64,000 bases of DNA from Mediterranea massiliensis (GTDB taxonomy: Bacteria; Bacteroidota; Bacteroidia; Bacteroidales; Bacteroidaceae): assembly GCF_900128475.1 (NCBI RefSeq), contig NZ_LT635839.1, positions 280,282 through 344,281 on the forward strand, written 5' to 3'. Both the position numbers and the translations under genes were made by a program. Position 1 is the stretch's first letter. Each line of letters starts with the position of its first letter. The notes under the pieces are model-generated. The model made no database searches. It saw only the letters and a list, made by a program, of their open reading frames with translations, and had not been told where the DNA came from. Positions 1-64,000 of the stretch are shown here, piece after piece.

Positions 1-182
1 GGATACTGAGCGAACGCCTCTGCATCCTGCTGCGGTACATCAGGAAGTTCATCGACCAACGACTGGAGGAAAACGACCGCGCCCTGAAGCGGGAAAGAAG
101 GGAGAAGGAAAAAATCAGGAAACAGATTGAGCAGGAAGAAGAAAAAGAGCAGCTACGGGCCAAGCGGAATGCGGCCTGGTGA
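1..182 (+). CDS. C-terminal end of an unrecognised gene (partial)
   Basis: An open frame enters from the left edge (codons from base 3) and stops at TGA 180-182. The 59 visible residues become very rich in Glu, Lys and Arg after about residue 20, which reads as one long charged helix or coiled coil ending in a short basic tail. A strong hairpin with a T run begins 11 bases after the stop, which supports a genuine 3' end. No catalytic motif is visible. I do not recognise the family, and the product cannot be named from this fragment. Confidence 0.55.
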   Translation, partial: ILSERLCILLRYIRKFIDQRLEENDRALKRERREKEKIRKQIEQEEEKEQLRAKRNAAW

Positions 183-193
183 GCGGCCACATG

Positions 194-227
194 CGGCATA
201 GTTTTCCCCCGAAACTATGCCGTTTTT
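194..227 (+). terminator. Intrinsic terminator of the left-edge gene
   Basis: Perfect 11-bp stem CGGCATAGTTT / AAACTATGCCG (194-204 and 212-222) around a C-rich loop, followed by TTTTT at 223-227. It lies just after the stop at 182. Confidence 0.8.
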
Positions 228-304
228 CATGCAAAACATAGTACCAAAAGAGCGGTGAAGGTTAGCGGTGAGCGGTGAACGGTTAGCGGTGAGCATGCAG
301 CGGT

Positions 305-380
305 TTTGAGGATTTTTGAGGAGTCGTTGAGAATTCTTGAGGAGCTGTTGAGGATTCTTGAGGAGCCGTTGAGGATTCTT
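305..380. repeat. 21-bp tandem repeat
   Basis: About three and a half copies of a unit close to GTTGAGGATTCTTGAGGAGC, with GTTGA at 326, 347 and 368 (period 21). Just upstream (about 258-300) there are short repeats built on GCGGTGA. Because 21 is a multiple of three, one frame reads as a Leu/Glu heptad, but there is no start context or homology to support a protein. Confidence 0.75.
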
Positions 381-386
381 AAGTCC

Positions 387-414
387 CGTCATCCCGCACT
401 TGATGCGGGATCCA
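387..414. repeat. REP-like palindrome, truncated copy
   Basis: Contains the half-palindrome ATCCCGCACTTGATGCGGGAT that also occurs in full copies at 11996-12073 and 13336-13415. The right half of the full element (CGGCTCAAGGCCGGGATGACG) is missing here, so the copy looks truncated. Confidence 0.7.
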
Positions 415-471
415 GCACACACGTGCAAAACAAGATCATGGGGAGATGTCTCAAAATAGAGGTATCTGCGA

Positions 472-606
472 CTCTCCTCCTTCGGGAAGGAGGAGTACCC
501 GACAGGGGGAGGTGGTAGGTGAATACATGACGCATTGATTGACAGCCTTGCGCGAAAACCTACCACCCCGCCCTTTGGGCACCCCTCCTTCGGGAAGGAG
601 GGGAGT
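472..606. repeat. Nested palindromic intergenic element
   Basis: Two near-identical hairpins, CTCCTCCTTCGGGAAGGAGG at about 474-494 and CCCCTCCTTCGGGAAGGAGG at about 582-602, bracket an inner inverted repeat GGTGGTAGGT (about 511-520) / ACCTACCACC (560-569). The whole reads as a MITE-like foldback. No protein is supported inside it. Confidence 0.65.
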
Positions 607-675
607 TGAATAGCCTCACTTCATGTTGACACACCCTAAGTTGAATAGCTTCACCTCATGTTGACACATCCCTGA
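606..675. repeat. Two-copy 35-bp tandem repeat
   Basis: TTGAATAGC starts at 606 and again at 641. The two 35-bp units share TCATGTTGACACA and differ at a few positions. From 676 to 910 I see only a further short direct repeat (GCAAAGTGTGACT at about 799 and 862) and no supportable gene. The whole 183-910 gap is repeat-rich and apparently noncoding. Confidence 0.7.
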
Positions 676-910
676 CGGGACATCCGCTTTCCATTCGCCT
701 CCCCCGCAGCCGCAGCGCTCCACCCTCCCGCTCCTTCGCCGCCCTTGCAACAAGCGTGCCAAAAGTGGACGGCAGGCTGGATGTGTGATACCTGCATAGG
801 CAAAGTGTGACTCCAAAAATTTGGAAGATGCCACACAGCTATGTACAGCGTGTCCCGATGAAAGCAAAGTGTGACTGCGGGAGGAGGCAAATGTGACGGC
901 GGTTAGCTGT

Positions 911-1165
911 TTACGGTTCCCCCAGATACGCCACCAGCAGCCGCACCTGGCGGAGGGAGAAGCACACGTCGTTCTTCCCCTCACGGCCGGAGTAGAGGCG
1001 GTCGTGCAGGTCGCGGTTGTGGCGGATCCAGCGGTTCAGCCGGTTCATGGCCGAGCGGTCGGCCAGGCCGGGACTGTAGAGGCGCGCCAGGTCCATCTTC
1101 AGGTAGGGACGGAGGACGAACGGGGCGTCGTCGGCAGGCAGCAAAGGGAGGTCAGGCTTCTTCAT
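911..1165 (-). CDS. DUF4248 family small protein
   Basis: 84 residues. The pattern matches what I know of DUF4248: an N-terminal Leu-Tyr-Ser-Pro segment (residues ~28-33), a central NRLNRWIRHNRDL, and an ending VCFSLRQVRLLVAYLGEP. Family members are small basic proteins of unknown function in Bacteroidales, often next to DUF3987 genes. Here the start lies 14 bp inside the end of the upstream DUF3987 gene in another frame, so the two are probably co-transcribed and translationally coupled. No membrane segment or signal peptide. A DNA- or nucleoprotein-related role is only an inference from the neighbour. Confidence 0.8.
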   Translation of the reverse strand: MKKPDLPLLPADDAPFVLRPYLKMDLARLYSPGLADRSAMNRLNRWIRHNRDLHDRLYSGREGKNDVCFSLRQVRLLVAYLGEP

Positions 1166-3698
1166 GGGCTTCAGTATTTACGGGGTTGTCTGTTCTTTTC
1201 ATCGTTCTCTCTGCCGGTTTCGGCGATTGGAGGGTTCGTTTTTTGGGTTCAGGTTCACTTAAACCCAACGTTTGGCGCCACGCACGCTTCTTCCGGTACT
1301 TATCTTTCTGTTTCACAATCAGTTGCGATTTATGCGCCCGCTGAAGCATACGCTTGGCCGTGCTGATGGACATGTCGCATGTCATGGCCGTCTCCACAAA
1401 TTCAGTGTACGAAAATTTCTTCGGAAGAACGGACAGCACGCGCTCCAGCAGGTGGCTCTTGCGCAGCACGGGCACGGGGTGGTTGCTGTCCGGAAGCGAG
1501 GTGCAGAGCAGCAGGCTGTGCTCCAGCACCGTCCGCGTGACGAGCAGCGCCGAGCGGAAGTCGTCGTCCGTGCAGGTGTATTCGGGCGAGCGGCGGAAGC
1601 CGTCCCACTTGCGGAAGACCGTGAGCAGCGCTGCCAGACGCATGGCCAGCAGGCCGTGGCGGAAGATGATGCCCAGCTTCGTGTCGCGTCCCTCGGCGTG
1701 GGTCTCGGCCAGCAGGCGGCTGAAGAAGGCGGTGTGCAGCTTCCACTGCGCAGGGGTGAAGTTCACCTGCGTGGGGCTTTCCAGCAGTCCCAGGTGCATA
1801 CCCTGCAGCTCCTCGCCCAGGGTGTGGAAGTACGAGCCCAGGTCGGGCTGCGTGCTGTCCGGCGCACACGACTCCCAGCAGACCGACAGCGGACGGGTGC
1901 ACACGGCGAAGCGGCTGTAGAGGCCCGTCTCCAGCGAGCGGAAGAAGCGGGCAAACTGTTCGGGCGTGCCGGACATGGCCAGCGCCAGCCGCGGACGGCG
2001 GGCCACCAGCGGCAGCCCGTCTACCTTGTAGGACGAGGCCACCTCTTCGTGGTGGGCCGCCTTCAGCAGGATGTCCTCGAAGCGGCCGTAGTCCGTCCCG
2101 ATGGCTTCGGTCAGCGTGGCCATCTCGGTGGTGGCCATGGCACAGCCGGCCTCACCCGCCGCGGCCAGGCACTCGATCAGGCGGCTCTTGCTGATGGTGG
2201 CGGGCAGCTTGAAGTAGGGCATTTTCTCCTCCTCGGGCTTCAGGGCGAAGTCGGGCTTGCGGTGCTGCTTGCGGGCTTCGGCCAGTTCCTGCTCCCACAG
2301 CGTCTGCGCCTCCTCGTCCTTCCGCTTCCGCTCGCTGCGCAGGCGGGCATACCAGTCCTCGGTGGCGTCGAGCAGCGAGGCGGTGAAGGCCACGACTCCC
2401 TTGCCCGTACCGGCCGGGGCCACGACGGCCAGGTAGAAGTGGGGCGAATACTCCACCCGCTTGTAGAGGAAGCGCACGCGGGGTAGCAGCGCGCTGCAGC
2501 TGTTGAGCGAACCCAGCAGCAGGAAGTCGCGCTCGTAGGCATTGGCCGCGGGGCGGACACACCGCTCCAACAGCGGCGGCAGGGCGGCATACACTTCCTG
2601 GGGAATGAGGGGCAGGGCGGCCATGAGGGCTTCATTTTTTTCCAACACCTCTCCCTCGTCTTCCTCCGGTTTCGCGGAAAAACCGGGTTTAAAAGAACCC
2701 TGATACCAACTTTGGTCCCTCCTGACCGCCTTTTCCGACGATTTTTGCCGACTAACGTACTGATAGCCAGACACTACCCGCTGACGGATGTCGTCGGCAT
2801 TGAAATCGGGCGCGGCGTGGCGGGAAGCGTAAAGCCCGATGACCCCGTCCAGCTCCTGCCGCGAAAAACCTTTACGACGGGCCGAGCGTCCCAGGCGCAG
2901 GGCGATGTCGTTGCGCTGCCCGGAACGGAAGGGATATTCCTGCTCGAAGCGGTGGACAAAAGCTTCCAGGAAGCCTTCGCCCGGCACATCGGCAGCGGCC
3001 TCCCCGCCGTCCGTTCCGTCCTTGCCCGCAGAGGCAACGGGAGCGGGGACGGCAACGGCTCCGGCCGCTCCCTGCGGAGCGACGGGACAGGGCGTGCCAG
3101 CCGCCGGCGCCTCCTCCTCCGGACGGTAGGGGAAGGTCGAGGCGTCGGGCCGGAAGTGGGCGGCAGGGTCCCACGAGTAGTAGCAGGGCTGGGTGACGGG
3201 GGCACATTTCTCGTCGTAGGCATGGCCCACACAGCGGCTCACGGCCCGGCCCACGGCGGCATAAAGTGGCGCGTAGCCGCGGTCCAGGTCCTCCGTGCGG
3301 ATGCGGACGAAGACCTTCACCCCTTCGCCCGAAATGCTGCGGAAGACGGCAGCCACATAGGGCAGTCCGGCGGCCAGCGCCACGATGGCGTCCGTGCGGT
3401 CTGCCGTGTGGTCCAGGTCGATGCACAGCAGGCCGCTGTACTGCCTCAGGTCGCTCACGGCATGCCCGCCGAAGCAGTGGGCCGAAGGCGTCACACAGGG
3501 CATGGCCGACTTGACGCGCTGCGCCTCGGCTTCCTGTCCGCCCTGCGAGCGCAGGCGGCGGTACCGCTCCACCTGCGGACGGAAACGGTCGCTGCGGATG
3601 TCGGCCACGAACTGCTCGAGCGTGGTCGCCGTAGCACACTTGCTCCTCACGCTGCTGAAGTGCGAGAAGCCGATGGATGTTTCAGTAGTTGTTTCCAT
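1152..3698 (-). CDS. BT4734-like/VirE N-terminal and DUF3987 protein (primase/ATPase-like)
   Basis: 848 residues. The N-terminal third, with YSGLLCIDLDHTADRTDA around residues 100-115, resembles the BT4734/VirE N-terminal domain, a primase-like fold. A helical linker follows. Then a DUF3987 domain carries a Walker A-like APAGTGKG near residue 430. A Lys/Arg/Pro-rich tail closes the protein. I place the start at ATG 3698 (METTTE...); the frame stays open to 3824, but that extension is Cys/Arg-rich and unlike the family. This protein recurs with DUF4248 in Bacteroides genomes. The combination suggests a nucleic-acid-dependent ATPase of a mobile or phase-variable locus, but the real function is unknown. 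Confidence 0.8.
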   Translation of the reverse strand: METTTETSIGFSHFSSVRSKCATATTLEQFVADIRSDRFRPQVERYRRLRSQGGQEAEAQRVKSAMPCVTPSAHCFGGHAVSDLRQYSGLLCIDLDHTADRTDAIVALAAGLPYVAAVFRSISGEGVKVFVRIRTEDLDRGYAPLYAAVGRAVSRCVGHAYDEKCAPVTQPCYYSWDPAAHFRPDASTFPYRPEEEAPAAGTPCPVAPQGAAGAVAVPAPVASAGKDGTDGGEAAADVPGEGFLEAFVHRFEQEYPFRSGQRNDIALRLGRSARRKGFSRQELDGVIGLYASRHAAPDFNADDIRQRVVSGYQYVSRQKSSEKAVRRDQSWYQGSFKPGFSAKPEEDEGEVLEKNEALMAALPLIPQEVYAALPPLLERCVRPAANAYERDFLLLGSLNSCSALLPRVRFLYKRVEYSPHFYLAVVAPAGTGKGVVAFTASLLDATEDWYARLRSERKRKDEEAQTLWEQELAEARKQHRKPDFALKPEEEKMPYFKLPATISKSRLIECLAAAGEAGCAMATTEMATLTEAIGTDYGRFEDILLKAAHHEEVASSYKVDGLPLVARRPRLALAMSGTPEQFARFFRSLETGLYSRFAVCTRPLSVCWESCAPDSTQPDLGSYFHTLGEELQGMHLGLLESPTQVNFTPAQWKLHTAFFSRLLAETHAEGRDTKLGIIFRHGLLAMRLAALLTVFRKWDGFRRSPEYTCTDDDFRSALLVTRTVLEHSLLLCTSLPDSNHPVPVLRKSHLLERVLSVLPKKFSYTEFVETAMTCDMSISTAKRMLQRAHKSQLIVKQKDKYRKKRAWRQTLGLSEPEPKKRTLQSPKPAERTMKRTDNPVNTEAHEEA

Positions 3699-3907
3699 AC
3701 ATTCTTGTAATTTTTTAAAGTCAGGCAGGGGCACCATTGCCCTTGCACGGACGCAAAGCACGCAAGAAAACAACAAAGGGATTTTGGCGGATACCGCACT
3801 TTTGCCCGCCCATCCGGCTGGCATGCAATAAATTAGGCCGAAGAAACTGCGGCGTTCCTCCGGCCCTGTGTTTTAAAGGTTTTTAAGAAAAGAGTAAGGG
3901 AAGCCCG

Positions 3908-5476
3908 TCACGCCTGCACCACCGCCCAGTCGCTGACGGTACCGGTCTCCGACGAGAAGCCCACGCCCACGCGGTAGAGCTGCCGGGCGTCGGCGGCATA
4001 CTCGCGGGCATAGCCGCGGTCCTCGATCTGCTGCAGGGCCTCGGCGGCCGTGCCGTCCAGCTTGAACTCGAAGATGTAGACATACTGCGGCGTCTCCACC
4101 ACGCAGTCCACACGGCCCTGACTCTGCGCCTTCTCCACGTAGACGGTGTAGACGCTCACCAGGCGCATGATGAGGTAGAACGTGTACTGGAAGTAGCGTT
4201 CGCGTTCGGCCTCGCCCTCCTTGCGCCGCATGGTGTAGGGGATGCTGGCCAGGAACGAGGTGAACAGGGTGCGGAGGCGGTCGGTGTCACCCTCCTGGAG
4301 GGTCATGACCACGCTGCGTATCCACGTGCCCATTTCCTCCTGCGGTTTCAGATACGACGTGGCCAGCATCGTCAGGAAGCCGTTCTTCACCTCGTTGTTG
4401 GGGAAGTCCAGCAGGAAGGTGTTGAATTGAAAATTATAGTTCTTGATGGTCAGGTATCCGCTCTGGAAAATCATGGGCAGCGGACGCTCCACGTCGGCCT
4501 TGTAGTCCACGAACTCCTCGGGGCGGTAATACTTGCCCGTCAGCTCGTTGATGTTCTCGTTGAAGTGGGCGAGCAGGCGGATGAGGTATGTGGGTGTGCC
4601 CGAGCGGAACCAGTAGTCGTATATCCGCCGGCTGTCCAGCGCGTTGAGCAGGCTGAAGGGGTTGTACACGTCCGTCAGCCGGTCGCTGAAGTGGTAGCCG
4701 TCATACTGCTGCTTCAGCCGCTGCTTCATCTCCCCGGGCGTGCAGCGGTAGTCCGCGGCCATGTCAGCAATGGGTTGCGGGAAGTAGCGGTCTATCTCGT
4801 CCTGCGTGATGCCGCACAGCGCCTCGTAGCGTCCGTCCATGCTGATATCCTTCGGCTGGTTGAAGCCGCTGAACACGCTCACCTGCGAGAACTTCGTCAC
4901 GCCCGTCAGCAGCACGAACTGCAGGTGTTCGTCCGCCGCCTTGAACACGGAGTAGAAGGCCTTGAGCACGTTGCGGTGCCGGTCTTCGAGCGAGGCGTCC
5001 ACGTCGAGCACGTCCAGTATCGGCTTGTCGTATTCGTCGATGAGCACCACGGCCCGGCGTCCCGTCTGTTCGTGGGCGGCACGGAGCACATGGCGGAAAC
5101 GGAGCCCCAATCCCAACTCTTTGTCAGGTACCAGGCCGTACATCCTTTCCCACCCTTCCACATAGTCGCGCAGCATTGCTTCCAGCTGCCCGGCATTGCT
5201 GAACACAGCCCCATTGAAATCCACATGAAACACGGGATGCACAGCCCATTCCGTTTCCAGCCGTTCCATGGCCAGCCCGCGGAACAGCTCCCTGCGGCCC
5301 AGGTAATAGTTCTTCAGCGTGGACACGAGCAGACTCTTGCCGAAGCGGCGGGGGCGGCTCAGGAAATAGATGCTGCTCTCGTGCGTCAGGTTGTAAATCA
5401 GTTCCGTCTTGTCGACATAGACATATCCGTCCTCGATGATACGGTCAAAGCTCTGGATTCCGATGGGGTACTTCAT
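3908..5476 (-). CDS. AAA-ATPase-like / PD-(D/E)XK nuclease protein (DUF1703 type)
   Basis: 522 residues. The N-terminal ATPase part has IQSFDRIIEDGYVYVDKT (residues 7-24), the Walker A-like RPRRFGKS (41-48) and a Walker B-like VVLIDEYDKPILD. The C-terminal ~90 residues carry a PD-(D/E)XK signature: an Asp in GRVDCVVE and then YIFEFK. The architecture is usual for this family, which is present in many copies per Bacteroidota genome and whose role is not known. The start at 5476 was chosen because MKYPIGIQSFD is the family N-terminus and a full promoter lies directly upstream. The open frame beyond it only translates the duplicated promoter DNA. Confidence 0.88.
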   Translation of the reverse strand: MKYPIGIQSFDRIIEDGYVYVDKTELIYNLTHESSIYFLSRPRRFGKSLLVSTLKNYYLGRRELFRGLAMERLETEWAVHPVFHVDFNGAVFSNAGQLEAMLRDYVEGWERMYGLVPDKELGLGLRFRHVLRAAHEQTGRRAVVLIDEYDKPILDVLDVDASLEDRHRNVLKAFYSVFKAADEHLQFVLLTGVTKFSQVSVFSGFNQPKDISMDGRYEALCGITQDEIDRYFPQPIADMAADYRCTPGEMKQRLKQQYDGYHFSDRLTDVYNPFSLLNALDSRRIYDYWFRSGTPTYLIRLLAHFNENINELTGKYYRPEEFVDYKADVERPLPMIFQSGYLTIKNYNFQFNTFLLDFPNNEVKNGFLTMLATSYLKPQEEMGTWIRSVVMTLQEGDTDRLRTLFTSFLASIPYTMRRKEGEAERERYFQYTFYLIMRLVSVYTVYVEKAQSQGRVDCVVETPQYVYIFEFKLDGTAAEALQQIEDRGYAREYAADARQLYRVGVGFSSETGTVSDWAVVQA

Positions 5477-5498
5477 AAGCAGACAATTTGTTATAGGG

Positions 5499-5529
5499 CA
5501 AAGATAGTGCAAACCGAGAGAAGTACAAA
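5499..5529 (-). promoter_or_regulatory. Bacteroidota-type promoter, proximal copy
   Basis: On the minus strand TTTG (5526-5529), 19 bp, TATCTTTG (5499-5506): an exact TTTG-N19-TAnnTTTG match about 20 bp upstream of the ATPase start. Confidence 0.85.
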
Positions 5530-5581
5530 AACGAAAACAAAGTTTTCGGCTTTTTACATCCGAGGTGCAGCCTGTCTTATC

Positions 5582-5612
5582 CAAAGATAGTGCAAACCGA
5601 GGGAAGTACAAA
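5582..5612 (-). promoter_or_regulatory. Bacteroidota-type promoter, distal duplicated copy
   Basis: A second TTTG-N19-TATCTTTG (boxes 5609-5612 and 5582-5589) inside a ~48-bp direct repeat of the proximal promoter region, offset by 83 bp. Confidence 0.8.
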
Positions 5613-5729
5613 AACGAAAACAAAGATTTTCAGTCCGATTATGCCGGGCCTCCCCGCAATAGACGAGGAACTTACGTACGTAGAAACAAGAAATTTCGTA
5701 CCTTTGTGGCGTAAAAAGTTAGCAAAGAA

Positions 5730-7604
5730 ATGGAATTCAACTACGACGTAATCGTGATAGGCGCCGGACATGCGGGATGTGAAGCCGCTGCCGCTGCCGC
5801 CCGCCTGGGTTCGAAGACGTGTCTCATTACGATGGACATGAACAAGATCGGGCAGATGAGCTGCAACCCCGCTGTGGGCGGCATCGCCAAAGGACAGATT
5901 GTCCGCGAAATCGACGCCCTGGGCGGGCACATGGGTCTGGTGACGGACCGCACCGCCATCCAGTTCCGCCTGCTCAACCGCTCGAAAGGCCCCGCCATGT
6001 GGAGCCCCCGCGCCCAGTGCGACCGCGGCAAGTTCATCTGGGCCTGGCGCGAAGTGCTGGAGAATACGCCCAACCTGCACATCTGGCAGGACACCGTACG
6101 TCGCCTGCTTGTCGAAGACGGCGAAGTGCGGGGCGTGGAGACGGTGTGGGGCGTGACGTTCCATGCCCGTTGCGTCATCGTCACCGCCGGTACCTTCCTG
6201 AACGGACTGATGCACGTGGGCCGCACCATGCTGCCCGGCGGACGCATGGCCGAACCGGCTTCATACGAACTGACCGAATCCATCGCCTCCCACGGCATCA
6301 CCTACGGCCGCATGAAGACCGGTACGCCCGTGCGCATCGACGGACGCAGCGTTCACTACGAGGACATGGAGGTACAGGACGGCGAGGCGGATTTCCACAA
6401 GTTCTCCTTCCTCGATACCCCCACCCGACAACTCAAGCAGCTGCCCTGCTGGACGTGCTACACCAACGAGGAAGTGCACGAGGTGCTGCGCCGCGGCCTG
6501 CCCGACTCACCCCTCTACAACGGACAGATCCAGAGCATCGGGCCGCGCTACTGCCCCAGCATCGAGACGAAGATCGTCACCTTCCCCGACAAACCGCAGC
6601 ACCAGCTCTTCCTGGAACCCGAAGGCGAAACGACCCGCGAGCTCTACCTGAACGGCTTCTCGTCGTCCCTGCCGATGGACATCCAGCTGGAAGCGCTGGA
6701 GAAGATTCCCGCCTTCCGCGACCTGGTGGTCTACCGCCCCGGCTACGCCATCGAATACGATTACTTCGACCCCACGCAGCTGAAGCATACGCTGGAAACG
6801 AAGAAAATCAAGAACCTCTTCCTGGCCGGACAGGTGAACGGCACCACGGGCTATGAAGAAGCGGCCGGACAGGGCATCATCGCAGGCATCAACGCCCACA
6901 TCAACTGCCACGGCGGTGAACCCTTCACCCTGGCACGCGACGAAGCGTATATTGGCGTACTCATCGACGACCTGGTGACAAAAGGTGTAGACGAGCCCTA
7001 CCGCATGTTTACCTCGCGCGCCGAATACCGCATCCTGCTCCGCATGGACGACGCCGACATGCGCCTCACGGAACGCGCCTACCGCCTGGGCCTGGCCACA
7101 CGCCACCGCTACGACCTGCTGACCAGCAAGCGCGACGCCATCCACCGCATCTTGGACTTCGCCCGCAGCTATTCCATCAAGCCGGCACTCATCAACCCTG
7201 CACTCGAAGCACTGGGCACCACCCCGCTCCGCCAGGGCTGCAAGCTGGTGGACCTCATCAACCGCCCGCAAGTGACCATCGCCAACATTGCCGAACACGT
7301 CAGCGCCTTCAAGCGCGAGCTGGACAAGGTGACCGAACGCCGCGAGGAAATCCTCGAAGCGGTCGAAATCCTCATCAAGTACGAGGGCTACATCGGACGC
7401 GAGCGCATGATTGCCGACAAGCTGGGCCGTCTGGAGAGCATCAAGATCAAGGGCAAGTTCGACTACAACTCTCTGCAGTCCCTCTCCACCGAGGCACGGC
7501 AGAAGCTGGTGAAGATTGATCCTGAGACCATTGCCCAAGCCAGCCGCATCCCCGGCGTGTCGCCCAGCGACATCAACGTATTGCTGGTGCTTTGCGGCCG
7601 CTGA
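5730..7604 (+). CDS. mnmG: tRNA uridine-5-carboxymethylaminomethyl modification enzyme MnmG
   Basis: 624 residues, normal for MnmG (GidA). With MnmE it installs the aminomethyl-type group on wobble U34 of certain tRNAs, using FAD and 5,10-methylenetetrahydrofolate in the cytoplasm. The FAD-binding GAGHAG is at residues 11-16. The signatures GPRYCPSIETK (~residue 270) and GQVNGTTGYEEAAGQG (~370) are present, with the helical C-terminal domain beyond 550. A -7 box TACCTTTG is at 5699-5706 without a clear -33 box. The gene is divergent from the ATPase gene and followed by apt after 58 bp. Confidence 0.97.
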   Translation: MEFNYDVIVIGAGHAGCEAAAAAARLGSKTCLITMDMNKIGQMSCNPAVGGIAKGQIVREIDALGGHMGLVTDRTAIQFRLLNRSKGPAMWSPRAQCDRGKFIWAWREVLENTPNLHIWQDTVRRLLVEDGEVRGVETVWGVTFHARCVIVTAGTFLNGLMHVGRTMLPGGRMAEPASYELTESIASHGITYGRMKTGTPVRIDGRSVHYEDMEVQDGEADFHKFSFLDTPTRQLKQLPCWTCYTNEEVHEVLRRGLPDSPLYNGQIQSIGPRYCPSIETKIVTFPDKPQHQLFLEPEGETTRELYLNGFSSSLPMDIQLEALEKIPAFRDLVVYRPGYAIEYDYFDPTQLKHTLETKKIKNLFLAGQVNGTTGYEEAAGQGIIAGINAHINCHGGEPFTLARDEAYIGVLIDDLVTKGVDEPYRMFTSRAEYRILLRMDDADMRLTERAYRLGLATRHRYDLLTSKRDAIHRILDFARSYSIKPALINPALEALGTTPLRQGCKLVDLINRPQVTIANIAEHVSAFKRELDKVTERREEILEAVEILIKYEGYIGRERMIADKLGRLESIKIKGKFDYNSLQSLSTEARQKLVKIDPETIAQASRIPGVSPSDINVLLVLCGR

Positions 7605-7662
7605 CGGGCCTTACGTTCCACGTGAAACAAAAAGTTCAATAAACCTAATAAAACAACTGATT

Positions 7663-8187
7663 ATGAGCAAAGAAACTCTCAAGAAAAGCATCCGTGAGAT
7701 TCCCGATTTCCCCATCCCGGGCATCTTGTTCTACGACGTGACTACCCTGTTCAAGGACCCTGCTGCCCTGCAGGAACTTTCGGACACGATGTACGAGATG
7801 TACAAGGACAAGGGCATCACAAAGGTCGTAGGCATTGAGTCGCGCGGCTTCATCATGGGCCCCATCCTCGCCACCCGCTTGGGTGCCGGCTTCGTGCCCA
7901 TCCGCAAGCCCGGCAAGCTGCCTGCCGAAACCATCGAGGAAAGCTACGAGAAGGAATACGGCAAGGACACGGTGCAGATGCACAAGGACGCCATCGATGA
8001 AAACGACGTCATCCTGCTGCACGACGACCTGCTGGCTACCGGCGGTACCATGGCTGCAGCCTGCAAGCTGGTGAAGCAGATGAACCCGAAGAAGATCTAC
8101 GTAAACTTCATCATCGAGCTGAAGGATCTGCACGGCAAGGATGTCTTCGACAAGGACATCGACGTTGAAAGCGTGCTTTCCTTATAA
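7663..8187 (+). CDS. apt: Adenine phosphoribosyltransferase
   Basis: 174 residues, the family length. Converts adenine plus PRPP to AMP in purine salvage. Family features are FPIPGILFYDVTTLF near the N-terminus, GIESRGFIMGPILA in the middle, and the PRPP-binding loop HDDLLATGGT near residues 118-127. I chose ATG 7663 (MSKETLKKSI); an in-frame extension upstream overlaps the end of mnmG and has no family similarity. It probably shares the mnmG transcript. The next gene, uvrC, begins 105 bp later. Confidence 0.96.
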   Translation: MSKETLKKSIREIPDFPIPGILFYDVTTLFKDPAALQELSDTMYEMYKDKGITKVVGIESRGFIMGPILATRLGAGFVPIRKPGKLPAETIEESYEKEYGKDTVQMHKDAIDENDVILLHDDLLATGGTMAAACKLVKQMNPKKIYVNFIIELKDLHGKDVFDKDIDVESVLSL

Positions 8188-8292
8188 AATAGACACGGGC
8201 ACGAACCGGACGCACTCCTGCTCTACGCAGGCTGGCCGACGTCCCGTCCGTGCCCTGATCCGTTCCACCACTCCCCACCAAACGATACGCGC

Positions 8293-10143
8293 ATGGACAA
8301 AGACCCCGAACTGAAGCTCAACGACTACCTGAAAGGCATCGTGCTGAACCTGCCCGAAGGACCCGGCATCTACCAGTACCTGAACAGCGAAGGAACCATT
8401 ATCTACGTTGGAAAGGCCAAAAATCTGAAAAGGAGAGTTTCCTCTTACTTCAACCGCGACCACGGGCCCGGCAAGACCCGCGTACTGGTAAGCAAGATAG
8501 CCGACATCCGCTACATCGTGGTCAACACCGAAGAAGACGCCCTGCTGCTGGAGAACAACCTCATCAAGAAATACAAGCCGCGCTACAACGTCCTGCTGAA
8601 GGACGACAAGACCTACCCCAGCATCTGCATCCAGAACGAATACTTCCCGCGCATCTTCAAGACCCGCCGCATCATCCGCAACGGCTCGTCGTACTACGGA
8701 CCCTACAGCCACCTGCCGTCCATGTATGCCGTGCTCGACCTCATCAAGCACCTGTATCCCATCCGCACCTGCCACCTCAACCTCACGCCCGAGAACATAC
8801 GGGCCGGCAAGTTCAACGTCTGCCTGGAGTATCACCTGAAGAACTGCGCAGGCCCTTGCATCGGGCGGCAGACACAGGAGGAATACCTGCAGAACATCGG
8901 TGAAATCAAGGAAATCCTCAAAGGGAACACCCGCGACATCGAACAGATGCTCTACCGCCGCATGCAGGACCTGGCTGCCGAAATGAAGTTCGAGGAAGCA
9001 CAAAAAGTGAAGGAAAAGTACCTGCTGATCGAGAACTACCGCTCGCGGTCGGAGGTGGTGAGCAACGTGCTCCACAACATCGACGTCTTCTCCATCGAGG
9101 AGGACGACGATGAAAAGGTGGCTTTCATCAACTATCTGCACATCACCAACGGCGCCATCAACCAGGCGTTCACCTTCGAATACAAGAAGAAGCTGGACGA
9201 GAGCAAGGAAGAACTGCTCCAGCTGGGCATCGTCGAGATGAGGGAACGCTACAAGAGCCTTTCGCGCGAAATCATCGTGCCCTTCGAACTGGACATGGAG
9301 CTGAAGGACGTCACCTTCACCGTCCCCCAGCGGGGCGACAAGAAGAAACTGCTCGACCTATCCATCCAGAACGTAAAGCAGTACAAAGTGGACCGCCTGA
9401 AGCAGCAGGAAAAGCTGAACCCCGAACAGCGCACCACCCGCCTGCTGAAAGAAATCCAAGAGCAGCTGCACATGGACCGCCTGCCCCTGCGCATCGAATG
9501 CTTCGACAACTCGAACATCCAGGGTTCCGACCCCGTGGCCGGATGCGTGGTCTTCGTCAAGGGAAAGCCGTCGAAAAAGGACTACCGCAAGTACAACATC
9601 AAGACGGTGGAAGGTCCGGACGACTATGCCTCGATGAAAGAGGTCGTATGGAGGCGATACAAGCGCGCTATGGAAGAGAACGCACCCCTGCCCGACCTCC
9701 TCATCACCGACGGTGGAAAGGGTCAAATGGGAGCCGTAAAGGAGGTTGTCGACGAACTGGGGCTGGACATCCCCATCGCCGGACTGGCCAAGGACAACCG
9801 CCACCGCACGAACGAACTGCTCTACGGCTTCCCGCCGCAGACCATCGGACTGAAACAGGGCACGCCCCTCTTCCACCTCCTGACCCGCATCCAGGACGAA
9901 GTGCACCGCTACGCCATCAGCTTCCACCGCGACAAGCGCAGCAAGCGGCAGACCGCCTCGGAGCTGGACGAGATAAAAGGCATCGGTGAAAAGAGCAAAA
10001 ATGCACTGCTGAAGGAGTTCAAGAGCGTGAAGCGCCTCCGCGAAGCCACCCCGCAGCAATGGGCCGCCGTCGTGGGCGAAGCCCGGGCACGCATCCTGCA
10101 GGAACACTTCGCCACACACAAGGAAGGGACAGAAGCCGACTGA
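8293..10143 (+). CDS. uvrC: Excinuclease ABC subunit C
   Basis: 616 residues. UvrC makes both incisions in nucleotide excision repair once UvrAB has marked a lesion. The order is standard: GIY-YIG nuclease (PGIYQYL...IIYVGKAKNLKRRV, residues ~25-50), a UVR coiled segment for UvrB (KFEEAQKVKEKY, ~235), the RNase H-like 5' nuclease (IECFDNSNIQGSDPVAG, ~400-416) and C-terminal helix-hairpin-helix motifs from ~555. First gene of a tight + strand group uvrC-dtd-mazG-like-deoC. Confidence 0.97.
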   Translation: MDKDPELKLNDYLKGIVLNLPEGPGIYQYLNSEGTIIYVGKAKNLKRRVSSYFNRDHGPGKTRVLVSKIADIRYIVVNTEEDALLLENNLIKKYKPRYNVLLKDDKTYPSICIQNEYFPRIFKTRRIIRNGSSYYGPYSHLPSMYAVLDLIKHLYPIRTCHLNLTPENIRAGKFNVCLEYHLKNCAGPCIGRQTQEEYLQNIGEIKEILKGNTRDIEQMLYRRMQDLAAEMKFEEAQKVKEKYLLIENYRSRSEVVSNVLHNIDVFSIEEDDDEKVAFINYLHITNGAINQAFTFEYKKKLDESKEELLQLGIVEMRERYKSLSREIIVPFELDMELKDVTFTVPQRGDKKKLLDLSIQNVKQYKVDRLKQQEKLNPEQRTTRLLKEIQEQLHMDRLPLRIECFDNSNIQGSDPVAGCVVFVKGKPSKKDYRKYNIKTVEGPDDYASMKEVVWRRYKRAMEENAPLPDLLITDGGKGQMGAVKEVVDELGLDIPIAGLAKDNRHRTNELLYGFPPQTIGLKQGTPLFHLLTRIQDEVHRYAISFHRDKRSKRQTASELDEIKGIGEKSKNALLKEFKSVKRLREATPQQWAAVVGEARARILQEHFATHKEGTEAD

Positions 10144-10235
10144 CCCGGCCCCCTTCTGCCGAAAAACAGCCGGCAAGCGCGAAAACGTCACAAAAAATTT
10201 GTACCTTTGTCGACCGGAAATCAAGATACCAAGAC

Positions 10236-10688
10236 ATGAGAGTAGTGATACAACGCACCGCACACGCGTCGGTGACCATCAACGGACATTGCAAGGCGTC
10301 CATCGGACGGGGCCTGCTGGTACTGGTAGGCATCGAGGAAGCCGACGGACAGGAAGACATCGACTGGCTCTGCAAGAAGATCGTGAACCTCCGCATCTTT
10401 GACGATGAAAACGGCGTAATGAACCGCTCCGTCCTCGACACGGGAGGCGACATACTGGTCGTCAGCCAGTTCACCCTGCACGCCTCGACCAAGAAAGGAA
10501 ACCGCCCCTCGTACATCCGCGCAGCCAGGCACGAAATCTCCATCCCCCTGTACGAGCGCTTCTGCAAGGACCTCTCGACGGCCCTGGGCAAGGAAGTGGG
10601 TACGGGAGAATTCGGTGCCGACATGAAGGTGGAGCTGCTCAACGACGGCCCCGTCACCATCTGCATCGACACCAAGAACAAGGAATAA
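10236..10688 (+). CDS. dtd: D-aminoacyl-tRNA deacylase
   Basis: 150 residues. Hydrolyses D-aminoacyl-tRNA to stop D-amino acids entering protein; acts as a cytoplasmic dimer. The SQFTLHA motif (residues ~77-83) and the C-terminal NDGPVTI motif, which form the cross-subunit active site, are both present. ATG 10236 is chosen because MRVVIQR is the family N-terminus; the frame is open further upstream only through the end of uvrC. A -7 box TACCTTTG sits at 10202-10209, so dtd may have its own promoter as well as read-through from uvrC. Confidence 0.96.
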   Translation: MRVVIQRTAHASVTINGHCKASIGRGLLVLVGIEEADGQEDIDWLCKKIVNLRIFDDENGVMNRSVLDTGGDILVVSQFTLHASTKKGNRPSYIRAARHEISIPLYERFCKDLSTALGKEVGTGEFGADMKVELLNDGPVTICIDTKNKE

Positions 10689-10706
10689 CCCCCAAAACAT
10701 ATCGAC

Positions 10707-11045
10707 ATGACACTGGAAGAAGCACAGAAACAAGTGGACAACTGGATCCGGACGTACGGCGTGCGCTACTTCAGCGAACTGACCAATATGGCCGTACTGA
10801 CCGAAGAAGTGGGCGAACTGGCCCGCGTCATGGCCCGCAAGTACGGCGACCAGTCGTTCAAAAGCGGTGAAAAGGACAATCTGGACGAAGAGATAGCCGA
10901 CGTCTTCTGGGTGCTGCTCTGCATCGCCAACCAGACCGGCACCGACCTTACCCAGGCCTTCGCCCGCAGCATCGAGAAGAAGACGAAAAGAGACAAGGAA
11001 AGACATATCAATAACCCTAAACTGAAGGAACATGGAGAAAAATGA
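10707..11045 (+). CDS. MazG-like nucleotide pyrophosphohydrolase
   Basis: 112 residues, a single MazG-type helical domain. The metal-binding pattern shows as EEVGELARV (residues ~31-39) followed by DEEIADVFWVLLCIAN (~63-78), the usual EExxE...ExxD arrangement. Such enzymes hydrolyse (d)NTPs to monophosphates and are thought to clean the nucleotide pool; the exact substrate cannot be read. It starts 18 bp after dtd and overlaps deoC by 14 bp, so the three genes are probably translated from one mRNA. Confidence 0.9.
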   Translation: MTLEEAQKQVDNWIRTYGVRYFSELTNMAVLTEEVGELARVMARKYGDQSFKSGEKDNLDEEIADVFWVLLCIANQTGTDLTQAFARSIEKKTKRDKERHINNPKLKEHGEK

Positions 11046-11934
11046 ACCTACCAAAAGCAAGTATGATGAAGCGCTGGCCAAGTACAACACCCGCCTCGAC
11101 GACGCGGAAGTGGCTGCGCAAGTAAAGGCCATCATCGACGAAAAGGTGGCCGCCAACAATACCCCCGAGGTCAAGAAGTTCCTCTTCCACTGCATCGACC
11201 TCACCACGCTGAAGACCACCGACAGCGACGAGAGCGTGATGCGCTTCACCCAGAACGTGAACCGCTTCGACGAAGAGTTCCCCGACCTGAAGAACGTGGC
11301 CGCCATCTGCGTTTACCCCAACTTCGCCGAGATTGTGAAGGACACGCTCGAAGTGGAAGACGTGAAGATAGCCTGCGTATCGGGCGGTTTCCCCTCCTCG
11401 CAGACCTTCACCGAAGTCAAGGTGGCCGAAACGGCCATGGCCGTCATGGACGGCGCCGACGAGATAGACATCGTGATCTCCGTAGGCAAATTCCTCGTGG
11501 GCGACTATGAAAGCATGTGCGACGAGATTCAGGAACTGAAGGAGACGTGCAAGGACAAGCACCTGAAGGTGATTCTCGAGACAGGCGCCTTGCGCACGGC
11601 CTCGAACATCAAGGCCGCGTCCATCCTGTCGATGTATGCCGGCGCCGACTTCATCAAGACCTCTACCGGCAAGCTGGAGCCTGCCGCCACGCCCGAAGCG
11701 GCCTACGTCATGTGCCAGGCCATCAAGGAATATTTCGATGAAACGGGCAATAAAGTGGGATTCAAGCCTGCCGGAGGCATCAATACGGTGCACGACGCCC
11801 TCGTCTACTACACCATCGTCAAGGAAGTGCTGGGCGAGGAATGGCTCAACAACACCCTGTTCCGCCTGGGCACCAGCCGCCTGGCCAACCTGCTGCTGAG
11901 CGACATCCTGGGCAAGGAGACGAAGTTCTTCTAA
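11032..11934 (+). CDS. deoC: Deoxyribose-phosphate aldolase
   Basis: 300 residues, a class I aldolase splitting 2-deoxyribose-5-phosphate into acetaldehyde and glyceraldehyde-3-phosphate during deoxynucleoside catabolism. The Schiff-base lysine lies in ADFIKTSTGK near residue 209, preceded by KVILETGAL, the second family motif. The ~45-residue N-terminal extension before HCIDLTTL is typical of the longer Bacteroidota form. Last gene of the uvrC group; a REP-like palindrome follows 62 bp after the stop. Confidence 0.95.
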   Translation: MEKNEPTKSKYDEALAKYNTRLDDAEVAAQVKAIIDEKVAANNTPEVKKFLFHCIDLTTLKTTDSDESVMRFTQNVNRFDEEFPDLKNVAAICVYPNFAEIVKDTLEVEDVKIACVSGGFPSSQTFTEVKVAETAMAVMDGADEIDIVISVGKFLVGDYESMCDEIQELKETCKDKHLKVILETGALRTASNIKAASILSMYAGADFIKTSTGKLEPAATPEAAYVMCQAIKEYFDETGNKVGFKPAGGINTVHDALVYYTIVKEVLGEEWLNNTLFRLGTSRLANLLLSDILGKETKFF

Positions 11935-11995
11935 AAAAGGGTACGTGCCCCAAGTCTGAAGAAGGCTGAATCCAAAAGAAGAAATACCAACATTC

Positions 11996-12073
11996 CGTCA
12001 TCCCGCACTTGATGCGGGATCCACACTCCGCCAGTCGTGCAGCTATGGATCCCGGCTCAAGGCCGGGATGACG
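11996..12073. repeat. REP-like double palindrome
   Basis: Left arm ATCCCGCACTTGATGCGGGAT, a ~30-bp spacer, right arm ATCCCGGCTCAAGGCCGGGAT, bounded by CGTC and GACG. Each arm folds on itself and the ends pair. A T run (TTTTTTT) follows on the + strand, so it can also terminate transcription leaving deoC. Confidence 0.85.
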
Positions 12074-12156
12074 TTTTTTTGTCCCTGTTCCTTTGATTTT
12101 TGCGACAGACAGCACCGCCTCCACCCCCGACGGAGCAGAACGCACATGCCTCACAT

Positions 12157-12213
12157 CCGGCATAGTTTTACGCCGGAAAAAGCATTGTTTCAGACCGGAA
12201 GCGGCCTTGTTTC
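12157..12213. repeat. 22-bp periodic array, GTTT/CCGGA type
   Basis: GTTT recurs at 12165, 12187 and 12209, and CCGGAA at 12173 and 12195: exact 22-bp spacing over three units in the gap between the convergent deoC and polyprenyl synthetase genes. Confidence 0.65.
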
Positions 12214-12221
12214 GGGAAGTG

Positions 12222-13196
12222 TCATTTCTGCCGTTCCACCACGTAGTTGAGGTAAGCCTCCAGCGCCCGGCGCACCTCCGCATCACCCTCGGCAGGCAGC
12301 AGCGCGAAAGCTTTCCGCTGAAGGTCGCGCATCACCTGCTCGGCATACTCGATGCCGCCGTTCTGCTTGGTGAAGGCCACCAAACGCTCGATTTCATCGG
12401 CAGACGCAGCACCCGACTTCACCCGCAGGGCAATCCGACGCGCCTCTTCGTCACCCGTCGAGTTGAGCGCATAGAGCACGGGGAGCGTCAGCTTACCTTC
12501 GTGCATGTCGTTGCCCGTGGGCTTGCCGATTTCAGCGTTCTCGTCGTAGTCGAAGATATCGTCCTTGATCTGGAAGCAGAGGCCGATGCACTCGCCGAAC
12601 TGACGGGCCTTCTCCACGTCCTCGGCAGAGGCTCCGGCGGCCAGGGCGCCCGCCTTGGTACAGGCGGCAAAGAGCACGGCCGTCTTCTTGCGGATGACCT
12701 CAAAATAGACTTGTTCGGAAAAATCGGGATTGCTCACGTTGGAGAGCTGGAGCAGTTCGCCGTCGGCCAGGTCCTGCCCCAGGGCCGACACGACGTCGAT
12801 AATGTCATGGTTGCGCGTCAGGGCCACCTGCACCAGCGCCGTAGCCAGCAGGTAGTCGCCCGAGAGCACAGCTACCTTGTTGTTGAACACGGCGTTGACC
12901 GAAAGCTGTCCGCGACGCTCGGCACTCTCGTCGACCACGTCGTCGTGCACCAGGCTGGCGTTGTGGAGCAGCTCCAGCGCCACGGCCGAGTGGAAAGCCT
13001 CCAGGCCCGCCCCGCCGTGGAGCTTGGCCGTGAGCAACACCAGGATGGGGCGCATCATCTTCCCGCTCCGCTGACGGATGTGTTCTATCACACAGTTCAG
13101 CAGCGGATTGGAGCTGGAGAGCGAACGTTCAAACAGCTGTCTGAAGTCTTCCAGTTCGGCAGAAATGGGGGATTGTATCACTGATGCTATATCCAT
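12222..13196 (-). CDS. Trans-polyprenyl diphosphate synthase
   Basis: 324 residues. Chain-elongating prenyltransferase using isopentenyl diphosphate. The first Asp-rich motif is DDVVD at residues 85-89 in LVHDDVVDESAERRG; the second is QIKDDIFDY near 210-218. Both are complete. It most resembles the octaprenyl/solanesyl (IspB-like) group that makes quinone side chains, but chain length cannot be read confidently. ATG 13196 is preferred because a promoter (TTTG 13242-13245, 20 bp, TATTTTTG 13214-13221) sits just upstream; a longer frame would start inside it. Confidence 0.92.
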   Translation of the reverse strand: MDIASVIQSPISAELEDFRQLFERSLSSSNPLLNCVIEHIRQRSGKMMRPILVLLTAKLHGGAGLEAFHSAVALELLHNASLVHDDVVDESAERRGQLSVNAVFNNKVAVLSGDYLLATALVQVALTRNHDIIDVVSALGQDLADGELLQLSNVSNPDFSEQVYFEVIRKKTAVLFAACTKAGALAAGASAEDVEKARQFGECIGLCFQIKDDIFDYDENAEIGKPTGNDMHEGKLTLPVLYALNSTGDEEARRIALRVKSGAASADEIERLVAFTKQNGGIEYAEQVMRDLQRKAFALLPAEGDAEVRRALEAYLNYVVERQK

Positions 13197-13213
13197 GGGG
13201 CGTAATTTGGGTG

Positions 13214-13245
13214 CAAAAATAGTGAAAGGCGAGCGCATAGACAAA
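13214..13245 (-). promoter_or_regulatory. Bacteroidota-type promoter of the polyprenyl synthase
   Basis: Minus strand TTTG, 20-bp spacer, TATTTTTG, ending about 18 bp before the chosen start. Confidence 0.7.
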
Positions 13246-13335
13246 TGAATAACATTGTTTTTCATTTGGCTGAGCCGAGCCGCATCCTATTTTATTTTAA
13301 TTTAAAGAAGTCAAAAGGCAGAAACGCTAACATAT

Positions 13336-13415
13336 CGTCATCCCGCACTTGATGCGGGATCCAGCTCACACACAGAAAAGCCAATCATGGATCCCGGCTC
13401 AAGGCCGGGATGACG
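13336..13415. repeat. REP-like double palindrome
   Basis: Second full copy of the element at 11996-12073: same CGTC...GACG ends and the same two arms, different spacer. It lies between the divergent polyprenyl synthase and polA genes; the rest of this ~355-bp gap holds their promoters and no gene. Confidence 0.85.
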
Positions 13416-13551
13416 TTACACTTACTTCTGTCTCCTTTAATTTTTGAGACCTTTCCCCGTCCCGAACCTCCACCCATTTCATTTAAAAATACGAATAAAA
13501 CGGTACATACGGTATTTTTTTGTACTTTTACCCTGCAAAAAAGATACATGT

Positions 13552-16395
13552 ATGAATTCAACCGATAAACTCTTCCTGCTCGACGCATACGCGCTCATCT
13601 ACCGCGCCTACTATGCGCTCATCAAGAATCCGCGAATCAACTCCAAGGGGCAGAACACTTCGGCCATCCTGGGCTTCGTCAACACCCTCGAGGAGGTGCT
13701 CAAGAAGGAGAATCCCACCCACATCGGCGTGGCCTTCGACCCGGCAGGCCCCACCTTCCGCCACGAGGCCTACGAACAGTACAAGGCCCAGCGCGAGGAG
13801 ACGCCCGAAGCCATCCGCTTCTCCGTACCTATTATAAAGGACATCATCCGCGCCTACCGCATCCCCATCCTCGAGGTGGCGGGCTACGAGGCCGACGACG
13901 TGATAGGCACACTGGCCACCGAAGCCGGACGGCAGGGCATCACCACCTACATGATGACGCCCGACAAGGACTACGGCCAGCTGGTGGGCGAACACGTCTT
14001 CATGTACCGTCCCAAGCACACGGGCGGCTTCGAGGTGATGGGCACGGAGGAAGTCAAGGCGAAGTTCAACATCCAGTCCACCCTGCAGGTCATCGACATG
14101 CTGGGCCTGATGGGCGACGCGTCGGACAACATCCCAGGCTGTCCGGGCGTGGGCGAGAAGACGGCACAGAAACTCATCGCCCAGTTCGGCAGCATCGAGA
14201 ACCTGCTGGCCCACACCGACCAGCTGAAGGGTGCCCTGAAGACGAAGGTCGAGACGAACAGGGAGCAGATTGTCTTCTCCAAGTTCCTGGCCACCATCAA
14301 GACCGATGTCCCCATCCAGCTCGACATGCAGGCCCTCGTCCGCGAAGAGCCGGACCAGGAAGCGTTGCGACGGATTTTCGAGGAACTGGAATTCCGCACC
14401 CTCATCGACCGCGTGCTGGGAAAAGGCGAAGCCCCCCGCCCCGCCGCTCCGGCCGACCCGTTTGCCGGTACCCTCTTCGCCCAGCCCGCCGCCACGAAAG
14501 AGGCCGCTCCGAAGGCCGCCACCCAAGGCGATTTGTTTGCGTTATTTGCGGACGAGGGGACAGGCGGCGCCGAAAATTCGATTCTCAGCAGCTTAGAAAC
14601 GATAGAAACGGACTACCAACTCGTTGATACAGAAGAGAAAAGACGTGAATTTCTTCAAAAGTTGTTGACAACGGGAATTCTCTCAATAGATACGGAAACC
14701 ACCGGCACCGAGCCGATGGAGGCCGAACTGGTGGGCATGAGCTTCAGCGACGCCGAAAATCGGGCCTGGTACGTGCCCGTTCCGCCCAACAGGGAAGAAG
14801 CCTTAAAAATTGTGAACGAGCTCCGCCCGCTCTACGAAAACCCGAAATCGGTGAAGGTGGGGCAGAACATCAAGTACGACATGATTGTCCTGCAGAACTA
14901 CGGCGTCCGCGTGCAAGGTCCGCTCTTCGACACCATGCTCGCCCACTACGTGCTCCAGCCCGAGCTGCGGCACAACATGGACTACCTGGCCGAAATCTAC
15001 CTGCACTACCGCACCATCCACATCGACCAGCTCATCGGCCCGCGGGGCAAGGGACAGAAGAGCATGCGCGACCTCGCCCCCGCCGAAGTCTACCGCTACG
15101 CCTGCGAAGACGCCGACGTCACCCTCAAGCTGAAGAACGTCCTCGAGAAGGAACTCAAGGCGCAGGGCGTGGAGCACCTCTTCTATGAAATAGAGATGCC
15201 GCTCGTGCCCGTCCTCGTGAACATCGAGAGCAACGGCGTGCGTCTGGACACGGAAGCCCTGAAGCAGTCGGCCGCGCACTTCAACGCCCGCATCCGGCAA
15301 ATCGAGGAAGACATCTACACCCTGGCAGGCGGACCCTTCAACATCGCCTCGCCCAAGCAGGTGGGCGAAGTGCTCTTCGACCGCCTCAAGCTGATGGAGA
15401 AACCCAAGAAAACCAAGACCGGCCAGTACGTCACCTCCGAAGAAGTGCTCGAAAGCCTCCGCGGCAAGCACGACATCGTAGGCAAGATACTGGAGCACCG
15501 CGGCCTGAAGAAGCTGCTGGGCACCTACGTCGAAGCCCTGCCCCAGCTCATCAACCCGCGGACGGGACGCATCCATACGTCGTTCAACCAGGCCGTCACC
15601 GCCACCGGCCGGCTCAGCTCGAGCAACCCCAACCTGCAGAACATCCCCATCCGCGACGAGGACGGCAAGGAAATCCGCAAGGCCTTCATCCCCGACGACG
15701 GCTGCGAATTCTTCTCGGCCGACTACTCGCAGATCGAGCTGCGCATCATGGCCCACCTCAGCGAAGACCCCAACATGATCGAAGCCTTCGTCGAGGGCCA
15801 CGACATCCATGCCGCCACTGCCGCCAAGATCTACAAGGTGGGCATCGACGAGGTGACCTCCGACATGCGCCGCAAGGCCAAGACAGCCAACTTCGGCATC
15901 ATCTACGGCATCTCGGTCTTCGGGCTGGCCGAGCGCATGAACGTCTCCCGTCAGGAAGCCAAGGAACTGATAGACGGCTACTTCGCCACCTATCCCCGCG
16001 TGAAGGCCTACATGGACCGCAGCATCCAGGTGGCCCGCGAACAGGGCTACGTGGAAACCATCTTCCACCGCAAGCGCTTCCTGCCCGACATCAACTCGCG
16101 CAACTCCGTCGTGCGCGGCTATGCCGAACGCAACGCCATCAACGCTCCCATCCAGGGCAGCGCCGCCGACATCATTAAAGTGGCCATGGCCCGCATCTAC
16201 CAGCGCTTCCAAAGTAACAATCTGAAAGCAAAGATGATTTTACAGGTCCACGACGAACTGAATTTCAGCGTTCCGACGGCCGAAAAAGAGCTCGTGCAAA
16301 AAATTGTAATCGAGGAAATGGAGAACGCCTATCGCATGCACGTGCCCCTCAGAGCCGATTGCGGGTGGGGAAAGAACTGGCTGGAGGCCCACTAA
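13552..16395 (+). CDS. polA: DNA polymerase I
   Basis: 947 residues. Fills gaps and removes RNA primers in replication and repair. The N-terminal 5' nuclease covers residues ~1-290 (YEADDVIGTLA, MLGLMGDASDNIPG). A variable Ala/Pro linker lies near ~290-350. The 3'-5' exonuclease has an intact SIDTETTGTEP (D-x-E near 379-381), so proofreading is probably active. The polymerase domain carries DYSQIELR with catalytic Asp 724 and HDEL at 900-903. The start is ATG 13552 (MNSTDKLFLLDA); an ATG four bases earlier is out of frame. A weak -7-like box TACTTTTA precedes it. Confidence 0.97.
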   Translation: MNSTDKLFLLDAYALIYRAYYALIKNPRINSKGQNTSAILGFVNTLEEVLKKENPTHIGVAFDPAGPTFRHEAYEQYKAQREETPEAIRFSVPIIKDIIRAYRIPILEVAGYEADDVIGTLATEAGRQGITTYMMTPDKDYGQLVGEHVFMYRPKHTGGFEVMGTEEVKAKFNIQSTLQVIDMLGLMGDASDNIPGCPGVGEKTAQKLIAQFGSIENLLAHTDQLKGALKTKVETNREQIVFSKFLATIKTDVPIQLDMQALVREEPDQEALRRIFEELEFRTLIDRVLGKGEAPRPAAPADPFAGTLFAQPAATKEAAPKAATQGDLFALFADEGTGGAENSILSSLETIETDYQLVDTEEKRREFLQKLLTTGILSIDTETTGTEPMEAELVGMSFSDAENRAWYVPVPPNREEALKIVNELRPLYENPKSVKVGQNIKYDMIVLQNYGVRVQGPLFDTMLAHYVLQPELRHNMDYLAEIYLHYRTIHIDQLIGPRGKGQKSMRDLAPAEVYRYACEDADVTLKLKNVLEKELKAQGVEHLFYEIEMPLVPVLVNIESNGVRLDTEALKQSAAHFNARIRQIEEDIYTLAGGPFNIASPKQVGEVLFDRLKLMEKPKKTKTGQYVTSEEVLESLRGKHDIVGKILEHRGLKKLLGTYVEALPQLINPRTGRIHTSFNQAVTATGRLSSSNPNLQNIPIRDEDGKEIRKAFIPDDGCEFFSADYSQIELRIMAHLSEDPNMIEAFVEGHDIHAATAAKIYKVGIDEVTSDMRRKAKTANFGIIYGISVFGLAERMNVSRQEAKELIDGYFATYPRVKAYMDRSIQVAREQGYVETIFHRKRFLPDINSRNSVVRGYAERNAINAPIQGSAADIIKVAMARIYQRFQSNNLKAKMILQVHDELNFSVPTAEKELVQKIVIEEMENAYRMHVPLRADCGWGKNWLEAH

Positions 16396-16471
16396 ACCGG
16401 CGGATAACAAACTTTAACTTACAATCAGAAAGCAGCCAAAAGGAATTAATTAAAATGCACTTTGTATGCAA

Positions 16472-16506
16472 AATGTCCGGCAAACCATCTGCCGGACATT
16501 TTTTTT
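16472..16506 (+). terminator. Intrinsic terminator downstream of polA
   Basis: Stem AATGTCCGGCA / TGCCGGACATT (16472-16500), 7-base loop, then a run of T to 16506. Confidence 0.92.
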
Positions 16507-16672
16507 GATAGAAAACGGGCAAAAAGAAAGGGTATAAAACGGTCAGATGCTTACACTTTGAAAAATAATCATCGAATATTGAACAATGTGTCAATATAAT
16601 GCCTACCTTTGCACCGCTTTTCAGAAAAGCAGTGTAGAAAAAAGAAAGAATAGACATAAATTGATATTAATC

Positions 16673-17065
16673 ATGAAAGCAAAAGTATCCTTAAAGAAAC
16701 TGATTGTGTCCTCCTTGTTCCTGACACTGGGTGTAAGCGCATTCGCCTTCCAGAACAACGACTTTGTTTACAATTCGAAAGAAGTCAACGGACTGAAGGT
16801 AAGCCAAAGCGTCTACAAGAACAACAACAACCTGCTGTCCAACTACCTGGAGTACCACTTCAAATACGACGACCAGCAGCGCATCGTGGAGCACGAAGCC
16901 GTATGCTGGGACGAAAACCAGAAGACCTGGAAGAAGGTGATGTGCGTCCGCTACGCCTACGACGACAACCAGGTGACCACCAGCTACTACAAGTGGAGCA
17001 ACCGCAAGGGCTGCTACGTGGAAGTACCCGAAAAGACAGTCACCATGTACCTGACTGCCCGATAA
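16673..17065 (+). CDS. Secreted DUF3836 family protein
   Basis: 130 residues: signal peptide MKAKVSLKKLIVSSLFLTLG...AFA (1-~24), then a small domain with FVYNSKEVNGL, the repeated Y-x-Y/F pattern YLEYHFKYDDQQR and VRYAYDDNQV, and W/Y-rich strands. This is the pattern I associate with DUF3836, short exported proteins of unknown function common in Bacteroides. A -7 box TACCTTTG lies at 16604-16611. It is transcribed alone, with terminators on both sides. A smaller relative is at 35099. Confidence 0.8.
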   Translation: MKAKVSLKKLIVSSLFLTLGVSAFAFQNNDFVYNSKEVNGLKVSQSVYKNNNNLLSNYLEYHFKYDDQQRIVEHEAVCWDENQKTWKKVMCVRYAYDDNQVTTSYYKWSNRKGCYVEVPEKTVTMYLTAR

Positions 17066-17149
17066 ACCTGCACAGGTTTCCGTTATACTCTCTCGCATAG
17101 AAACTATTTTACTCCTAACAATAAACCAAACCTTTTTAGTTAACTGCAG

Positions 17150-17182
17150 AAAGCCGGAGTGCGCGACGCATTCCGGCTTTTT
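17150..17182 (+). terminator. Intrinsic terminator of the DUF3836 gene
   Basis: Stem AAAGCCGGAGTGC / GCATTCCGGCTTT (one G-T pair), then TTTTT at 17178-17182. Confidence 0.85.
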
Positions 17183-17234
17183 CATTTCCCCCTGCCGCCG
17201 CTCCGGAAAGGAAAGCCGAAAACAGACGTTTCGC

Positions 17235-17265
17235 TTTGCCTTTCCCACGGTTTGCACTATCTTTG
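17235..17265 (+). promoter_or_regulatory. Bacteroidota-type promoter of ychF
   Basis: TTTG (17235-17238), exactly 19 bp, TATCTTTG (17258-17265), about 53 bp before the ychF start. Confidence 0.88.
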
Positions 17266-17318
17266 CAGACTGAAAACGACTGACAACAAGAAGATAACTC
17301 TAAAATAGAAGACAGACT

Positions 17319-18422
17319 ATGGCATTAAAAGCAGGTATCGTGGGCCTTCCCAACGTGGGAAAATCCACACTCTTCAACTGCCTGTCCAGCGCGAAGGCAC
17401 AGGCAGCCAACTTCCCGTTCTGTACCATCGACGCCCAGATGGGCCAGGTATCCGTGCCCGACGAGCGACTGACCCGCCTGGCCGAAATCGTCCATCCGGG
17501 GCGCATCGTGCCCGCCGTGTGCGACATCGTCGACATCGCCGGCCTCGTCAAGGGCGCCAGCAAGGGTGAAGGCCTGGGCAACCAGTTCCTGGGCAACATC
17601 CGCGAGTGCGACGCCATCATCCACGTGCTCCGCTGCTTCGACAACGGCAACATCGTCCACGTGGACGGCTCCGTTGATCCCGTTCGTGACAAGGAAATCA
17701 TCGACACCGAGCTCCAGCTGAAAGACCTCGAGACGGTAGAAAACCGCATCAAGCGCGTGGAAAAAGTTGCCAAGGTAGGTGGCGACAAGAACGCCAAGCT
17801 GGAATACGAACTGCTGCTCCGCTACAAGGAAGCGCTGGAACAGGGCAAGAGCGCCCGCACCGTCGTTCCGCAGAACGAGGACGAAGAAACCTGCGCCCGC
17901 CAGATGTTCCTGCTCACCACCAAGCCCGTGCTCTACGTGTGCAACGTGGACGATACCTCCGCCGCCACCGGCAACGCCTACGTGGAGCAGGTGCGCGAGG
18001 CCATCAAGGGTGAGGACGCCCAGCTGATGATCATCTCCGCCCAGACCGAAGCCGACATCGCCGAACTGGAAACCTACGAGGAGAAGCAGATGTTCCTCGA
18101 AGACCTCGGCCTGAAGGAAAGCGGCTGCAACCGCCTCATCAAGGCCATCTACAGCCTGCTCAATCTTGAGACGTTCATCACCGCCGGCGAGATGGAAGTC
18201 AAGGCCTGGACCTACCACAAGGGCTGGAAGGCTCCGCAATGTGCCGGCGTCATCCACACCGACTTCGAGAAGGGCTTCATCCGCGCCGAGGTCATCAAGT
18301 ACGACGACTACATCAAGTACGGCTCCGAAGCCGCCGTTCGCGAAGCCGGCAAGCTCAGCGTCGAAGGCAAGGACTACGTGGTGCAGGACGGCGACATCAT
18401 GCACTTCCGGTTCAACGTGTAA
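17319..18422 (+). CDS. ychF: Redox-regulated ATPase / GTPase-like YchF
   Basis: 367 residues, normal length. Obg-family P-loop protein that binds ribosomes and prefers ATP in characterised members; linked to translation and stress control. P-loop GLPNVGKST at residues 9-17, G3 region DIVDIAGLVKGAS, a coiled insertion near 125-175, and the C-terminal TGS-like YchF domain (from ~283, ending KDYVVQDGDIMHFRFNV). It has its own promoter and a GC-rich hairpin after the stop. Confidence 0.96.
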   Translation: MALKAGIVGLPNVGKSTLFNCLSSAKAQAANFPFCTIDAQMGQVSVPDERLTRLAEIVHPGRIVPAVCDIVDIAGLVKGASKGEGLGNQFLGNIRECDAIIHVLRCFDNGNIVHVDGSVDPVRDKEIIDTELQLKDLETVENRIKRVEKVAKVGGDKNAKLEYELLLRYKEALEQGKSARTVVPQNEDEETCARQMFLLTTKPVLYVCNVDDTSAATGNAYVEQVREAIKGEDAQLMIISAQTEADIAELETYEEKQMFLEDLGLKESGCNRLIKAIYSLLNLETFITAGEMEVKAWTYHKGWKAPQCAGVIHTDFEKGFIRAEVIKYDDYIKYGSEAAVREAGKLSVEGKDYVVQDGDIMHFRFNV

Positions 18423-18441
18423 GGACAAAGACAAGATAAAG

Positions 18442-18478
18442 GACGAGGCCACGGGGCAAGCACCCGGACGGCCTCGTC
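18442..18478 (+). terminator. Hairpin downstream of ychF
   Basis: Perfect 9-bp stem GACGAGGCC / GGCCTCGTC with a 19-base loop. No T run follows, so it may protect the mRNA end rather than terminate. Confidence 0.45.
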
Positions 18479-18515
18479 AAACTATACCCCCTGATACAAA
18501 AACAACCATAACTCC

Positions 18516-18605
18516 ATGAAAGCCATTCTCCCACTCCTCCTCTCCTTTCTGGTTCTTCCCCTGCAGGCACAGACGGCGACCGCGGCGAAGGGCTCTACTA
18601 TATAG
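18516..18605 (+). pseudogene. Orphan signal peptide, remnant of an exported protein gene
   Basis: ATG 18516 opens a 29-codon frame that reads as a clean Bacteroidota signal peptide (MKAILPLLLSFLVLPLQAQ) and, about ten residues past the probable cleavage site, hits TAG at 18603-18605. There is no continuation in the other frames before the next gene at 18664. It looks like the surviving 5' end of a deleted secreted-protein gene. A functional short peptide cannot be excluded. Confidence 0.55.
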
Positions 18606-18663
18606 AAAAAGAAAAGTATGTAAACAGAACTAATACACACCAACCCTCAAAAACAAATACAGC

Positions 18664-19578
18664 ATGAAGAACTATCTCATTGCAGGTACCGGCGGCGTAG
18701 GCGGAAGCATCGCCGCCTTCCTGGCGCTGGCGGGAAAGAACGTCAGCTGCATTGCCCGCGGCGAACACCTGGCCGCCATCCGCGAACATGGACTCCGCCT
18801 CCACTCCGACCTCAAGGGCGAACACACCCTGCACATCCCCGCCTGTACGGCCGAGGAATATCAGGATAAGGCGGACGTCATCTTCGTCTGCGTCAAAGGC
18901 TATTCCGTCGACTCCATCACCGACCTTATCCGCCGCGCGTCGAAACCAGAAACCATCGTCATCCCCATCCTCAACGTCTATGGCACGGGGCCCCGCATCC
19001 AGCGGCTGGTGCCGGGCGTCAAGGTGCTCGACGGCTGCATCTACATCGTGGGCTTCGTCAGTGGCCGGGGCGAAATCACGCAGATGGGACGGATCTTCCG
19101 CCTGGTCTATGGTGCGCACCAAGGCACGGATGTTCCCCGTGAAACACTCGAAGCCGTGCAGCGCGACCTGCAGGACAGCGGCATCAAGGCCGAAATCTCG
19201 GACGACATCAACCGCGACACCTTCGTCAAGTGGTCGTTCATCTCGGCCATGGCTGTGACGGGCGCCTACTACGACGTGCCTATGGGCGAAGTACAGAAGC
19301 CCGGCCCCGTGCGCGACACCTTCATCGGCCTCTCGCGCGAAAGTGCCGCCTTGGGCCGCAAACTGGGCATAGAGCCGAAGGAAGACCTGGTGGAATACAA
19401 TCTGAAAGTGATGGACAAGCTCGACCCGCACAGCACCGCCTCCATGCAGAAAGACATGGCCCGCGGACACGAAAGCGAGGTGCAGGGACTGCTGTTCGAC
19501 ATGATTGCCGCCGCCGAAGCGCAGGGCATCGACATCCCCACCTACCGGATGGTGGCAGAAAAGTTCAAAAATCTCTGA
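18664..19578 (+). CDS. Ketopantoate reductase family oxidoreductase
   Basis: 304 residues. The NADPH-binding Rossmann motif is GTGGVGGS near residues 8-15; VIFVCVKGYSVDSI and a C-terminal helical domain (DTFVKWSFISAMAVTGAYY) match the ApbA/PanE family. PanE reduces 2-dehydropantoate to pantoate for coenzyme A. The family also holds paralogues of other function, so I give no symbol. It ends 74 bp before lgt, which has its own promoter. Confidence 0.85.
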   Translation: MKNYLIAGTGGVGGSIAAFLALAGKNVSCIARGEHLAAIREHGLRLHSDLKGEHTLHIPACTAEEYQDKADVIFVCVKGYSVDSITDLIRRASKPETIVIPILNVYGTGPRIQRLVPGVKVLDGCIYIVGFVSGRGEITQMGRIFRLVYGAHQGTDVPRETLEAVQRDLQDSGIKAEISDDINRDTFVKWSFISAMAVTGAYYDVPMGEVQKPGPVRDTFIGLSRESAALGRKLGIEPKEDLVEYNLKVMDKLDPHSTASMQKDMARGHESEVQGLLFDMIAAAEAQGIDIPTYRMVAEKFKNL

Positions 19579-19587
19579 CCTGCGAAT

Positions 19588-19618
19588 TTTGTTCTTTGCC
19601 GGATAAAGATTACTTTTG
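19588..19618 (+). promoter_or_regulatory. Bacteroidota-type promoter of lgt
   Basis: TTTG (19588-19591), exactly 19 bp, TACTTTTG (19611-19618), 34 bp before the lgt ATG. Confidence 0.85.
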
Positions 19619-19652
19619 GCAACCGTAACCATAAAACCAAGAAAGAAACGTC

Positions 19653-20546
19653 ATGTTACCGTTACTCAACATCCACTGGAACCCCGATCCCGAACTGTTC
19701 AACCTCTTCGGCATCTCCATCCGTTACTACGGCCTGCTGTGGGTCATCGGCCTGGCTTTTGCCTACTTCATCGTGCAGAAAGAATACCGCGACCGGCGCA
19801 TTGGCAACGACAAGTTCGAACCGCTGTTCTTCTACTGCTTCTTCGGCATCCTGATAGGCTCGCGGCTGGGGCACTGCCTCTTCTACCAGCCCGACTACTA
19901 CCTGCACCACTTCTGGGAGATGATTCTCCCCGTGAAGTTCCTGCCCGGCGGCGGATGGAAGTTCACCGGCTATGAGGGGCTGGCCAGCCACGGCGGTACC
20001 CTGGGCCTCATCATTGCCCTGTGGCTCTACTGCCGCAAGACGAAGATGCACTACATGGACGTGCTCGACATGATAGCCGTAGCCACCCCCATCACCGCCT
20101 GCTTCATCCGCCTGGCCAACCTGATGAACTCCGAGATTATCGGGCGGCCGACAGACGTACCCTGGGCTTTCGTCTTCGAGCGGGTGGACATGGTGCCCCG
20201 CCATCCGGCCCAGTTCTACGAGGCGCTGGCCTATTTCGTCTTCTTCCTCGGCATGGTGTGGCTGTACAAGCGCGGGCAGAAACAGGCTCCCGCCACCCCG
20301 CGTACCGACTTCAGCAAGGGTGCGAAAGCCGACGCACAAGTTGCCCCGCCCTATCACCGCGGCTTCTTCTTCGGCCTCTGTCTGACGGAAATCTTCGTCT
20401 TCCGCTTCTTCATCGAGTTCCTCAAGGAGAACCAGGTGGACTTCGAGGACGGCATGACGCTGAACATGGGCCAGTGGCTCAGTGTGCCCTTCGTCCTCAT
20501 CGGCCTTTACTTCATGTTCTTCTACGGACGGCAGAAGAAGGCATGA
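19653..20546 (+). CDS. lgt: Prolipoprotein diacylglyceryl transferase
   Basis: 297 residues. Transfers diacylglycerol from phosphatidylglycerol to the lipobox cysteine of prolipoproteins, the first step of lipoprotein maturation, in the inner membrane. Seven or so hydrophobic helices; family motifs YEGLASHGG (~residue 110), [16 protein letters not shown] (~151-166) and [10 protein letters not shown] (~185). The charged cytosolic loop with [12 protein letters not shown] near 210 is longer than in E. coli. Own promoter; a bidirectional terminator follows. The several lipoproteins in this window would be its substrates. Confidence 0.96.
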
Positions 20547-20582
20547 CGCCCCCGTGGCTTCGGGACCGCTGAAAAACAAAAC

Positions 20583-20622
20583 AAAGCCATTATGCCGGTT
20601 TACCAGCCAGCATAATGGCTTT
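20583..20622. terminator. Bidirectional terminator between lgt and a membrane protein gene
   Basis: Perfect 13-bp stem AAAGCCATTATGC / GCATAATGGCTTT with a 14-base loop. T-rich on both exits (TTTCTGTTT on +, TTTGTTTTGTTTTT on -), between convergent genes. Confidence 0.85.
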
Positions 20623-20645
20623 CTGTTTCCTCTGAAAGGAGGGGA

Positions 20646-21284
20646 TCAATCTTCAGTGCCTACCGGTGCTTCATCGGCCGGAGTATCTTCCTGTCCCTTG
20701 GCGGGATTTGTACGTTTCGTATTATTGGCTATTGATGCCAATGCCCTGTACAACTCAGCTATCAAACGGCCGGAGACAACAATCAAATAACCCACAATAG
20801 GATAAATCACAACCATTGACAAGCCTGTTCCCAAAGGAAGTATTCCAAACAGCTGACCCAACGAGTCTCCTAATCCGAAAACGACAAAAAAAAGCGAAAT
20901 CACACATCCGCCCACTCCAAAATAGAAACCAAGCCATTCGCCCAAGGTTTGAATGAAATGAGAAACCATCGGGATAGCTACAAAATCGCTATTGTCCAAA
21001 AGGATGTCTTTCATCTTTTTCTTCCGGTCCATCCATAGGCTGAAACTCATGATTCCCAAAAATATCAGCAGCAAGAAGACCAGCACGCAGGCAACGATAT
21101 CGCCGCCGGAGAGGAATTCAAATACTCCGCTGTCGGTGACAGTGTAGATGATGTAAGGCGGAAATAACAGATTCAAAACAGATACAGTTCCATACAGCCA
21201 TCTGAAAGGTTCACGATAGAAAGTTCCTCTGTCAATATACCCCCATACCAACTCGAAAAAAGTAAAAAGCTTGTTGTCCATCAT
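20646..21284 (-). CDS. Integral membrane protein of unknown function
   Basis: 212 residues with about four hydrophobic stretches: ~32-50, ~60-85 (IVACVLVFLLLIFLGIMSF), ~112-135 (a Gly/Phe-rich hairpin) and ~148-170. The C-terminal tail is polar with Asn, Glu and Pro. The start could be either of two adjacent ATGs. Codon use is less GC-rich than in the neighbours (many AAA and ATT codons), which may mean a more recent arrival. I recognise no family. Confidence 0.75.
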   Translation of the reverse strand: MMDNKLFTFFELVWGYIDRGTFYREPFRWLYGTVSVLNLLFPPYIIYTVTDSGVFEFLSGGDIVACVLVFLLLIFLGIMSFSLWMDRKKKMKDILLDNSDFVAIPMVSHFIQTLGEWLGFYFGVGGCVISLFFVVFGLGDSLGQLFGILPLGTGLSMVVIYPIVGYLIVVSGRLIAELYRALASIANNTKRTNPAKGQEDTPADEAPVGTED

Positions 21285-21568
21285 AATAAAAACATTTTAA
21301 GTTAAGACCTCATTAACTGTTTGAACACACAAAAAGGCCAGATTTTTCATGTGCGTTTACAAATATATTAAATTATGCCATATCATATTGATAATTCTTA
21401 AAAATAATAACAACATAAGTTCGAAATAAGAATTGATATAATTGGCCGGCCAATGGAAACATAGCTATAAGAGTAGAGTAAGGGTTTTACATCGATAACT
21501 ATTTTTTACCAACCATCCGCGACAATGCCCGCACCGGCTCCCTCCTTGCATTTTTGATTCTCCCAGAG

Positions 21569-21648
21569 AATGTTTCAAACCTAAGGGGGGGTATGTTTCA
21601 AACATTCGGCCTCTATGTTTCAAACATAAGCCCCTCGGGGTTGAAACC
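21569..21648. repeat. 22-bp periodic array, ATGTTTCAAACAT type
   Basis: Palindromes with 6-bp arms around one base (ATGTTTCAAACAT and variants), with the centre at about 21575, 21598, 21620 and, inverted, 21642: spacing 22-23 bp. The array lies just downstream of mutS. The rest of the 440-bp gap 21285-21724 is AT-rich with no recognisable gene. Confidence 0.75.
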
Positions 21649-21724
21649 TCTCCTACGGCAGCAAAAAACAACAGGATGGAGAAAAGCCCCACCCTGTCAA
21701 TCATTTTCAAAAAACCGGAATATC

Positions 21725-24343
21725 TTATTTCCCCTTGACGATGCGCTTGATGTCGTTCAGCTTGTTCAATGCTTCGAGGGGCGTCAGGTTGTTCACGTCG
21801 AGGTTCAGTATCTCGTCGCGTATCTGGCACAGCACGGGGTCGTCCAGCTGGAAGAAGCTGAGCTGCATGCCGCCGGCCGACGAAGGCCCTTCGGTGATGG
21901 TCTTGCCCGTGACGGTGCCCGTCTGGCGGTTCTCGCGCTCCAGCTGCTTCAGGATTTCGTCGGCGCGCTTCACGATGCTCTTGGGCATGCCTGCCAGCTT
22001 GGCCACGTGGATACCGAAGGAGTGCTCGCTGCCGCCCCGCTCCAGCTTGCGCAGGAAGATGACCTTGCCGTCCACCTCCTTCACCGCCACATTGTAGTTC
22101 TTGATGCGGGCGAAGCTCTTCTCCATCTCGTTCAGCTCGTGGTAGTGCGTAGCAAAGAGGGTACGTGCCTTGGCCTTGGGATGTTCGTGAATGTACTCCA
22201 CGATGGCCCAGGCGATGGAGATGCCGTCGTAGGTCGACGTACCGCGTCCCAGCTCGTCGAAGAGCACGAGGCTGCGCGGCGACAGGTTGTTCAGGATGTC
22301 GGCCGCCTCGTTCATCTCGACCATGAAGGTCGATTCGCCCACGGAGATGTTGTCGCTGGCACCCACACGGGTGAATATCTTGTCCACCAGCCCGATGTGC
22401 GCGCTCTCGGCGGGCACGAAGCAGCCTATCTGTGCCATGAGGGTGATGAGGGCTGTCTGGCGGAGCAGGGCCGACTTACCGGCCATGTTGGGACCGGTGA
22501 TGATGATGATCTGCTGCGTCCGGCTGTCGAGCATCACGTCGTTGGCCACGTATTTCTCGCCGATGGGGAGCTGCTTCTCGATAACGGGATGACGGCCCTG
22601 ACGGATGTCGAGCACGTCGTCGTCCGAGAGGACGGGGCGGATGTAGTTGTTCTCGCGCGCGGCCGTGGCAAACGACAGGAGGCAGTCGAGGCGGGCCACC
22701 TGGTTGGCGTTGATCTGGATGGCGGGGATGAACTCGCTCAGAGCCTGCACCAGCTCGTTGTAGAGCTGTGTCTCGAGCACCAGTATCTTGTCTTCCGCGC
22801 CGAGTATCTTCTCTTCGTATTCCTTCAGCTCCTGCGTGATGTAGCGTTCGGCGTTGACCAGCGTCTGCTTGCGTATCCACTCCTGGGGTACTTTCTCCTT
22901 GTGGACGTTGCGCACCTCGATGTAGTAGCCGAAGACGTTGTTGTAGCCTATCTTCAGGCTCGGTATGCCCGTCAGCTCGCTTTCGCGCTGCTGCAACTGG
23001 AGCAGGTAGTCCTTGCCGCTGTAGGCTATCTGGCGCAGTTCGTCGAGCTCGGCGCTGACGCCCTGCTTGATGACGCCGCCCTTGTTGACCAGCAGCGGCG
23101 GGTCATTGTTGATTTCACGGTCGATGCGGTCGCGGATGGACTGGCAGACGTTGAGCTGCTCGCCGATGCGGTTCAGGCTGGTATTGTCGGCCTCCAGGCA
23201 GGCCTGCTTGATGGGTTCAATGGCCTGCAGGGCCACCTTCAGCGCCACCACCTCGCGGGGACTGACGCGACCCACGGCTACCTTCGACAGGATGCGCTCC
23301 AGGTCGCCGATGCGGTGCAGCTGCTCCTCCACCAGGTCGCGGAAGTCGGGCTGGCGGAAGAAGTATTCCACCACGTCCAGGCGGTCGTTGATGGGGCGCA
23401 CATCCTTCAGCGGGAACACCAGCCAGCGCTTCATCAGGCGGGCACCCATGGGGCAGATAGTCTTGTCGATGACGCTGAGCAGCGAACTACCCCCGTCGTT
23501 CATCGAGCCCATCAGCTCGAGGCTGCGCACGGTGAACTTGTCCAGCCGGACGTACTTGTCTTCCTCGATGCGGGCCAGCGACGTGATGTGGCCTATCTGC
23601 GTGTGCTGCGTCATGATGAGGTATTGCAGGATGGCACCCGAAGCGATGATGCCGTTCTTCAGGTGCTCCACGCCGAAGCCCTTCAGGTTCTTCACCTCGA
23701 AGTGCTTCAGCAGCCTTTCGCGCGCCGTCGTCTCGGTAAACACCCAGTCGTCCAGCTCGAAGGTGAAGAACTTGCTGCCGAAGTTGCCCTCGAACATCGG
23801 CCGCTTGCCCCGTTCGAAGAGCACCTCTTTGGGGCCGAAATTGTTGAGCAGCTTGTCGATGTAGTCGAAGGGACCTTCCGCCGTCAGAAACTCTCCCGTC
23901 GATATGTCCAGAAAAGCCACGCCGCAGGCCCCCTTGCCGAAGTGCACGGCAGCCAGGAAGTTGTTCTCGCGGTAGTTCAGCACGTTGTCGTTGATGCTGA
24001 CGCCGGGCGTCACCAGCTCCGTGATGCCGCGCTTCACCAGCTTCTTGGCCAGTTTGGGGTCTTCCAGCTGATCGCAAATGGCCACGCGCTTGCCCGCGCG
24101 GATCAGTTTGGGCAGGTACGTGTCGAGCGCATGGTAGGGGAAACCGGCCATCTCGATGGTCTTCTCCTTGCCGTTGGCACGCTTGGTCAGCGTGATGCCC
24201 AGGATTTCGGAGGCCACAATGGCGTCGGTCGAATAGGTTTCGTAGAAGTCTCCGCAACGGAACAGCATCACGGCGTCAGGGTGCTTGGCCTTGAGGTCGA
24301 GAAACTGCTTCATCATCGGTGTAAGGACAATATCTTCGTTCAT
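21725..24343 (-). CDS. mutS: DNA mismatch repair protein MutS
   Basis: 872 residues. Recognises mismatches and recruits MutL. The Phe-x-Glu mismatch wedge is in GDFYETY (F33, E35). The lever and clamp domains fill the middle. The ABC-type ATPase has Walker A GPNMAGKS near residue 618 and the signature and Walker B block ending [14 protein letters not shown]. The start is ATG 24343 ([14 protein letters not shown]); a -7 box TATCTTTG at 24372-24379 would lie inside any longer version. The C-terminal tail has a short linker and dimer helix. Confidence 0.97.
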
Positions 24344-24489
24344 GTGTATCGGCTTAAAAACTAAACAGAAACAAAGATAAATCTTTTTTAGAAAACAAGC
24401 ATCTGCAGGCTCCCATTCCTTAGTAACCCTTAACAAAATAGCGCATATTCATAAAACATGTTATATAACATCAGTTTTTTCTTGCAGAA

Positions 24490-24520
24490 TTTGCAGATTT
24501 CCCAAAAGTCCGTACCTTTG
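24490..24520 (+). promoter_or_regulatory. Promoter of short RNA gene, copy 1
   Basis: TTTG (24490-24493), exactly 19 bp, TACCTTTG (24513-24520). The -33 to -7 region is shared with copy 2 at 26274-26304. Confidence 0.88.
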
Positions 24521-24525
24521 CATCG

Positions 24526-24589
24526 TGTTTTTCATAGTATTAGATTTTAAGGTTAACAAAGGTTGGAGTACAGCGGTACTCCTTTTTTT
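24526..24589 (+). ncRNA. Short noncoding RNA with intrinsic terminator, copy 1 (Bacteroidales-1-like?)
   Basis: From a perfect promoter, about 65 nt are transcribed: a highly conserved TTAGATTTTAAGGTTAACAA segment and then a terminator, stem GGAGTAC / GTACTCC (24565-24582) plus TTTTTTT. No open frame of note. A second small hairpin CCCGT/ACGGG follows. A nearly identical unit is at 26310-26372. Promoter and terminator closely bounding a conserved RNA is how I recall the Rfam Bacteroidales-1 RNA, but I cannot confirm the match. The 5' end is estimated from the -7 box. Confidence 0.65.
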
Positions 24590-24613
24590 ATGCCCGTACG
24601 CGAACGGGCCTGC

Positions 24614-26092
24614 TCACCGGGCCTTCCAGCCGTCTATCTGGACAGCCGTCTCCGGCCAACTGGGACGGAGGGCCGAACCGTAATTCACAATCACCCCCTC
24701 TTTATTCACCAGCAGGAAGTAGGGTACTCTGTCCTGCCCCAAATGATTGGACATTTTCTGCAAGACTTCACGCGTGGCAAAGTCTTCCCAGTACAGACAT
24801 TCCAACGCCGTTTCCTTCAACGAAAAACGCTGCAATATCCGCTCGTAATCAGCGCGTTTCCCGCTGACGCAGAGGCTGACCATCGCCACCTCGTCCGTGT
24901 CGTATCGGGCACGCAACTGCTTCAGCGGCTCCATCTCCGCCAGGCAGGGAGGGCAGAACACGCCCCAGAAATCGATGTAGAGCACCTTGCCCCGATGCTT
25001 GTCTATCAGCGACCGCAGGGGAGCCATATACTGTTCCGCCTCGGGAGTGTCGGCATCGCCATGCAGCAGGTAGCGGGAAAAGGCTTCGGGACGACGCAAG
25101 TAGTCGGCCGTCCGCCGGTAAAGCAAGCTCAGGGAATGGCGGAGCACGGGCACCTGTACCAGCGCGTCATATTCCTGACGGGCGGAATCCATGGCCACCG
25201 TATCGTTGGCCGCCAGCGAAGCGCCCAACAGGTCGGCCAGCAGGAACTGGGCCACCCTGTTGCCCTGCTGCTCGTCCACCAGGTCCTTGCCGGTAAAATC
25301 AAGGTCGCCCGCCACGGCGCGACGGTACCTCAAATAAAACTTCAGCTGATACATCAGCCGGAAATGAGCGGAGGTGATAATCTTGTCGGCCAGCAACGCG
25401 TCTACCTCGGGCATCAGCGCCTCGCAGGCAGCCATCTCCTTCTGCCAGTCCACCTGCTTCTGCCCATAAAGCCTCCTGATCCGTTGCTGTGCATATCGGA
25501 AACGTTCGGCGTAATAGTCGGCCCGCAACAGACGCTCCGTCAGCTCAGCCACCTCGACTGTGGGATGGTAACGCTCCAGAAACTCCTCCCGCTTCTGCTG
25601 CCGGAGCGCATACTCCGCCTGCACGGCCTGCCCGAACGCCTCTGCCGACGAGCCGACATCGTCCATATAAACATAATCCGGCCTGTAGAAACCTCCTTCC
25701 GTAAAAGCCAGCATACCTTGATTCAGTGTGGCCGAAGTCCCCTCCACCACCGGATGGAACAGGTCTTTGAAATCAATCTGCAGACGGAGGCTGTCGCCCG
25801 GCGCCAGATACAGACGCGGTGCGTAATTGCGAAGCGAAAACTCGCACACCGCCCCGCAGAGCGGCACGCTGAACGAGAAGGTGCCGTCTTCCCTGACAGG
25901 AGCCTTGTACACCGTCTCCTGACTGGGGGTAAAGGATACCAGCACCAGCTGCAGTTCCTTTTCATTCGGATAGACTTCCCGGTTCAGGATGCGGCCCTGT
26001 ACCACAGCCGTCCGGAGGGGTTCGTGACTGTCGGCCCAAAGGCCGTCGAAGCTGCACAGAAACAGACAGAACAAAAAAAGCAAAGGTTTCAT
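24614..26092 (-). CDS. Exported TlpA-like thioredoxin protein
   Basis: 492 residues. Signal peptide MKPLLFLFCLFLCSFDGLWA; an N-terminal beta domain (~30-130) of the DUF4369-like kind; a helical middle; and a C-terminal thioredoxin fold with DFWGVFCPPCLAEMEP carrying the CPPC redox site near residue 375. The C-terminal cis-Pro region is QDRVPYFLLVN. Such proteins are periplasmic thiol oxidoreductases in Bacteroidota; the substrate is unknown. ATG 26092 was chosen to give the signal peptide at the N-terminus. A -7 box TATCTTTG is at 26153-26160. It lies between the two copies of the short RNA gene. A paralogue with CAPC is at 53993. Confidence 0.88.
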   Translation of the reverse strand: MKPLLFLFCLFLCSFDGLWADSHEPLRTAVVQGRILNREVYPNEKELQLVLVSFTPSQETVYKAPVREDGTFSFSVPLCGAVCEFSLRNYAPRLYLAPGDSLRLQIDFKDLFHPVVEGTSATLNQGMLAFTEGGFYRPDYVYMDDVGSSAEAFGQAVQAEYALRQQKREEFLERYHPTVEVAELTERLLRADYYAERFRYAQQRIRRLYGQKQVDWQKEMAACEALMPEVDALLADKIITSAHFRLMYQLKFYLRYRRAVAGDLDFTGKDLVDEQQGNRVAQFLLADLLGASLAANDTVAMDSARQEYDALVQVPVLRHSLSLLYRRTADYLRRPEAFSRYLLHGDADTPEAEQYMAPLRSLIDKHRGKVLYIDFWGVFCPPCLAEMEPLKQLRARYDTDEVAMVSLCVSGKRADYERILQRFSLKETALECLYWEDFATREVLQKMSNHLGQDRVPYFLLVNKEGVIVNYGSALRPSWPETAVQIDGWKAR

Positions 26093-26273
26093 AGGCAATC
26101 GTATAACATCGTTGGACATGACATCGTTTTACCCCGCCCTGGCAGGATGCAACAAAGATAAGAAAACGAATCTCTCGGAGATGCAAACGAATCTGCAAAA
26201 TGCAGGAAAACATCCAAATAAAGCTGTAAATGTTTTAATACATGTTATAAAACAGCTTTTTCCCGCCCCATAA

Positions 26274-26304
26274 TTTGCAGGTTTCCCCAAAGTCCGTACC
26301 TTTG
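26274..26304 (+). promoter_or_regulatory. Promoter of short RNA gene, copy 2
   Basis: TTTG (26274-26277), exactly 19 bp, TACCTTTG (26297-26304). Confidence 0.88.
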
Positions 26305-26309
26305 CAATG

Positions 26310-26372
26310 TGTTTTCATAGTATTAGATTTTAAGGTTAACAAAGGTTGGAGTACAGCGGTACTCCTTTTTTT
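26310..26372 (+). ncRNA. Short noncoding RNA with intrinsic terminator, copy 2
   Basis: Repeats copy 1 almost base for base from the promoter to the hairpin GGAGTAC/GTACTCC (26348-26365) and T run (26366-26372), then CCGT/ACGG. It is oriented away from the TlpA-like gene and towards the 3' end of the next minus-strand gene. The rest of 26093-26498 shows no gene. Confidence 0.65.
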
Positions 26373-26498
26373 ATGCCCGTACGCGAACGGCGGCCCAACC
26401 ATTCCCTCACAAAAACAGCCGCCATTCCCTGACCCTTACACAGGAAACGACGGCTGGTTCACCTTTCATGCGCCGGCGATATCACTCCTCACTCATCA

Positions 26499-27041
26499 TC
26501 AGTCTTCTTGCTTCGGCGCACCCTCGGGCTTGTGTCCGGGCATCGGCTTGCGGCTCATGCCCAGCCACTGGTCGTATTGGGTTTCGGTGAGTATCTTCTT
26601 CATCTTCTTGTTCTTCTTCTCGATTCGCTTCTGCAGGTCGTCGGCACTTTCGGGCTTCGGAGCTCCCATCGGCGGACGATGCATGCCTTCGGGACGGCCT
26701 CCGCCCATACCCATCGGCAGCATGCCGCCTCCGTGGGGCGGACGGGGACCCCTGCCGCCTTCACCATCCATCAGGGGCGGACGCTGCATGCGGTTCTCCA
26801 GCAGTTCGCGCTGCTCTTTCAGCAAGAGCTTGTAGACTTTCTTATATTGCTTGTCGGTCAGGTTCAGGGCAGCCTTCAGGCGGTCCGTTTCTTTCCGTGC
26901 AGCCTTTTCGGGATTGGGCACCTCGCGATACGCCCGGCTCTCCGGAGCCGGAGCTGCCTCAGGAAGCTCCTGAGCCTGTGCCTGCAGGGCTAACATGGAT
27001 AGGCCGATGCAAAGCAAAACGGGTTTCATATTCAGTTTCAT
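26499..27041 (-). CDS. Periplasmic Spy/DUF4890-like Pro/Met-rich protein
   Basis: 180 residues: a signal peptide (MKPVLLCIGLSMLALQAQA), a helical region with LNLTDKQYKKVYKLLLKEQRELLENR, a low-complexity Gly/Pro/Met stretch (~95-130) and a second helix LTETQYDQWLG. The two LT-x-x-Q-Y helices resemble Spy/CpxP-like chaperones and the Bacteroidota DUF4890 group. The role in protecting periplasmic proteins is inferred. The start at ATG 27041 has an unusually strong Shine-Dalgarno for this phylum (AAGGAGG). A -7 box TACATTTG is at 27079-27086. Confidence 0.75.
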   Translation of the reverse strand: MKLNMKPVLLCIGLSMLALQAQAQELPEAAPAPESRAYREVPNPEKAARKETDRLKAALNLTDKQYKKVYKLLLKEQRELLENRMQRPPLMDGEGGRGPRPPHGGGMLPMGMGGGRPEGMHRPPMGAPKPESADDLQKRIEKKNKKMKKILTETQYDQWLGMSRKPMPGHKPEGAPKQED

Positions 27042-27216
27042 ATGCTGTTCCTCCTTGGGTTCATTGGATTTGACACGACAAATGTAGCGGGCTGCCCGAT
27101 AATATGAAAACAGAATAGACCAACGGGGCAGTTTTGACGATGAAATACGTTTTTTTCGCCGCCCGGCTGCAATAAACGCGCCCCGCCGACGACTGATAAC
27201 AGAAAAGCACCGAACG

Positions 27217-27612
27217 ATGATCAAACAAGACTACCTGATACGCATGATACAGCAGATTGTCTCCATGATTGTGGAGGCCCTGCTCCACAAGAAGAAAATC
27301 CGCCAGAAGGACTGGGACGACTACGACCACCTGACGCGCCAGATACTGGGCACCGACACCCGCGACCTGCTCAACACCAGTGCCGACGAGCTGACGGCCC
27401 GCTATGCCGGCACGCCCGACGGCATGGAGAAGCTGGAGCTGGCCGCCGTCAACATGCTGAAGCTGGCCGAAGAGGTGGACGAGGACAATCCCCTGCTGAA
27501 GTCGCGCCTCCGCCAGGAAGGCGTCCAGCTGCTGAAATACATCCAGCAGCACAGCGGCAGCTATTCCCTCCAGCGCGAGTTCCTCATCGGGCTGCTTGAG
27601 ACCAACCAGTGA
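27217..27612 (+). CDS. Small helical cytoplasmic protein (DUF6483-like)
   Basis: 131 residues, all-helical, no signal peptide. It begins MIKQDYLIRMIQQIVSMI, then a Lys-rich KKKIRQKDWDDYDH and a C-terminal half rich in Leu and Glu that resembles a tetratricopeptide hairpin pair (EKLELAAVNMLKLAEEV). The N-terminus recalls DUF6483, but I am not sure. Function unknown. Convergent with the PH-domain gene; a dispersed noncoding element begins 16 bp after the stop. Confidence 0.7.
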   Translation: MIKQDYLIRMIQQIVSMIVEALLHKKKIRQKDWDDYDHLTRQILGTDTRDLLNTSADELTARYAGTPDGMEKLELAAVNMLKLAEEVDEDNPLLKSRLRQEGVQLLKYIQQHSGSYSLQREFLIGLLETNQ

Positions 27613-27627
27613 ATCGAAAACGGAACG

Positions 27628-27975
27628 TTGACAGATTGACACTTTGACACGCCGACCGCCTGAGAATCGCTCCGTTCGGCCCGAAGGACAGGCCGGCGGC
27701 AACGGACGAAGCACGGAGAGCCTTATCCGCTATGCTTCAACGCGATAGCGAAATCCTTACAAAAATTCTGGAAGAAAAACGGAGCGGAAAGCCGCCCTTC
27801 CAGGCTCCGGAACCATGAAAACAGCCGCCCCGAAGCCCGAAAGCGGGGAAAACAATGCCTTTCCCCTCGGAAAACAATGCTTTTATCGAGGGAAAACATC
27901 CGATTTGTCGAGGGAAAACCTGCACGCTGCCGAGGGAAAACATACACTTTACCCCGCCCAAACCGACGTTTTCCC
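27628..27975 (+). repeat. ~347-bp dispersed noncoding element, copy 1
   Basis: Begins TTGACAGATTGACACTTTGA, continues through GAGAATCGCT, GCGAAATCCTTACAAAAATT, a hairpin GCGGAAAGCCGC, GAAGCCCGAAAGCGGGG, and ends in a 22-bp periodic array and AAACCGACGTTTTC. The same order of blocks and nearly the same length are found inverted at 53548-53894. No convincing protein is encoded. The gap 27613-28102 is otherwise empty. Confidence 0.8.
27845..27962. repeat. 22-bp periodic array, GGGAAAACA type
   Basis: The AAAAC of each GGAAAACA unit begins at 27849, 27871, 27893, 27915 and 27937: five units at exactly 22 bp, with the other half of each unit varying (TGCCTTTCCCCTC, TGCTTTTATCGAG and so on). Confidence 0.85.
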
Positions 27976-28102
27976 ATCAAAAAAGGCTGCCCACACCCTG
28001 TTTCTCCCTTCCGTTGGCACGGATGGGGAAAAGGTGTGGTCAGCCAAAAAGCGCTTTCTCCATCAGTTTGTTTTCCAAAAGAGTGAAATCAGAAGCACCG
28101 TG

Positions 28103-28510
28103 TCAGGAAGCCGTCTCCCGCTTCCTCTTCTCCAACACCCGCACGAACTCCGCCTCGTTGACGGGCTGGAGGGCATCGTGCTTGCCGTCCTGATAGATCA
28201 CGAGCACATAGTGCACCAGCGCACGGCCTGCCACCTGCATGGACGAACGGCGCTCCACCGACACCACCTCGGCCAACCGGCGCTCGCGGCTGCGCGAAAA
28301 ACGCCCGCCGTAAACAATCAGCCGCCCGTCGGCAGTCAGCGTATAGGTGGTATGGATGATTCTCTCAATGAAACGGAGCAACAGAATGCCCCACAACACG
28401 GCTATCAGAATATACTTCACCCACAGGCAGTAGACCAGCATGAAGGTAAACAGAAGCAGTGCCAGATACTGGGCCGCACCGATGCGGGCATGGAAAACTC
28501 GGTCCATCAT
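28103..28510 (-). CDS. Membrane-anchored PH-domain-like protein
   Basis: 135 residues. Two hydrophobic segments near the N-terminus (~14-28 and ~32-48), then a small beta domain with HTTYTLTADGRLIVYGGRFS and VVSVERRSSM, ending in a Lys/Arg-rich helix. This matches the bacterial PH (YdbS/DUF304-like) layout. Function unknown. The first of two adjacent ATGs (28510) follows an AAGAGAA ribosome-binding site. It is divergent from nadB. Confidence 0.72.
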   Translation of the reverse strand: MMDRVFHARIGAAQYLALLLFTFMLVYCLWVKYILIAVLWGILLLRFIERIIHTTYTLTADGRLIVYGGRFSRSRERRLAEVVSVERRSSMQVAGRALVHYVLVIYQDGKHDALQPVNEAEFVRVLEKRKRETAS

Positions 28511-28608
28511 TTCTCTTTTTTTGCGGTAAAGATATGGATTTTCGGCGGCAAAACGCACAAGCAACGCACTTATTTTGTAGTTTTGCATCCAGCTAATACA
28601 TAATCGTT

Positions 28609-30201
28609 ATGGTAAGAAAGTTCGATTTCCTCGTCATCGGCTCTGGGATAGCCGGTATGAGCTTCGCCCTGAAAGTGGCGGAAAAGGGGACGGTAGCCCT
28701 CATCTGTAAGGCCGGAATGGAAGAGGCCAACACCTATTTTGCACAGGGAGGCATCGCCTCGGTAACCAACCTGGCCGTGGACAATTTCGAGAAGCACATC
28801 GAAGACACCATGATAGCGGGCGACTGGATCAGCGACCGCGCCGCCGTGGAGAAGGTGGTGCGCAACGCGCCCGCACAAATCAAGGAGCTCATCAACTGGG
28901 GCGTGAAGTTCGACAAGAAGGAAGACGGAACATTCGACCTGCACAAGGAAGGCGGACACTCGGAGTTCCGCATCCTGCACCACAAGGACAACACGGGAGC
29001 CGAGATACAGACTTCGCTCATCGAAGCCGTGAAGCAGCATCCCAACATCACCATATTCACCAACTTCTATGCCGTAGAAATCATCACGCAGCACCACCTG
29101 GGCATCATCGTAACACGCTACACGCCGGGCATCAAGTGCTACGGCGCCTACGTGCTGAACGAGGCCACGGGCGAGGTGGACACCTTCCTCAGCAAGGTGA
29201 CCGTCATGGCCACCGGAGGCTGTGAGGCCGTCTACCGCCACACCACCAACCCGCTGGTGGCCACGGGCGACGGCATCGCCATGGTCTACCGCGCCAAGGG
29301 AGCGGTGAAGGACATGGAGTTCATCCAGTTCCACCCCACGGCCCTCTACCATCCGGGCGACCGCCCCGCCTTCCTCATCACCGAGGCCATGCGCGGCTAC
29401 GGCGGCGTGCTCCGCACGATGGACGGCAAGGAGTTCATGCAGAAGTACGACCCGCGCCTGTCGCTCGCCCCGCGCGACATCGTGGCCCGCGCCATCGACA
29501 ACGAGATGAAGCTCCGCGGTGAGGACCACGTCTACCTGGACGTCACCCACAAGGACCCCGAAGAAACGAAGCGCCACTTCCCCAACATCTACCAGAAATG
29601 CCTCAGCATCGGCATCGACATCACGAAGGACTACATCCCCGTGGCTCCCGCCGCCCACTACCTCTGCGGAGGCATCAAGGTGGACCTCGACGGGCAGAGC
29701 AGCATCCGCCGCCTCTACGCCATCGGCGAATGTTCGTGCACGGGCCTGCACGGCGGCAACCGCCTGGCCTCGAACTCGCTCATCGAAGCCGTGGTCTATG
29801 CCGACGCGGCCGCCAAGCATGCCCTGAGCGTGCTGGAACGCTACGACTTCAACGAAGACATCCCCGAATGGAACGACGAGGGCACCATCAGCAACGAGGA
29901 ACGCGTGCTCATCACGCAGAGCATGAAGGAGGTGAACCAGATTATGGAGTCGTACGTGGGCATCGTGCGCAGCAACGTGCGCCTCACCCGCGCCTGGAAC
30001 CGCCTGGACATCCTCTACGAGGAGACCGAACGCCTCTTCAAGCGTTGCAAGGCCACCCGCGAGCTGTGCGAACTGCGCAACATGATCAACGTGGGCTACC
30101 TCATCACGAAGCAGGCCATGGAGCGCAAGGAAAGCCGCGGCCTGCACTACACCATCGACTATCCGCACCACGCCGACGAGGCCGACGGGAAAAAGAAATG
30201 A
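28609..30201 (+). CDS. nadB: L-aspartate oxidase
   Basis: 530 residues. FAD enzyme oxidising L-aspartate to iminoaspartate, which NadA condenses to quinolinate for NAD synthesis. GSGIAGMS near residues 10-17 binds FAD; the family blocks FAQGGIASV (~residue 44), EFIQFHPTAL (~237) and the C-terminal ECSCTGLHGGNRLASNSL (~380) are intact, followed by the helical domain. A -7 box TAGTTTTG is at 28578-28585. nadA lies 14 kb away and nadC is not in the window, so the pathway genes are split. Confidence 0.96.
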   Translation: MVRKFDFLVIGSGIAGMSFALKVAEKGTVALICKAGMEEANTYFAQGGIASVTNLAVDNFEKHIEDTMIAGDWISDRAAVEKVVRNAPAQIKELINWGVKFDKKEDGTFDLHKEGGHSEFRILHHKDNTGAEIQTSLIEAVKQHPNITIFTNFYAVEIITQHHLGIIVTRYTPGIKCYGAYVLNEATGEVDTFLSKVTVMATGGCEAVYRHTTNPLVATGDGIAMVYRAKGAVKDMEFIQFHPTALYHPGDRPAFLITEAMRGYGGVLRTMDGKEFMQKYDPRLSLAPRDIVARAIDNEMKLRGEDHVYLDVTHKDPEETKRHFPNIYQKCLSIGIDITKDYIPVAPAAHYLCGGIKVDLDGQSSIRRLYAIGECSCTGLHGGNRLASNSLIEAVVYADAAAKHALSVLERYDFNEDIPEWNDEGTISNEERVLITQSMKEVNQIMESYVGIVRSNVRLTRAWNRLDILYEETERLFKRCKATRELCELRNMINVGYLITKQAMERKESRGLHYTIDYPHHADEADGKKK

Positions 30202-30283
30202 CAGCAGGTTGTAAACATTCATCGCAACCGGCAGAAAGCATTCTCCTCACCGGCTTCAGAAGGCCTTGGCAACGGCCCGCGTG

Positions 30284-30361
30284 AATGTTTCAAACATGGA
30301 GGCCTTATGTTTCAAACATACACCCTGTGGGTTTGAAACATAAGGCTCCTGTGGTTTAAAC
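30284..30361. repeat. 22-bp periodic array, ATGTTTCAAACAT type
   Basis: AATGTTTCAAACAT, TATGTTTCAAACATA, GTTTGAAACATA and GTTTAAACC in succession. The centres fall at about 30291, 30313, 30335 and 30357. It uses the same core as the array after mutS and lies between convergent nadB and rubrerythrin genes. Confidence 0.8.
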
Positions 30362-30443
30362 CCGACTTTGGGCAGAATTGGATGCAGGCTCTACCTTGTA
30401 AAATAAATTAACCAGTAACAGGTATCTATATTCTGAAAAGAGC

Positions 30444-30547
30444 AAGAGCTGTCTCAAGAAATAAAGTCAGAAGCAAATACAACGTCATCCCGGCCTTGAT
30501 CCGGGATGACAAGATATTAGCGCTTCTTTGTTCTCGAGACAGCTCTT
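30444..30547. repeat. MITE-like inverted-repeat element
   Basis: AAGAGCTGTCTCAAGAA (30444-30460) is repeated inverted at 30531-30547 with one mismatch in 17. Inside is a second palindrome, CATCCCGGCCTTGATCCGGGATG, at about 30486-30508. It lies just beyond the 3' end of the rubrerythrin gene. No protein fits inside. Confidence 0.75.
30483..30510. repeat. Short REP-like palindrome
   Basis: CGTCATCCCGGCCTTGATCC begins a single self-complementary arm related to the REP-like elements at 11996 and 13336, here placed in the loop of a longer inverted repeat. Confidence 0.7.
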
Positions 30548-30576
30548 ACTGATATATGTGGATGTCAATCCAAGTC

Positions 30577-31155
30577 TTACCAGTTCTCCTTCTTCACCTC
30601 GAAGTAGGCTTGCGGATGCAGGCAGGCGGGGCATACCTCGGGAGCTTCCTTGCCCACGTGGATGAATCCGCAGTTGCGGCACTGCCATACCACTTCGCCT
30701 TCCTTGGCAAATACGGCGGCATTCTCGATGTTCTTCACGAAAGCCAGGTAGCGCTCTTCGTGTCCCTTCTCGGCGATGGCGATGTTGCGGTACATCAGGG
30801 CGATTTCGGGGAAGCCTTCTTCGTCGGCGATGTCGGCAAACTTGGGATAGTCGAGCGACCATTCCTCGTTCTCACCGGCAGCGGCTGCCTGAAGGTTTTC
30901 GAGCGTCGTGCCGATGACACCTGCGGGATAGCTGGCCGTAATCTCCACCATGCCGCCTTCGAGCCACTTGAACATGCGCTTGGCGTGCTCCTTCTCCTGG
31001 TCGGCTGTCTCCATGAAGATAGCGGCAATCTGTTCGTAACCTTCCTTCTTGGCTACACTGGCAAAGTAAGTGTAACGCATGCGTGCCTGCGATTCGCCGG
31101 CAAACGAAGTCATCAGATTCTTCTCTGTGCGGGTTCCTTTGATACTCTTAGTCAT
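30577..31155 (-). CDS. rbr: Rubrerythrin
   Basis: 192 residues. Peroxide-reducing non-haem diiron protein of anaerobes. The four-helix ferritin-like domain supplies the diiron ligands (FAGESQARMRY, EKEHAKRM, EGFPEIALMYRNIA, EKGHEERY), and a C-terminal rubredoxin domain holds the Fe site CRNCGF...CPACLHPQ. The start at 31155 gives MTKSIKGTRTEKNL, the family N-terminus; an ATG six bases earlier is also possible. A -7 box TACATTTG is at 31210-31217. Expected in an oxygen-sensitive gut-type anaerobe. Confidence 0.95.
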   Translation of the reverse strand: MTKSIKGTRTEKNLMTSFAGESQARMRYTYFASVAKKEGYEQIAAIFMETADQEKEHAKRMFKWLEGGMVEITASYPAGVIGTTLENLQAAAAGENEEWSLDYPKFADIADEEGFPEIALMYRNIAIAEKGHEERYLAFVKNIENAAVFAKEGEVVWQCRNCGFIHVGKEAPEVCPACLHPQAYFEVKKENW

Positions 31156-31400
31156 AATCATTCAGTTTTTAAAAGGGTTAATATTTTGTTCTTGTTGATT
31201 TCTGTGTTGCAAATGTAGGCAAAAGGCTTCAAATGCCTTGCATCCAACCTTATCGGATTTTTCTATCGTTTCATAAATTAAATCTATCAAACGCCGGATA
31301 GCTTGCGACATTAACAATAATTGTCTACGGTCACATGCTATAAAGAAACAAATATCACTATCTTTGGGTTCATAGAAACTTCATAAATATTCCATCGGTC

Positions 31401-31700
31401 ATGAAAATACATCTCAGTTCTCTCTTTTTGCTGGCTTTGGCCTGCATCAGTTTTTCAGCCTGTTTCGTACAGCGTTCCGTTTCGGTCAGCAAAGCCGTCA
31501 ACAATCCCGACTATACCGTCAGCTACCTCTTCGAACACGACGGATGCCGCGTTTACCGCTTTTATGACACCTATTCGGGCAGCTACGTCTACTTCACCAC
31601 GCAGGGCGACGTTACCGCCATCCCCAACGACTCCACACGCCAGCAAACGGTGACTTACCGCTATCGAGACAACGACACATTCATAAAAAAATCGGAATAA
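31401..31700 (+). CDS. Small lipoprotein (DUF4884-like)
   Basis: 99 residues with a lipoprotein signal (LALACISFSAC, lipidated Cys about position 21). The mature part has YLFEHDGCRVYRFYDTYSGSYVYFTT, the pattern I associate with DUF4884 of Bacteroides. Function unknown. A -7 box TATCTTTG is at 31359-31366. Probably a monocistronic gene before the transporter. Confidence 0.75.
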   Translation: MKIHLSSLFLLALACISFSACFVQRSVSVSKAVNNPDYTVSYLFEHDGCRVYRFYDTYSGSYVYFTTQGDVTAIPNDSTRQQTVTYRYRDNDTFIKKSE

Positions 31701-31795
31701 TAGCGTCTGTTTGCTTTATTTTACCTAAATTTGCACTTTCTTTTTCAAAAAGGCAACAAACTCAATAGGTAAAATAAAGTTCTATTAAACAGAAA

Positions 31796-33472
31796 ATGAA
31801 AGCGTTCGAATTCAAGCCGAAACTCTACACGGCGCTGAAGAATTATTCCAAAGAAATGTTTATGGCCGACCTTATGGCCGGCATCATCGTGGGCATCGTG
31901 GCCCTTCCGCTGGCCATTGCCTTCGGCATCGCTTCGGGTGTATCGCCCGAGAAAGGTATCGTGACCGCCATCATTGCGGGTTTCATCATCTCCCTGCTGG
32001 GCGGCAGCAAGGTGCAGATCGGCGGACCTACAGGTGCGTTCATCGTCATCATCTACGGCATCATCCAGCAATATGGTGAAGCGGGACTTATCGTGGCCAC
32101 ACTGATGGCAGGCGTCATCCTGGTGCTGCTGGGTGTGTTCAAGCTGGGAGCAGTCATCAAATTCATCCCCTATCCCATCATCGTGGGCTTTACGAGCGGT
32201 ATCGCCGTCACCATCTTCACCACACAGGTGGCCGATGTATTCGGCCTTCAGTTCGGTGGTGAAAAGGTACCGGGCGACTTCGTAGGCAAATGGCTGGTGT
32301 ACTTCCGTCACTTCGACACGGTAAACTGGTGGAACACGCTGGTGAGCGTAGTGAGCATCGCCATCATCGCCCTGACGCCCAAGTTCTCGAAGAAGATACC
32401 CGGCTCGCTTATCGCCATTGTGGTGGTAACCGTGGCCGTCTGGCTGATGAAGACTTACGGCGGCATCACCTGCATCGACACCATCGGCGACCGTTTCAGC
32501 ATCCGTGCCGAGCTGCCCGACGCCGCTATTCCCGCATTGGATTGGGAGGCAATAAAGAACCTCTTCCCCGTAGCGGTGACCATTGCCGTACTGGGTGCCA
32601 TCGAGTCACTGCTCTCGGCTACCGTAGCCGACGGTATGATTGGCGACAAGCATGACTCGAATACGGAGCTTATCGCACAAGGTGCGGCCAACATCATCAC
32701 TCCGCTCTTCGGAGGTATCCCCGCCACGGGAGCCATCGCCCGTACCATGGCCAACATCAACAACGGCGGCAAGTCGCCCGTAGCCGGCATCGTACATGCC
32801 ATCGTACTGCTGCTCATCCTGCTGTTGCTCATGCCACTGGCCCAATACATCCCCATGGGCTGTCTGGCAGGTGTACTGGTTGTCGTATCCTATAACATGA
32901 GCGGCTGGCGCACGTTCAAGGCGCTTCTCCGCAATCCGAAGTCGGACGTCACGGTGCTGCTCATCACCTTCTTCCTGACCGTCATCTTCGACCTGACCGT
33001 AGCCATCGAAATGGGTCTGGTCATCGCCTGCGTGCTCTTCATGCGCCGCGTGATGGAAACGACGGAAATCTCGGTCATCAAAGACGAGATAGATCCCAGT
33101 AAGGAGTCGGATATCGCCACTCACGAGGAGCATCTGATAATTCCGAAAGGTGTGGAAGTATATGAAATCAACGGCCCCTACTTCTTCGGCATCGCCACCA
33201 AGTTTGAAGAAACCATGGCCCAATTAGGCGACCGACCCAAGGTACGGGTCATCCGCATGCGTAAGGTGCCGTTCATCGACTCTACGGGTATCCACAACCT
33301 GGAAAGCCTCTGCCGCATGTCGCAGAAGGAAAAGATAACCATCGTCCTCTCGGGCGTCAACGAGAAGGTACACAAGGTACTGGAAAAATCGGGCTTCTAC
33401 GAACTGCTGGGTGAGGAGAACATCTGCCCCAACATCAACGTAGCATTGGAGCGGGCCAAGAAGCTGTTGTAA
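31796..33472 (+). CDS. SulP family anion transporter with STAS domain
   Basis: 558 residues. About ten to twelve membrane helices (residues ~25-415) with the SulP features GIVALPLAIAFGIASG near the N-terminus and GGIPATGAIARTMANINNGG near 305-325, and a C-terminal cytosolic STAS domain (~435-550) carrying FIDSTGIHNLE. Members move sulfate, bicarbonate or dicarboxylates; the substrate cannot be read here. A -7 box TAAATTTG is at 31726-31733. A large nested hairpin 22 bp after the stop probably ends the transcript. Confidence 0.93.
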   Translation: MKAFEFKPKLYTALKNYSKEMFMADLMAGIIVGIVALPLAIAFGIASGVSPEKGIVTAIIAGFIISLLGGSKVQIGGPTGAFIVIIYGIIQQYGEAGLIVATLMAGVILVLLGVFKLGAVIKFIPYPIIVGFTSGIAVTIFTTQVADVFGLQFGGEKVPGDFVGKWLVYFRHFDTVNWWNTLVSVVSIAIIALTPKFSKKIPGSLIAIVVVTVAVWLMKTYGGITCIDTIGDRFSIRAELPDAAIPALDWEAIKNLFPVAVTIAVLGAIESLLSATVADGMIGDKHDSNTELIAQGAANIITPLFGGIPATGAIARTMANINNGGKSPVAGIVHAIVLLLILLLLMPLAQYIPMGCLAGVLVVVSYNMSGWRTFKALLRNPKSDVTVLLITFFLTVIFDLTVAIEMGLVIACVLFMRRVMETTEISVIKDEIDPSKESDIATHEEHLIIPKGVEVYEINGPYFFGIATKFEETMAQLGDRPKVRVIRMRKVPFIDSTGIHNLESLCRMSQKEKITIVLSGVNEKVHKVLEKSGFYELLGEENICPNINVALERAKKLL

Positions 33473-33494
33473 ACAGACGACCTCTGCATAAAAA

Positions 33495-33651
33495 AAGAAG
33501 AGGATGTATCAAAATAGGAGTTCGCTTTCTTTAGGCACGGATTACACGGATTTCACGGATTAATATCTATACATATTCAGCGTTTTTCCGCGTAATCCGT
33601 GCCTAAAATAACAGGAAGTCAGTCTATCTATATTTGATACATCCTCTTCTT
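33495..33651. repeat. Nested 157-bp palindrome (MITE-like / terminator)
   Basis: Outer arms AAGAAGAGGATGTATCAAAA (from 33495) and TTTGATACATCCTCTTCTT (to 33651). Inner arms TTTAGGCACGGATTACACGG (from 33530) and its inverse (33587-33607) with one mismatch. It lies between convergent sulP and the membrane protein gene. Confidence 0.82.
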
Positions 33652-33701
33652 ATTTGAGAAGATCCATAACCATCCCGTAGAAAGGATTTCTATATCGACC
33701 A

Positions 33702-34289
33702 CTATTCCTCGAACTGATCCAGCAGTTCCCTGCACTTTCTCACGTGCTTTTTATATTGCAATAGGGTTATCGCAATGGCAACAAGGATGGAAACAATGCC
33801 CGACACGGTGATGAGCTGTACGGTAGCAGCATCGTCCGCCAAGGCATACAGGCGCATAAAGATATAGGTGACCATAGCCGTCAGGGGAATTATGGCGGCA
33901 ATGAGCGACCCTGCATAGAATTTGCGATAACCGGCAATCTTGCCTGTCACCGTCCGCACATCGTCGTCCAGCAGATGATCCATACCCAGCTTGCGACTGA
34001 CCCACAGGCTGACACCCAAATCAATCAAAGCCCACAATGAAACCAATATGCCAAACAGCAGGGGCCAGTCTATGTTGATACAAATCACGATAATCGTGGG
34101 TATTGTCACGATATCACCCAATATCCGGTCCTTGATTTCCTTGCTGATAGCCATCGCAGGGCGCCTTCTAAGGGATTTGAAGAACTTTTCGTTCAGCATT
34201 TCCTGTTTTTCCAGCCCTTCCTTAAACACGTTATACTCCAATTTCAGCGTCTGAATTTCTTTTTCGATATTGATTTCCATACGATTCAT
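33702..34289 (-). CDS. Membrane protein co-transcribed with an ECF sigma factor
   Basis: 195 residues: an N-terminal helix of about 60 residues (EIQTLKLEYNVFKEGLEKQE), then four hydrophobic segments in two pairs (~70-85, ~88-104, ~130-150, ~160-180) and a basic tail LQYKKHVRKCRELLDQFEE. The start lies 4 bp after the sigma factor stop, so the pair is one operon. The position is that of an anti-sigma factor, but it shows no FecR or zinc-finger motif. Binding the sigma factor through the N-terminal helix is only an inference. Confidence 0.8.
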   Translation of the reverse strand: MNRMEINIEKEIQTLKLEYNVFKEGLEKQEMLNEKFFKSLRRRPAMAISKEIKDRILGDIVTIPTIIVICINIDWPLLFGILVSLWALIDLGVSLWVSRKLGMDHLLDDDVRTVTGKIAGYRKFYAGSLIAAIIPLTAMVTYIFMRLYALADDAATVQLITVSGIVSILVAIAITLLQYKKHVRKCRELLDQFEE

Positions 34290-34293
34290 ACTT

Positions 34294-34776
34294 TTAGATG
34301 TTAGACATTTTTTTGAGTTGTTCCTTGATACGGACCAGCTTAAACGAGACGTTCTTGACAGAAATACCCAGGATAGCGCCAATCTCGTCGTAGCTCAGGC
34401 CTTCGAGCCACAACAGGACCACGCTTCTGTCCACCAGTCCCAATGCATTGATCCGCTTATAAAGCTGCTTTATTTGCAAATTCTTTTCCAGACTTCTTCC
34501 TTCCGAAGGGAAACCTGCGCCCAAGTCCAGCCGTTCGCGCCGCTTCTTCCGGCGGTTGCTGAAGTTGATGCAATAGTTCAGGCTGACGCGGTAAATCCAC
34601 GTCTTGATGTCGCTCTTCCCCTCGAAGGCATCGAAGCCCTGCCACAAGCGGACGAGGATGTCCTGATAGAGATCGTTTACCTCGTCCGTATCACTCGAAA
34701 ACATGTAGCAGACGGTGTAGATGGTCCGCTCATGTTCTCGGATGACAGTTATGAATTGTTGTTCTTTCGCATTCAT
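34294..34776 (-). CDS. ECF-type RNA polymerase sigma factor
   Basis: 160 residues, a two-domain sigma factor. Region 2 has DEVNDLYQDILVRLWQGFDAFEGKSDIKTWIYRVSLNYCIN (residues ~30-71, read in pieces); region 4 has a helix-turn-helix WLEGLSYDEIGAILGIS followed by a basic end RIKEQLKKM. There is no FecI-like TonB partner next to it. The start is ATG 34776 (MNAKEQQF); the frame remains open upstream through intergenic DNA that contains a 22-bp array. Confidence 0.93.
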   Translation of the reverse strand: MNAKEQQFITVIREHERTIYTVCYMFSSDTDEVNDLYQDILVRLWQGFDAFEGKSDIKTWIYRVSLNYCINFSNRRKKRRERLDLGAGFPSEGRSLEKNLQIKQLYKRINALGLVDRSVVLLWLEGLSYDEIGAILGISVKNVSFKLVRIKEQLKKMSNI

Positions 34777-34888
34777 TCCGTTGCTGTTTTTACTTGTTAG
34801 ACCACAAAGCGGCCCGAAAACTATACGCGACCGGCGATTTTTTATCATTTTCCCTCCAATAAAGCCGAAAAGCAAATTAAATGACTTT

Positions 34889-34968
34889 CCGAAAAAGAAG
34901 CAATGTTTTCCATCAAAGAAAGCAATGCTTTGCGACAAAGAAAGCAATGTTTTGACAGAAAACAAAGC
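34889..34968. repeat. 22-bp periodic array, AAAGCAATGCTTT type
   Basis: GCAATG begins at 34900, 34922 and 34944 (exactly 22 bp), each inside a dyad such as AAAGCAATGCTTT (6-bp arms, one central base), with a degenerate fourth unit near 34966. It lies upstream of the ECF sigma gene, in the divergent gap 34777-35098. Confidence 0.8.
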
Positions 34969-35098
34969 CACCTTCCACAGACAACAACCTTAACCTAAAC
35001 TTAACGTAACGTTAACCTGAATCCCCACCGCGCCGCCCTACCTTTGCGACATCGAAACAAAGAAATAGAAATGTCTAACTCATAAAACTGAAACGAAT

Positions 35099-35374
35099 AT
35101 GATTACCAATCTCATCATGGCCTCACTGATTTCGGCCGCAGGCGTATCTACCAACTTAGTATATAACGTAAAAATAGAAAACAACCGGCTGACGAACAAG
35201 GAAGTGTTCAGCGTGGAAGACGGCAAATACTTGAAGCGCCTCTTCAAGATGGACTTCACCTACAACGCGCAGGGACAGGTGACGGACAAGAAGACCTACG
35301 TGTGGAGCGATGCCCGCCAGGACTACATCCTCCAACAGACGGAAACCTTCAACCCGAACGAAGCGCTGAAATAA
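35099..35374 (+). CDS. Short DUF3836-like protein
   Basis: 91 residues: a short hydrophobic N-terminus (MITNLIMASLISAAGVS), then YNVKIENNRLTNKEVF, MDFTYNAQGQVTDKKTYVW and a final YILQQTETFNPNEALK. It resembles the secreted DUF3836 protein at 16673 but is shorter. The signal sequence lacks the usual Lys cluster, so export is uncertain. A -7 box TACCTTTG is at 35039-35046. Function unknown. Confidence 0.65.
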   Translation: MITNLIMASLISAAGVSTNLVYNVKIENNRLTNKEVFSVEDGKYLKRLFKMDFTYNAQGQVTDKKTYVWSDARQDYILQQTETFNPNEALK

Positions 35375-35455
35375 AAAGCCGGAGAAGTTGCAAGAAACCT
35401 CTCTCTTCTGCGACCAATCTATAAAAAGAACCATTAATCCCCAAAGAACACTATA

Positions 35456-36340
35456 ATGAAAAAGACACTCGTACTTGTGATGCTCCTTTGCATCGCCCTC
35501 GGCGCCCAGGCGCAACTGTTATGGAAAATATCGGGCAACGGCCTCGACCGACCCTCGTACGTCATGGGTACGCACCACCTGGCTCCCCTCAGCATCAAAG
35601 ACAGCATCGCAGGCATGAAGCAGGCAATGGACGAAACGCAACAGGTCTATGGCGAACTCATTATGGAGAACGCCATGAAGCCCGACATGCTGATGAAGAT
35701 GCAGCAGGCCATGATGCTGCCAGCCGACACCACGCTGAAAAGCCTCTTCGAACCGGCCGAATACGACAGCATCGCTTCGGTCGTGAAGACATACATCGGC
35801 ATGGACCTTGCTCTGTTCGACAAGCTGAAACCCGCCGCCCTCACTACCCAGCTGTCCGTAGCACTGGCCGCCAAGTCCGTAAAAGGTTTTAATCCGCAAG
35901 AACAACTCGACACCTGGTTTCAGGCGCAGGCCAAGCAAGCTGGAAAGAAGGTAGGAGGGCTGGAGAGCATGGAGCAACAGATAGATATCCTCTACCGTTC
36001 GCAGAGCTTGCAACGCCAGGCCCACCTGCTCTATTGTGCGGCTACCACCATCGACTACGCCACCCTACAGGCCCAACGCATGACAGAGGCATACATGAAC
36101 CAGGACCTCGACACCCTGCTTGAAATCATGGAAGAAAAGCAGAACGACTCCTGCGACAGCACCCCCCAGGAGGAAGATGTCCTGATATTCGACCGCAATG
36201 CCGACTGGGCCCGCCAGTTACCCAACATCATGAAGCAGGCCCCCACCCTGTTCGTGGTAGGCGCCGGCCATCTGCCCGGCTCCCGCGGCCTGTTGAAGCT
36301 GCTCGAAGCTCAAGGATACACGGTGGAGCCGATGAAGTGA
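35456..36340 (+). CDS. TraB/GumN family protein, exported
   Basis: 294 residues: signal peptide (MKKTLVLVMLLCIALGAQAQ), LLWKISGNGL, the family N-terminal GTHHLAP (residues ~38-44) and the C-terminal FVVGAGHLPGSRGLLKLLE...GYTVEP. These His motifs define the TraB/GumN (Tiki-like) group, some eukaryotic members of which are metalloproteases. The bacterial role is unclear. Located 81 bp after the DUF3836-like gene. Confidence 0.88.
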   Translation: MKKTLVLVMLLCIALGAQAQLLWKISGNGLDRPSYVMGTHHLAPLSIKDSIAGMKQAMDETQQVYGELIMENAMKPDMLMKMQQAMMLPADTTLKSLFEPAEYDSIASVVKTYIGMDLALFDKLKPAALTTQLSVALAAKSVKGFNPQEQLDTWFQAQAKQAGKKVGGLESMEQQIDILYRSQSLQRQAHLLYCAATTIDYATLQAQRMTEAYMNQDLDTLLEIMEEKQNDSCDSTPQEEDVLIFDRNADWARQLPNIMKQAPTLFVVGAGHLPGSRGLLKLLEAQGYTVEPMK

Positions 36341-36374
36341 CGCAAATGTTGAGGATACCTCAAATCTAACATTT

Positions 36375-36451
36375 TGTCATTCTGAGCAAAGCGAAGAATC
36401 TCGAAAGCAGTTGTTTGTGTATTGAGATCCTTCACTTCGTTCAGGATGACA
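36375..36451. repeat. Palindromic intergenic element, GTCATTCTGAGC type
   Basis: TGTCATTCTGAGCAAAGCGA ... GTTCAGGATGACA: the two sides pair imperfectly over about 28 bp (GAAGAATCTC with GAGATCCTTC). A foldback of a different family from the REP-like elements, just after the TraB/GumN gene. Confidence 0.75.
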
Positions 36452-36551
36452 TTAAAATTGACCCTTATGCACCTCAACAAAAAAATCAAGCAAGCTTGTT
36501 TTTTCTGCTTTCGACTTTCACTACCTTTGGAGCCTGAACAAACTCATCGTC

Positions 36552-37442
36552 ATGCCCAAAAGAAAAACGAAGAAGAAAGACTCCAAAGGTCTGCTGTACC
36601 TCATCCTGCTGGTGTGTGCCGCCTTCATCGGTTACGGCCCGCTGAGCAATGCCTGGCAATCGGGGCTCATCAGCCTCGACCACCTGCCGGAAGGTATAAA
36701 GTCTGCCGTACAGACAGACAAATCTGAAACACAGACAAACGCCTCCGCCGCCCAAGGCCTTGAAATCCCCGCCCCGATGAAGGGCGCGGACGAAACTATC
36801 CTGAAGCGCAAAGGATATACCGTATCTTATAACCGTACATTGAATTTGCCCAACTGGGTGGCGTGGGAGCTGAACCGCGACAAGCTGGTAGAGCGCGAAA
36901 GCCGCACAGACAAATTCCTGCCCGACCCCAACCTGCCCGAGAGTGAGGCCGTCACTACCGACGACTACAAAGGTTCAGGCTGGGACCGCGGCCACATGTG
37001 CCCCGCCGCCGACAATCGTTGGCACTGGCGTGCCATGCAGGAGAGTTTCTACATGACCAACATCTGCCCCCAACACCACAACCTGAACCGAGGCGACTGG
37101 AAAGAACTGGAAGACCGCTGCCGCGTGTGGGCCGAACAGGAAGGACGCATCTACATCGTTTGCGGCCCTATCCTCTACAACCAGAAACATCGTACCATCG
37201 GAAAAGAACACAAAGTGACCGTGCCCGAAGCCTTCTTCAAGGTCATCCTATGTGCCGACAGCCGCCCTCCTCGGGCCATTGGTTTCATCTACAAGAACAC
37301 CTCGGGCAACCATCCGTTGGACAGCTACACCAACTCAGTCGACCAGGTGGAGCGCATCACAGGCATCGACTTCTTCCCCGCCCTGCCCGACGACGTGGAG
37401 AAACAGGTAGAAGCATCATACGATTGGAAAAAGTGGAACTAA
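36552..37442 (+). CDS. Membrane-anchored NUC1-type DNA/RNA endonuclease
   Basis: 296 residues. A Lys-rich start (MPKRKTKKKDSKG) and one membrane helix (LLYLILLVCAAFIGYGP, ~14-30) suggest a periplasm-facing anchor, followed by a linker and the nuclease domain. DRGHMCPA near residues 146-153 holds the catalytic His and NICPQHHNLNRGDW the metal-binding Asn. Members cut DNA and RNA without sequence preference. A -7 box TACCTTTG is at 36522-36529. A role in using external DNA is an inference. Confidence 0.92.
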   Translation: MPKRKTKKKDSKGLLYLILLVCAAFIGYGPLSNAWQSGLISLDHLPEGIKSAVQTDKSETQTNASAAQGLEIPAPMKGADETILKRKGYTVSYNRTLNLPNWVAWELNRDKLVERESRTDKFLPDPNLPESEAVTTDDYKGSGWDRGHMCPAADNRWHWRAMQESFYMTNICPQHHNLNRGDWKELEDRCRVWAEQEGRIYIVCGPILYNQKHRTIGKEHKVTVPEAFFKVILCADSRPPRAIGFIYKNTSGNHPLDSYTNSVDQVERITGIDFFPALPDDVEKQVEASYDWKKWN

Positions 37443-37449
37443 TAAAGAC

Positions 37450-38223
37450 TCAATACGACACACTCACCTCAATCCCCGCTTCCCTCACCAGCGCACCAAT
37501 GCGGTCGAGCTCTTCGTGCGTAGCCTTCCGCAGGTCGTGGTCGGGCGTCTCGCGGTCGATGGTATAGATCATCACCTGGCGGGGCGCTATCTCCTTTACC
37601 TTCTCCAGCCAGGGGAGCACGTATTTGTCGGACGTATTGTCCATATCCTTGCCCATGTATCCGCCTTTGAGGAACATCGTCTGGATGATGCAACGACCTT
37701 TGAACGCCTTCATGCCCTCGATGATGTCGGCCACGGCATATTTGCCTGTCGGACGGTCGAGGTTGCGGATATAGGCTTCATCCACCGTGTCGAGCTTCAG
37801 GATGTTGTTGTCTATCTTGTTGAGCGCGGCAAAGACGGCAGGCTTGTGGATAAAGGTGGAGTTGCTGAGCACACTGACCTTGGCATCAGGGAAATAATGG
37901 TCGCGCAGGGCCAGCGTATCGTCGATGATCTCGGCAAAATGCGGATGAGCCGTCGGCTCTCCATTGCCGGCAAAGGTCAGCACGTCGGGAGTGGGCCCGT
38001 TGGCCTTCATATCCTGCAGGCGGGCCTCCAGAGCAGCCCGGACTTCTTCACGCGTGGGGCGGGGAAGCTTCGGACGAAAATCTTCGTTGAAGCCGCATTC
38101 GCAATAGATGCAGTTGAACGTACATACCTTGCCGTCGGCCGGCATCAGGTTGATGCCCAGCGAAACTCCTAGGCGGCGGGAGTGGATAGGCCCGAAGATG
38201 GGCGAAGGATAGATGACAGTCAT
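37450..38223 (-). CDS. Radical SAM protein
   Basis: 257 residues. The 4Fe-4S cluster motif C-x3-C-x2-C is C34, C38, C41 in VCTFNCIYCECG, with TFAGNGEPTAHP (the GGEP-like SAM motif) near residue 88. N-terminal FGPIHSRRLGVSLGINLMP recalls the COG0731 (wyosine-type) radical SAM group. No extra cluster domain is visible, and the substrate is not known. It ends 7 bp from the convergent nuclease gene. Confidence 0.9.
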   Translation of the reverse strand: MTVIYPSPIFGPIHSRRLGVSLGINLMPADGKVCTFNCIYCECGFNEDFRPKLPRPTREEVRAALEARLQDMKANGPTPDVLTFAGNGEPTAHPHFAEIIDDTLALRDHYFPDAKVSVLSNSTFIHKPAVFAALNKIDNNILKLDTVDEAYIRNLDRPTGKYAVADIIEGMKAFKGRCIIQTMFLKGGYMGKDMDNTSDKYVLPWLEKVKEIAPRQVMIYTIDRETPDHDLRKATHEELDRIGALVREAGIEVSVSY

Positions 38224-38399
38224 ACAAACCTCCTGTTTTTATCAATCATGAATAGCAGGAACAAAGGTAAGGCAAAAAGGATGAAATCTTCCCTTTTCCT
38301 TCAAAAATAAAACAAAATACATTATTTTTCGAAAAATTCATCTCTATTCTGATTGAAGTTAACTACATTTGCGAAAATAATATCATAAAGACACTGAAT

Positions 38400-38834
38400 A
38401 TGAAAACATTCAAGATTTTTGCATCCGCATTCATTCTCTCGGCACTGTTTGCCACCGGCAGCTTTGCCCAACAACAAAATCAGAAAGATATGACTAATCA
38501 CAGCAAAGTATTCATGTATGAAAAGGACATGGAATGGGAACCTGCCGGCCAGGGAGCCACCCGCCAGATTGTAGGTTACAACGAAGACATCATGATGGTA
38601 AAGGTAAAGTTTGAAAAGGGTGGTATCGGTAGTGCCCACAAGCACGAACATACCCAAGTGACCTACGTAGCCAGCGGCGCATTCGAATTTACCATCGGCG
38701 GCGAAAAGAAAATTGTGAAGGCCGGCGACGCACTCTACATGGAACCCAACGTAGAGCATGGTTGCGTCTGCCTCGAACCCGGACTGCTCATCGACTGCTT
38801 CAGCCCTTACAGAGCCGACTTCCTAAAGAAATAA
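38400..38834 (+). CDS. Exported cupin-domain protein
   Basis: 144 residues: signal peptide MKTFKIFASAFILSALFATG...AFAQ (1-~24), then a single cupin barrel with the metal-site pattern GSAHKHEHTQVTYVASG and a downstream EPNVEHGCVC. The cupin part resembles KdgF-like sugar-acid enzymes, usually cytoplasmic; an internal ATG (MTNHSKVF, about residue 31) would give such a form. With the upstream ATG and a -7 box TACATTTG at 38364-38371, an exported form is favoured. Confidence 0.82.
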   Translation: MKTFKIFASAFILSALFATGSFAQQQNQKDMTNHSKVFMYEKDMEWEPAGQGATRQIVGYNEDIMMVKVKFEKGGIGSAHKHEHTQVTYVASGAFEFTIGGEKKIVKAGDALYMEPNVEHGCVCLEPGLLIDCFSPYRADFLKK

Positions 38835-38851
38835 ATACACGAAACCATAGG

Positions 38852-40861
38852 TCAGAATTTCAGTCGGACTTGCACTTGCAGGTCCAACTTTTTGTTTCCA
38901 CGTATCAAGTCGTTGCCCGAACCTATCTCCTGCCTGTCCTGATAAAGGGTCTGCCCGAACTTGGCTATCAGCATCAGCCAGTCGCGAAAGTCATAGCGCA
39001 GGTGGGCGGAGAAGCGGAAGCCGCGACCGTAGAAAGAAGGCGTGTAGAAAGTATACAGCAACCCTTTCTCGTAGGCATAGACACGTGAGTCGTAGTCGTC
39101 TGTATGGAAATAAGTGCCCTGCAACGTGGCGGCCAGCGGAAGGAAAGGCAAGCGCACGCCACACATCTGCGTGACCTGCCATCCCTGACTGCATTGTAGC
39201 GGTGCCTGGACGAAGCGGTTGTAGTCGGCCGTCGTACGCAGGCTCCACAAGCCCTGCGCATAGCTGAGCCGATAGCGTACCTTGTGATGCAGGGTGGGCA
39301 GAATGGTTTCGCCGCCGCTGCCCGTCACATCCCTCTCCTTGCGCTTGAGGCGGTAGTTGGCATACATCGACCACCATTTGTTGGGAGTGAAGGTTACCTG
39401 AAACAGTCCGTCCACTCCCTGCGACGGCTTGCTGATGCGGTACTTCCACCAGGGAAACGAGAACAGGTCGATGCCACCGAAGAAACGCCAGCGGGCGAAA
39501 GGCGATGCTTCGCCGGCCAGATACCAGCCGTTTTCGTTCTGCAAAGCACTGCTTTCTCCAAACGAATGGGCAAACATCCCCCAATAGTCGTGCGAATAGT
39601 AGCGGTGGATGAGCATCACCTTATACTGCCCGCCCGCCTGATAGCGGAGCTGGTTGAGGAAGGCATATCCCTGCTTGCCCTTGGCCGCCTCGCCCACCCA
39701 GGCAAAACGCCCCAAACGGTAGGCATAATCTACGCCGACGTTGTAGAAACGATTGCCCCGCAGGTTGTAGCGGGCATATTCCCTCAAGTCCGGCTCGTAG
39801 GGACGGTCGAAGAAGTAATAGAGCCCTATCGCACCCACTTTCAGATGCGTGCCTTCGTAGGCAACGTTTCCTCCTGCCGCCTGCATCACAAAGGCATGCC
39901 GCTTGGCCGCTTCCTTGGCCGTGCGGTGCAGGCCTGTCTTGTAGATGGAAGTGATTTCGCCGTCCTCTACCACGCCGTCCAGGTTGCGGTGCGAATAGAA
40001 GGCCGATGCCCTCCAGCGGGAAGCCAGACGGACGGTAGCTCCCACTCCCCGAAAATAATTGTATTCGTCGGACGAGCTGTGCTTGCGGAAGCCTTCCGTG
40101 CGATACTCCGCCGTAGCCAGCGAAAAGGTCTTGCCCAACCCGAATCCGTTGCCCAGCACCAGCCCCTGCCCGAAACTGACTCTGTAATTGCCCACAGCCA
40201 ACGTTTCCAGCCTGCCCCACCCTTTCAGCAGAAGATAGAATGAATAGTAGTCATATCCCTGCCGGTCGTGCAGAGCAAAGAAAGGCTCGCCCGCATCTTT
40301 CTCGCCCGTCACGCCCACCTGCAGACGGTCGCCATAGCGGAAACTGTAACGCAAGGAATGATACATCGAAGGCCCCAGATAGTCTTTCTCGTACCCCTTA
40401 CGCTTATAGAAGGGAAGGTCGAAGCGGGCCGTCGCCTCGTGCCTGCCATACTTCAGGATATTCTTCAACGAAGGATAACGTGTTTCTTCCTCCAGAGGAC
40501 GGACGCAGACAAAGGGCAACAGGCGGCCGATGGTCTCCTTGTCCATCGTTTCCACCAGCTGGAGTTCGTACAACGTCTGCATTGCTCCATGCACATGCAC
40601 ATAGGCCAACAGATTCTCTACCTGCTCTTCCGACAGAAAGGGAAACTGCTCCAGCTGTTCGCGGGTAGCCGCGTTCAGGTTCAGCTTCTGTTCCATCCGT
40701 CGGGAAAGCTCTTCCAGCTCGTCTTCCCAGTCGGTGCTCTCGGCCTCGGCGGCCAGCTGCTCCAGGTTTTCCTCCCAGAGCATCAGGTCGGGAGTCTGTG
40801 CCTGCAAGGCCAAAGCAAACAGGGTCAGCATCCATCCGACGGCTATTCTGATGTATTTCAT
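38852..40861 (-). CDS. Outer-membrane beta-barrel protein with N-terminal helix-hairpin-helix
   Basis: 669 residues. Signal peptide (MKYIRIAVGWMLTLFALALQ), an acidic helical segment, a ComEA-like helix-hairpin-helix region (KLNLNAATREQLEQFPFLSE, ~58-77), then about 500 residues of alternating aromatic/Gly beta strands ending in DLQVQVRLKF, a C-terminal Phe typical of outer-membrane barrels. I know the architecture in Bacteroidota but not its function; DNA handling at the surface is speculative. A -7 box TACTTTTG on the minus strand is at 40926-40933. Confidence 0.82.
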   Translation of the reverse strand: MKYIRIAVGWMLTLFALALQAQTPDLMLWEENLEQLAAEAESTDWEDELEELSRRMEQKLNLNAATREQLEQFPFLSEEQVENLLAYVHVHGAMQTLYELQLVETMDKETIGRLLPFVCVRPLEEETRYPSLKNILKYGRHEATARFDLPFYKRKGYEKDYLGPSMYHSLRYSFRYGDRLQVGVTGEKDAGEPFFALHDRQGYDYYSFYLLLKGWGRLETLAVGNYRVSFGQGLVLGNGFGLGKTFSLATAEYRTEGFRKHSSSDEYNYFRGVGATVRLASRWRASAFYSHRNLDGVVEDGEITSIYKTGLHRTAKEAAKRHAFVMQAAGGNVAYEGTHLKVGAIGLYYFFDRPYEPDLREYARYNLRGNRFYNVGVDYAYRLGRFAWVGEAAKGKQGYAFLNQLRYQAGGQYKVMLIHRYYSHDYWGMFAHSFGESSALQNENGWYLAGEASPFARWRFFGGIDLFSFPWWKYRISKPSQGVDGLFQVTFTPNKWWSMYANYRLKRKERDVTGSGGETILPTLHHKVRYRLSYAQGLWSLRTTADYNRFVQAPLQCSQGWQVTQMCGVRLPFLPLAATLQGTYFHTDDYDSRVYAYEKGLLYTFYTPSFYGRGFRFSAHLRYDFRDWLMLIAKFGQTLYQDRQEIGSGNDLIRGNKKLDLQVQVRLKF

Positions 40862-40959
40862 AGTATCGTAATTTGTTTATGGCCGTCTAAGTTACCTTAA
40901 ATAAGTTAACGGCACAAGGAAAAAGCAAAAGTATTAAAAAAAGATTTCAAAGAATGATG

Positions 40960-40967
40960 TACTTTTG
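40960..40967 (+). promoter_or_regulatory. -7 promoter box very close to the DUF4294 start
   Basis: TACTTTTG ends 5 bp before the GTG start codon at 40973, so the expected transcription start nearly coincides with translation start. No clear -33 box. Confidence 0.5.
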
Positions 40968-40972
40968 CGTCT

Positions 40973-41578
40973 GTGAACAGAAAGCTCCTCATATTAACCG
41001 TTCTCCTGTTGATAACTGGCATTTCCTCCGTCCGTGCCCAACAGAAGGGAAGTAAACAATCCGGCAAGGTGTACCTCACCCCCATGTGTGTTTACGAAGG
41101 AGACACCATTCCTTACGTCAAGCTGCCCACCGTCTATATCTTCAAACCGCTGAAGTTCAAAAACAAACGGGCACGCACGCAGTACTACCGGCTGGTGCGC
41201 GACGTCAAGAAGGTATTGCCCATCGCCAAGGAGGTGAACCAGATTATCATCGAAACCTACGAATACCTGCAGACTCTTCCGCCCAAAGAACGGCAGAAAC
41301 ACTTGAAGCGGGTAGAAAAAGGACTGAAGGAACAATACATGCCCCGCATGAAGAAGCTCACTTTTGCCCAAGGAAAACTGTTAATAAAGCTGGTGGACAG
41401 ACAAACCAGCTCAACAGGATATGAATTGGTAAAGGCTTTCCTCGGCCCCTTCCGTGCCGGCTTCTACCAGACGTTCGCCGCTCTGTTCGGCGCCAGCCTC
41501 AAGAAAGAATACGACGCTACAGGCGATGATGCCCTGACGGAACGCGTCATCCTGCTTGTGGAGAGCGGACAGCTCTGA
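40973..41578 (+). CDS. Exported DUF4294 protein
   Basis: 201 residues from a GTG start: signal peptide (NRKLLILTVLLLITGISSVRAQ), then GDTIPYVKLPTVYIF, the typical DUF4294 opening, FKNKRARTQYYRLVRDVKKVLPIAKE, and a C-terminal half (LVKAFLGPFRAGFYQTFAAL) shared by the family. Function unknown. No ATG lies in a position that would keep the signal peptide, so GTG is preferred. See the promoter at 40960 for a possible leaderless mRNA. Confidence 0.88.
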   Translation: MNRKLLILTVLLLITGISSVRAQQKGSKQSGKVYLTPMCVYEGDTIPYVKLPTVYIFKPLKFKNKRARTQYYRLVRDVKKVLPIAKEVNQIIIETYEYLQTLPPKERQKHLKRVEKGLKEQYMPRMKKLTFAQGKLLIKLVDRQTSSTGYELVKAFLGPFRAGFYQTFAALFGASLKKEYDATGDDALTERVILLVESGQL

Positions 41579-41795
41579 ACCTTCTCCGCTCCTGCCCCTT
41601 TCCGGCTTTAAAAACATGTTCATATCTTGTTGAAACAGCGGTTAACTATCAAAGCTGAAAGAATACAGCAGGCTATGAATCAAACAATTGGTTCTGTTCA
41701 TAACTTATGAACCATGCCTCCTCCTGCAAGCGGTTTCTTTCCTCCGTTTCCTTTAAAAGATACCTCGGATTGCCTCTACGGAAAGAGGCGGATGC

Positions 41796-42335
41796 TTACA
41801 AGGTTTTCAACTGTTTGAACAAGTCCCAGATGACGATACCTGCCGTTACCGACACGTTCAGCGAATGCTTGGTGCCATATTGGGGGATTTCGATGCAACC
41901 GTCGCTATGGTCAATCACTTCCTGTTGGACACCCTTCACTTCGTTGCCCAACACCACGGCATAGCGTTTCCCCTGCTTCAACCGTATGTCTTCCAGCATG
42001 ATGCTGTTTTCGGCCTGCTCTACCGAAAACACGACGTAGCCTTCCTGACGCAAGTTATCAACAGCTTCAACCGCGTTATTAACATACTTCCAGTCGACCG
42101 TGAATTCAGCTCCCAAGGCCGTCTTGTGCATCTCGGGGTGGGGAGGAGTGGCCGTAATGCCGCACAGATAGATACACTCCACACGGAAAGCATCGGACGT
42201 ACGGAAAACCGAACCAATGTTGTGCAGGCTGCGCACGTTGTCAAGTATCACAACCAGAGGCAGTTTGTCGGCCTTCTTGAACTCTTCAGCACTGATGCGG
42301 TTCAGTTCGGTAATCTTCAGTTTACGATGCTCCAT
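41796..42335 (-). CDS. SpoU/TrmH family RNA 2'-O-methyltransferase
   Basis: 179 residues. SPOUT knot enzyme with motif 1 DNVRSLHNIGSVFRTSDAF (residues ~32-50), motif 2 VVLGNEVKGVQQEV and motif 3 IPQYGTKHSLNVSVTAGI, the SAM-binding knot. It methylates ribose in rRNA or tRNA; the target cannot be read. A -7 box TATCTTTG is at 42362-42369. The 41579-41795 gap downstream holds a motif GTTGAAACAGCGGTTAAC related to one in the candidate origin. Confidence 0.93.
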   Translation of the reverse strand: MEHRKLKITELNRISAEEFKKADKLPLVVILDNVRSLHNIGSVFRTSDAFRVECIYLCGITATPPHPEMHKTALGAEFTVDWKYVNNAVEAVDNLRQEGYVVFSVEQAENSIMLEDIRLKQGKRYAVVLGNEVKGVQQEVIDHSDGCIEIPQYGTKHSLNVSVTAGIVIWDLFKQLKTL

Positions 42336-42379
42336 AAGTTGAATGTATTAAAATTGCTGCACAAAGATACGACAAATCA

Positions 42380-42870
42380 AGGGCAGAAACATCAAGCTCG
42401 CCCGAATATTCTACCGAAGTGCGGCCCGTCTTGTTCAAAGCGCCCCTTTTCCGTTTATAGAGCGGTTAACAACCGTTGAAAACATGTGGAAACTCGATGA
42501 AAAGAAAATGAAAACTTTTTCTTGCACGATTCAAAAGAAACTATATGCGCTGCCAGTTATGAATAATGCAAAAAAGATAGCCATTTTTTTCTCTCCATTC
42601 TTCAACCGGTTTTTCAGCATCTTTTCCGCAGGTTATTTTACGAAAGTTATTAACTTTGCACGTTATAAACAGGATGTTGATAACAGACGGAAGAGGGCTT
42701 ATTATCAGCCTTTCACCTCGTCTTCCCCCGTTGATAAGCTGGTGATAACCGGAGGCAGGAGACTCATAACCCATTTCTGCAAGAAAAAACGGATTTTCTT
42801 TTCCACCGTATCAACCGCCTATTATTACCACCATGGGGATTTAAAAAGAAAAAAGAGAAATAAAATTTTT
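42380..42870. other. Candidate replication origin (oriC-like region)
   Basis: About 490 bp of AT-rich DNA without a gene between divergent genes. 9-mers close to the DnaA box TTATCCACA (either strand): TGTTGATAA 42675-42683 (one mismatch), TTATAAACA 42663-42671, CGTTGATAA 42729-42737, TGGTGATAA 42740-42748, TGTGGAAAC 42485-42493 and TTTTCCACC 42799-42807 (two mismatches each). Base composition of the + strand seems to change from C-leaning to G-leaning across this point. dnaA is not in the window, so this is inference. Confidence 0.5.
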
Positions 42871-42871
42871 A

Positions 42872-44182
42872 ATGATAAAAAGCTACTATCGATGGAAAAA
42901 CAATGGTCTTATTTGGAAAAAGGTATTGAAAATCGCAGGAATTGTTGTGCTGGTGCTTCTGCTGGCGTTTGGCGGACTGGTGGGTTATGCCTATTATACG
43001 TATAAGAAGGATAACTCCCGTACCGGTGTATGGTATTATGCGGACGAACTCCCGTTGACTCCCGACCAATATGTTGCCGACTTTGATGAAATCCATCAGA
43101 TTGTGGTGGACAACTATTCGCTCTACCGTCAGAAGGGATTGGACATGGATTCGCTTTACCGTGTTTTTGCACCTCGGATTGGTGCTGCCAGGCAGCCGGC
43201 TGAATATGTTCTGTTGGTACAGGAATATATAGCTGCTTTGGGGGCAGGACACGCTAACAGTTTCTTCAGCAAATATACGGCTGCTACTGCACCCAGGGTT
43301 ATCAACGATTCGTTGTTCATAAGCAAGCCCAACGAGTACCTGCGTGCTGCCGGCTTTTGTGATAAAGATCGCATTACGGCCATTAACGGCATCCCCGTCG
43401 GACAATGGGTGGCCGAGCACGAGAAATATGCCTGCGGCTCCACGGCTTCCGACCGTCATTACCGTTCGGCACGGAGCATTTTCCGCAGTTATGTCGATAC
43501 ACTGGTCAGCTACACCGTTCAGCGCGGTACCGACACGCTGACACGGAACTTGCCGTTACGGCGGAACGATTGTGTCTCCTATGAAGAACAGCCTGCCGTT
43601 GCGGCCAGAGTGTTGGACGACAGCATCGGTTACCTGGCCATCAACACCATGATGCCTCCCGTCATGGAAGAGTTTGCAACGTGTTATCCTGTGGTGAGCC
43701 ACTTGCCTTATCTCATTGTTGACGTTCGAGACAACGGAGGCGGAAGCAGTGCCAACGGTGCACTCCTATGCGAATATTTCATCAACCGTCCGCAGCTTCA
43801 TTGCCTTTCCGATTCCCGTCAGTTGGAGCCCGCTCAAGACGCTTACCGTGGACAGGTATTTCTGTTGACGGGACCTGATACTTTTTCGGCTGCCGAGAGT
43901 TTTACTTTGGACATGAAGGAGAGCGGTAACGTGACGCTGGTGGGTGAACCTACCGCTGGAGATACGGGCAACGGACCGAAGAATTTCTGTACCTCACACG
44001 GCATCTGGCTTCGTATTCCCACCCGTGAGCCGGACCGTTCGCATCATGGCTTTCCGCTGGAAGGAGAGGGGATTGTTCCCCATTACGTGGTACCTTCTAC
44101 CGTAGCCGATTTCATGCACGGGCGCGATACGCAAATAGAATTTGTACGGAAACATATAGCAGGTGTCTGCCAAAGTTATTAA
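42872..44182 (+). CDS. Membrane-anchored S41-family peptidase
   Basis: 436 residues. An N-terminal anchor ([24 protein letters not shown]), a domain with a reduced PDZ-like [10 protein letters not shown], and the S41 protease core: [13 protein letters not shown] and the catalytic serine in [15 protein letters not shown], followed by TAGDTGNG. Related to C-terminal processing proteases and tricorn-like peptidases; the target is unknown. It sits immediately right of the candidate origin and is less C-rich than the genes to its left. A -7-like box TAACTTTG is at 42651-42658. Confidence 0.88.
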
Positions 44183-44211
44183 CTTTGCATCTGAACAAAT
44201 TACTAACGATT

Positions 44212-45150
44212 ATGGAAAATCTGATACAAGCCATCGAGCAGCTCAAGAAAGAGAAGAATGCCCTGATCATGGGCCACTACTACCAGCGCAGTGAAATACA
44301 GGATATTGCCGACTACATCGGCGACAGTTTGGCTCTGGCCCAGCAGGCCGCCAAGACGACGGCCGACATCATTGTAATGTGTGGTGTTCACTTCATGGGC
44401 GAGACGGCCAAGGTGCTCTGCCCTGAAAAGAAAGTGCTGGTGCCCGACATGGCAGCCGGCTGTTCGCTGGCCGACAGCTGTCCGGCCGACAAGTTCGAGC
44501 AGTTTGTCAAGGAGCATCCCGGCTATACCGTCATTTCATACGTTAACACGACAGCAGCCGTCAAGGCGTTGACTGACGTGGTCGTTACTTCCACCAATGC
44601 CCGTCAAATCGTGGAGAGCTTCCCAAAAGATGAGAAAATAATCTTTGGTCCGGACAGGAATTTGGGCAGTTATATCAACTCTGTTACTGGTCGCAATATG
44701 CTGATATGGGATGGAGCTTGCCATGTGCACGAGCAGTTCTCGGTCGAAAAGATGGTTGAAATAAAAAAACAGCACCCCCGGGCCGTCATTTTGGCTCATC
44801 CCGAATGCAAGGGTGCTGTGCTGAAATTGGCCGATGTCGTAGGTTCTACCGCTGCTTTGTTGAAGTATGCCGTAGCGCATCCGGAGAAAGAATACATCGT
44901 GGCTACCGAAGCGGGTATCTTGCACGAAATGCGTAAGAAGTGTCCGCAGACCACCTTCATCCCAGCTCCTCCCGTGGACAGCACCTGCGGATGCAATGAA
45001 TGCAACTTCATGCGTCTGAACACGATGGAAAAGCTCTACAACTGCCTTAAGAACGAAACTCCAGAGATTACCGTTGATTTCGCTATTGCCGAGAAGGCGG
45101 TTCGTCCCATTAGACGTATGCTGGAGATATCGGCACAATTAGGGCTGTAA
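44212..45150 (+). CDS. nadA: Quinolinate synthase A
   Basis: 312 residues. 4Fe-4S enzyme condensing iminoaspartate with dihydroxyacetone phosphate to quinolinate. The three cluster cysteines lie in AAGCSLADSCPAD, AHPECKGAVLK and STCGCNECNFMRLNT. ATG 44212 (MENLIQAIEQ) is the family start; a -7 box TAACTTTG is at 44180-44187, inside the end of the S41 gene. Convergent with the SLC13 permease gene, 10 bp apart. The partner nadB is at 28609. Confidence 0.95.
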   Translation: MENLIQAIEQLKKEKNALIMGHYYQRSEIQDIADYIGDSLALAQQAAKTTADIIVMCGVHFMGETAKVLCPEKKVLVPDMAAGCSLADSCPADKFEQFVKEHPGYTVISYVNTTAAVKALTDVVVTSTNARQIVESFPKDEKIIFGPDRNLGSYINSVTGRNMLIWDGACHVHEQFSVEKMVEIKKQHPRAVILAHPECKGAVLKLADVVGSTAALLKYAVAHPEKEYIVATEAGILHEMRKKCPQTTFIPAPPVDSTCGCNECNFMRLNTMEKLYNCLKNETPEITVDFAIAEKAVRPIRRMLEISAQLGL

Positions 45151-45160
45151 ATTCCGTCTG

Positions 45161-47011
45161 TCAGAACGGGAATAGGAGAGGGAGTACAAACACCATGACA
45201 ATGCCCATGATGATTTGTAACGGCAGGCCTACTTTGATGTAATCCATGAACGTGTATTGGCCGGCCGGCATCACCAGTGCGTTGGGCGGGGTGGAGAAAG
45301 GCGAGGCAAAACACATGCTGGCGCCTACGGCTACGGCGAAAAGGAAAGGCACAGGACTGGCTTCTATTTGCACGGCGCTATGTAATGCAATGGGAGCCAG
45401 GAGCACAGCCGTTGCCGTATTGCTGATAAACATGGTGAGTAGCGAGGTAGTGAAATAGATGCCTGCCATCAAGGCGAAAGGTCCGTATGTGCCCAGTCCT
45501 TGCACCAACGAGTCTGATACGAAATCTGATACACCTGTCTTTTCCAGCGCTTGCGACATGGGCAGCATGGCGGCTATTAACACGATACTTTCCCAGTTGA
45601 TGGTTTTGTAGGCGGCTTCTACGTTGCGGAAACATCCGGTGAGTACCATCAGGATGCCGGCTATCATGACGGCTGTAACCGGCGCGACAGGTATGAAGTC
45701 GAAGACCATCATGGCTATCATTAGTAACATGATGAGGGCGGCTACCGGTGCTTTGTAATCCAATGTCACCTTGGCTGCTTCGGCGAGAGGTTGTCCTAAT
45801 ACCACCCAGTCGTTTTCATCTTTGTTCAAACGGGCGATATTTCCCCATGTTCCTTGTACCAGCAGTACGTCGCCGCTGTGTATGGATTTGTTTCCCAAGT
45901 CCTGTAACAGATATTCACGTTTGCGTCGGATGCCCAGTACGTTGACGTTGAATTTGTCTCTGAATCCGGCTTCTTTCACTGTGCGGTTTATCAGGTTCGA
46001 GGTAGGCATTAGTACGATTTCCGCGATGCCTATGTCATAGAAGTCGAGTGAGTTCCCATTAGTCTCTTCCGAAGCGTGTCCGTCTAGTAAGTTTAACAGG
46101 TGTTCTTCAGCGAATTGCTTGATTTTGTGGAAATCTCCTGTCACGTAGAGAATATCTCCTTCGTTGAGTTTCGTATCCGGGTCGGCCAGTTTTTGTGTGA
46201 TAGTCTTCAGGAAGCGATGTTTTGATAAGTCCTTGCGTCTCACTTCCAATATGTTCAGTTCATATTTTCGGCGTATATCCAGTTCGATGATGGTCTTTCC
46301 TAGCAGATTTGAATTTTCTTTCACCTGCAAGCGGAAGAGATTGGTCGATAATCCATATTCGTTTACCAGTTCCTGTAGTGACTTTCCACTTTGGTTCTTT
46401 TCTTCTTTCTTTCTTTTCGAAAGAAAAATTTTACTGAGCGGCATCAATACGATGATGCCCACAATGACGCAGACAATGCCGACAGGCAGGAAAGAAAAGA
46501 AGGAAAGTGATTCGTATCCGGCTGATACCAATGTATCCTGTATGACCAGATTGGGTGGCGTACCGATAAGAGTCATCATGCCTCCCATGCTACTGGCAAA
46601 GGCTAACGGCATGAGTAGGCGGCTGGAAGATATTTCTGCGCTGACGGCCAGGCTTACTACGATGGGAAGCATCAATGCTACGGTACCGGTATTGCTTACA
46701 AACGCCCCGATGGCAGAAGTGACTAGTATGACAAGCAGGAACAGTTTGGTTTCACTGTTTCCCGCAAATTTGAGTAGGTGCGAGCTTATCATCCGGGCCA
46801 GTCCAGTCTGAAAAATAGCACCGCCTACTACGAACAATCCTATCATCATGATGACCACCGAGCTTGAAAATCCCGACAACGCTTCTTCCGGAGTCAAAAT
46901 CTGAAATATCAGCAAGGCTACGAGAGAGCATAAGGCTACTAAGTCGGAACGGATTTTACCGTTTACAAAAAATATGGCTGAGAGGGCGAGGATGCTTATG
47001 GTAATCCACAT
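45161..47011 (-). CDS. SLC13/DASS family permease with two RCK_C (TrkA-C) domains
   Basis: 616 residues. Membrane half 1 (~1-190), two central cytosolic TrkA-C type domains (~215-300 and ~310-395; e.g. LLGKTIIELDIRRKYELNIL and GDVLLVQGTW), and membrane half 2 (~410-616) with FISNTATAVLLAPIAL. The SNT motifs of SLC13 sodium-coupled carboxylate or sulfate carriers are present in both halves (VSNTGTVALMLPI). Last gene of the leuS-yitT-rdgB run, 27 bp after rdgB. Confidence 0.9.
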   Translation of the reverse strand: MWITISILALSAIFFVNGKIRSDLVALCSLVALLIFQILTPEEALSGFSSSVVIMMIGLFVVGGAIFQTGLARMISSHLLKFAGNSETKLFLLVILVTSAIGAFVSNTGTVALMLPIVVSLAVSAEISSSRLLMPLAFASSMGGMMTLIGTPPNLVIQDTLVSAGYESLSFFSFLPVGIVCVIVGIIVLMPLSKIFLSKRKKEEKNQSGKSLQELVNEYGLSTNLFRLQVKENSNLLGKTIIELDIRRKYELNILEVRRKDLSKHRFLKTITQKLADPDTKLNEGDILYVTGDFHKIKQFAEEHLLNLLDGHASEETNGNSLDFYDIGIAEIVLMPTSNLINRTVKEAGFRDKFNVNVLGIRRKREYLLQDLGNKSIHSGDVLLVQGTWGNIARLNKDENDWVVLGQPLAEAAKVTLDYKAPVAALIMLLMIAMMVFDFIPVAPVTAVMIAGILMVLTGCFRNVEAAYKTINWESIVLIAAMLPMSQALEKTGVSDFVSDSLVQGLGTYGPFALMAGIYFTTSLLTMFISNTATAVLLAPIALHSAVQIEASPVPFLFAVAVGASMCFASPFSTPPNALVMPAGQYTFMDYIKVGLPLQIIMGIVMVFVLPLLFPF

Positions 47012-47038
47012 AATGACAGGTTTTTATTTTGTGTTGTT

Positions 47039-47617
47039 TCAGATGGATTTTAGGAACTTGCAGAGCTTCTGCGTAGCTTTGGCCCGGTGGCTGATCTTGT
47101 TCTTTTCGGCATTGCCCATTTCCGCAAAGGTCTGGGTATAGCCTTCGGGCACGAAGATGGGGTCGTAGCCGAAGCCGGAAGTCCCTTTCCGTGCTTTGAC
47201 AATCTCACCCTTGACGATGCCTTCGAACAGATGTTCCTTTCCGTCGATAATCAGGGCGAAGACGGTGCGGAACTGTGCCTTGCGGTTTTCCACGCCTTCC
47301 AAGTCATGAAGCAGCTTCTTCATGTTGGCTTCGGAGTTGTGGGTATCGCCTGCATAGCGGGCCGAGTAGACGCCCGGCGCCCCGTTCAGCGCTTCCACTT
47401 CGAGGCCGGTATCGTCGGCAAAGCAGTTCAGGTGGTAATTGTCATAAATGTATCTTGCCTTTATCAAGGCGTTTCCTGCCAGGGTATCAGCTGTTTCGGG
47501 AATGTCTGCCTGGCAGTTGATGTCCTTCATGCTGAGAAGTTCTATCTTGTCACCTAAGATGTCTTTCACTTCTTCCAGCTTGTGGGCATTGTTGGTTGCA
47601 AAGACAAATTTCTTCAT
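47039..47617 (-). CDS. rdgB: dITP/XTP pyrophosphatase
   Basis: 192 residues, the Ham1/RdgB family. Hydrolyses non-canonical purine nucleotides (dITP, XTP) to monophosphates, keeping them out of [15 protein letters not shown] (residues ~5-16), [22 protein letters not shown] (read in pieces, ~65-87) with the catalytic Asp, and the closing SHRAKA motif are all present. It lies 12 bp downstream of the yitT gene in the same operon. Confidence 0.95.
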
Positions 47618-47629
47618 ATCGCGATAGAA

Positions 47630-48532
47630 TTATTTTACTTTCAGTTTGTCGAAGCCTTCACCATATACACCGATGACGGAGCTTTGCGAGATGAAGGCAT
47701 TGGGGTCGATGTCCTTGACCAGACGGAAGATTTCGACCGACTGGCGCTTGTAGGCCAGGACTACCAGCACCTTGACGTGCCCCTTGCTGTACCAGCCCGT
47801 ACCGTCGAGTATCGTTACGCCGCGATGGGTTTCCTTGGTGATACGGTCGGCTATCTTCTCGTATTCTTTGGAGAAGATGAGGAACTGGACCGACTGGCGG
47901 GCACTATTTACGATGTAGTCGAGTACAAAACCGATGACGAACAGCGTCACAAAGCCGAATATCACGCGGCGCCAGTCGTGGAAGATGAAGTAGCACGAAC
48001 TGATGATGACCACATCACAAGCCATGATCATGCGTCCCAGTGTTACGTCACGGTACTTGTTGATGATGGCGGCGATGATATCCGTTCCGCCGGTACTTCC
48101 GTTGCAGTTGAACACTACACCCAGGCCGACACCGCACATCGAGGCACCGATGAGGCAGGCCATGAAGTCCTGTCCGGGTCCCAGAATCTGGGGCGGGATG
48201 CCGTCAGGGCCATTCACCAGCTTTTGGAACAGCCATAACAGGAATGTCAGCATGAAGATGGCATAGGTCGTCTTGATGCTGAATTTGGGACCCAGTATCT
48301 TGATGGCAAAAGTCATCAGTACAGCATTGATGATGAAGTAGGACCATTGGATGGGAAAGCCGGTGGCATAATAGATAATGGCACCGATACCTGTCGTTCC
48401 ACCCGTTGTTATCTGGTAGGGAATCAGAAAAGCCGCCCATGCCAGCGAATAGCTGATAAGTCCGAGGGTGATTACGATGTAATCTTTCAGCTCCCTCATC
48501 AATGCTGTTTTACTTGGTTTACTGATATGCAT
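47630..48532 (-). CDS. YitT family membrane protein
   Basis: 300 residues. Five to six membrane helices with GGTTGIGAIIYYATGFPIQ and GSTGGTDIIAAIINKY (paired Gly-rich motifs of the YitT/DUF161 repeats), and a C-terminal cytosolic DUF2179 domain (HRGVTILDGTGWYSKGHVKV). The transport substrate is not known. 13 bp after leuS and 12 bp before rdgB, so clearly in that operon. Confidence 0.92.
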   Translation of the reverse strand: MHISKPSKTALMRELKDYIVITLGLISYSLAWAAFLIPYQITTGGTTGIGAIIYYATGFPIQWSYFIINAVLMTFAIKILGPKFSIKTTYAIFMLTFLLWLFQKLVNGPDGIPPQILGPGQDFMACLIGASMCGVGLGVVFNCNGSTGGTDIIAAIINKYRDVTLGRMIMACDVVIISSCYFIFHDWRRVIFGFVTLFVIGFVLDYIVNSARQSVQFLIFSKEYEKIADRITKETHRGVTILDGTGWYSKGHVKVLVVLAYKRQSVEIFRLVKDIDPNAFISQSSVIGVYGEGFDKLKVK

Positions 48533-48545
48533 AGTTCAATTAGAT

Positions 48546-51383
48546 TTACTTCACTACCACGTTCACAATCTTCTTCGGCACGACGATGACCTTTACAACC
48601 GACTTGCCTTCCATCCATTTGGACGAACGTTCGTCGGCCAGCACTTCTGCCTGGATGGTTTCGGAAGTGGCGTCAACGGGGAATTCCTTGTTGAAGCGGG
48701 CCTTGCCGTTGAAGGAGATGGTGTAGTTGACGGTGTTTTCCACCAGATATTCCTCGTTGTAGGCCGGCCAGTGGGCATCGCATACGGAACCTGCATTGCC
48801 CAGCGTCTCCCACAACTCTTCGCAGACGTGGGGAGCGAAGGGAGCCAGCACAACTACCAGCGGGTTCAGGATTTCCTTCTTGTAGCACTTCAGACCGGTC
48901 AGTTCGTTGACACAAATCATGAAGGCACTGATGCTGGTGTTATATGAGAAGGTCTCGATGTCGCCTGTCACCTTTTTGATGAGCTTGTGGAGTGACTTCA
49001 GTTCGTCCTTTGTGGCGGCTTCGTCGGTCACGAGGTACTGGCCCGAGCGGTCGTAGAAGAGCGACCAGAATTTCTTGAGGAAGCGGTGTACGCCGTCGAT
49101 ACCATTCGTATCCCAGGGCTTGGACTGTTCTACAGGGCCGAGGAACATCTCGTACATACGCAGCGTATCGGCACCGTATTTTTCGACAATCATGTCGGGG
49201 TTTACGACGTTGAACATCGATTTCGACATCTTTTCAACTGCCCAACCGCAGATGTACTTGCCGTCTTCGAGGATAAACTCGGCGGTATTGTATTCAGGAC
49301 GCCAGTTCTTGAAGGCTTCCACGTCGAGCACGTCGTTCGACACGATGTTCACATCCACGTGGAGTGGGGTGGTGTCGTACTGGTCTTTCAGGCCCAGCGA
49401 CACGAAGGTGTTGGTATCCTTGATGCGGTACACGAAGTTGCTTCGTCCCTGGATCATGCCCTGGTTCACCAGCTTTTGGAACGGTTCTTCCACAACGGAG
49501 ATGCCCAGGTCGTGCAGGAACTTGTTCCAGAAGCGGGAGTAGATTAAGTGGCCGGTGGCGTGCTCCGTACCGCCTACATAGAGGTCTACGTTGCGCCAGT
49601 ATTCGTCGGCTTTCTTGGAAACCAGTGCCGTGTGGTTGCGCGGATCCATGTAGCGCAGGTAGTAGGCGCTGGAGCCTGCGAAGCCCGGCATGGTGTTCAG
49701 TTCGAGCGGGAAGACGGTCTGGTTATCAATCTTGCTGTTCTCAACGACACAGTTGTTCACCGTGTCCCAAGCCCACTTCGTGGCATGTCCCAATGGCGGT
49801 TCGCCTGTTTCGGTAGGCAGGAACTTGGCCACTTCGGGCAGCTCCAGCGGCAGGCAGCTTTCAGGAATCATGTAGGGCATGTTGTCCTTATAGTAGACGG
49901 GGAACGGTTCGCCCCAGTAGCGCTGGCGGCTGAAGATGGCGTCGCGCAGGCGGTAGTTCACCTTGACGCGGCCCAGGTGGTGTTCCTTGACGTATTTCTT
50001 GGTGGCGGCGATGGCTTCTTTGATGGTGAGTCCGTTCAGCGACAGGTCGCAATAGGGAGTGGCGCCGGCCTTCGGAGAGTTGCAGACGATGCCTTCCTTG
50101 GCGTCGAAACTTTCTTCGGAAACGTCACAACCCTCGACCAGCGGACGGATTTCCAGGCCGAAGTGCTTGGCAAAGGCGTAGTCGCGCGAGTCGTGGGCAG
50201 GTACGGCCATGATGGCACCCGTTCCATATCCGGCCAGCACGTAGTCGCTGATCCAGATGGGCACTGCCTCGCCCGTGAAAGGATTGATGGCATACGAGCC
50301 CGAGAACACGCCGCTGACGCTGCGGTCGCTGATGCGTTCGCGCTCCGTACGCTTCTTGGTGCGGTCCAGGTAGGCTTCCACTTCGGCCTTCTGGGATTCG
50401 GTGGTCACTTGCGGAACCAGTTCGCTTTCAGGCGCCAGCACCATGAACGTCACGCCGAACATCGTATCGGCGCGGGTGGTAAAGATGGTAAATTCCAGGT
50501 CGCTGTCCTTCACCTTGAACTGCACCTCGGTACCTTCCGAGCGGCCTATCCAGTTGCGCTGCGTTTCCTTCAGCGAGTCGGTCCAGTCGATGGTCTCCAG
50601 TCCGTCGAGCAGACGCTGGGCGTAGGCCGACACGCGCAGACACCACTGACGCATCTTCTTCTGTACGACAGGATAACCGCCGCGCTCCGATACGCCGTCC
50701 ACCACTTCGTCGTTGGCCAGTACCGTGCCCAACTGAGGACACCAGTTCACCATCGTTTCGCCCAGGTAGGCGATGCGGTAGTTCATCAGCGTCTCCTGCT
50801 GCTGCTTTTCGTTCATAGCCTTCCACTCGTCGGCCGTGAAGCTCAGTTCCTCGCTACAAGCCACGTCCAGTCCTTCGGTGCCGTTGGCTTCGAAAGCCTT
50901 CACCAGCTGGGTGATGGGCTGTGCCTTCTGCAACTTGTTGTCGTAATAGCTCTGGAACATCTGCTGGAAAGCCCATTGCGTCCAGTGGTAGTATTCGGGG
51001 TCGCAGGTGCGTATCTCGCGGCTCCAGTCGAACGAGAAGCCTATCTTGTCGAGCTGTTCGCGATAGCGGTTGATGTTGGCGGAAGTAGTAATTGCAGGGT
51101 GTTGGCCGGTCTGGATGGCATACTGCTCGGCGGGCAGGCCGTAGGCGTCGTAGCCCATGGGGTTCAGTACGTTGAAACCTTGCAGTCGTTTGTAGCGGGC
51201 GTAGATGTCCGAAGCGATGTATCCCAGCGGATGTCCCACGTGCAAGCCTGCACCCGAGGGGTAGGGGAACATGTTCAGTACATAGAATTTCTGTTTTGTG
51301 TCGTCTTCCGTTACCTGATAGGTTTTGTTTTCCACCCATCGTTTCTGCCATTTCTGTTCAATCTCCCTGAAATTGTATTCCAT
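48546..51383 (-). CDS. leuS: Leucyl-tRNA synthetase
   Basis: 945 residues. Class I synthetase charging tRNA-Leu. HIGH-type signature HVGHPLG near residue 47, an editing (CP1) domain with [24 protein letters not shown] (within [14 protein letters not shown], ~residue 725), the anticodon-binding helices and a C-terminal domain. Length and order are usual for bacterial LeuRS with a full editing domain. First gene of a minus-strand operon. I see no T-box or leader; the 196-bp upstream gap holds the GTTTATAG-CGGTTAA motif described in findings. Confidence 0.97.
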
Positions 51384-51579
51384 ACTGATATCTATTAATA
51401 AATTGTTGAAAACGTGTTTATATCTTCTTTTTTCGGTTTATAGGTCGGTTAATAAACCGTTGCAAATTTACAGGTTTATTTTCAGATTTGCTTATCAAGT
51501 CGATAAAAAACATTGGGTTGCGGGAATACGTTGCTTACTTTTCTCGTAATTTTGCGCCCGAAAAAAGAAGATTCGAGTT

Positions 51580-52545
51580 ATGAACATAGCAAAATTGAAA
51601 GGCCATGCTTCCATGCTGGCCGCCAACAGCATGTGGGGACTGATGGCTCCCCTGGCCAAATTCGTGATGATAGGAGGAGCGGTGAGCTCGCTGGTGATGA
51701 CCGACCTGCGCGTCTTCGGCGCCATGATTCTTTTCTGGATCTTTTCCTTCTTCCAGAAGCCCGAGCATGTGGGTCACAAGGATTTGATGAAACTTTTCGG
51801 AGCTTCGTTGCTGGCCATCGTGTTCAATCAGGGCAGCTACATCTTCGGTGTGGGACTGACGTCGCCCGTCGATGCGTCCATCATCACCACCAGCATGCCC
51901 CTCATCGCCATGATACTGGCGGCCATCTTCCTGAAGGAACCTGTCACGGCCAAGAAGATACTGGGCATCGCCCTGGGTGCCTCGGGTGCGTTGCTGCTCA
52001 TCATGGGCAGTTCGCAGGCGTCGGCTTCGGCGGCCACGAAGGGAGGCAATCCCATCCTGGGCGACCTGCTCGTGCTGCTGGCCCAGTGCAGCTATGCCTT
52101 CTACATTGTGCTGTTCAAGAATTTCGTGGCCAAGTATTCGGCCATTACCGTGATGAAGTGGATGTTCACCTACGCGTTCATCTGCCTGCTTCCTTTCTCG
52201 TACGACAGCTTGCTGGCCACCGACTGGCTGGCGCTCGACGGGATGCGCATCGCCTCGATTGCTTTCGTGGTGGTAGGCGCCACGTTCCTCAGCTACATCC
52301 TGATCATCGTGGGACAGAAGAACCTGCGTCCTACCGTGGCGGGCATGTACAACTACATCCAGCCGCTGGTCGCCACGATTGTGGCCGTGTGCTGGGGCAT
52401 GGATACCTTCAACCTGACCAAGGTCTTTTCCGTAGTGATGATTTTCGGCGGTGTCTGGCTGGTGACTTCCAGCAAGAGCCGTGCCGAGATGGAGGCCTAC
52501 GAGGCTGAGAAGCAGCAGGGAAATCTGGATACAAAGGCAGAGTAG
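51580..52545 (+). CDS. EamA/DMT family transporter (first of tandem pair)
   Basis: 321 residues, ten hydrophobic helices in two EamA repeats, e.g. NSMWGLMAPLAKFVMIGG (~11-28) and the second-repeat LRPTVAGMYNYIQPLVATI. A short polar tail follows. Drug/metabolite transporter superfamily, exporting amino acids or other metabolites; substrate not predictable. A -7 box TAATTTTG is at 51547-51554. A second EamA gene follows after 11 bp, likely the same mRNA. Confidence 0.9.
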   Translation: MNIAKLKGHASMLAANSMWGLMAPLAKFVMIGGAVSSLVMTDLRVFGAMILFWIFSFFQKPEHVGHKDLMKLFGASLLAIVFNQGSYIFGVGLTSPVDASIITTSMPLIAMILAAIFLKEPVTAKKILGIALGASGALLLIMGSSQASASAATKGGNPILGDLLVLLAQCSYAFYIVLFKNFVAKYSAITVMKWMFTYAFICLLPFSYDSLLATDWLALDGMRIASIAFVVVGATFLSYILIIVGQKNLRPTVAGMYNYIQPLVATIVAVCWGMDTFNLTKVFSVVMIFGGVWLVTSSKSRAEMEAYEAEKQQGNLDTKAE

Positions 52546-52556
52546 GAGGGAAGAGG

Positions 52557-53435
52557 ATGGAAGGCGGCAAGGATTGGAAGTGGCACCTGACGGCCATCGT
52601 AGTGGTAGGCATCTGGGGCATGACGTTCATCTCGACGCGTGTGCTGATAGAGAACGGGCTCACGCCGCAGGAGATTTTCCTGTTGCGCTTCCTCATCGCC
52701 TACGTGGGCATCTGGTTCATCTCGCCTCGGACGCTGCTGTGCCGCACCTGGCGCGACGAGGGCTGGATGCTGCTGGCGGGCGTGACGGGCGGTTCGCTCT
52801 ACTTCCTGACGGAGAATACGGCCCTCGAAGTGACGCTCACCACGAACGTGGCCTTCATCGTGTGCAGCACGCCCCTACTCACCATGCTGCTGGCCAGGCT
52901 CTTCTATCGGAGCGAGCGGGCCACGTGGTGGCTGGTGGGCGGTTCGTTGCTGGCCCTGCTGGGCGTGGGGCTGGTCATCTTCAACGGCAATTTCGTGCTG
53001 AAGCTTTCGCCGCTGGGCGACGTGCTTTCGCTGACGGCCGCCCTCTGCTGGGCTTTCTATAGCCTGATCATGCGTCAGGTGGCCGACCGTTACTCCACGG
53101 CCTTCATTACCCGCAAGGTCTTCTTCTATGGCGTGCTCACCATTCTGCCCGCTTTCCTGGTGCGCCCGTGGCAATTTCCGCTGGAGGCGTTCGCCCGTCC
53201 TGCCGTGTGGATGAACCTGTTGTTCCTCAGTGTGCTGGCTTCGCTGGTGTGCTTTGCGGTGTGGAACGTCATCCTCAAGCGGCTGGGCACCGTCCGCGCT
53301 TCCAATTACATTTATCTCAACCCCATTTTCACGTCCGTGGGCTCCCTGCTTTTTCTGGGCGAACCGTTGACGCCTGTGGCCCTGCTGGGTGCGGCTTGTG
53401 TGCTGTGCGGCGTCTATCTGGCGGGGAAGAAGTGA
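52557..53435 (+). CDS. EamA/DMT family transporter (second of tandem pair)
   Basis: 292 residues, ten helices, two EamA repeats: IVVVGIWGMTFISTRVLI near the start and the family ending VRASNYIYLNPIFTSVGSLLFLGEP. It is only distantly similar to its upstream neighbour, so the two may form a heterodimer or have separate substrates rather than be a fresh duplication. The second copy of the 347-bp element lies about 110 bp beyond its stop. Confidence 0.9.
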   Translation: MEGGKDWKWHLTAIVVVGIWGMTFISTRVLIENGLTPQEIFLLRFLIAYVGIWFISPRTLLCRTWRDEGWMLLAGVTGGSLYFLTENTALEVTLTTNVAFIVCSTPLLTMLLARLFYRSERATWWLVGGSLLALLGVGLVIFNGNFVLKLSPLGDVLSLTAALCWAFYSLIMRQVADRYSTAFITRKVFFYGVLTILPAFLVRPWQFPLEAFARPAVWMNLLFLSVLASLVCFAVWNVILKRLGTVRASNYIYLNPIFTSVGSLLFLGEPLTPVALLGAACVLCGVYLAGKK

Positions 53436-53547
53436 GTGACAGTCTGTCTTTGTTTTCAGTCTTTTTGCTTTCCTTTTGTACGGAAACGTGCCTTTCTGCT
53501 TACACGTCCCTTTCGTCCGTGGCATCAACCAGCAGGTTCAGACGGCC

Positions 53548-53894
53548 GAAAACGTCCGTTTGAGCGGGGCAGAACGTAGGTTTTCCCCCGTCAGATTGCT
53601 TGTTTCCCCTCGTCAGGTTGTATGTTTTCTCTCGGAAAAAGCACTGTTTTCCGAGGGAAAAGGCACTGTTTTCCCCGCTTTCGGGCTTCGAAACCTCTGC
53701 CTTCGGGCTTCCGAAGTCTCGAAGGGCGGCTTTCCGCCTCGTTTTTTCTTCCAAAATTTTTGTAAGGATTTCGCTATCCGTTTGTCGGTGAACAAGTAAG
53801 GCCTTCCGCGCTCCGTTCTTTTGCATCGGCCTTGCCTTCGGATCGAAACAAGCGATTCTCGGGCGGTTTGAAAATCAAAGTGTCAATCTGTCAA
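53548..53894 (-). repeat. ~347-bp dispersed noncoding element, copy 2 (inverted)
   Basis: Read on the minus strand it has the same blocks in the same order as 27628-27975: TTGACAGATTGACACTTTGA, GAGAATCGCT, AGCGAAATCCTTACAAAAAT, the GCGGAAAGCCGC hairpin, GAAGCCCGAAAGCGGGG, the 22-bp array, and AAACGGACGTTTTC. It fills most of the 557-bp gap between an EamA gene and the TlpA-like lipoprotein gene. Confidence 0.8.
53580..53676. repeat. 22-bp periodic array, GTTTTCC type
   Basis: The last T of each GTTT(T)CC falls at 53584, 53605, 53628, 53650 and 53672 (spacings 21, 23, 22, 22). It is the counterpart, on the other strand, of the array at 27845-27962. Confidence 0.8.
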
Positions 53895-53992
53895 TAGGCG
53901 GCGGACGAAGTCGGCCGATTTTTTATCAGCTCCCGATGTATGTGGCAAATAAATATTACTTATATTTGTAGCAACATTAAATCAAGACCATT

Positions 53993-55891
53993 ATGCACAA
54001 CAAGATTGCCTTTCTGACGGCAGCCGCAGCCCTGTGGCTGGCCGCCTCGTGCACGCAACGGGACAAATGCGTGGAGAACCCCCTGATTGAGTCGGCCAAC
54101 ACCATGACGCTCGACATTTCCAAGGTAGAACTGAGCGACACGGCCACCGTGCTTCATACGGATGCCTATTTCCGTCCGGGCTATTGGATCAAGATCACTT
54201 CCGAATCCTACCTGCTGGCCGACGGCAAGCGTTACGCCCTGACCGGCACGCAAGGCATCGAGGCCGATTCGCTCTTCTGGATGCCCAAGTCGGGCGAGGC
54301 TTCTTTCCAGCTGACCTTCGAACCGTTGCCGCGCGGCACGCGCTCGTTCGATTTCATCGAGGGTGATTGCGAGGATTGCTTCAAGCTGTTCGGTGTCGAC
54401 CTGACGGGCAAGAAGGCTTTCGACCGCCTTTCTGACATCCCTGCCGACGTCATCCGTGCTTCGGAAACCGCTCCCGATGCCGTGCCCGAACCTCAGTTCA
54501 AGGTGGGCGAAACGGTGGTACACATGCACCTTTCGGGCTATCGGAAGGAGCTGGCCAAGGAAGCTAATATTTACCTCAATACGCTGATGAACGGCCAGCA
54601 GCCCTATACAGCTGCTATCGACTCTGCAACGGGTAGGGCCGAATTCAAGTTCTGGCAATACGGACCTGCACAGGCTTTGATTAGCGTAGGCATGGGAAAT
54701 GGACAAATATGGCTGGCGCCGGGCGAGGAGATAGACCTCTACGTGGACATGCGGCGTAGCGGGCAGTATATTCTGAAGCGCCGGGCTGAAAAGAAACAGT
54801 TGCCGGCATTCGAGACCATTCCTTTCTGTTACTTCTCGGGCACATACGCGGGCCTGTCGGCGCCGTCTTTGTATTCGGATAAGTATTATGGTATGAACTT
54901 ATATACAGGCGAGTTTGCCGACTACAAGATGACGGCTGCCGAATACACACAGCATGTCATCGGCCGTTATCAGGCCCTATCGGACAGCATCGCCCAAAGC
55001 AAGCTGCCGCCCGCAGGCAAGGAACTGGCCTTGATCAATCTGAAGCAGGAGGCGGTCGAGGCCATGGCACAAGGCGATTTCTTCCGCGAACACAATTACA
55101 GAAGGATACATAACCAATGGGACCGCTCCAAACCTCTGGACCTCAAAATCGACCCGCTGACGGCTGAGAACCGTGTGGAGCTGTGCAAGCTCTTCTCTAT
55201 TGCCGACCCCAAGTTGCTGATGGGGCAGCATGCGATGGAGTATGCATCGGCTGTAGCTAATCCCCGAATCGCATGGCCCAAGGAAGCGGGCCTGGAAGGT
55301 ACCTTCGCTTCCGCACTGAAGCTGGCGTTGCCTCTGGTACAGAAAGCCTCGAACGCCGCCCTCACCGAAGCCGACCTGAAGACGCTGGACGGTGTACAGA
55401 ACCCCTTCTGGCGCGAAGCCTTGCTGAAGATGCAGGAGAACACGCTGGCTCTGCTCAAGGCTGTCGAAGGGAAAGCCGTCATCGAGCAGACGCCCGACGT
55501 GCCTGTGGAGAAGCTCTTCGACGCCATCATCGCCCCCCACAAGGGCAAGGTCATCCTCGTGGACTTCTGGAATACCTGGTGCGCGCCCTGCCGCATGGCC
55601 ATCAAGGCCAACGAGCCGCTGAAGGACGGCGAGCTGAAGAGTGACAACCTGGTGTGGATCTACATCGCCAACCAGACCTCCCCGCTCGTCAAGTACAAGG
55701 AGATGATACCCGACATCAAGGGCAAGCACTACCGCCTCACCGACAAGCAGTGGGCCTATCTCTGCGACAAGTTCAAGATAGACGGCATCCCCTCGTATGT
55801 GCTGGTGGACAAGCAGGGCAAGTACGGCCTCCGCAACGACTTCCGCGACCACGGGAAGATGAAGGATACGTTGAAGGGAATGATTGAGTAA
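53993..55891 (+). CDS. TlpA-like thioredoxin lipoprotein
   Basis: 632 residues. Lipoprotein signal with LAASC (lipidated Cys 20); an N-terminal beta domain (SDTATVLHTDAYFRPGYWI) unlike that of the 24614 gene; a DUF4369-like and helical middle; and a C-terminal thioredoxin fold with DFWNTWCAPCRMAIKA (CAPC redox site near residue 530) and the cis-Pro segment DGIPSYVLVDKQG. A periplasmic or outer-membrane thiol oxidoreductase of unknown substrate. A -7 box TATATTTG is at 53961-53968. lpdA follows after 27 bp and may be co-transcribed. Confidence 0.9.
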   Translation: MHNKIAFLTAAAALWLAASCTQRDKCVENPLIESANTMTLDISKVELSDTATVLHTDAYFRPGYWIKITSESYLLADGKRYALTGTQGIEADSLFWMPKSGEASFQLTFEPLPRGTRSFDFIEGDCEDCFKLFGVDLTGKKAFDRLSDIPADVIRASETAPDAVPEPQFKVGETVVHMHLSGYRKELAKEANIYLNTLMNGQQPYTAAIDSATGRAEFKFWQYGPAQALISVGMGNGQIWLAPGEEIDLYVDMRRSGQYILKRRAEKKQLPAFETIPFCYFSGTYAGLSAPSLYSDKYYGMNLYTGEFADYKMTAAEYTQHVIGRYQALSDSIAQSKLPPAGKELALINLKQEAVEAMAQGDFFREHNYRRIHNQWDRSKPLDLKIDPLTAENRVELCKLFSIADPKLLMGQHAMEYASAVANPRIAWPKEAGLEGTFASALKLALPLVQKASNAALTEADLKTLDGVQNPFWREALLKMQENTLALLKAVEGKAVIEQTPDVPVEKLFDAIIAPHKGKVILVDFWNTWCAPCRMAIKANEPLKDGELKSDNLVWIYIANQTSPLVKYKEMIPDIKGKHYRLTDKQWAYLCDKFKIDGIPSYVLVDKQGKYGLRNDFRDHGKMKDTLKGMIE

Positions 55892-55918
55892 TCCTCTATA
55901 TAAATAAAGAATAACACC

Positions 55919-57268
55919 ATGGAAAGATATCAAGTTGCCATTATCGGCGGAGGTCCTGCGGGCTATACTGCCGCCGAAGCTGCCGGACGGGCAGGACTGA
56001 GCGTTGTGCTCTTCGAGAAAAACAGCCTGGGGGGCGTCTGCCTGAACGAGGGCTGCATCCCCACCAAGACGTTGCTGTATTCGGCCAAGACCTACGACGG
56101 CGCGCGCCATGCGTCGAAGTATGCCGTGTCGGCCGAGAACGTGGGCTTCGACCTGCCCAAAATCATCGCCCGCAAGCAGAAGGTGGTGCGCAAGCTGGTG
56201 CTGGGCGTCAAGGCCAAGCTGACGGCCCACAATGTAAAGATCGTGACAGGCACGGCCGAAGTGGTGGACAAGAACCACATACGCTGCGGCGAAGAGGTGT
56301 ATGAGTGCGACAACCTGCTGCTCTGCACCGGTTCGGAGACGTTCATTCCGCCTATCGCAGGCGTGGACACTGTGCCCTACTGGACGCATCGCGACGCGCT
56401 CGACAACAAGGAGCTACCCCAGTCGCTGGCCATCATCGGCGGCGGAGTCATCGGCATGGAGTTCGCCTCGTTCTTCAACAGCCTGGGCGTGCAGGTGACG
56501 GTCATCGAGATGGTGGACGAGATACTGGGCGGCATGGACAAGGAACTCGCCGCCCTCCTGCAGGCCGACTATGCCAAGCGCGGCGTGAAGTTCATGCTCA
56601 GCACGAAGGTCGTTTCGCTGGCCGTGGCCGAAGGCGGGCAGGTACAGGTGGGGTATGAGAATGCCGAGGGTGCAGGCTCTGTCGTGGCCGAACGGCTGCT
56701 GATGAGCGTGGGTCGCCGCCCCGTGACGAAGGGTTTCGGGCTGGAGAACCTCGACCTGCAGAAGACCGAACGCGGCAGCATCGTGGTGGACGAACACATG
56801 CAGACCTCCCTGCCCGGTGTCTATGTCTGCGGCGACCTGACGGGCTTCTCGCTCTTGGCCCATACCGCCGTGCGCGAGGCCGAAGTGGCCGTGAACCACA
56901 TCGCAGGCAAGGAAGACGCGATGAGTTACCGTGCCATCCCCGGCGTGGTATATACCAATCCTGAGATTGCGAGCGTAGGCGAGACGGAAGAGTCATTGCA
57001 GCGGAAAGGCATCACCTGCCGCGTAGTCAAGCTGCCTATGGCCTATAGCGGCCGCTTCGTAGCCGAGAACGAGGGCGTGAACGGCCTCTGTAAGCTCATC
57101 CTGGCCGAGGACGACACCATCTTGGGGGCACACGTGCTGGGCAATCCCGCCAGCGAGATCATCACCCTGGCCGGCATGGCCGTCGAGCTGAAGTTGAAGG
57201 CTGCGGAATGGAAGAAGATAGTCTTCCCGCATCCCACGGTGGGCGAGATTTTCCGCGAGGCGTTGTGA
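55919..57268 (+). CDS. lpdA: Dihydrolipoyl dehydrogenase
   Basis: 449 residues. FAD flavoprotein reoxidising dihydrolipoamide with NAD+ in 2-oxoacid dehydrogenases or the glycine cleavage system. FAD motif GGGPAGYTAAE (residues 10-20), redox disulfide C41/C46 in GGVCLNEGCIPTK, NAD motif IIGGGVIGMEFASFF, and the catalytic His-Glu pair in HPTVGE near the C-terminus. No lipoyl-domain gene or E1/E2 partner is adjacent, so the complex it serves cannot be assigned. Confidence 0.94.
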   Translation: MERYQVAIIGGGPAGYTAAEAAGRAGLSVVLFEKNSLGGVCLNEGCIPTKTLLYSAKTYDGARHASKYAVSAENVGFDLPKIIARKQKVVRKLVLGVKAKLTAHNVKIVTGTAEVVDKNHIRCGEEVYECDNLLLCTGSETFIPPIAGVDTVPYWTHRDALDNKELPQSLAIIGGGVIGMEFASFFNSLGVQVTVIEMVDEILGGMDKELAALLQADYAKRGVKFMLSTKVVSLAVAEGGQVQVGYENAEGAGSVVAERLLMSVGRRPVTKGFGLENLDLQKTERGSIVVDEHMQTSLPGVYVCGDLTGFSLLAHTAVREAEVAVNHIAGKEDAMSYRAIPGVVYTNPEIASVGETEESLQRKGITCRVVKLPMAYSGRFVAENEGVNGLCKLILAEDDTILGAHVLGNPASEIITLAGMAVELKLKAAEWKKIVFPHPTVGEIFREAL

Positions 57269-57364
57269 TTGGGGGGCACCACAGAGTTGCACAGAGGAAG
57301 ATTCAAAACTCCGTGGAACTTTGTGTCATCTGTGTCCAAGATATAATATTCAATTCCTAAACTG

Positions 57365-58834
57365 ATGAATATGTTTCGGATATTACTGATATGGGCGGTC
57401 CTGCTGGGACCGCTTTCCTTTGTCTGCGCGCAGGCCGACAGTCTGTTGCGGGCACGTATCGACACCCTCGTAAAGCATGACCTGCCGCCTGGCGGCAACG
57501 CGGGTATCTGTATCTACGATTTGACGGCCGGGCGCACGCTCTACGAATACCAGGCCGACAAGCTGTCGCGGCCCGCCTCGACCATGAAGGTGATGACGGC
57601 CATCACGGCCTTGTCGCAGCCGGGGGCCATGGAGCCCTTCCGTACGGAGCTGTGGACTACGGGCCGCGTGGTGGGCGACACGCTGAAGGGCGACCTCTAC
57701 GTAGTGGGCGGCTTCGACCCTGAGTTTGATGAAGACGACTTGAAGGAACTTATTGGCGATTTGACGAAGCGGGGCATCCGTGTGGTGGACGGGGATATCG
57801 TGGGCGACGTGTCGATGAAGGATTCGCTCTACTGGGGTTCGGGCTGGCTGTGGGACGACGCTCCCGCTGCCTATCAGCCTTATCTCTCGCCGCTGATGCT
57901 GAACAAGGGCGTGCTCCAGCTGTCGATACTCCCCGACGAACGGGGCCTGTCGGCACTGGTCATTGGCCATCCATCTTCCACGTATTATACAATAGAGAAC
58001 CACACGCGCAGCCGTTCGTCGGCCGCAGGCCCCTTGAGGGTGACGCGCAACTGGATGGAGAACGGCAATCACATTACCCTGCAAGGCAATGTACAGACGG
58101 CGGAAGGCCGTTCGTTCAGCCTGTTCGACTCCGGCCGCATGTTTATGCACGTCTTTGTGGAGCGGCTGATGGAGGCGGGTATTCATTGTACAGCTGTGGC
58201 CGACAGTACCCGGGCGGGGATTGAGGCGGCTTACCGTTTCGCCGACCTCCCGCAGGAGGGCAGACGCACGAAGTTGGCTGTACACGAAACTTCCCTGCAA
58301 GCCGTGCTCAACGTGATGCTCAAGGAGAGCGACAACCTGAACGCTGAAGCCATGCTCTGCCGGGCGGGCGTGCTGGCCACGGGCGGCAAGAAGCGGGTGT
58401 CGGCCAAGGACGGACTGGACGCCATGCGGACTCTCATCAGACGTGTCGGGTTGGATCCGAAACATTATAGTCTGGCCGACGGGTGCGGCCTGTCGCACTA
58501 CGACTACCTTTCGCCCGAGCTGCTGGTGGCCATGCTTCGCTATGCCTATTCGCGCAGCGACATCTTCTCGCCGCTCTACAAGGCCCTTCCCGTGAGCGGA
58601 GTGGACGGCACGCTGAAGTACCGCATGGGCTACGGCACGCCCGCCTTCCGGCAGGTCCATGCCAAGACCGGTTCTTATACGGGTATCAATGCGCTGGCGG
58701 GCTATCTGAAGACGGCCGATGACCATTGGGTAGCCTTTGCCATCCTGACGCAGAATGTGCTTTCGGGCCGCCAAGCGCGTGCCTTTCAGGATGCCGTGTG
58801 CCTGGAGGTTGTGAAGGTTTCCCTTCGGAAATGA
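57365..58834 (+). CDS. dacB: D-alanyl-D-alanine carboxypeptidase / PBP4
   Basis: 489 residues. Signal peptide (MNMFRILLIWAVLLGPLSFV), penicillin-binding motifs S72-x-x-K75 in PASTMKVMTA, SDN in LKESDNLNAEAM and KTG in VHAKTGSYTG: the class C (DacB/PBP4) layout with the domain insertion between SxxK and SxN. Trims and cleaves peptidoglycan cross-links in the periplasm. Start is 57365 or the ATG six bases later. Its stop codon abuts that of the convergent trpA. Confidence 0.93.
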   Translation: MNMFRILLIWAVLLGPLSFVCAQADSLLRARIDTLVKHDLPPGGNAGICIYDLTAGRTLYEYQADKLSRPASTMKVMTAITALSQPGAMEPFRTELWTTGRVVGDTLKGDLYVVGGFDPEFDEDDLKELIGDLTKRGIRVVDGDIVGDVSMKDSLYWGSGWLWDDAPAAYQPYLSPLMLNKGVLQLSILPDERGLSALVIGHPSSTYYTIENHTRSRSSAAGPLRVTRNWMENGNHITLQGNVQTAEGRSFSLFDSGRMFMHVFVERLMEAGIHCTAVADSTRAGIEAAYRFADLPQEGRRTKLAVHETSLQAVLNVMLKESDNLNAEAMLCRAGVLATGGKKRVSAKDGLDAMRTLIRRVGLDPKHYSLADGCGLSHYDYLSPELLVAMLRYAYSRSDIFSPLYKALPVSGVDGTLKYRMGYGTPAFRQVHAKTGSYTGINALAGYLKTADDHWVAFAILTQNVLSGRQARAFQDAVCLEVVKVSLRK

Positions 58835-59614
58835 CTAATCTTTCGTCAGTGCCTCTTTCAGTTGGGCAATGGCGGTTGCTGCGTCGCCTTGGGCTTCGTT
58901 GAGCAGGGTGACGAACCGGCTGCCGATGATGGCGCCCGATGAGGCTTGGCAGGCTGCTTCGAACGTAGCCTTGTTGGAAATGCCGAAGCCTACCAGTCGC
59001 GGATGTTTCAGTCCCAGGCTGTCGATGCGGTGGAAGTAGGCCTGCTTCTGTTCGTCGAACGAGCGCTGGGCTCCCGTTACAGCGGCCGAAGACACCATGT
59101 AGATGAAGCCTCCCGTCTGACGGTCAATCTCCCGTACCCGTTCGTCGCTCGTTTCGGGTGTGACAAGCATCACCACGTGCAGGCCGTAGCGTTCGGCTGT
59201 TTCCTTGTAGTGAAGGCAGTACTCGCGCAGGGGCAGGTCGGGGATGATGAGGCCGTCGATGCCGCACGCCCGGCAGCGTTGGCAGAAGGCTTCGAAGCCG
59301 AATTGCAGGATGGGGTTAAGGTAGCCCATCAGCAGCAGCGGGATGTGCACCGTGCGACGGATGTCGGCCAGTTGGTCGAAGAGGAGGCGCACGTTCATGC
59401 CGTTGCGCAGCGCGGTGGTGGTGGCCTGCTGGATGATGGGGCCGTCGGCCAGGGGGTCACTGAAGGGGACGCCTACTTCAATCATGTCTACGCCTGCGTC
59501 CTGCAGGGCCTGGATGGTGGCGGCAGTGCCGTCGAGGGTGGGGCAGCCCGCACAGAAGTAAATGGAAAGGATGCGGCTGCTCTTGGTCTGGAAAAGTTGG
59601 TCTATACGGTTCAT
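58835..59614 (-). CDS. trpA: Tryptophan synthase alpha chain
   Basis: 259 residues. Cleaves indole-3-glycerol phosphate and passes indole to TrpB. The TIM-barrel motifs are present: MIEVGVPFSDPLADGP with the catalytic Glu and LIIPDLPLREY with the Asp, and GFGISNKATF near the end. ATG 59614 (MNRIDQLFQTK) gives the usual length; a longer frame runs back into a hairpin. Last gene of the trp operon. The 85-bp gap from trpD holds an inverted repeat (59638-59704). Confidence 0.95.
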   Translation of the reverse strand: MNRIDQLFQTKSSRILSIYFCAGCPTLDGTAATIQALQDAGVDMIEVGVPFSDPLADGPIIQQATTTALRNGMNVRLLFDQLADIRRTVHIPLLLMGYLNPILQFGFEAFCQRCRACGIDGLIIPDLPLREYCLHYKETAERYGLHVVMLVTPETSDERVREIDRQTGGFIYMVSSAAVTGAQRSFDEQKQAYFHRIDSLGLKHPRLVGFGISNKATFEAACQASSGAIIGSRFVTLLNEAQGDAATAIAQLKEALTKD

Positions 59615-59637
59615 GTTTTTAGTTTTTAAGTTTTTGT

Positions 59638-59704
59638 GTTGACGAGTGGACAAGGCTTCAGTCTACAAGGTCTCGTGGTCTTGTTCGCTCGTTTCCTTGT
59701 CAAC
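59638..59704 (-). other. Inverted repeat in the trpD-trpA gap
   Basis: GTTGAC (59638-59643) pairs with GTCAAC (59699-59704), with inner arms ACGAG-ACAAG / CTTGT-CGCTCGT. It overlaps the trpD stop codon. No T run, so mRNA processing or partial attenuation is as likely as termination. Confidence 0.45.
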
Positions 59705-60695
59705 TGTTTATTTCAATAAATTTCTTCAGCGTTTTCAGTGCCTGTCCGCTTTCCAGCGAACGGCGGGCGATGTCGATGCATTCGTCGATATCCTTGCCCG
59801 GCTCCATGAGCTGGATGGCAAAAGCGGCGTTCACCAGTACGCAGTGCTTCTGTGCCGGCGTGGCGCGGTTGGTGAGCACGGCGTCAAAGATGCGGCTGGC
59901 GTCTTCGCGACTCCGTCCTCCTTGCAGTTCGGTGGGGCTGGCCGGTTCGAAGCCCAGTTCCTGCGGGCGGTAGATACGTTCGTCGTGACGGGTCATCACC
60001 TTGAACTCGTCGGTCAGGGAGATTTCGTCGTAGTTGTCGAGGCTGTTGACCACGGCGAACTCGATGCCTGCCTTGTAGAATACGTAGGTGTAGAGGCGCA
60101 TCAGTGACAACTGGCTCACGCCCAGCAGCTGGTAGGCCGGACGGCAGGGATTGACGAGCGGGCCCAGCAGGTTGAACAGCGTGCGTACGCCCAGTGCCTT
60201 GCGCACGGCGGCTACGGATTTCATGGCGGGATTGAAGAGCTGTGCATGCAGGTAGGCCAGGTTGCATTCGTCCATGCTGCGGCGCAGGGTGTCGGGGTTG
60301 GCGGTGAAGCGGATGCCGTGTTCCTCGATGACGTCGCTGGCACCGCTCACCGACGTGGCACCATAGTTGCCGTGCTTGGCTACCTTGTAGCCCGCACCTG
60401 CCACCACAAAGCAGGCGCAGGTGGAGATGTTGAATGTATTCTTGCCGTCGCCTCCGGTACCCACAATGTCGATGGGACGATAGGGCGCGAAGTCCACGGG
60501 TACACGTGTCTGCATCAGTGCTTCGCGGAAGCCGGTCAGCTCGTCTACAGTGATGTCGCGCATGCGGAAGGCTGTCAGCAGGGCGGCCACCTGCGCTTCG
60601 GGATAGCGGCCGTCGGTAATGTCGAGCAGCAGCTGTCGGGCTTCGGCCTCGCTGAGGTGCTCGTGATTGAAGAGTCGTGAAAGTATCTGTTTCAT
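59700..60695 (-). CDS. trpD: Anthranilate phosphoribosyltransferase
   Basis: 331 residues. Joins anthranilate and PRPP. Family motifs are VGTGGDGKNTFNIST (PRPP loop, ~residues 76-90), KHGNYGATSVSGASD, and RTLFNLLGPLVNP. A stand-alone enzyme, not fused to TrpG. It lies 33 bp after trpG in the operon and starts MKQILSRLFNHEHL. Confidence 0.95.
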   Translation of the reverse strand: MKQILSRLFNHEHLSEAEARQLLLDITDGRYPEAQVAALLTAFRMRDITVDELTGFREALMQTRVPVDFAPYRPIDIVGTGGDGKNTFNISTCACFVVAGAGYKVAKHGNYGATSVSGASDVIEEHGIRFTANPDTLRRSMDECNLAYLHAQLFNPAMKSVAAVRKALGVRTLFNLLGPLVNPCRPAYQLLGVSQLSLMRLYTYVFYKAGIEFAVVNSLDNYDEISLTDEFKVMTRHDERIYRPQELGFEPASPTELQGGRSREDASRIFDAVLTNRATPAQKHCVLVNAAFAIQLMEPGKDIDECIDIARRSLESGQALKTLKKFIEINS

Positions 60696-60728
60696 GAATG
60701 TTGGATGCTAAATGGTTGTTGATTCATT

Positions 60729-61316
60729 CTAATGATTTATCCAGTTGCGGATGATTTTGTCGCCCAAAGGAGTCAGTACCGATTCGGGGTGGAACTGGAT
60801 GCCGTGTACGTCCAGTGTGCGGTGGCGCAGTCCCATAATCAGGCCTTCGTCGCTGACGGCGGTGACGGCCAGTGCGTCGGGGAGACCGTCGCGGTTTACT
60901 ACCCACGAGTGGTAGCGGCCTACGGCGATGCGCGGAGGCAGTCCGTCGAACAGATAGTCGTCGGCCAGTTCGGGATGTTGGGGCGAGGGCAGGCTGATTT
61001 CGGTCTGTACGCCGTGGAACACGTCAGCCAGATTGCACAGTTTTGTGCCGAAGGCCTCACCGATGGCCTGTTCACCCAGGCAGACACCCAGGATGGGTTT
61101 GGTCGGTGCGTAGGTTTGGATGGCGGGCAGCAGCAGGCCGGCTTCGCTGGGGATGCCGGGACCGGGTGAGAGCAGCAGTTTGTCGTAGGCGGCGAGGTCG
61201 GGCAGGGCGAAACGGTCGTTGCGGAGCACGGTGACCCGGGCGCCAGCCTGTTCGACCAGTTGCACCAGATTGTAGGTGAACGAGTCGTAGTTGTCTATGA
61301 TAGCGATATGTGTCAT
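60729..61316 (-). CDS. trpG: Anthranilate synthase component II (glutamine amidotransferase)
   Basis: 195 residues. Supplies ammonia from glutamine to TrpE. Class I amidotransferase motifs: LLSPGPGIPSEAG, the nucleophile Cys in GVCLGEQAIGE (the common form has His or Met where this has Glu after LG), and the His/Glu pair in QFHPESVLTPLG. The start is ATG 61316 (MTHIAIIDNYDSF); the same frame is open for 264 more codons upstream, but that stretch lies over trpF and trpC in another frame and is not coding. Could in principle also serve folate synthesis (PabA). Confidence 0.93.
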   Translation of the reverse strand: MTHIAIIDNYDSFTYNLVQLVEQAGARVTVLRNDRFALPDLAAYDKLLLSPGPGIPSEAGLLLPAIQTYAPTKPILGVCLGEQAIGEAFGTKLCNLADVFHGVQTEISLPSPQHPELADDYLFDGLPPRIAVGRYHSWVVNRDGLPDALAVTAVSDEGLIMGLRHRTLDVHGIQFHPESVLTPLGDKIIRNWINH

Positions 61317-61339
61317 TGTCAATGATGGTAATAAAATGA

Positions 61340-61963
61340 TTAATGGTATTCTTTCAGTTCTTTGAGGAAGAGGCGGATTCTTTCCACATCTTTTATGCCG
61401 GGCGATGTCTCGAAGCGGCTGTTGAGGTCGATGCCGGCCAGTTGCGGATGGCGGAACTGCCGGATGGCCCGTGCGCTGCCTGCGTTGAGTCCTCCGCTCA
61501 GGAAGAAAGGTGTCTGTCCGGTGTAGCGGTTCAGCAAGGTCCAGTCGAACTGCCGGCCGGTACCACCCCGTTGGGGAGTCTTGCTCTCGAACAGGAAGTA
61601 GTCGCAGACACCGTGATAGTCGTCGGTGGCAGCCAGGTCGCGGGGAGTAGCCAGGTGGAAAGCCTTGATGACGGTCAGTCCGTGTCCTTCGCGCAGCGCG
61701 CGGCAGTACAGGGGCGACTCGTCGCCGTGCAGTTGTACGCAGTCCAGTCCGAAACGGTCGGCATACGTCAGTACGGTTTCTTTGCTTTCGTTGACGAAGA
61801 CGCCTACGGGGCGGGCTTGCTGGGGCAGGTAGCTGGGCATCTGGTAGACGAAGCGCGGCGAACGGGGATAGAACACCAGTCCGATGTAGTCCACACCCAG
61901 GGCTTCGACTTGGCGGATGTTGTCGCCGTCGGTCATGCCGCATACTTTGATCAACAGGTTCAT
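61340..61963 (-). CDS. trpF: Phosphoribosylanthranilate isomerase
   Basis: 207 residues. Amadori isomerase of the tryptophan pathway. LLIKVCGMTDGDNI at the N-terminus holds the catalytic Cys, GLVFYPRSPRFV follows, and the catalytic Asp is in AGIDLNSRFE near the C-terminus. Its ATG overlaps the trpC stop by four bases (ATGA), which indicates translational coupling. It is separate from TrpC here. Confidence 0.95.
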   Translation of the reverse strand: MNLLIKVCGMTDGDNIRQVEALGVDYIGLVFYPRSPRFVYQMPSYLPQQARPVGVFVNESKETVLTYADRFGLDCVQLHGDESPLYCRALREGHGLTVIKAFHLATPRDLAATDDYHGVCDYFLFESKTPQRGGTGRQFDWTLLNRYTGQTPFFLSGGLNAGSARAIRQFRHPQLAGIDLNSRFETSPGIKDVERIRLFLKELKEYH

Positions 61964-62799
61964 AAGGCTGACGGAGTAGGGAGGTTAGACATTTGTTGGA
62001 TGAATGTATGCAGCTCCTGTCCGGGCCGGTCGCCTCGCATGAAGCGTTCGCCGATGAGCAGGCCACGATAGCCGTGGTTGCGTAGCAGACAGGCGGTTTC
62101 AGGGTCATGAATGCCGCTCTCGGCTACGAGCAACGGGCGTTGGGGCAGACTTTCTGTAGCCTTTGTCAAGGCATCGGCCAGGGTAAGGGCATGCGAGGCA
62201 TCGGTGTGGAAGGTACCCAGGCTGCGGTTGTTCACTCCCACGAGGTCGGGGGCACAGGCGACGTAACCGAGTTCGTCCGGGCTGTGCAGTTCGAGCAATA
62301 CTTCCAGTCCCAAGTGGTGGGCTTCTTCGGCCAGCGCCATGCATTGCGTAAATTCCAGACAGGCCGCGATGAGCAGTACGGCATCGGCCCCTGCGGCTCG
62401 GGCTTGCAGCAGCTGATAGGAATCAATGACGAAATCCTTGCGCAGAATGGGTAGACCGGTCAGCGGGCGCGCCACGGTGAGGTCGTCCAGCGTGCCGGCA
62501 AAGAAAGCCTCGTCTGTCAGGATGGACAGGACGGAAGCCCCGGCTGCTTCGTACTGGGGTATGACTTCTTCGGGTTTTGCTTCGCGGTTTATCCATCCTT
62601 TTGAGGGTGAACGGCGCTTGAATTCGGCAATGATGCCTGTCGTTGAGGCGGCCAGCGCTTGTTTCAGGCTGTGGCGGGCAGACTGCGGGTTGCGTTGGCC
62701 GATGATTTCCGTCAGCTTGCCGGCAGGCTGCAGCTGTTTCTGTGTTTCCACTTCCGCCCGTTTGTGTTCGATGATGGTTGTCAGAATGTCTTTTCCCAT
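61960..62799 (-). CDS. trpC: Indole-3-glycerol phosphate synthase
   Basis: 279 residues. TIM-barrel enzyme converting CdRP to indole-3-glycerol phosphate. IIAEFKRRSPSKGWI (catalytic Lys), LRKDFVIDSYQL and LVGVNNRSLGTF with the Asn, ending SGIHDPE...LIGERFMRG, are intact. Start ATG 62799 is preceded by a strong Shine-Dalgarno (AGGAGG). It is 18 bp downstream of trpE and overlaps trpF. Confidence 0.95.
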   Translation of the reverse strand: MGKDILTTIIEHKRAEVETQKQLQPAGKLTEIIGQRNPQSARHSLKQALAASTTGIIAEFKRRSPSKGWINREAKPEEVIPQYEAAGASVLSILTDEAFFAGTLDDLTVARPLTGLPILRKDFVIDSYQLLQARAAGADAVLLIAACLEFTQCMALAEEAHHLGLEVLLELHSPDELGYVACAPDLVGVNNRSLGTFHTDASHALTLADALTKATESLPQRPLLVAESGIHDPETACLLRNHGYRGLLIGERFMRGDRPGQELHTFIQQMSNLPTPSAL

Positions 62800-62817
62800 G
62801 TGTATTCCTCCTCTTAT

Positions 62818-64000
62818 TTAAAAATCCTGTGCCAGCTCGATGGCGCGGCGCAGGGCGGCCAGCTTGTTGTTCACTTCCTGGAGCTCGTTCTCCACATTGC
62901 TCTTGGCTACGATACCTCCGCCTGCCTGGAACCACAGCACACTGTTGCGGCTCACGAAGGTCCGGATGGTAATGGCCTGGTTGAGCGATCCGTCCAGGCC
63001 GATGAAGCCGATGCATCCGCCGTAGGCGCCGCGGTTGTGCGGTTCCAGTTCGCTGATGAGCTGCATGGCCCGCACCTTGGGAGCGCCGCTCAGCGTACCG
63101 GCCGGGAAGGTATCGAGAAAAGTCTTCACGGCTCCGGCTCCCGGTCGCAGGTCGCCGCTGACGCGGCTCACCAGGTGGATGACGTGGCTGTAGAACTGCG
63201 GTTCGCGGAAGAAGTCTACACGCACATCGGTGCAGTTTCGTGCCAGGTCGTTTCGTGCCAGGTCTACCAGCATCACGTGTTCGGCGTTCTCCTTGGGGTC
63301 GTCCAGCAGGCGGCGGGTAGCGGCTTCGTCTTCCTCGCAGTTACCGGTGCGTCGGGTGGTACCGGCTATGGGGTCGATGTAGGCCCGTTCGTCGGCAATG
63401 CGGCAGTGCGTCTCGGGCGAAGAGCCGAAGATGCGGAATCCGCCGAAGTCGAAATAGAAAAGGTAAGGTGAAGGATTGACACTGCGCAGCGCACGGTACA
63501 GGTTGAAGTCATCGCCTTCGAAATGTTGCTCAAAACGGCGTGACAGTACTATCTGGAACACGTCGCCCCGCAGGCAATGGGCAATGCCCTGACGGATGTT
63601 GGCGCGGTGTTCGTCATCGGTCAGGGTCGAAGTAACTTCTCCCGTGGGACGGAAGCCGTAGGTGGGGAAGTTGCGGTTCATCACCGCCTTCTGCACCTGG
63701 TTGAGGTTACTGGTCTCGCCTTCGGCCAGCATCTCGATGAGCATCAGTTCGTGGCGGAAGTCGTTGAATACGATGAGGTAGCGGTAGAGGATGTAGAGTG
63801 CGTCGGGGGCATCATTCCGTTCCTGCCGGCTGTCCTTCACGGCAATGCCTTCGAGGTAGCGGACGGCGTTGAACGACGTATAGCCGTAGAGGCCGCAGTA
63901 GCGGCTTCCTTCGCCTGTGACGTGGAAGCGGGCCAGAAAATGGTCCAGGGCTGCCGCCATCCCTCCTTCGGATTCCAAACTGTTTTGTTGCCGCGAACCG
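62818..64000 (-). CDS. trpE: Anthranilate synthase component I (N-terminus outside window)
   Basis: About 393 residues visible; the frame is still open at the right edge, so roughly the first 75 residues, including the usual tryptophan-feedback motif, are missing. The chorismate-binding core is complete: FQIVLSRRFEQHF, DPIAGTTRRTG, LVDLARNDLAR, HLVSRVSGDLRPG, GAPKVRAMQLISELE and GGCIGFIGLDG. It converts chorismate to anthranilate with TrpG ammonia. First visible gene of the operon; trpB is not in the window. Confidence 0.93.
   Translation of the reverse strand, partial: GSRQQNSLESEGGMAAALDHFLARFHVTGEGSRYCGLYGYTSFNAVRYLEGIAVKDSRQERNDAPDALYILYRYLIVFNDFRHELMLIEMLAEGETSNLNQVQKAVMNRNFPTYGFRPTGEVTSTLTDDEHRANIRQGIAHCLRGDVFQIVLSRRFEQHFEGDDFNLYRALRSVNPSPYLFYFDFGGFRIFGSSPETHCRIADERAYIDPIAGTTRRTGNCEEDEAATRRLLDDPKENAEHVMLVDLARNDLARNCTDVRVDFFREPQFYSHVIHLVSRVSGDLRPGAGAVKTFLDTFPAGTLSGAPKVRAMQLISELEPHNRGAYGGCIGFIGLDGSLNQAITIRTFVSRNSVLWFQAGGGIVAKSNVENELQEVNNKLAALRRAIELAQDF

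Follow-up and report, generated by a model that had tools for sequence, protein, structure and literature searches.

A step of 22 or 23 bp is common to tandem intergenic arrays with many sequence-unrelated cores, in samples taken over the Bacteroidaceae. The arrays were recognized in the window, by which we mean the whole stretch of 64,000 nucleotides under analysis. It is part of a 3.95-Mb genome with a GC content of 55.7%, and one window protein is 84-85% identical in relatives that include Caecibacteroides pullorum and Candidatus Bacteroides merdavium. Scanned as a whole at lags 10-40, the window has more than one strong match at lag 22 only (four at 38/66 and three at 41/66, the other lags having 0 or 1). 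Six of its 26 gaps score at lag 22 (27/44) and none of the 26 at lag 23. The six positive gaps are precisely those in which arrays were first reported, so that all six arrays were found at their predicted places and between genes; the weakest two (12157-12213 and 21569-21648) are just at the threshold. The arrays and the features that belong to them are the following.

12145..12221, no strand: weak 22-bp array of about three units, core GTTT...CCGGAA, lag-22 score 27/44, flanked by two convergent genes, DeoC-like (+) and polyprenyl synthetase (-) (Pfam)
21568..21659, no strand: four-unit ATGTTTCAAACAT-family array, same locus as L052/L199, 66 bp past the stop of mutS (-; mutS by Pfam)
27620..27816, + strand: leader of a dispersed GGAAAACA-array element (DNA search)
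27817..27979, no strand: 22-bp array of the GGAAAACA / GTTTTCC family (lag 22), its GGAAAACA units starting, as predicted and by direct reading, at 27849, 27871, 27893, 27915 and 27937
30271..30365, no strand: four-unit ATGTTTCAAACAT-family array that folds as one hairpin, between an FAD-binding gene (+) and rubrerythrin (-), convergent (Pfam)
34866..35023, no strand: 22-bp array, core AAAGCAATGCTTT, with divergent flanking genes
53542..53712, no strand: 22-bp GTTTTCC-family array, the reversed second window copy of the 27620-27979 element
53713..53894, - strand: leader of the reversed second element copy (DNA search; L139)

The six arrays do not amount to six independent cores: the arrays at 27849 and 53580 belong to two copies of one element and those at 21569 and 30284 to one core family. 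Similarly, the count of three arrays between convergent genes stands if 20646-21284(-), which has a weak DUF4282 match below the cut-off, is a gene; the gene finder misses it and gives four. The window also holds repeats of other kinds. At 241-414 and 30366-30576, a 21-bp (10/11-bp) direct repeat TTGAGGATTC/TTGAGGAGCCG is followed by a REP-like palindrome GTCATCCCGCACTTGATGCGGGAT, to which the palindrome GTCATCCCGG...CCGGGATGAC of the gap 30202-30576 is similar, and a 35-bp tandem pair, AGTTGAATAGCCTCACCTCATGTTGACACATCCCTA, lies at 604-673. Two sRNA genes of the FopS family (RF04319; 76.4 and 70.8 bits), at 24525-24592 and 26309-26375, are located on either side of a redoxin-like gene (24614-26119).

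Scoring of lags in intergenic gaps against shuffled controls, proposed as a check at the outset, revealed the same signal well beyond the window. To the window were added 40 stretches of its genome, each of 20 kb (864 kb and 327 intergenic gaps in all), with genes called by a simple codon-usage finder that misses some genes. A gap of at least 100 bp was considered positive for a given lag when it contained a 44-base window repeating at that lag with at least 27 matches (27/44). Lag 22 was positive in 34 of the 327 gaps and lag 23 in 12, whereas dinucleotide shuffles yielded 0-0.4 gaps per lag. Lag 44, a harmonic, was positive in 22 gaps, lag 14 in 11 and lag 21 in 10, and each of the remaining lags of 10-45 in 0-4. 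Eight of the 40 stretches were picked by core pattern and form part of the 327-gap, location, fold and dyad counts; in the 32 untargeted stretches, with the window left out, lag 22 or 23 was found in 25 of 238 gaps. Thus, about one in ten of the sampled untargeted gaps carries an array. Matches at L004 14962-15276 and L009 14435-14931 were removed as runs of N (255 and 439 N), and the array set includes some doubtful entries, e.g. L027 904 and L092 17811. The lag-14 and several of the lag-21 matches appear to be AT-rich simple repeats of another kind. These 14/21-bp repeats, mostly AT-rich (e.g. ATTTGATATTTGATATTTC, CAATTTTCAATTTTCAATTC), constitute a different intergenic repeat class and are present in other gaps (L012 19513-19906, L015 15891-15966, L045 11981-12072 and L028 15600-15681).

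The step itself is strict. Exactly 22 bp separate 136 of 143 scored neighbour pairs and exactly 23 bp separate 50 of 52, although these fractions are biased upward by the selection of arrays on lag. When any gap of 0-30 was allowed between two ATGTTTCAAACAT cores, 10 pairs were found in the window genome, and in every one the spacer was 9 bp. The cores, in turn, are diverse. By eye, about a dozen core families can be told apart among the arrays of the window genome, including AAAGCAATGCTTT / GTTTTCC, ATGTTTCAAACAT, GACGAAGCACTTCGTC (23 bp), GGAAACGNNCGTTTCC and GAAACCAATGGTTTC, and further TTCAGGTAGTACCTGAA, TAAACTGTCAGTTTA, AAGTACTT, AGGTGCCACCT and others.

The recurrence expected in related genomes was observed: in four other Bacteroides genomes (G235, G227, G219 and G163, ten stretches each) lag 22 or 23 was positive in 20 of 279 gaps, and the cores differ (e.g. 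TTTTGTACAGAA, GAAAC...GTTTC and TTGATGTACATCAA). In thin samples (0.02-0.08 Mb each) of six further Bacteroidaceae genera, lag 22 was present in five (G005, G008, G003, G010 and G023; 9 of 60 gaps). The sixth, G013, had lag 22 in none of 31 gaps and two lag-21 arrays (L174 16547-17194 and L175 17246-17440, with ATCTCCAGGCTGGAGAT within one). Other families of the Bacteroidales, represented by five stretches from each of four genomes, had no positive gap (0/139), nor did 200 kb of E. coli K-12 (0/70); compared with the four Bacteroides relatives, this corresponds to Fisher p values of 0.0004 and 0.018. A search of phages with one array and of plasmids with the leader returned no copy, and 50 kb of crAss001 had no match at lags 19-27. 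The idea of a constant period with a changing core is therefore supported across the family samples, with the correction that 23 bp is a second common step beside 22 bp.

The arrays favour the 3' ends of genes. For 56 arrays the genes on both sides are known: 20 of these arrays are located in convergent gaps, which make up 81 of the 564 gaps overall (p 6e-5), and 8 in divergent gaps, which make up 139 of the 564. Among the 28 arrays in tandem gaps, 21 are closer to the upstream stop. (Location, folding and re-ordering were analysed without 11 of the 68 arrays, whose period is 21 or 24.) Such a placement could mean that the arrays are tandem bidirectional intrinsic terminators, in line with the occurrence of hairpins at convergent 3' ends and with the FAD-binding/rubrerythrin gap of L082 and L084, where a hairpin has, by eye, letters in common with the array core of L074. 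Nevertheless, a hairpin followed by a T-run was found before the array at 16 of the 66 array-facing gene ends, within or after it at 9 and not at all at 41, and gene ends without arrays have a terminator-like site at 138 of 459. Considering that 16 of the 66 ends have a terminator-like site ahead of the array, the arrays are not generally the terminator. The intrinsic terminator (a GC-rich hairpin, then a T-run) is not supported as a general answer given the 41 ends that lack such a site, and we regard this explanation as highly improbable.

Two forms of array are dispersed over the window genome. The GGAAAACA array constitutes the 3' part of an element of some 350-450 bp with a shared leader, of which the genome has at least 12 copies including the one in the window (28 of 79 candidates were scored). 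Most leader copies have the region of about 27620-27790 in common, and the two window copies (27617-28179 and 53342-53912) are 77.5% identical over 347 bp. The lag-22 score is at least 26 at 11 of the 12 leader-element loci and 23 at the remaining one. The leader element had no match in 20 other genomes searched, yet a relative is present in L022 and L023, and Rfam contained no family matching three leader copies. In the three copies that were read (L143, L145 and L146) the leader ends in TTACATTTG, which we take to resemble the Bacteroides -7 box TAnnTTTG. Given this likeness, the array of the GGAAAACA element may be transcribed.

The second form is the ATGTTTCAAACAT (ATGTTTC) family, a four-unit hairpin of about 83 bp at 14 loci, two of which are the window arrays at 21569 and 30284. 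Its pattern has 33 forward matches at up to two mismatches, with a zero-mismatch pair at 13 of the 14 loci, whereas the reversed pattern has none at up to two mismatches. Shared flanks were not found among the eight ATGTTTCAAACAT loci compared; some other arrays (L003, L006 and L030) have 70-118 bp of flank in common. Over 13 loci (12 of the window genome and one of L022) the inner core columns are 97.8% conserved and the spacers 67.5%, the former figure being inflated by the fact that cores had served to locate the 12 own loci. The dyad centres are variable (10 and 7 of 13 loci). The pairing spacers are complementary by family consensus and show no covariation by locus (5.31 vs 5.17, p 0.37). 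Several arrays (L002 9878, L029 6823, L007 3907 and L048) have in their flanks a further dispersed repeat, with matches of 54-166 bp at 66-89% identity, which is apparently separate from the arrays.

The units of the arrays are dyads, and several lines of evidence support a self-complementarity beyond chance. The pair counts omit arrays with a dyad score below 0.5. Watson-Crick pairs make up 61.2% of the 1716 arm cells, a value that is biased upward as the axis was picked for best pairing; with the partner slid by +1, +2, +3 or -1, 26.3-29.0% of the cells are paired. Where both arms have changed, 76 of 159 cells are again Watson-Crick pairs, compared with 56.2 +/- 5.8 expected on re-dealt letters. 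That number was attained in 1 of 2000 re-deals and the four slid controls had no excess. These double changes are supportive rather than proof, as the units of one array are related and covariation counts are inflated accordingly. Most arrays also fold into hairpins or strings of hairpins, whichever strand is taken, and the folding is far better than that of shuffled sequences: the mean z of the RNA fold is -4.5 on both strands, and 50 of 57 arrays are below -2 on at least one. As single-stranded DNA, the arrays 21568..21659 and 30271..30365 reach z values of -4.74 and -5.49, whereas array 34886-34960, the centre of 34866..35023, is no better than shuffles (z -0.59); the RNA fold of array 34866 has z -3.1/-2.4. 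Re-ordering of the units weakens folding modestly (mean z -0.7 over the 54 arrays kept after omission of those below 0.42), which implies that local palindromes explain most of the folding, and 6 of 70 arrays scored above all 20 unit-order shuffles. A hairpin of the whole array was rejected as the main constraint in view of the weak re-ordering effect and of spacers without locus-specific covariation.

The original prediction had left two mechanisms standing side by side, cooperative binding of a protein and a string of small hairpins in RNA. The hairpin string fits somewhat better, considering the double changes and the folding below shuffles, and protein half-sites fit less well. The related claim that every dyad would face the same side of the DNA is weak as stated, since two turns of B-DNA take about 21 bp and the step is 22-23, nearer to two turns of A-form RNA.

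Our preferred explanation, to which we give a tentative confidence that falls somewhat short of probable, is that the arrays are dispersed hairpin-forming tandem-dyad elements whose inferred function would be exerted by the folded nucleic acid where transcripts end. More specifically, they are non-coding intergenic elements, each made up of some 4-7 near-palindromic units in tandem at a strict step of 22 or 23 bp, which to judge from the dispersed copies may have spread as small non-autonomous elements. They would be kept after stop codons because the folded transcript end would serve as a barrier. A string of small hairpins past the stop codon could slow 3' exonucleases and so protect the 3' end, and the folded arrays may provide backup termination for either direction, both being roles suggested for REP/BIME. 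The cores would be free to drift as long as self-complementarity stays. The least certain part is what holds the step, which might be an array-copying enzyme or the two-turn geometry of the folded duplex, 22-23 bp corresponding to roughly two turns of an A-form duplex. Three things lead us to favour folded nucleic acid rather than protein half-sites: joint change of the two arms, cores that are free to differ, and the location of the arrays at transcript ends and not at promoters.

Binding to duplex DNA would provide another explanation for the strict step. Each core would then be the site of a protein dimer, of a nucleoid, boundary or roadblock type with diversified specificity, and neighbouring dimers would touch every two turns. 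Such an arrangement is consistent with a step that is kept while the spacers drift, with the same core at several loci that have no flanks in common (the eight ATGTTTCAAACAT loci compared), and with the mixing of half-site variants within the 23-bp family. However, the many unrelated cores per genome would demand many proteins, the arrays lie at 3' ends rather than at promoters, the compensatory double changes exceed independence, and a step of 22-23 instead of 21 bp would be off the phase of B-DNA. We therefore consider protein arrays on duplex DNA unlikely.

A comparison of the same gap between species shows how variable the occupation of a given site is. The FAD-binding gene has rubrerythrin as a neighbour in 13 of 30 loci. 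In the window genome this gap carries the ATGTTTCAAACAT array, in G251 (L074) a 23-bp AAAACATCCGGATGTTTT array within a predicted uninterrupted stem of 46 pairs, in G248 (L077) a 22-bp GTATAACTATAGTTATAC array and in L068 a short lag-22 repeat (28/44), and the remaining nine gaps are at most 167 bp and without a clear array. Similarly, the orthologue of gene 27217 adjoins an array of the same core with a recognizable leader in L022 and L023, where the gene on the other side differs, whereas in L021 both neighbours are kept and the gap of 83 bp has no array. Both comparisons indicate that arrays are gained and lost at a given site and that cores differ between species. They also bear on the proposal that one transposed repeat might account for all arrays, which fails as a general answer given the unrelated cores and the different arrays in one gap, but does apply in so far as some arrays are dispersed copies.

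Conservation of the arrays beyond their surroundings is mixed, extra conservation being present in two of four orthologous comparisons and absent in the other two. In the pair L054 and L022, the array is identical at 70/77 positions and the flanks at 82/137 (p 7e-7). Array 27846-27979 shares 100/126 positions with L022 (leader 140/220) and 90/128 with L023 (leader 154/224), and array 34886-34960 shares 52/74 ungapped positions with L021, its flanks having 104/137 and 76/109. The two comparisons without extra conservation would fit selfish minisatellite hairpins, in which copying or slippage makes 22-bp palindromic repeats that 3' ends tolerate and that have no function for the host. The species-specific cores, the dispersal, the sporadic presence in one gap, the empty 83-bp gap in L021 and the scarcity in divergent gaps (8/56 vs 139/564) all agree with that explanation. 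Selfish repeats would account less readily for the orthologous array that is far above its flanks (70/77 vs 82/137), for the one above its leader (L022) and for the compensatory double changes, and as an explanation of the arrays we hold them to be somewhat unlikely, though, like the protein arrays, they are a rival to be taken seriously.

A broader, more speculative possibility, which we consider doubtful though worth stating, is that the Bacteroidaceae possess a general machinery for reading or writing palindromic DNA or RNA that goes by a ruler of two turns (22-23 bp) and not by sequence. A structure-recognizing enzyme or binding factor would make, spread or use phased hairpin arrays where transcripts end, and the cores would thereby be free to change from locus to locus and from species to species. 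The rule, one step but a different palindrome, is met again in samples from across a dominant family of gut bacteria. Should it be the folded arrays that set transcript ends, Bacteroides would have a layer of gene expression that is so far uncatalogued; should they be mobile, a structure-reading mobilizer would exist. In either case the 22-bp step can be measured as a constraint and is open to experiment in the genetically tractable Bacteroides.

The original prediction knew of no described element with a constant period and a changing core. A literature search, with preprints and most subscription papers outside its scope, yielded no account of arrays that keep one step while their cores change. 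An architectural relative has nevertheless been described, BrickBuilt of P. gingivalis, a minisatellite/MITE of 23-nt intergenic tandem repeats (PMC4596501), which is the closest known system. Its authors predict long stem-loops and remark on the dyad symmetry. It is dispersed, it consists of a leader and an array as does the GGAAAACA family, and a terminator is sometimes located ahead of the element (PMC4596501). Imperfect tandem repeats of about 23 nt in intergenic regions, by which BrickBuilt is recognized, are also what the 22/23-bp arrays in gaps consist of. BrickBuilt has one consensus in one species, with 19 copies in ATCC 33277 and IS-like terminal inverted repeats (PMC4596501), whereas the arrays described here have many unrelated cores, steps of both 22 and 23 bp and a family-wide distribution, and most of those compared have no flanks in common. 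A shared leader of the BrickBuilt type is seen in the GGAAAACA family and not among the eight ATGTTTCAAACAT loci compared. The BrickBuilt consensus AGAYCATARTATCCTCTCRTRTG has no match in the window at up to three mismatches; taken as a dyad, the degenerate consensus forms 6 of 7 pairs, a score equalled by 36% of shuffles.

Other systems share single features with the arrays. CRISPRs likewise have a conserved palindromic core and variable spacers of fixed length. The arrays differ in their 22-bp step, spacers of about 9 bp (in the ATGTTTCAAACAT/ATGTTTC family), 4-7 units, and many loci and cores, and their spacers have a family consensus; the CRISPR reading was put aside on unit size and this spacer consensus. 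The PM2 promoter motif of B. thetaiotaomicron, a -10/-30 promoter element (PMC7366714), was judged unrelated. PINSR of Prevotella intermedia, a 188-bp intergenic repeat with 177-184 copies, is similar in being lineage-specific and intergenic, without terminal inverted repeats and of unknown source (PMC4755523).

The search for a mobilizing enzyme came out negative: the Y1 (IS200-like) transposase PF01797 was absent from all five genomes searched and present in 5 of 14 control genomes including E. coli. Membership of REP/RAYT was ruled out on this ground, although the arrays are extragenic palindromes. REP elements are not known to keep one fixed step of 22/23 bp while their cores are unrelated. 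The REP, BIME and REPIN sequences with their RAYT transposases, for which roles in termination and mRNA stability have been proposed, are comparable in being short extragenic palindromes in regular arrays, with many copies and several classes (PMC2817692, PMC3116915). On our best reading, the arrays would be comparable to both BrickBuilt and REP/BIME, with cores that differ and a step that is common.
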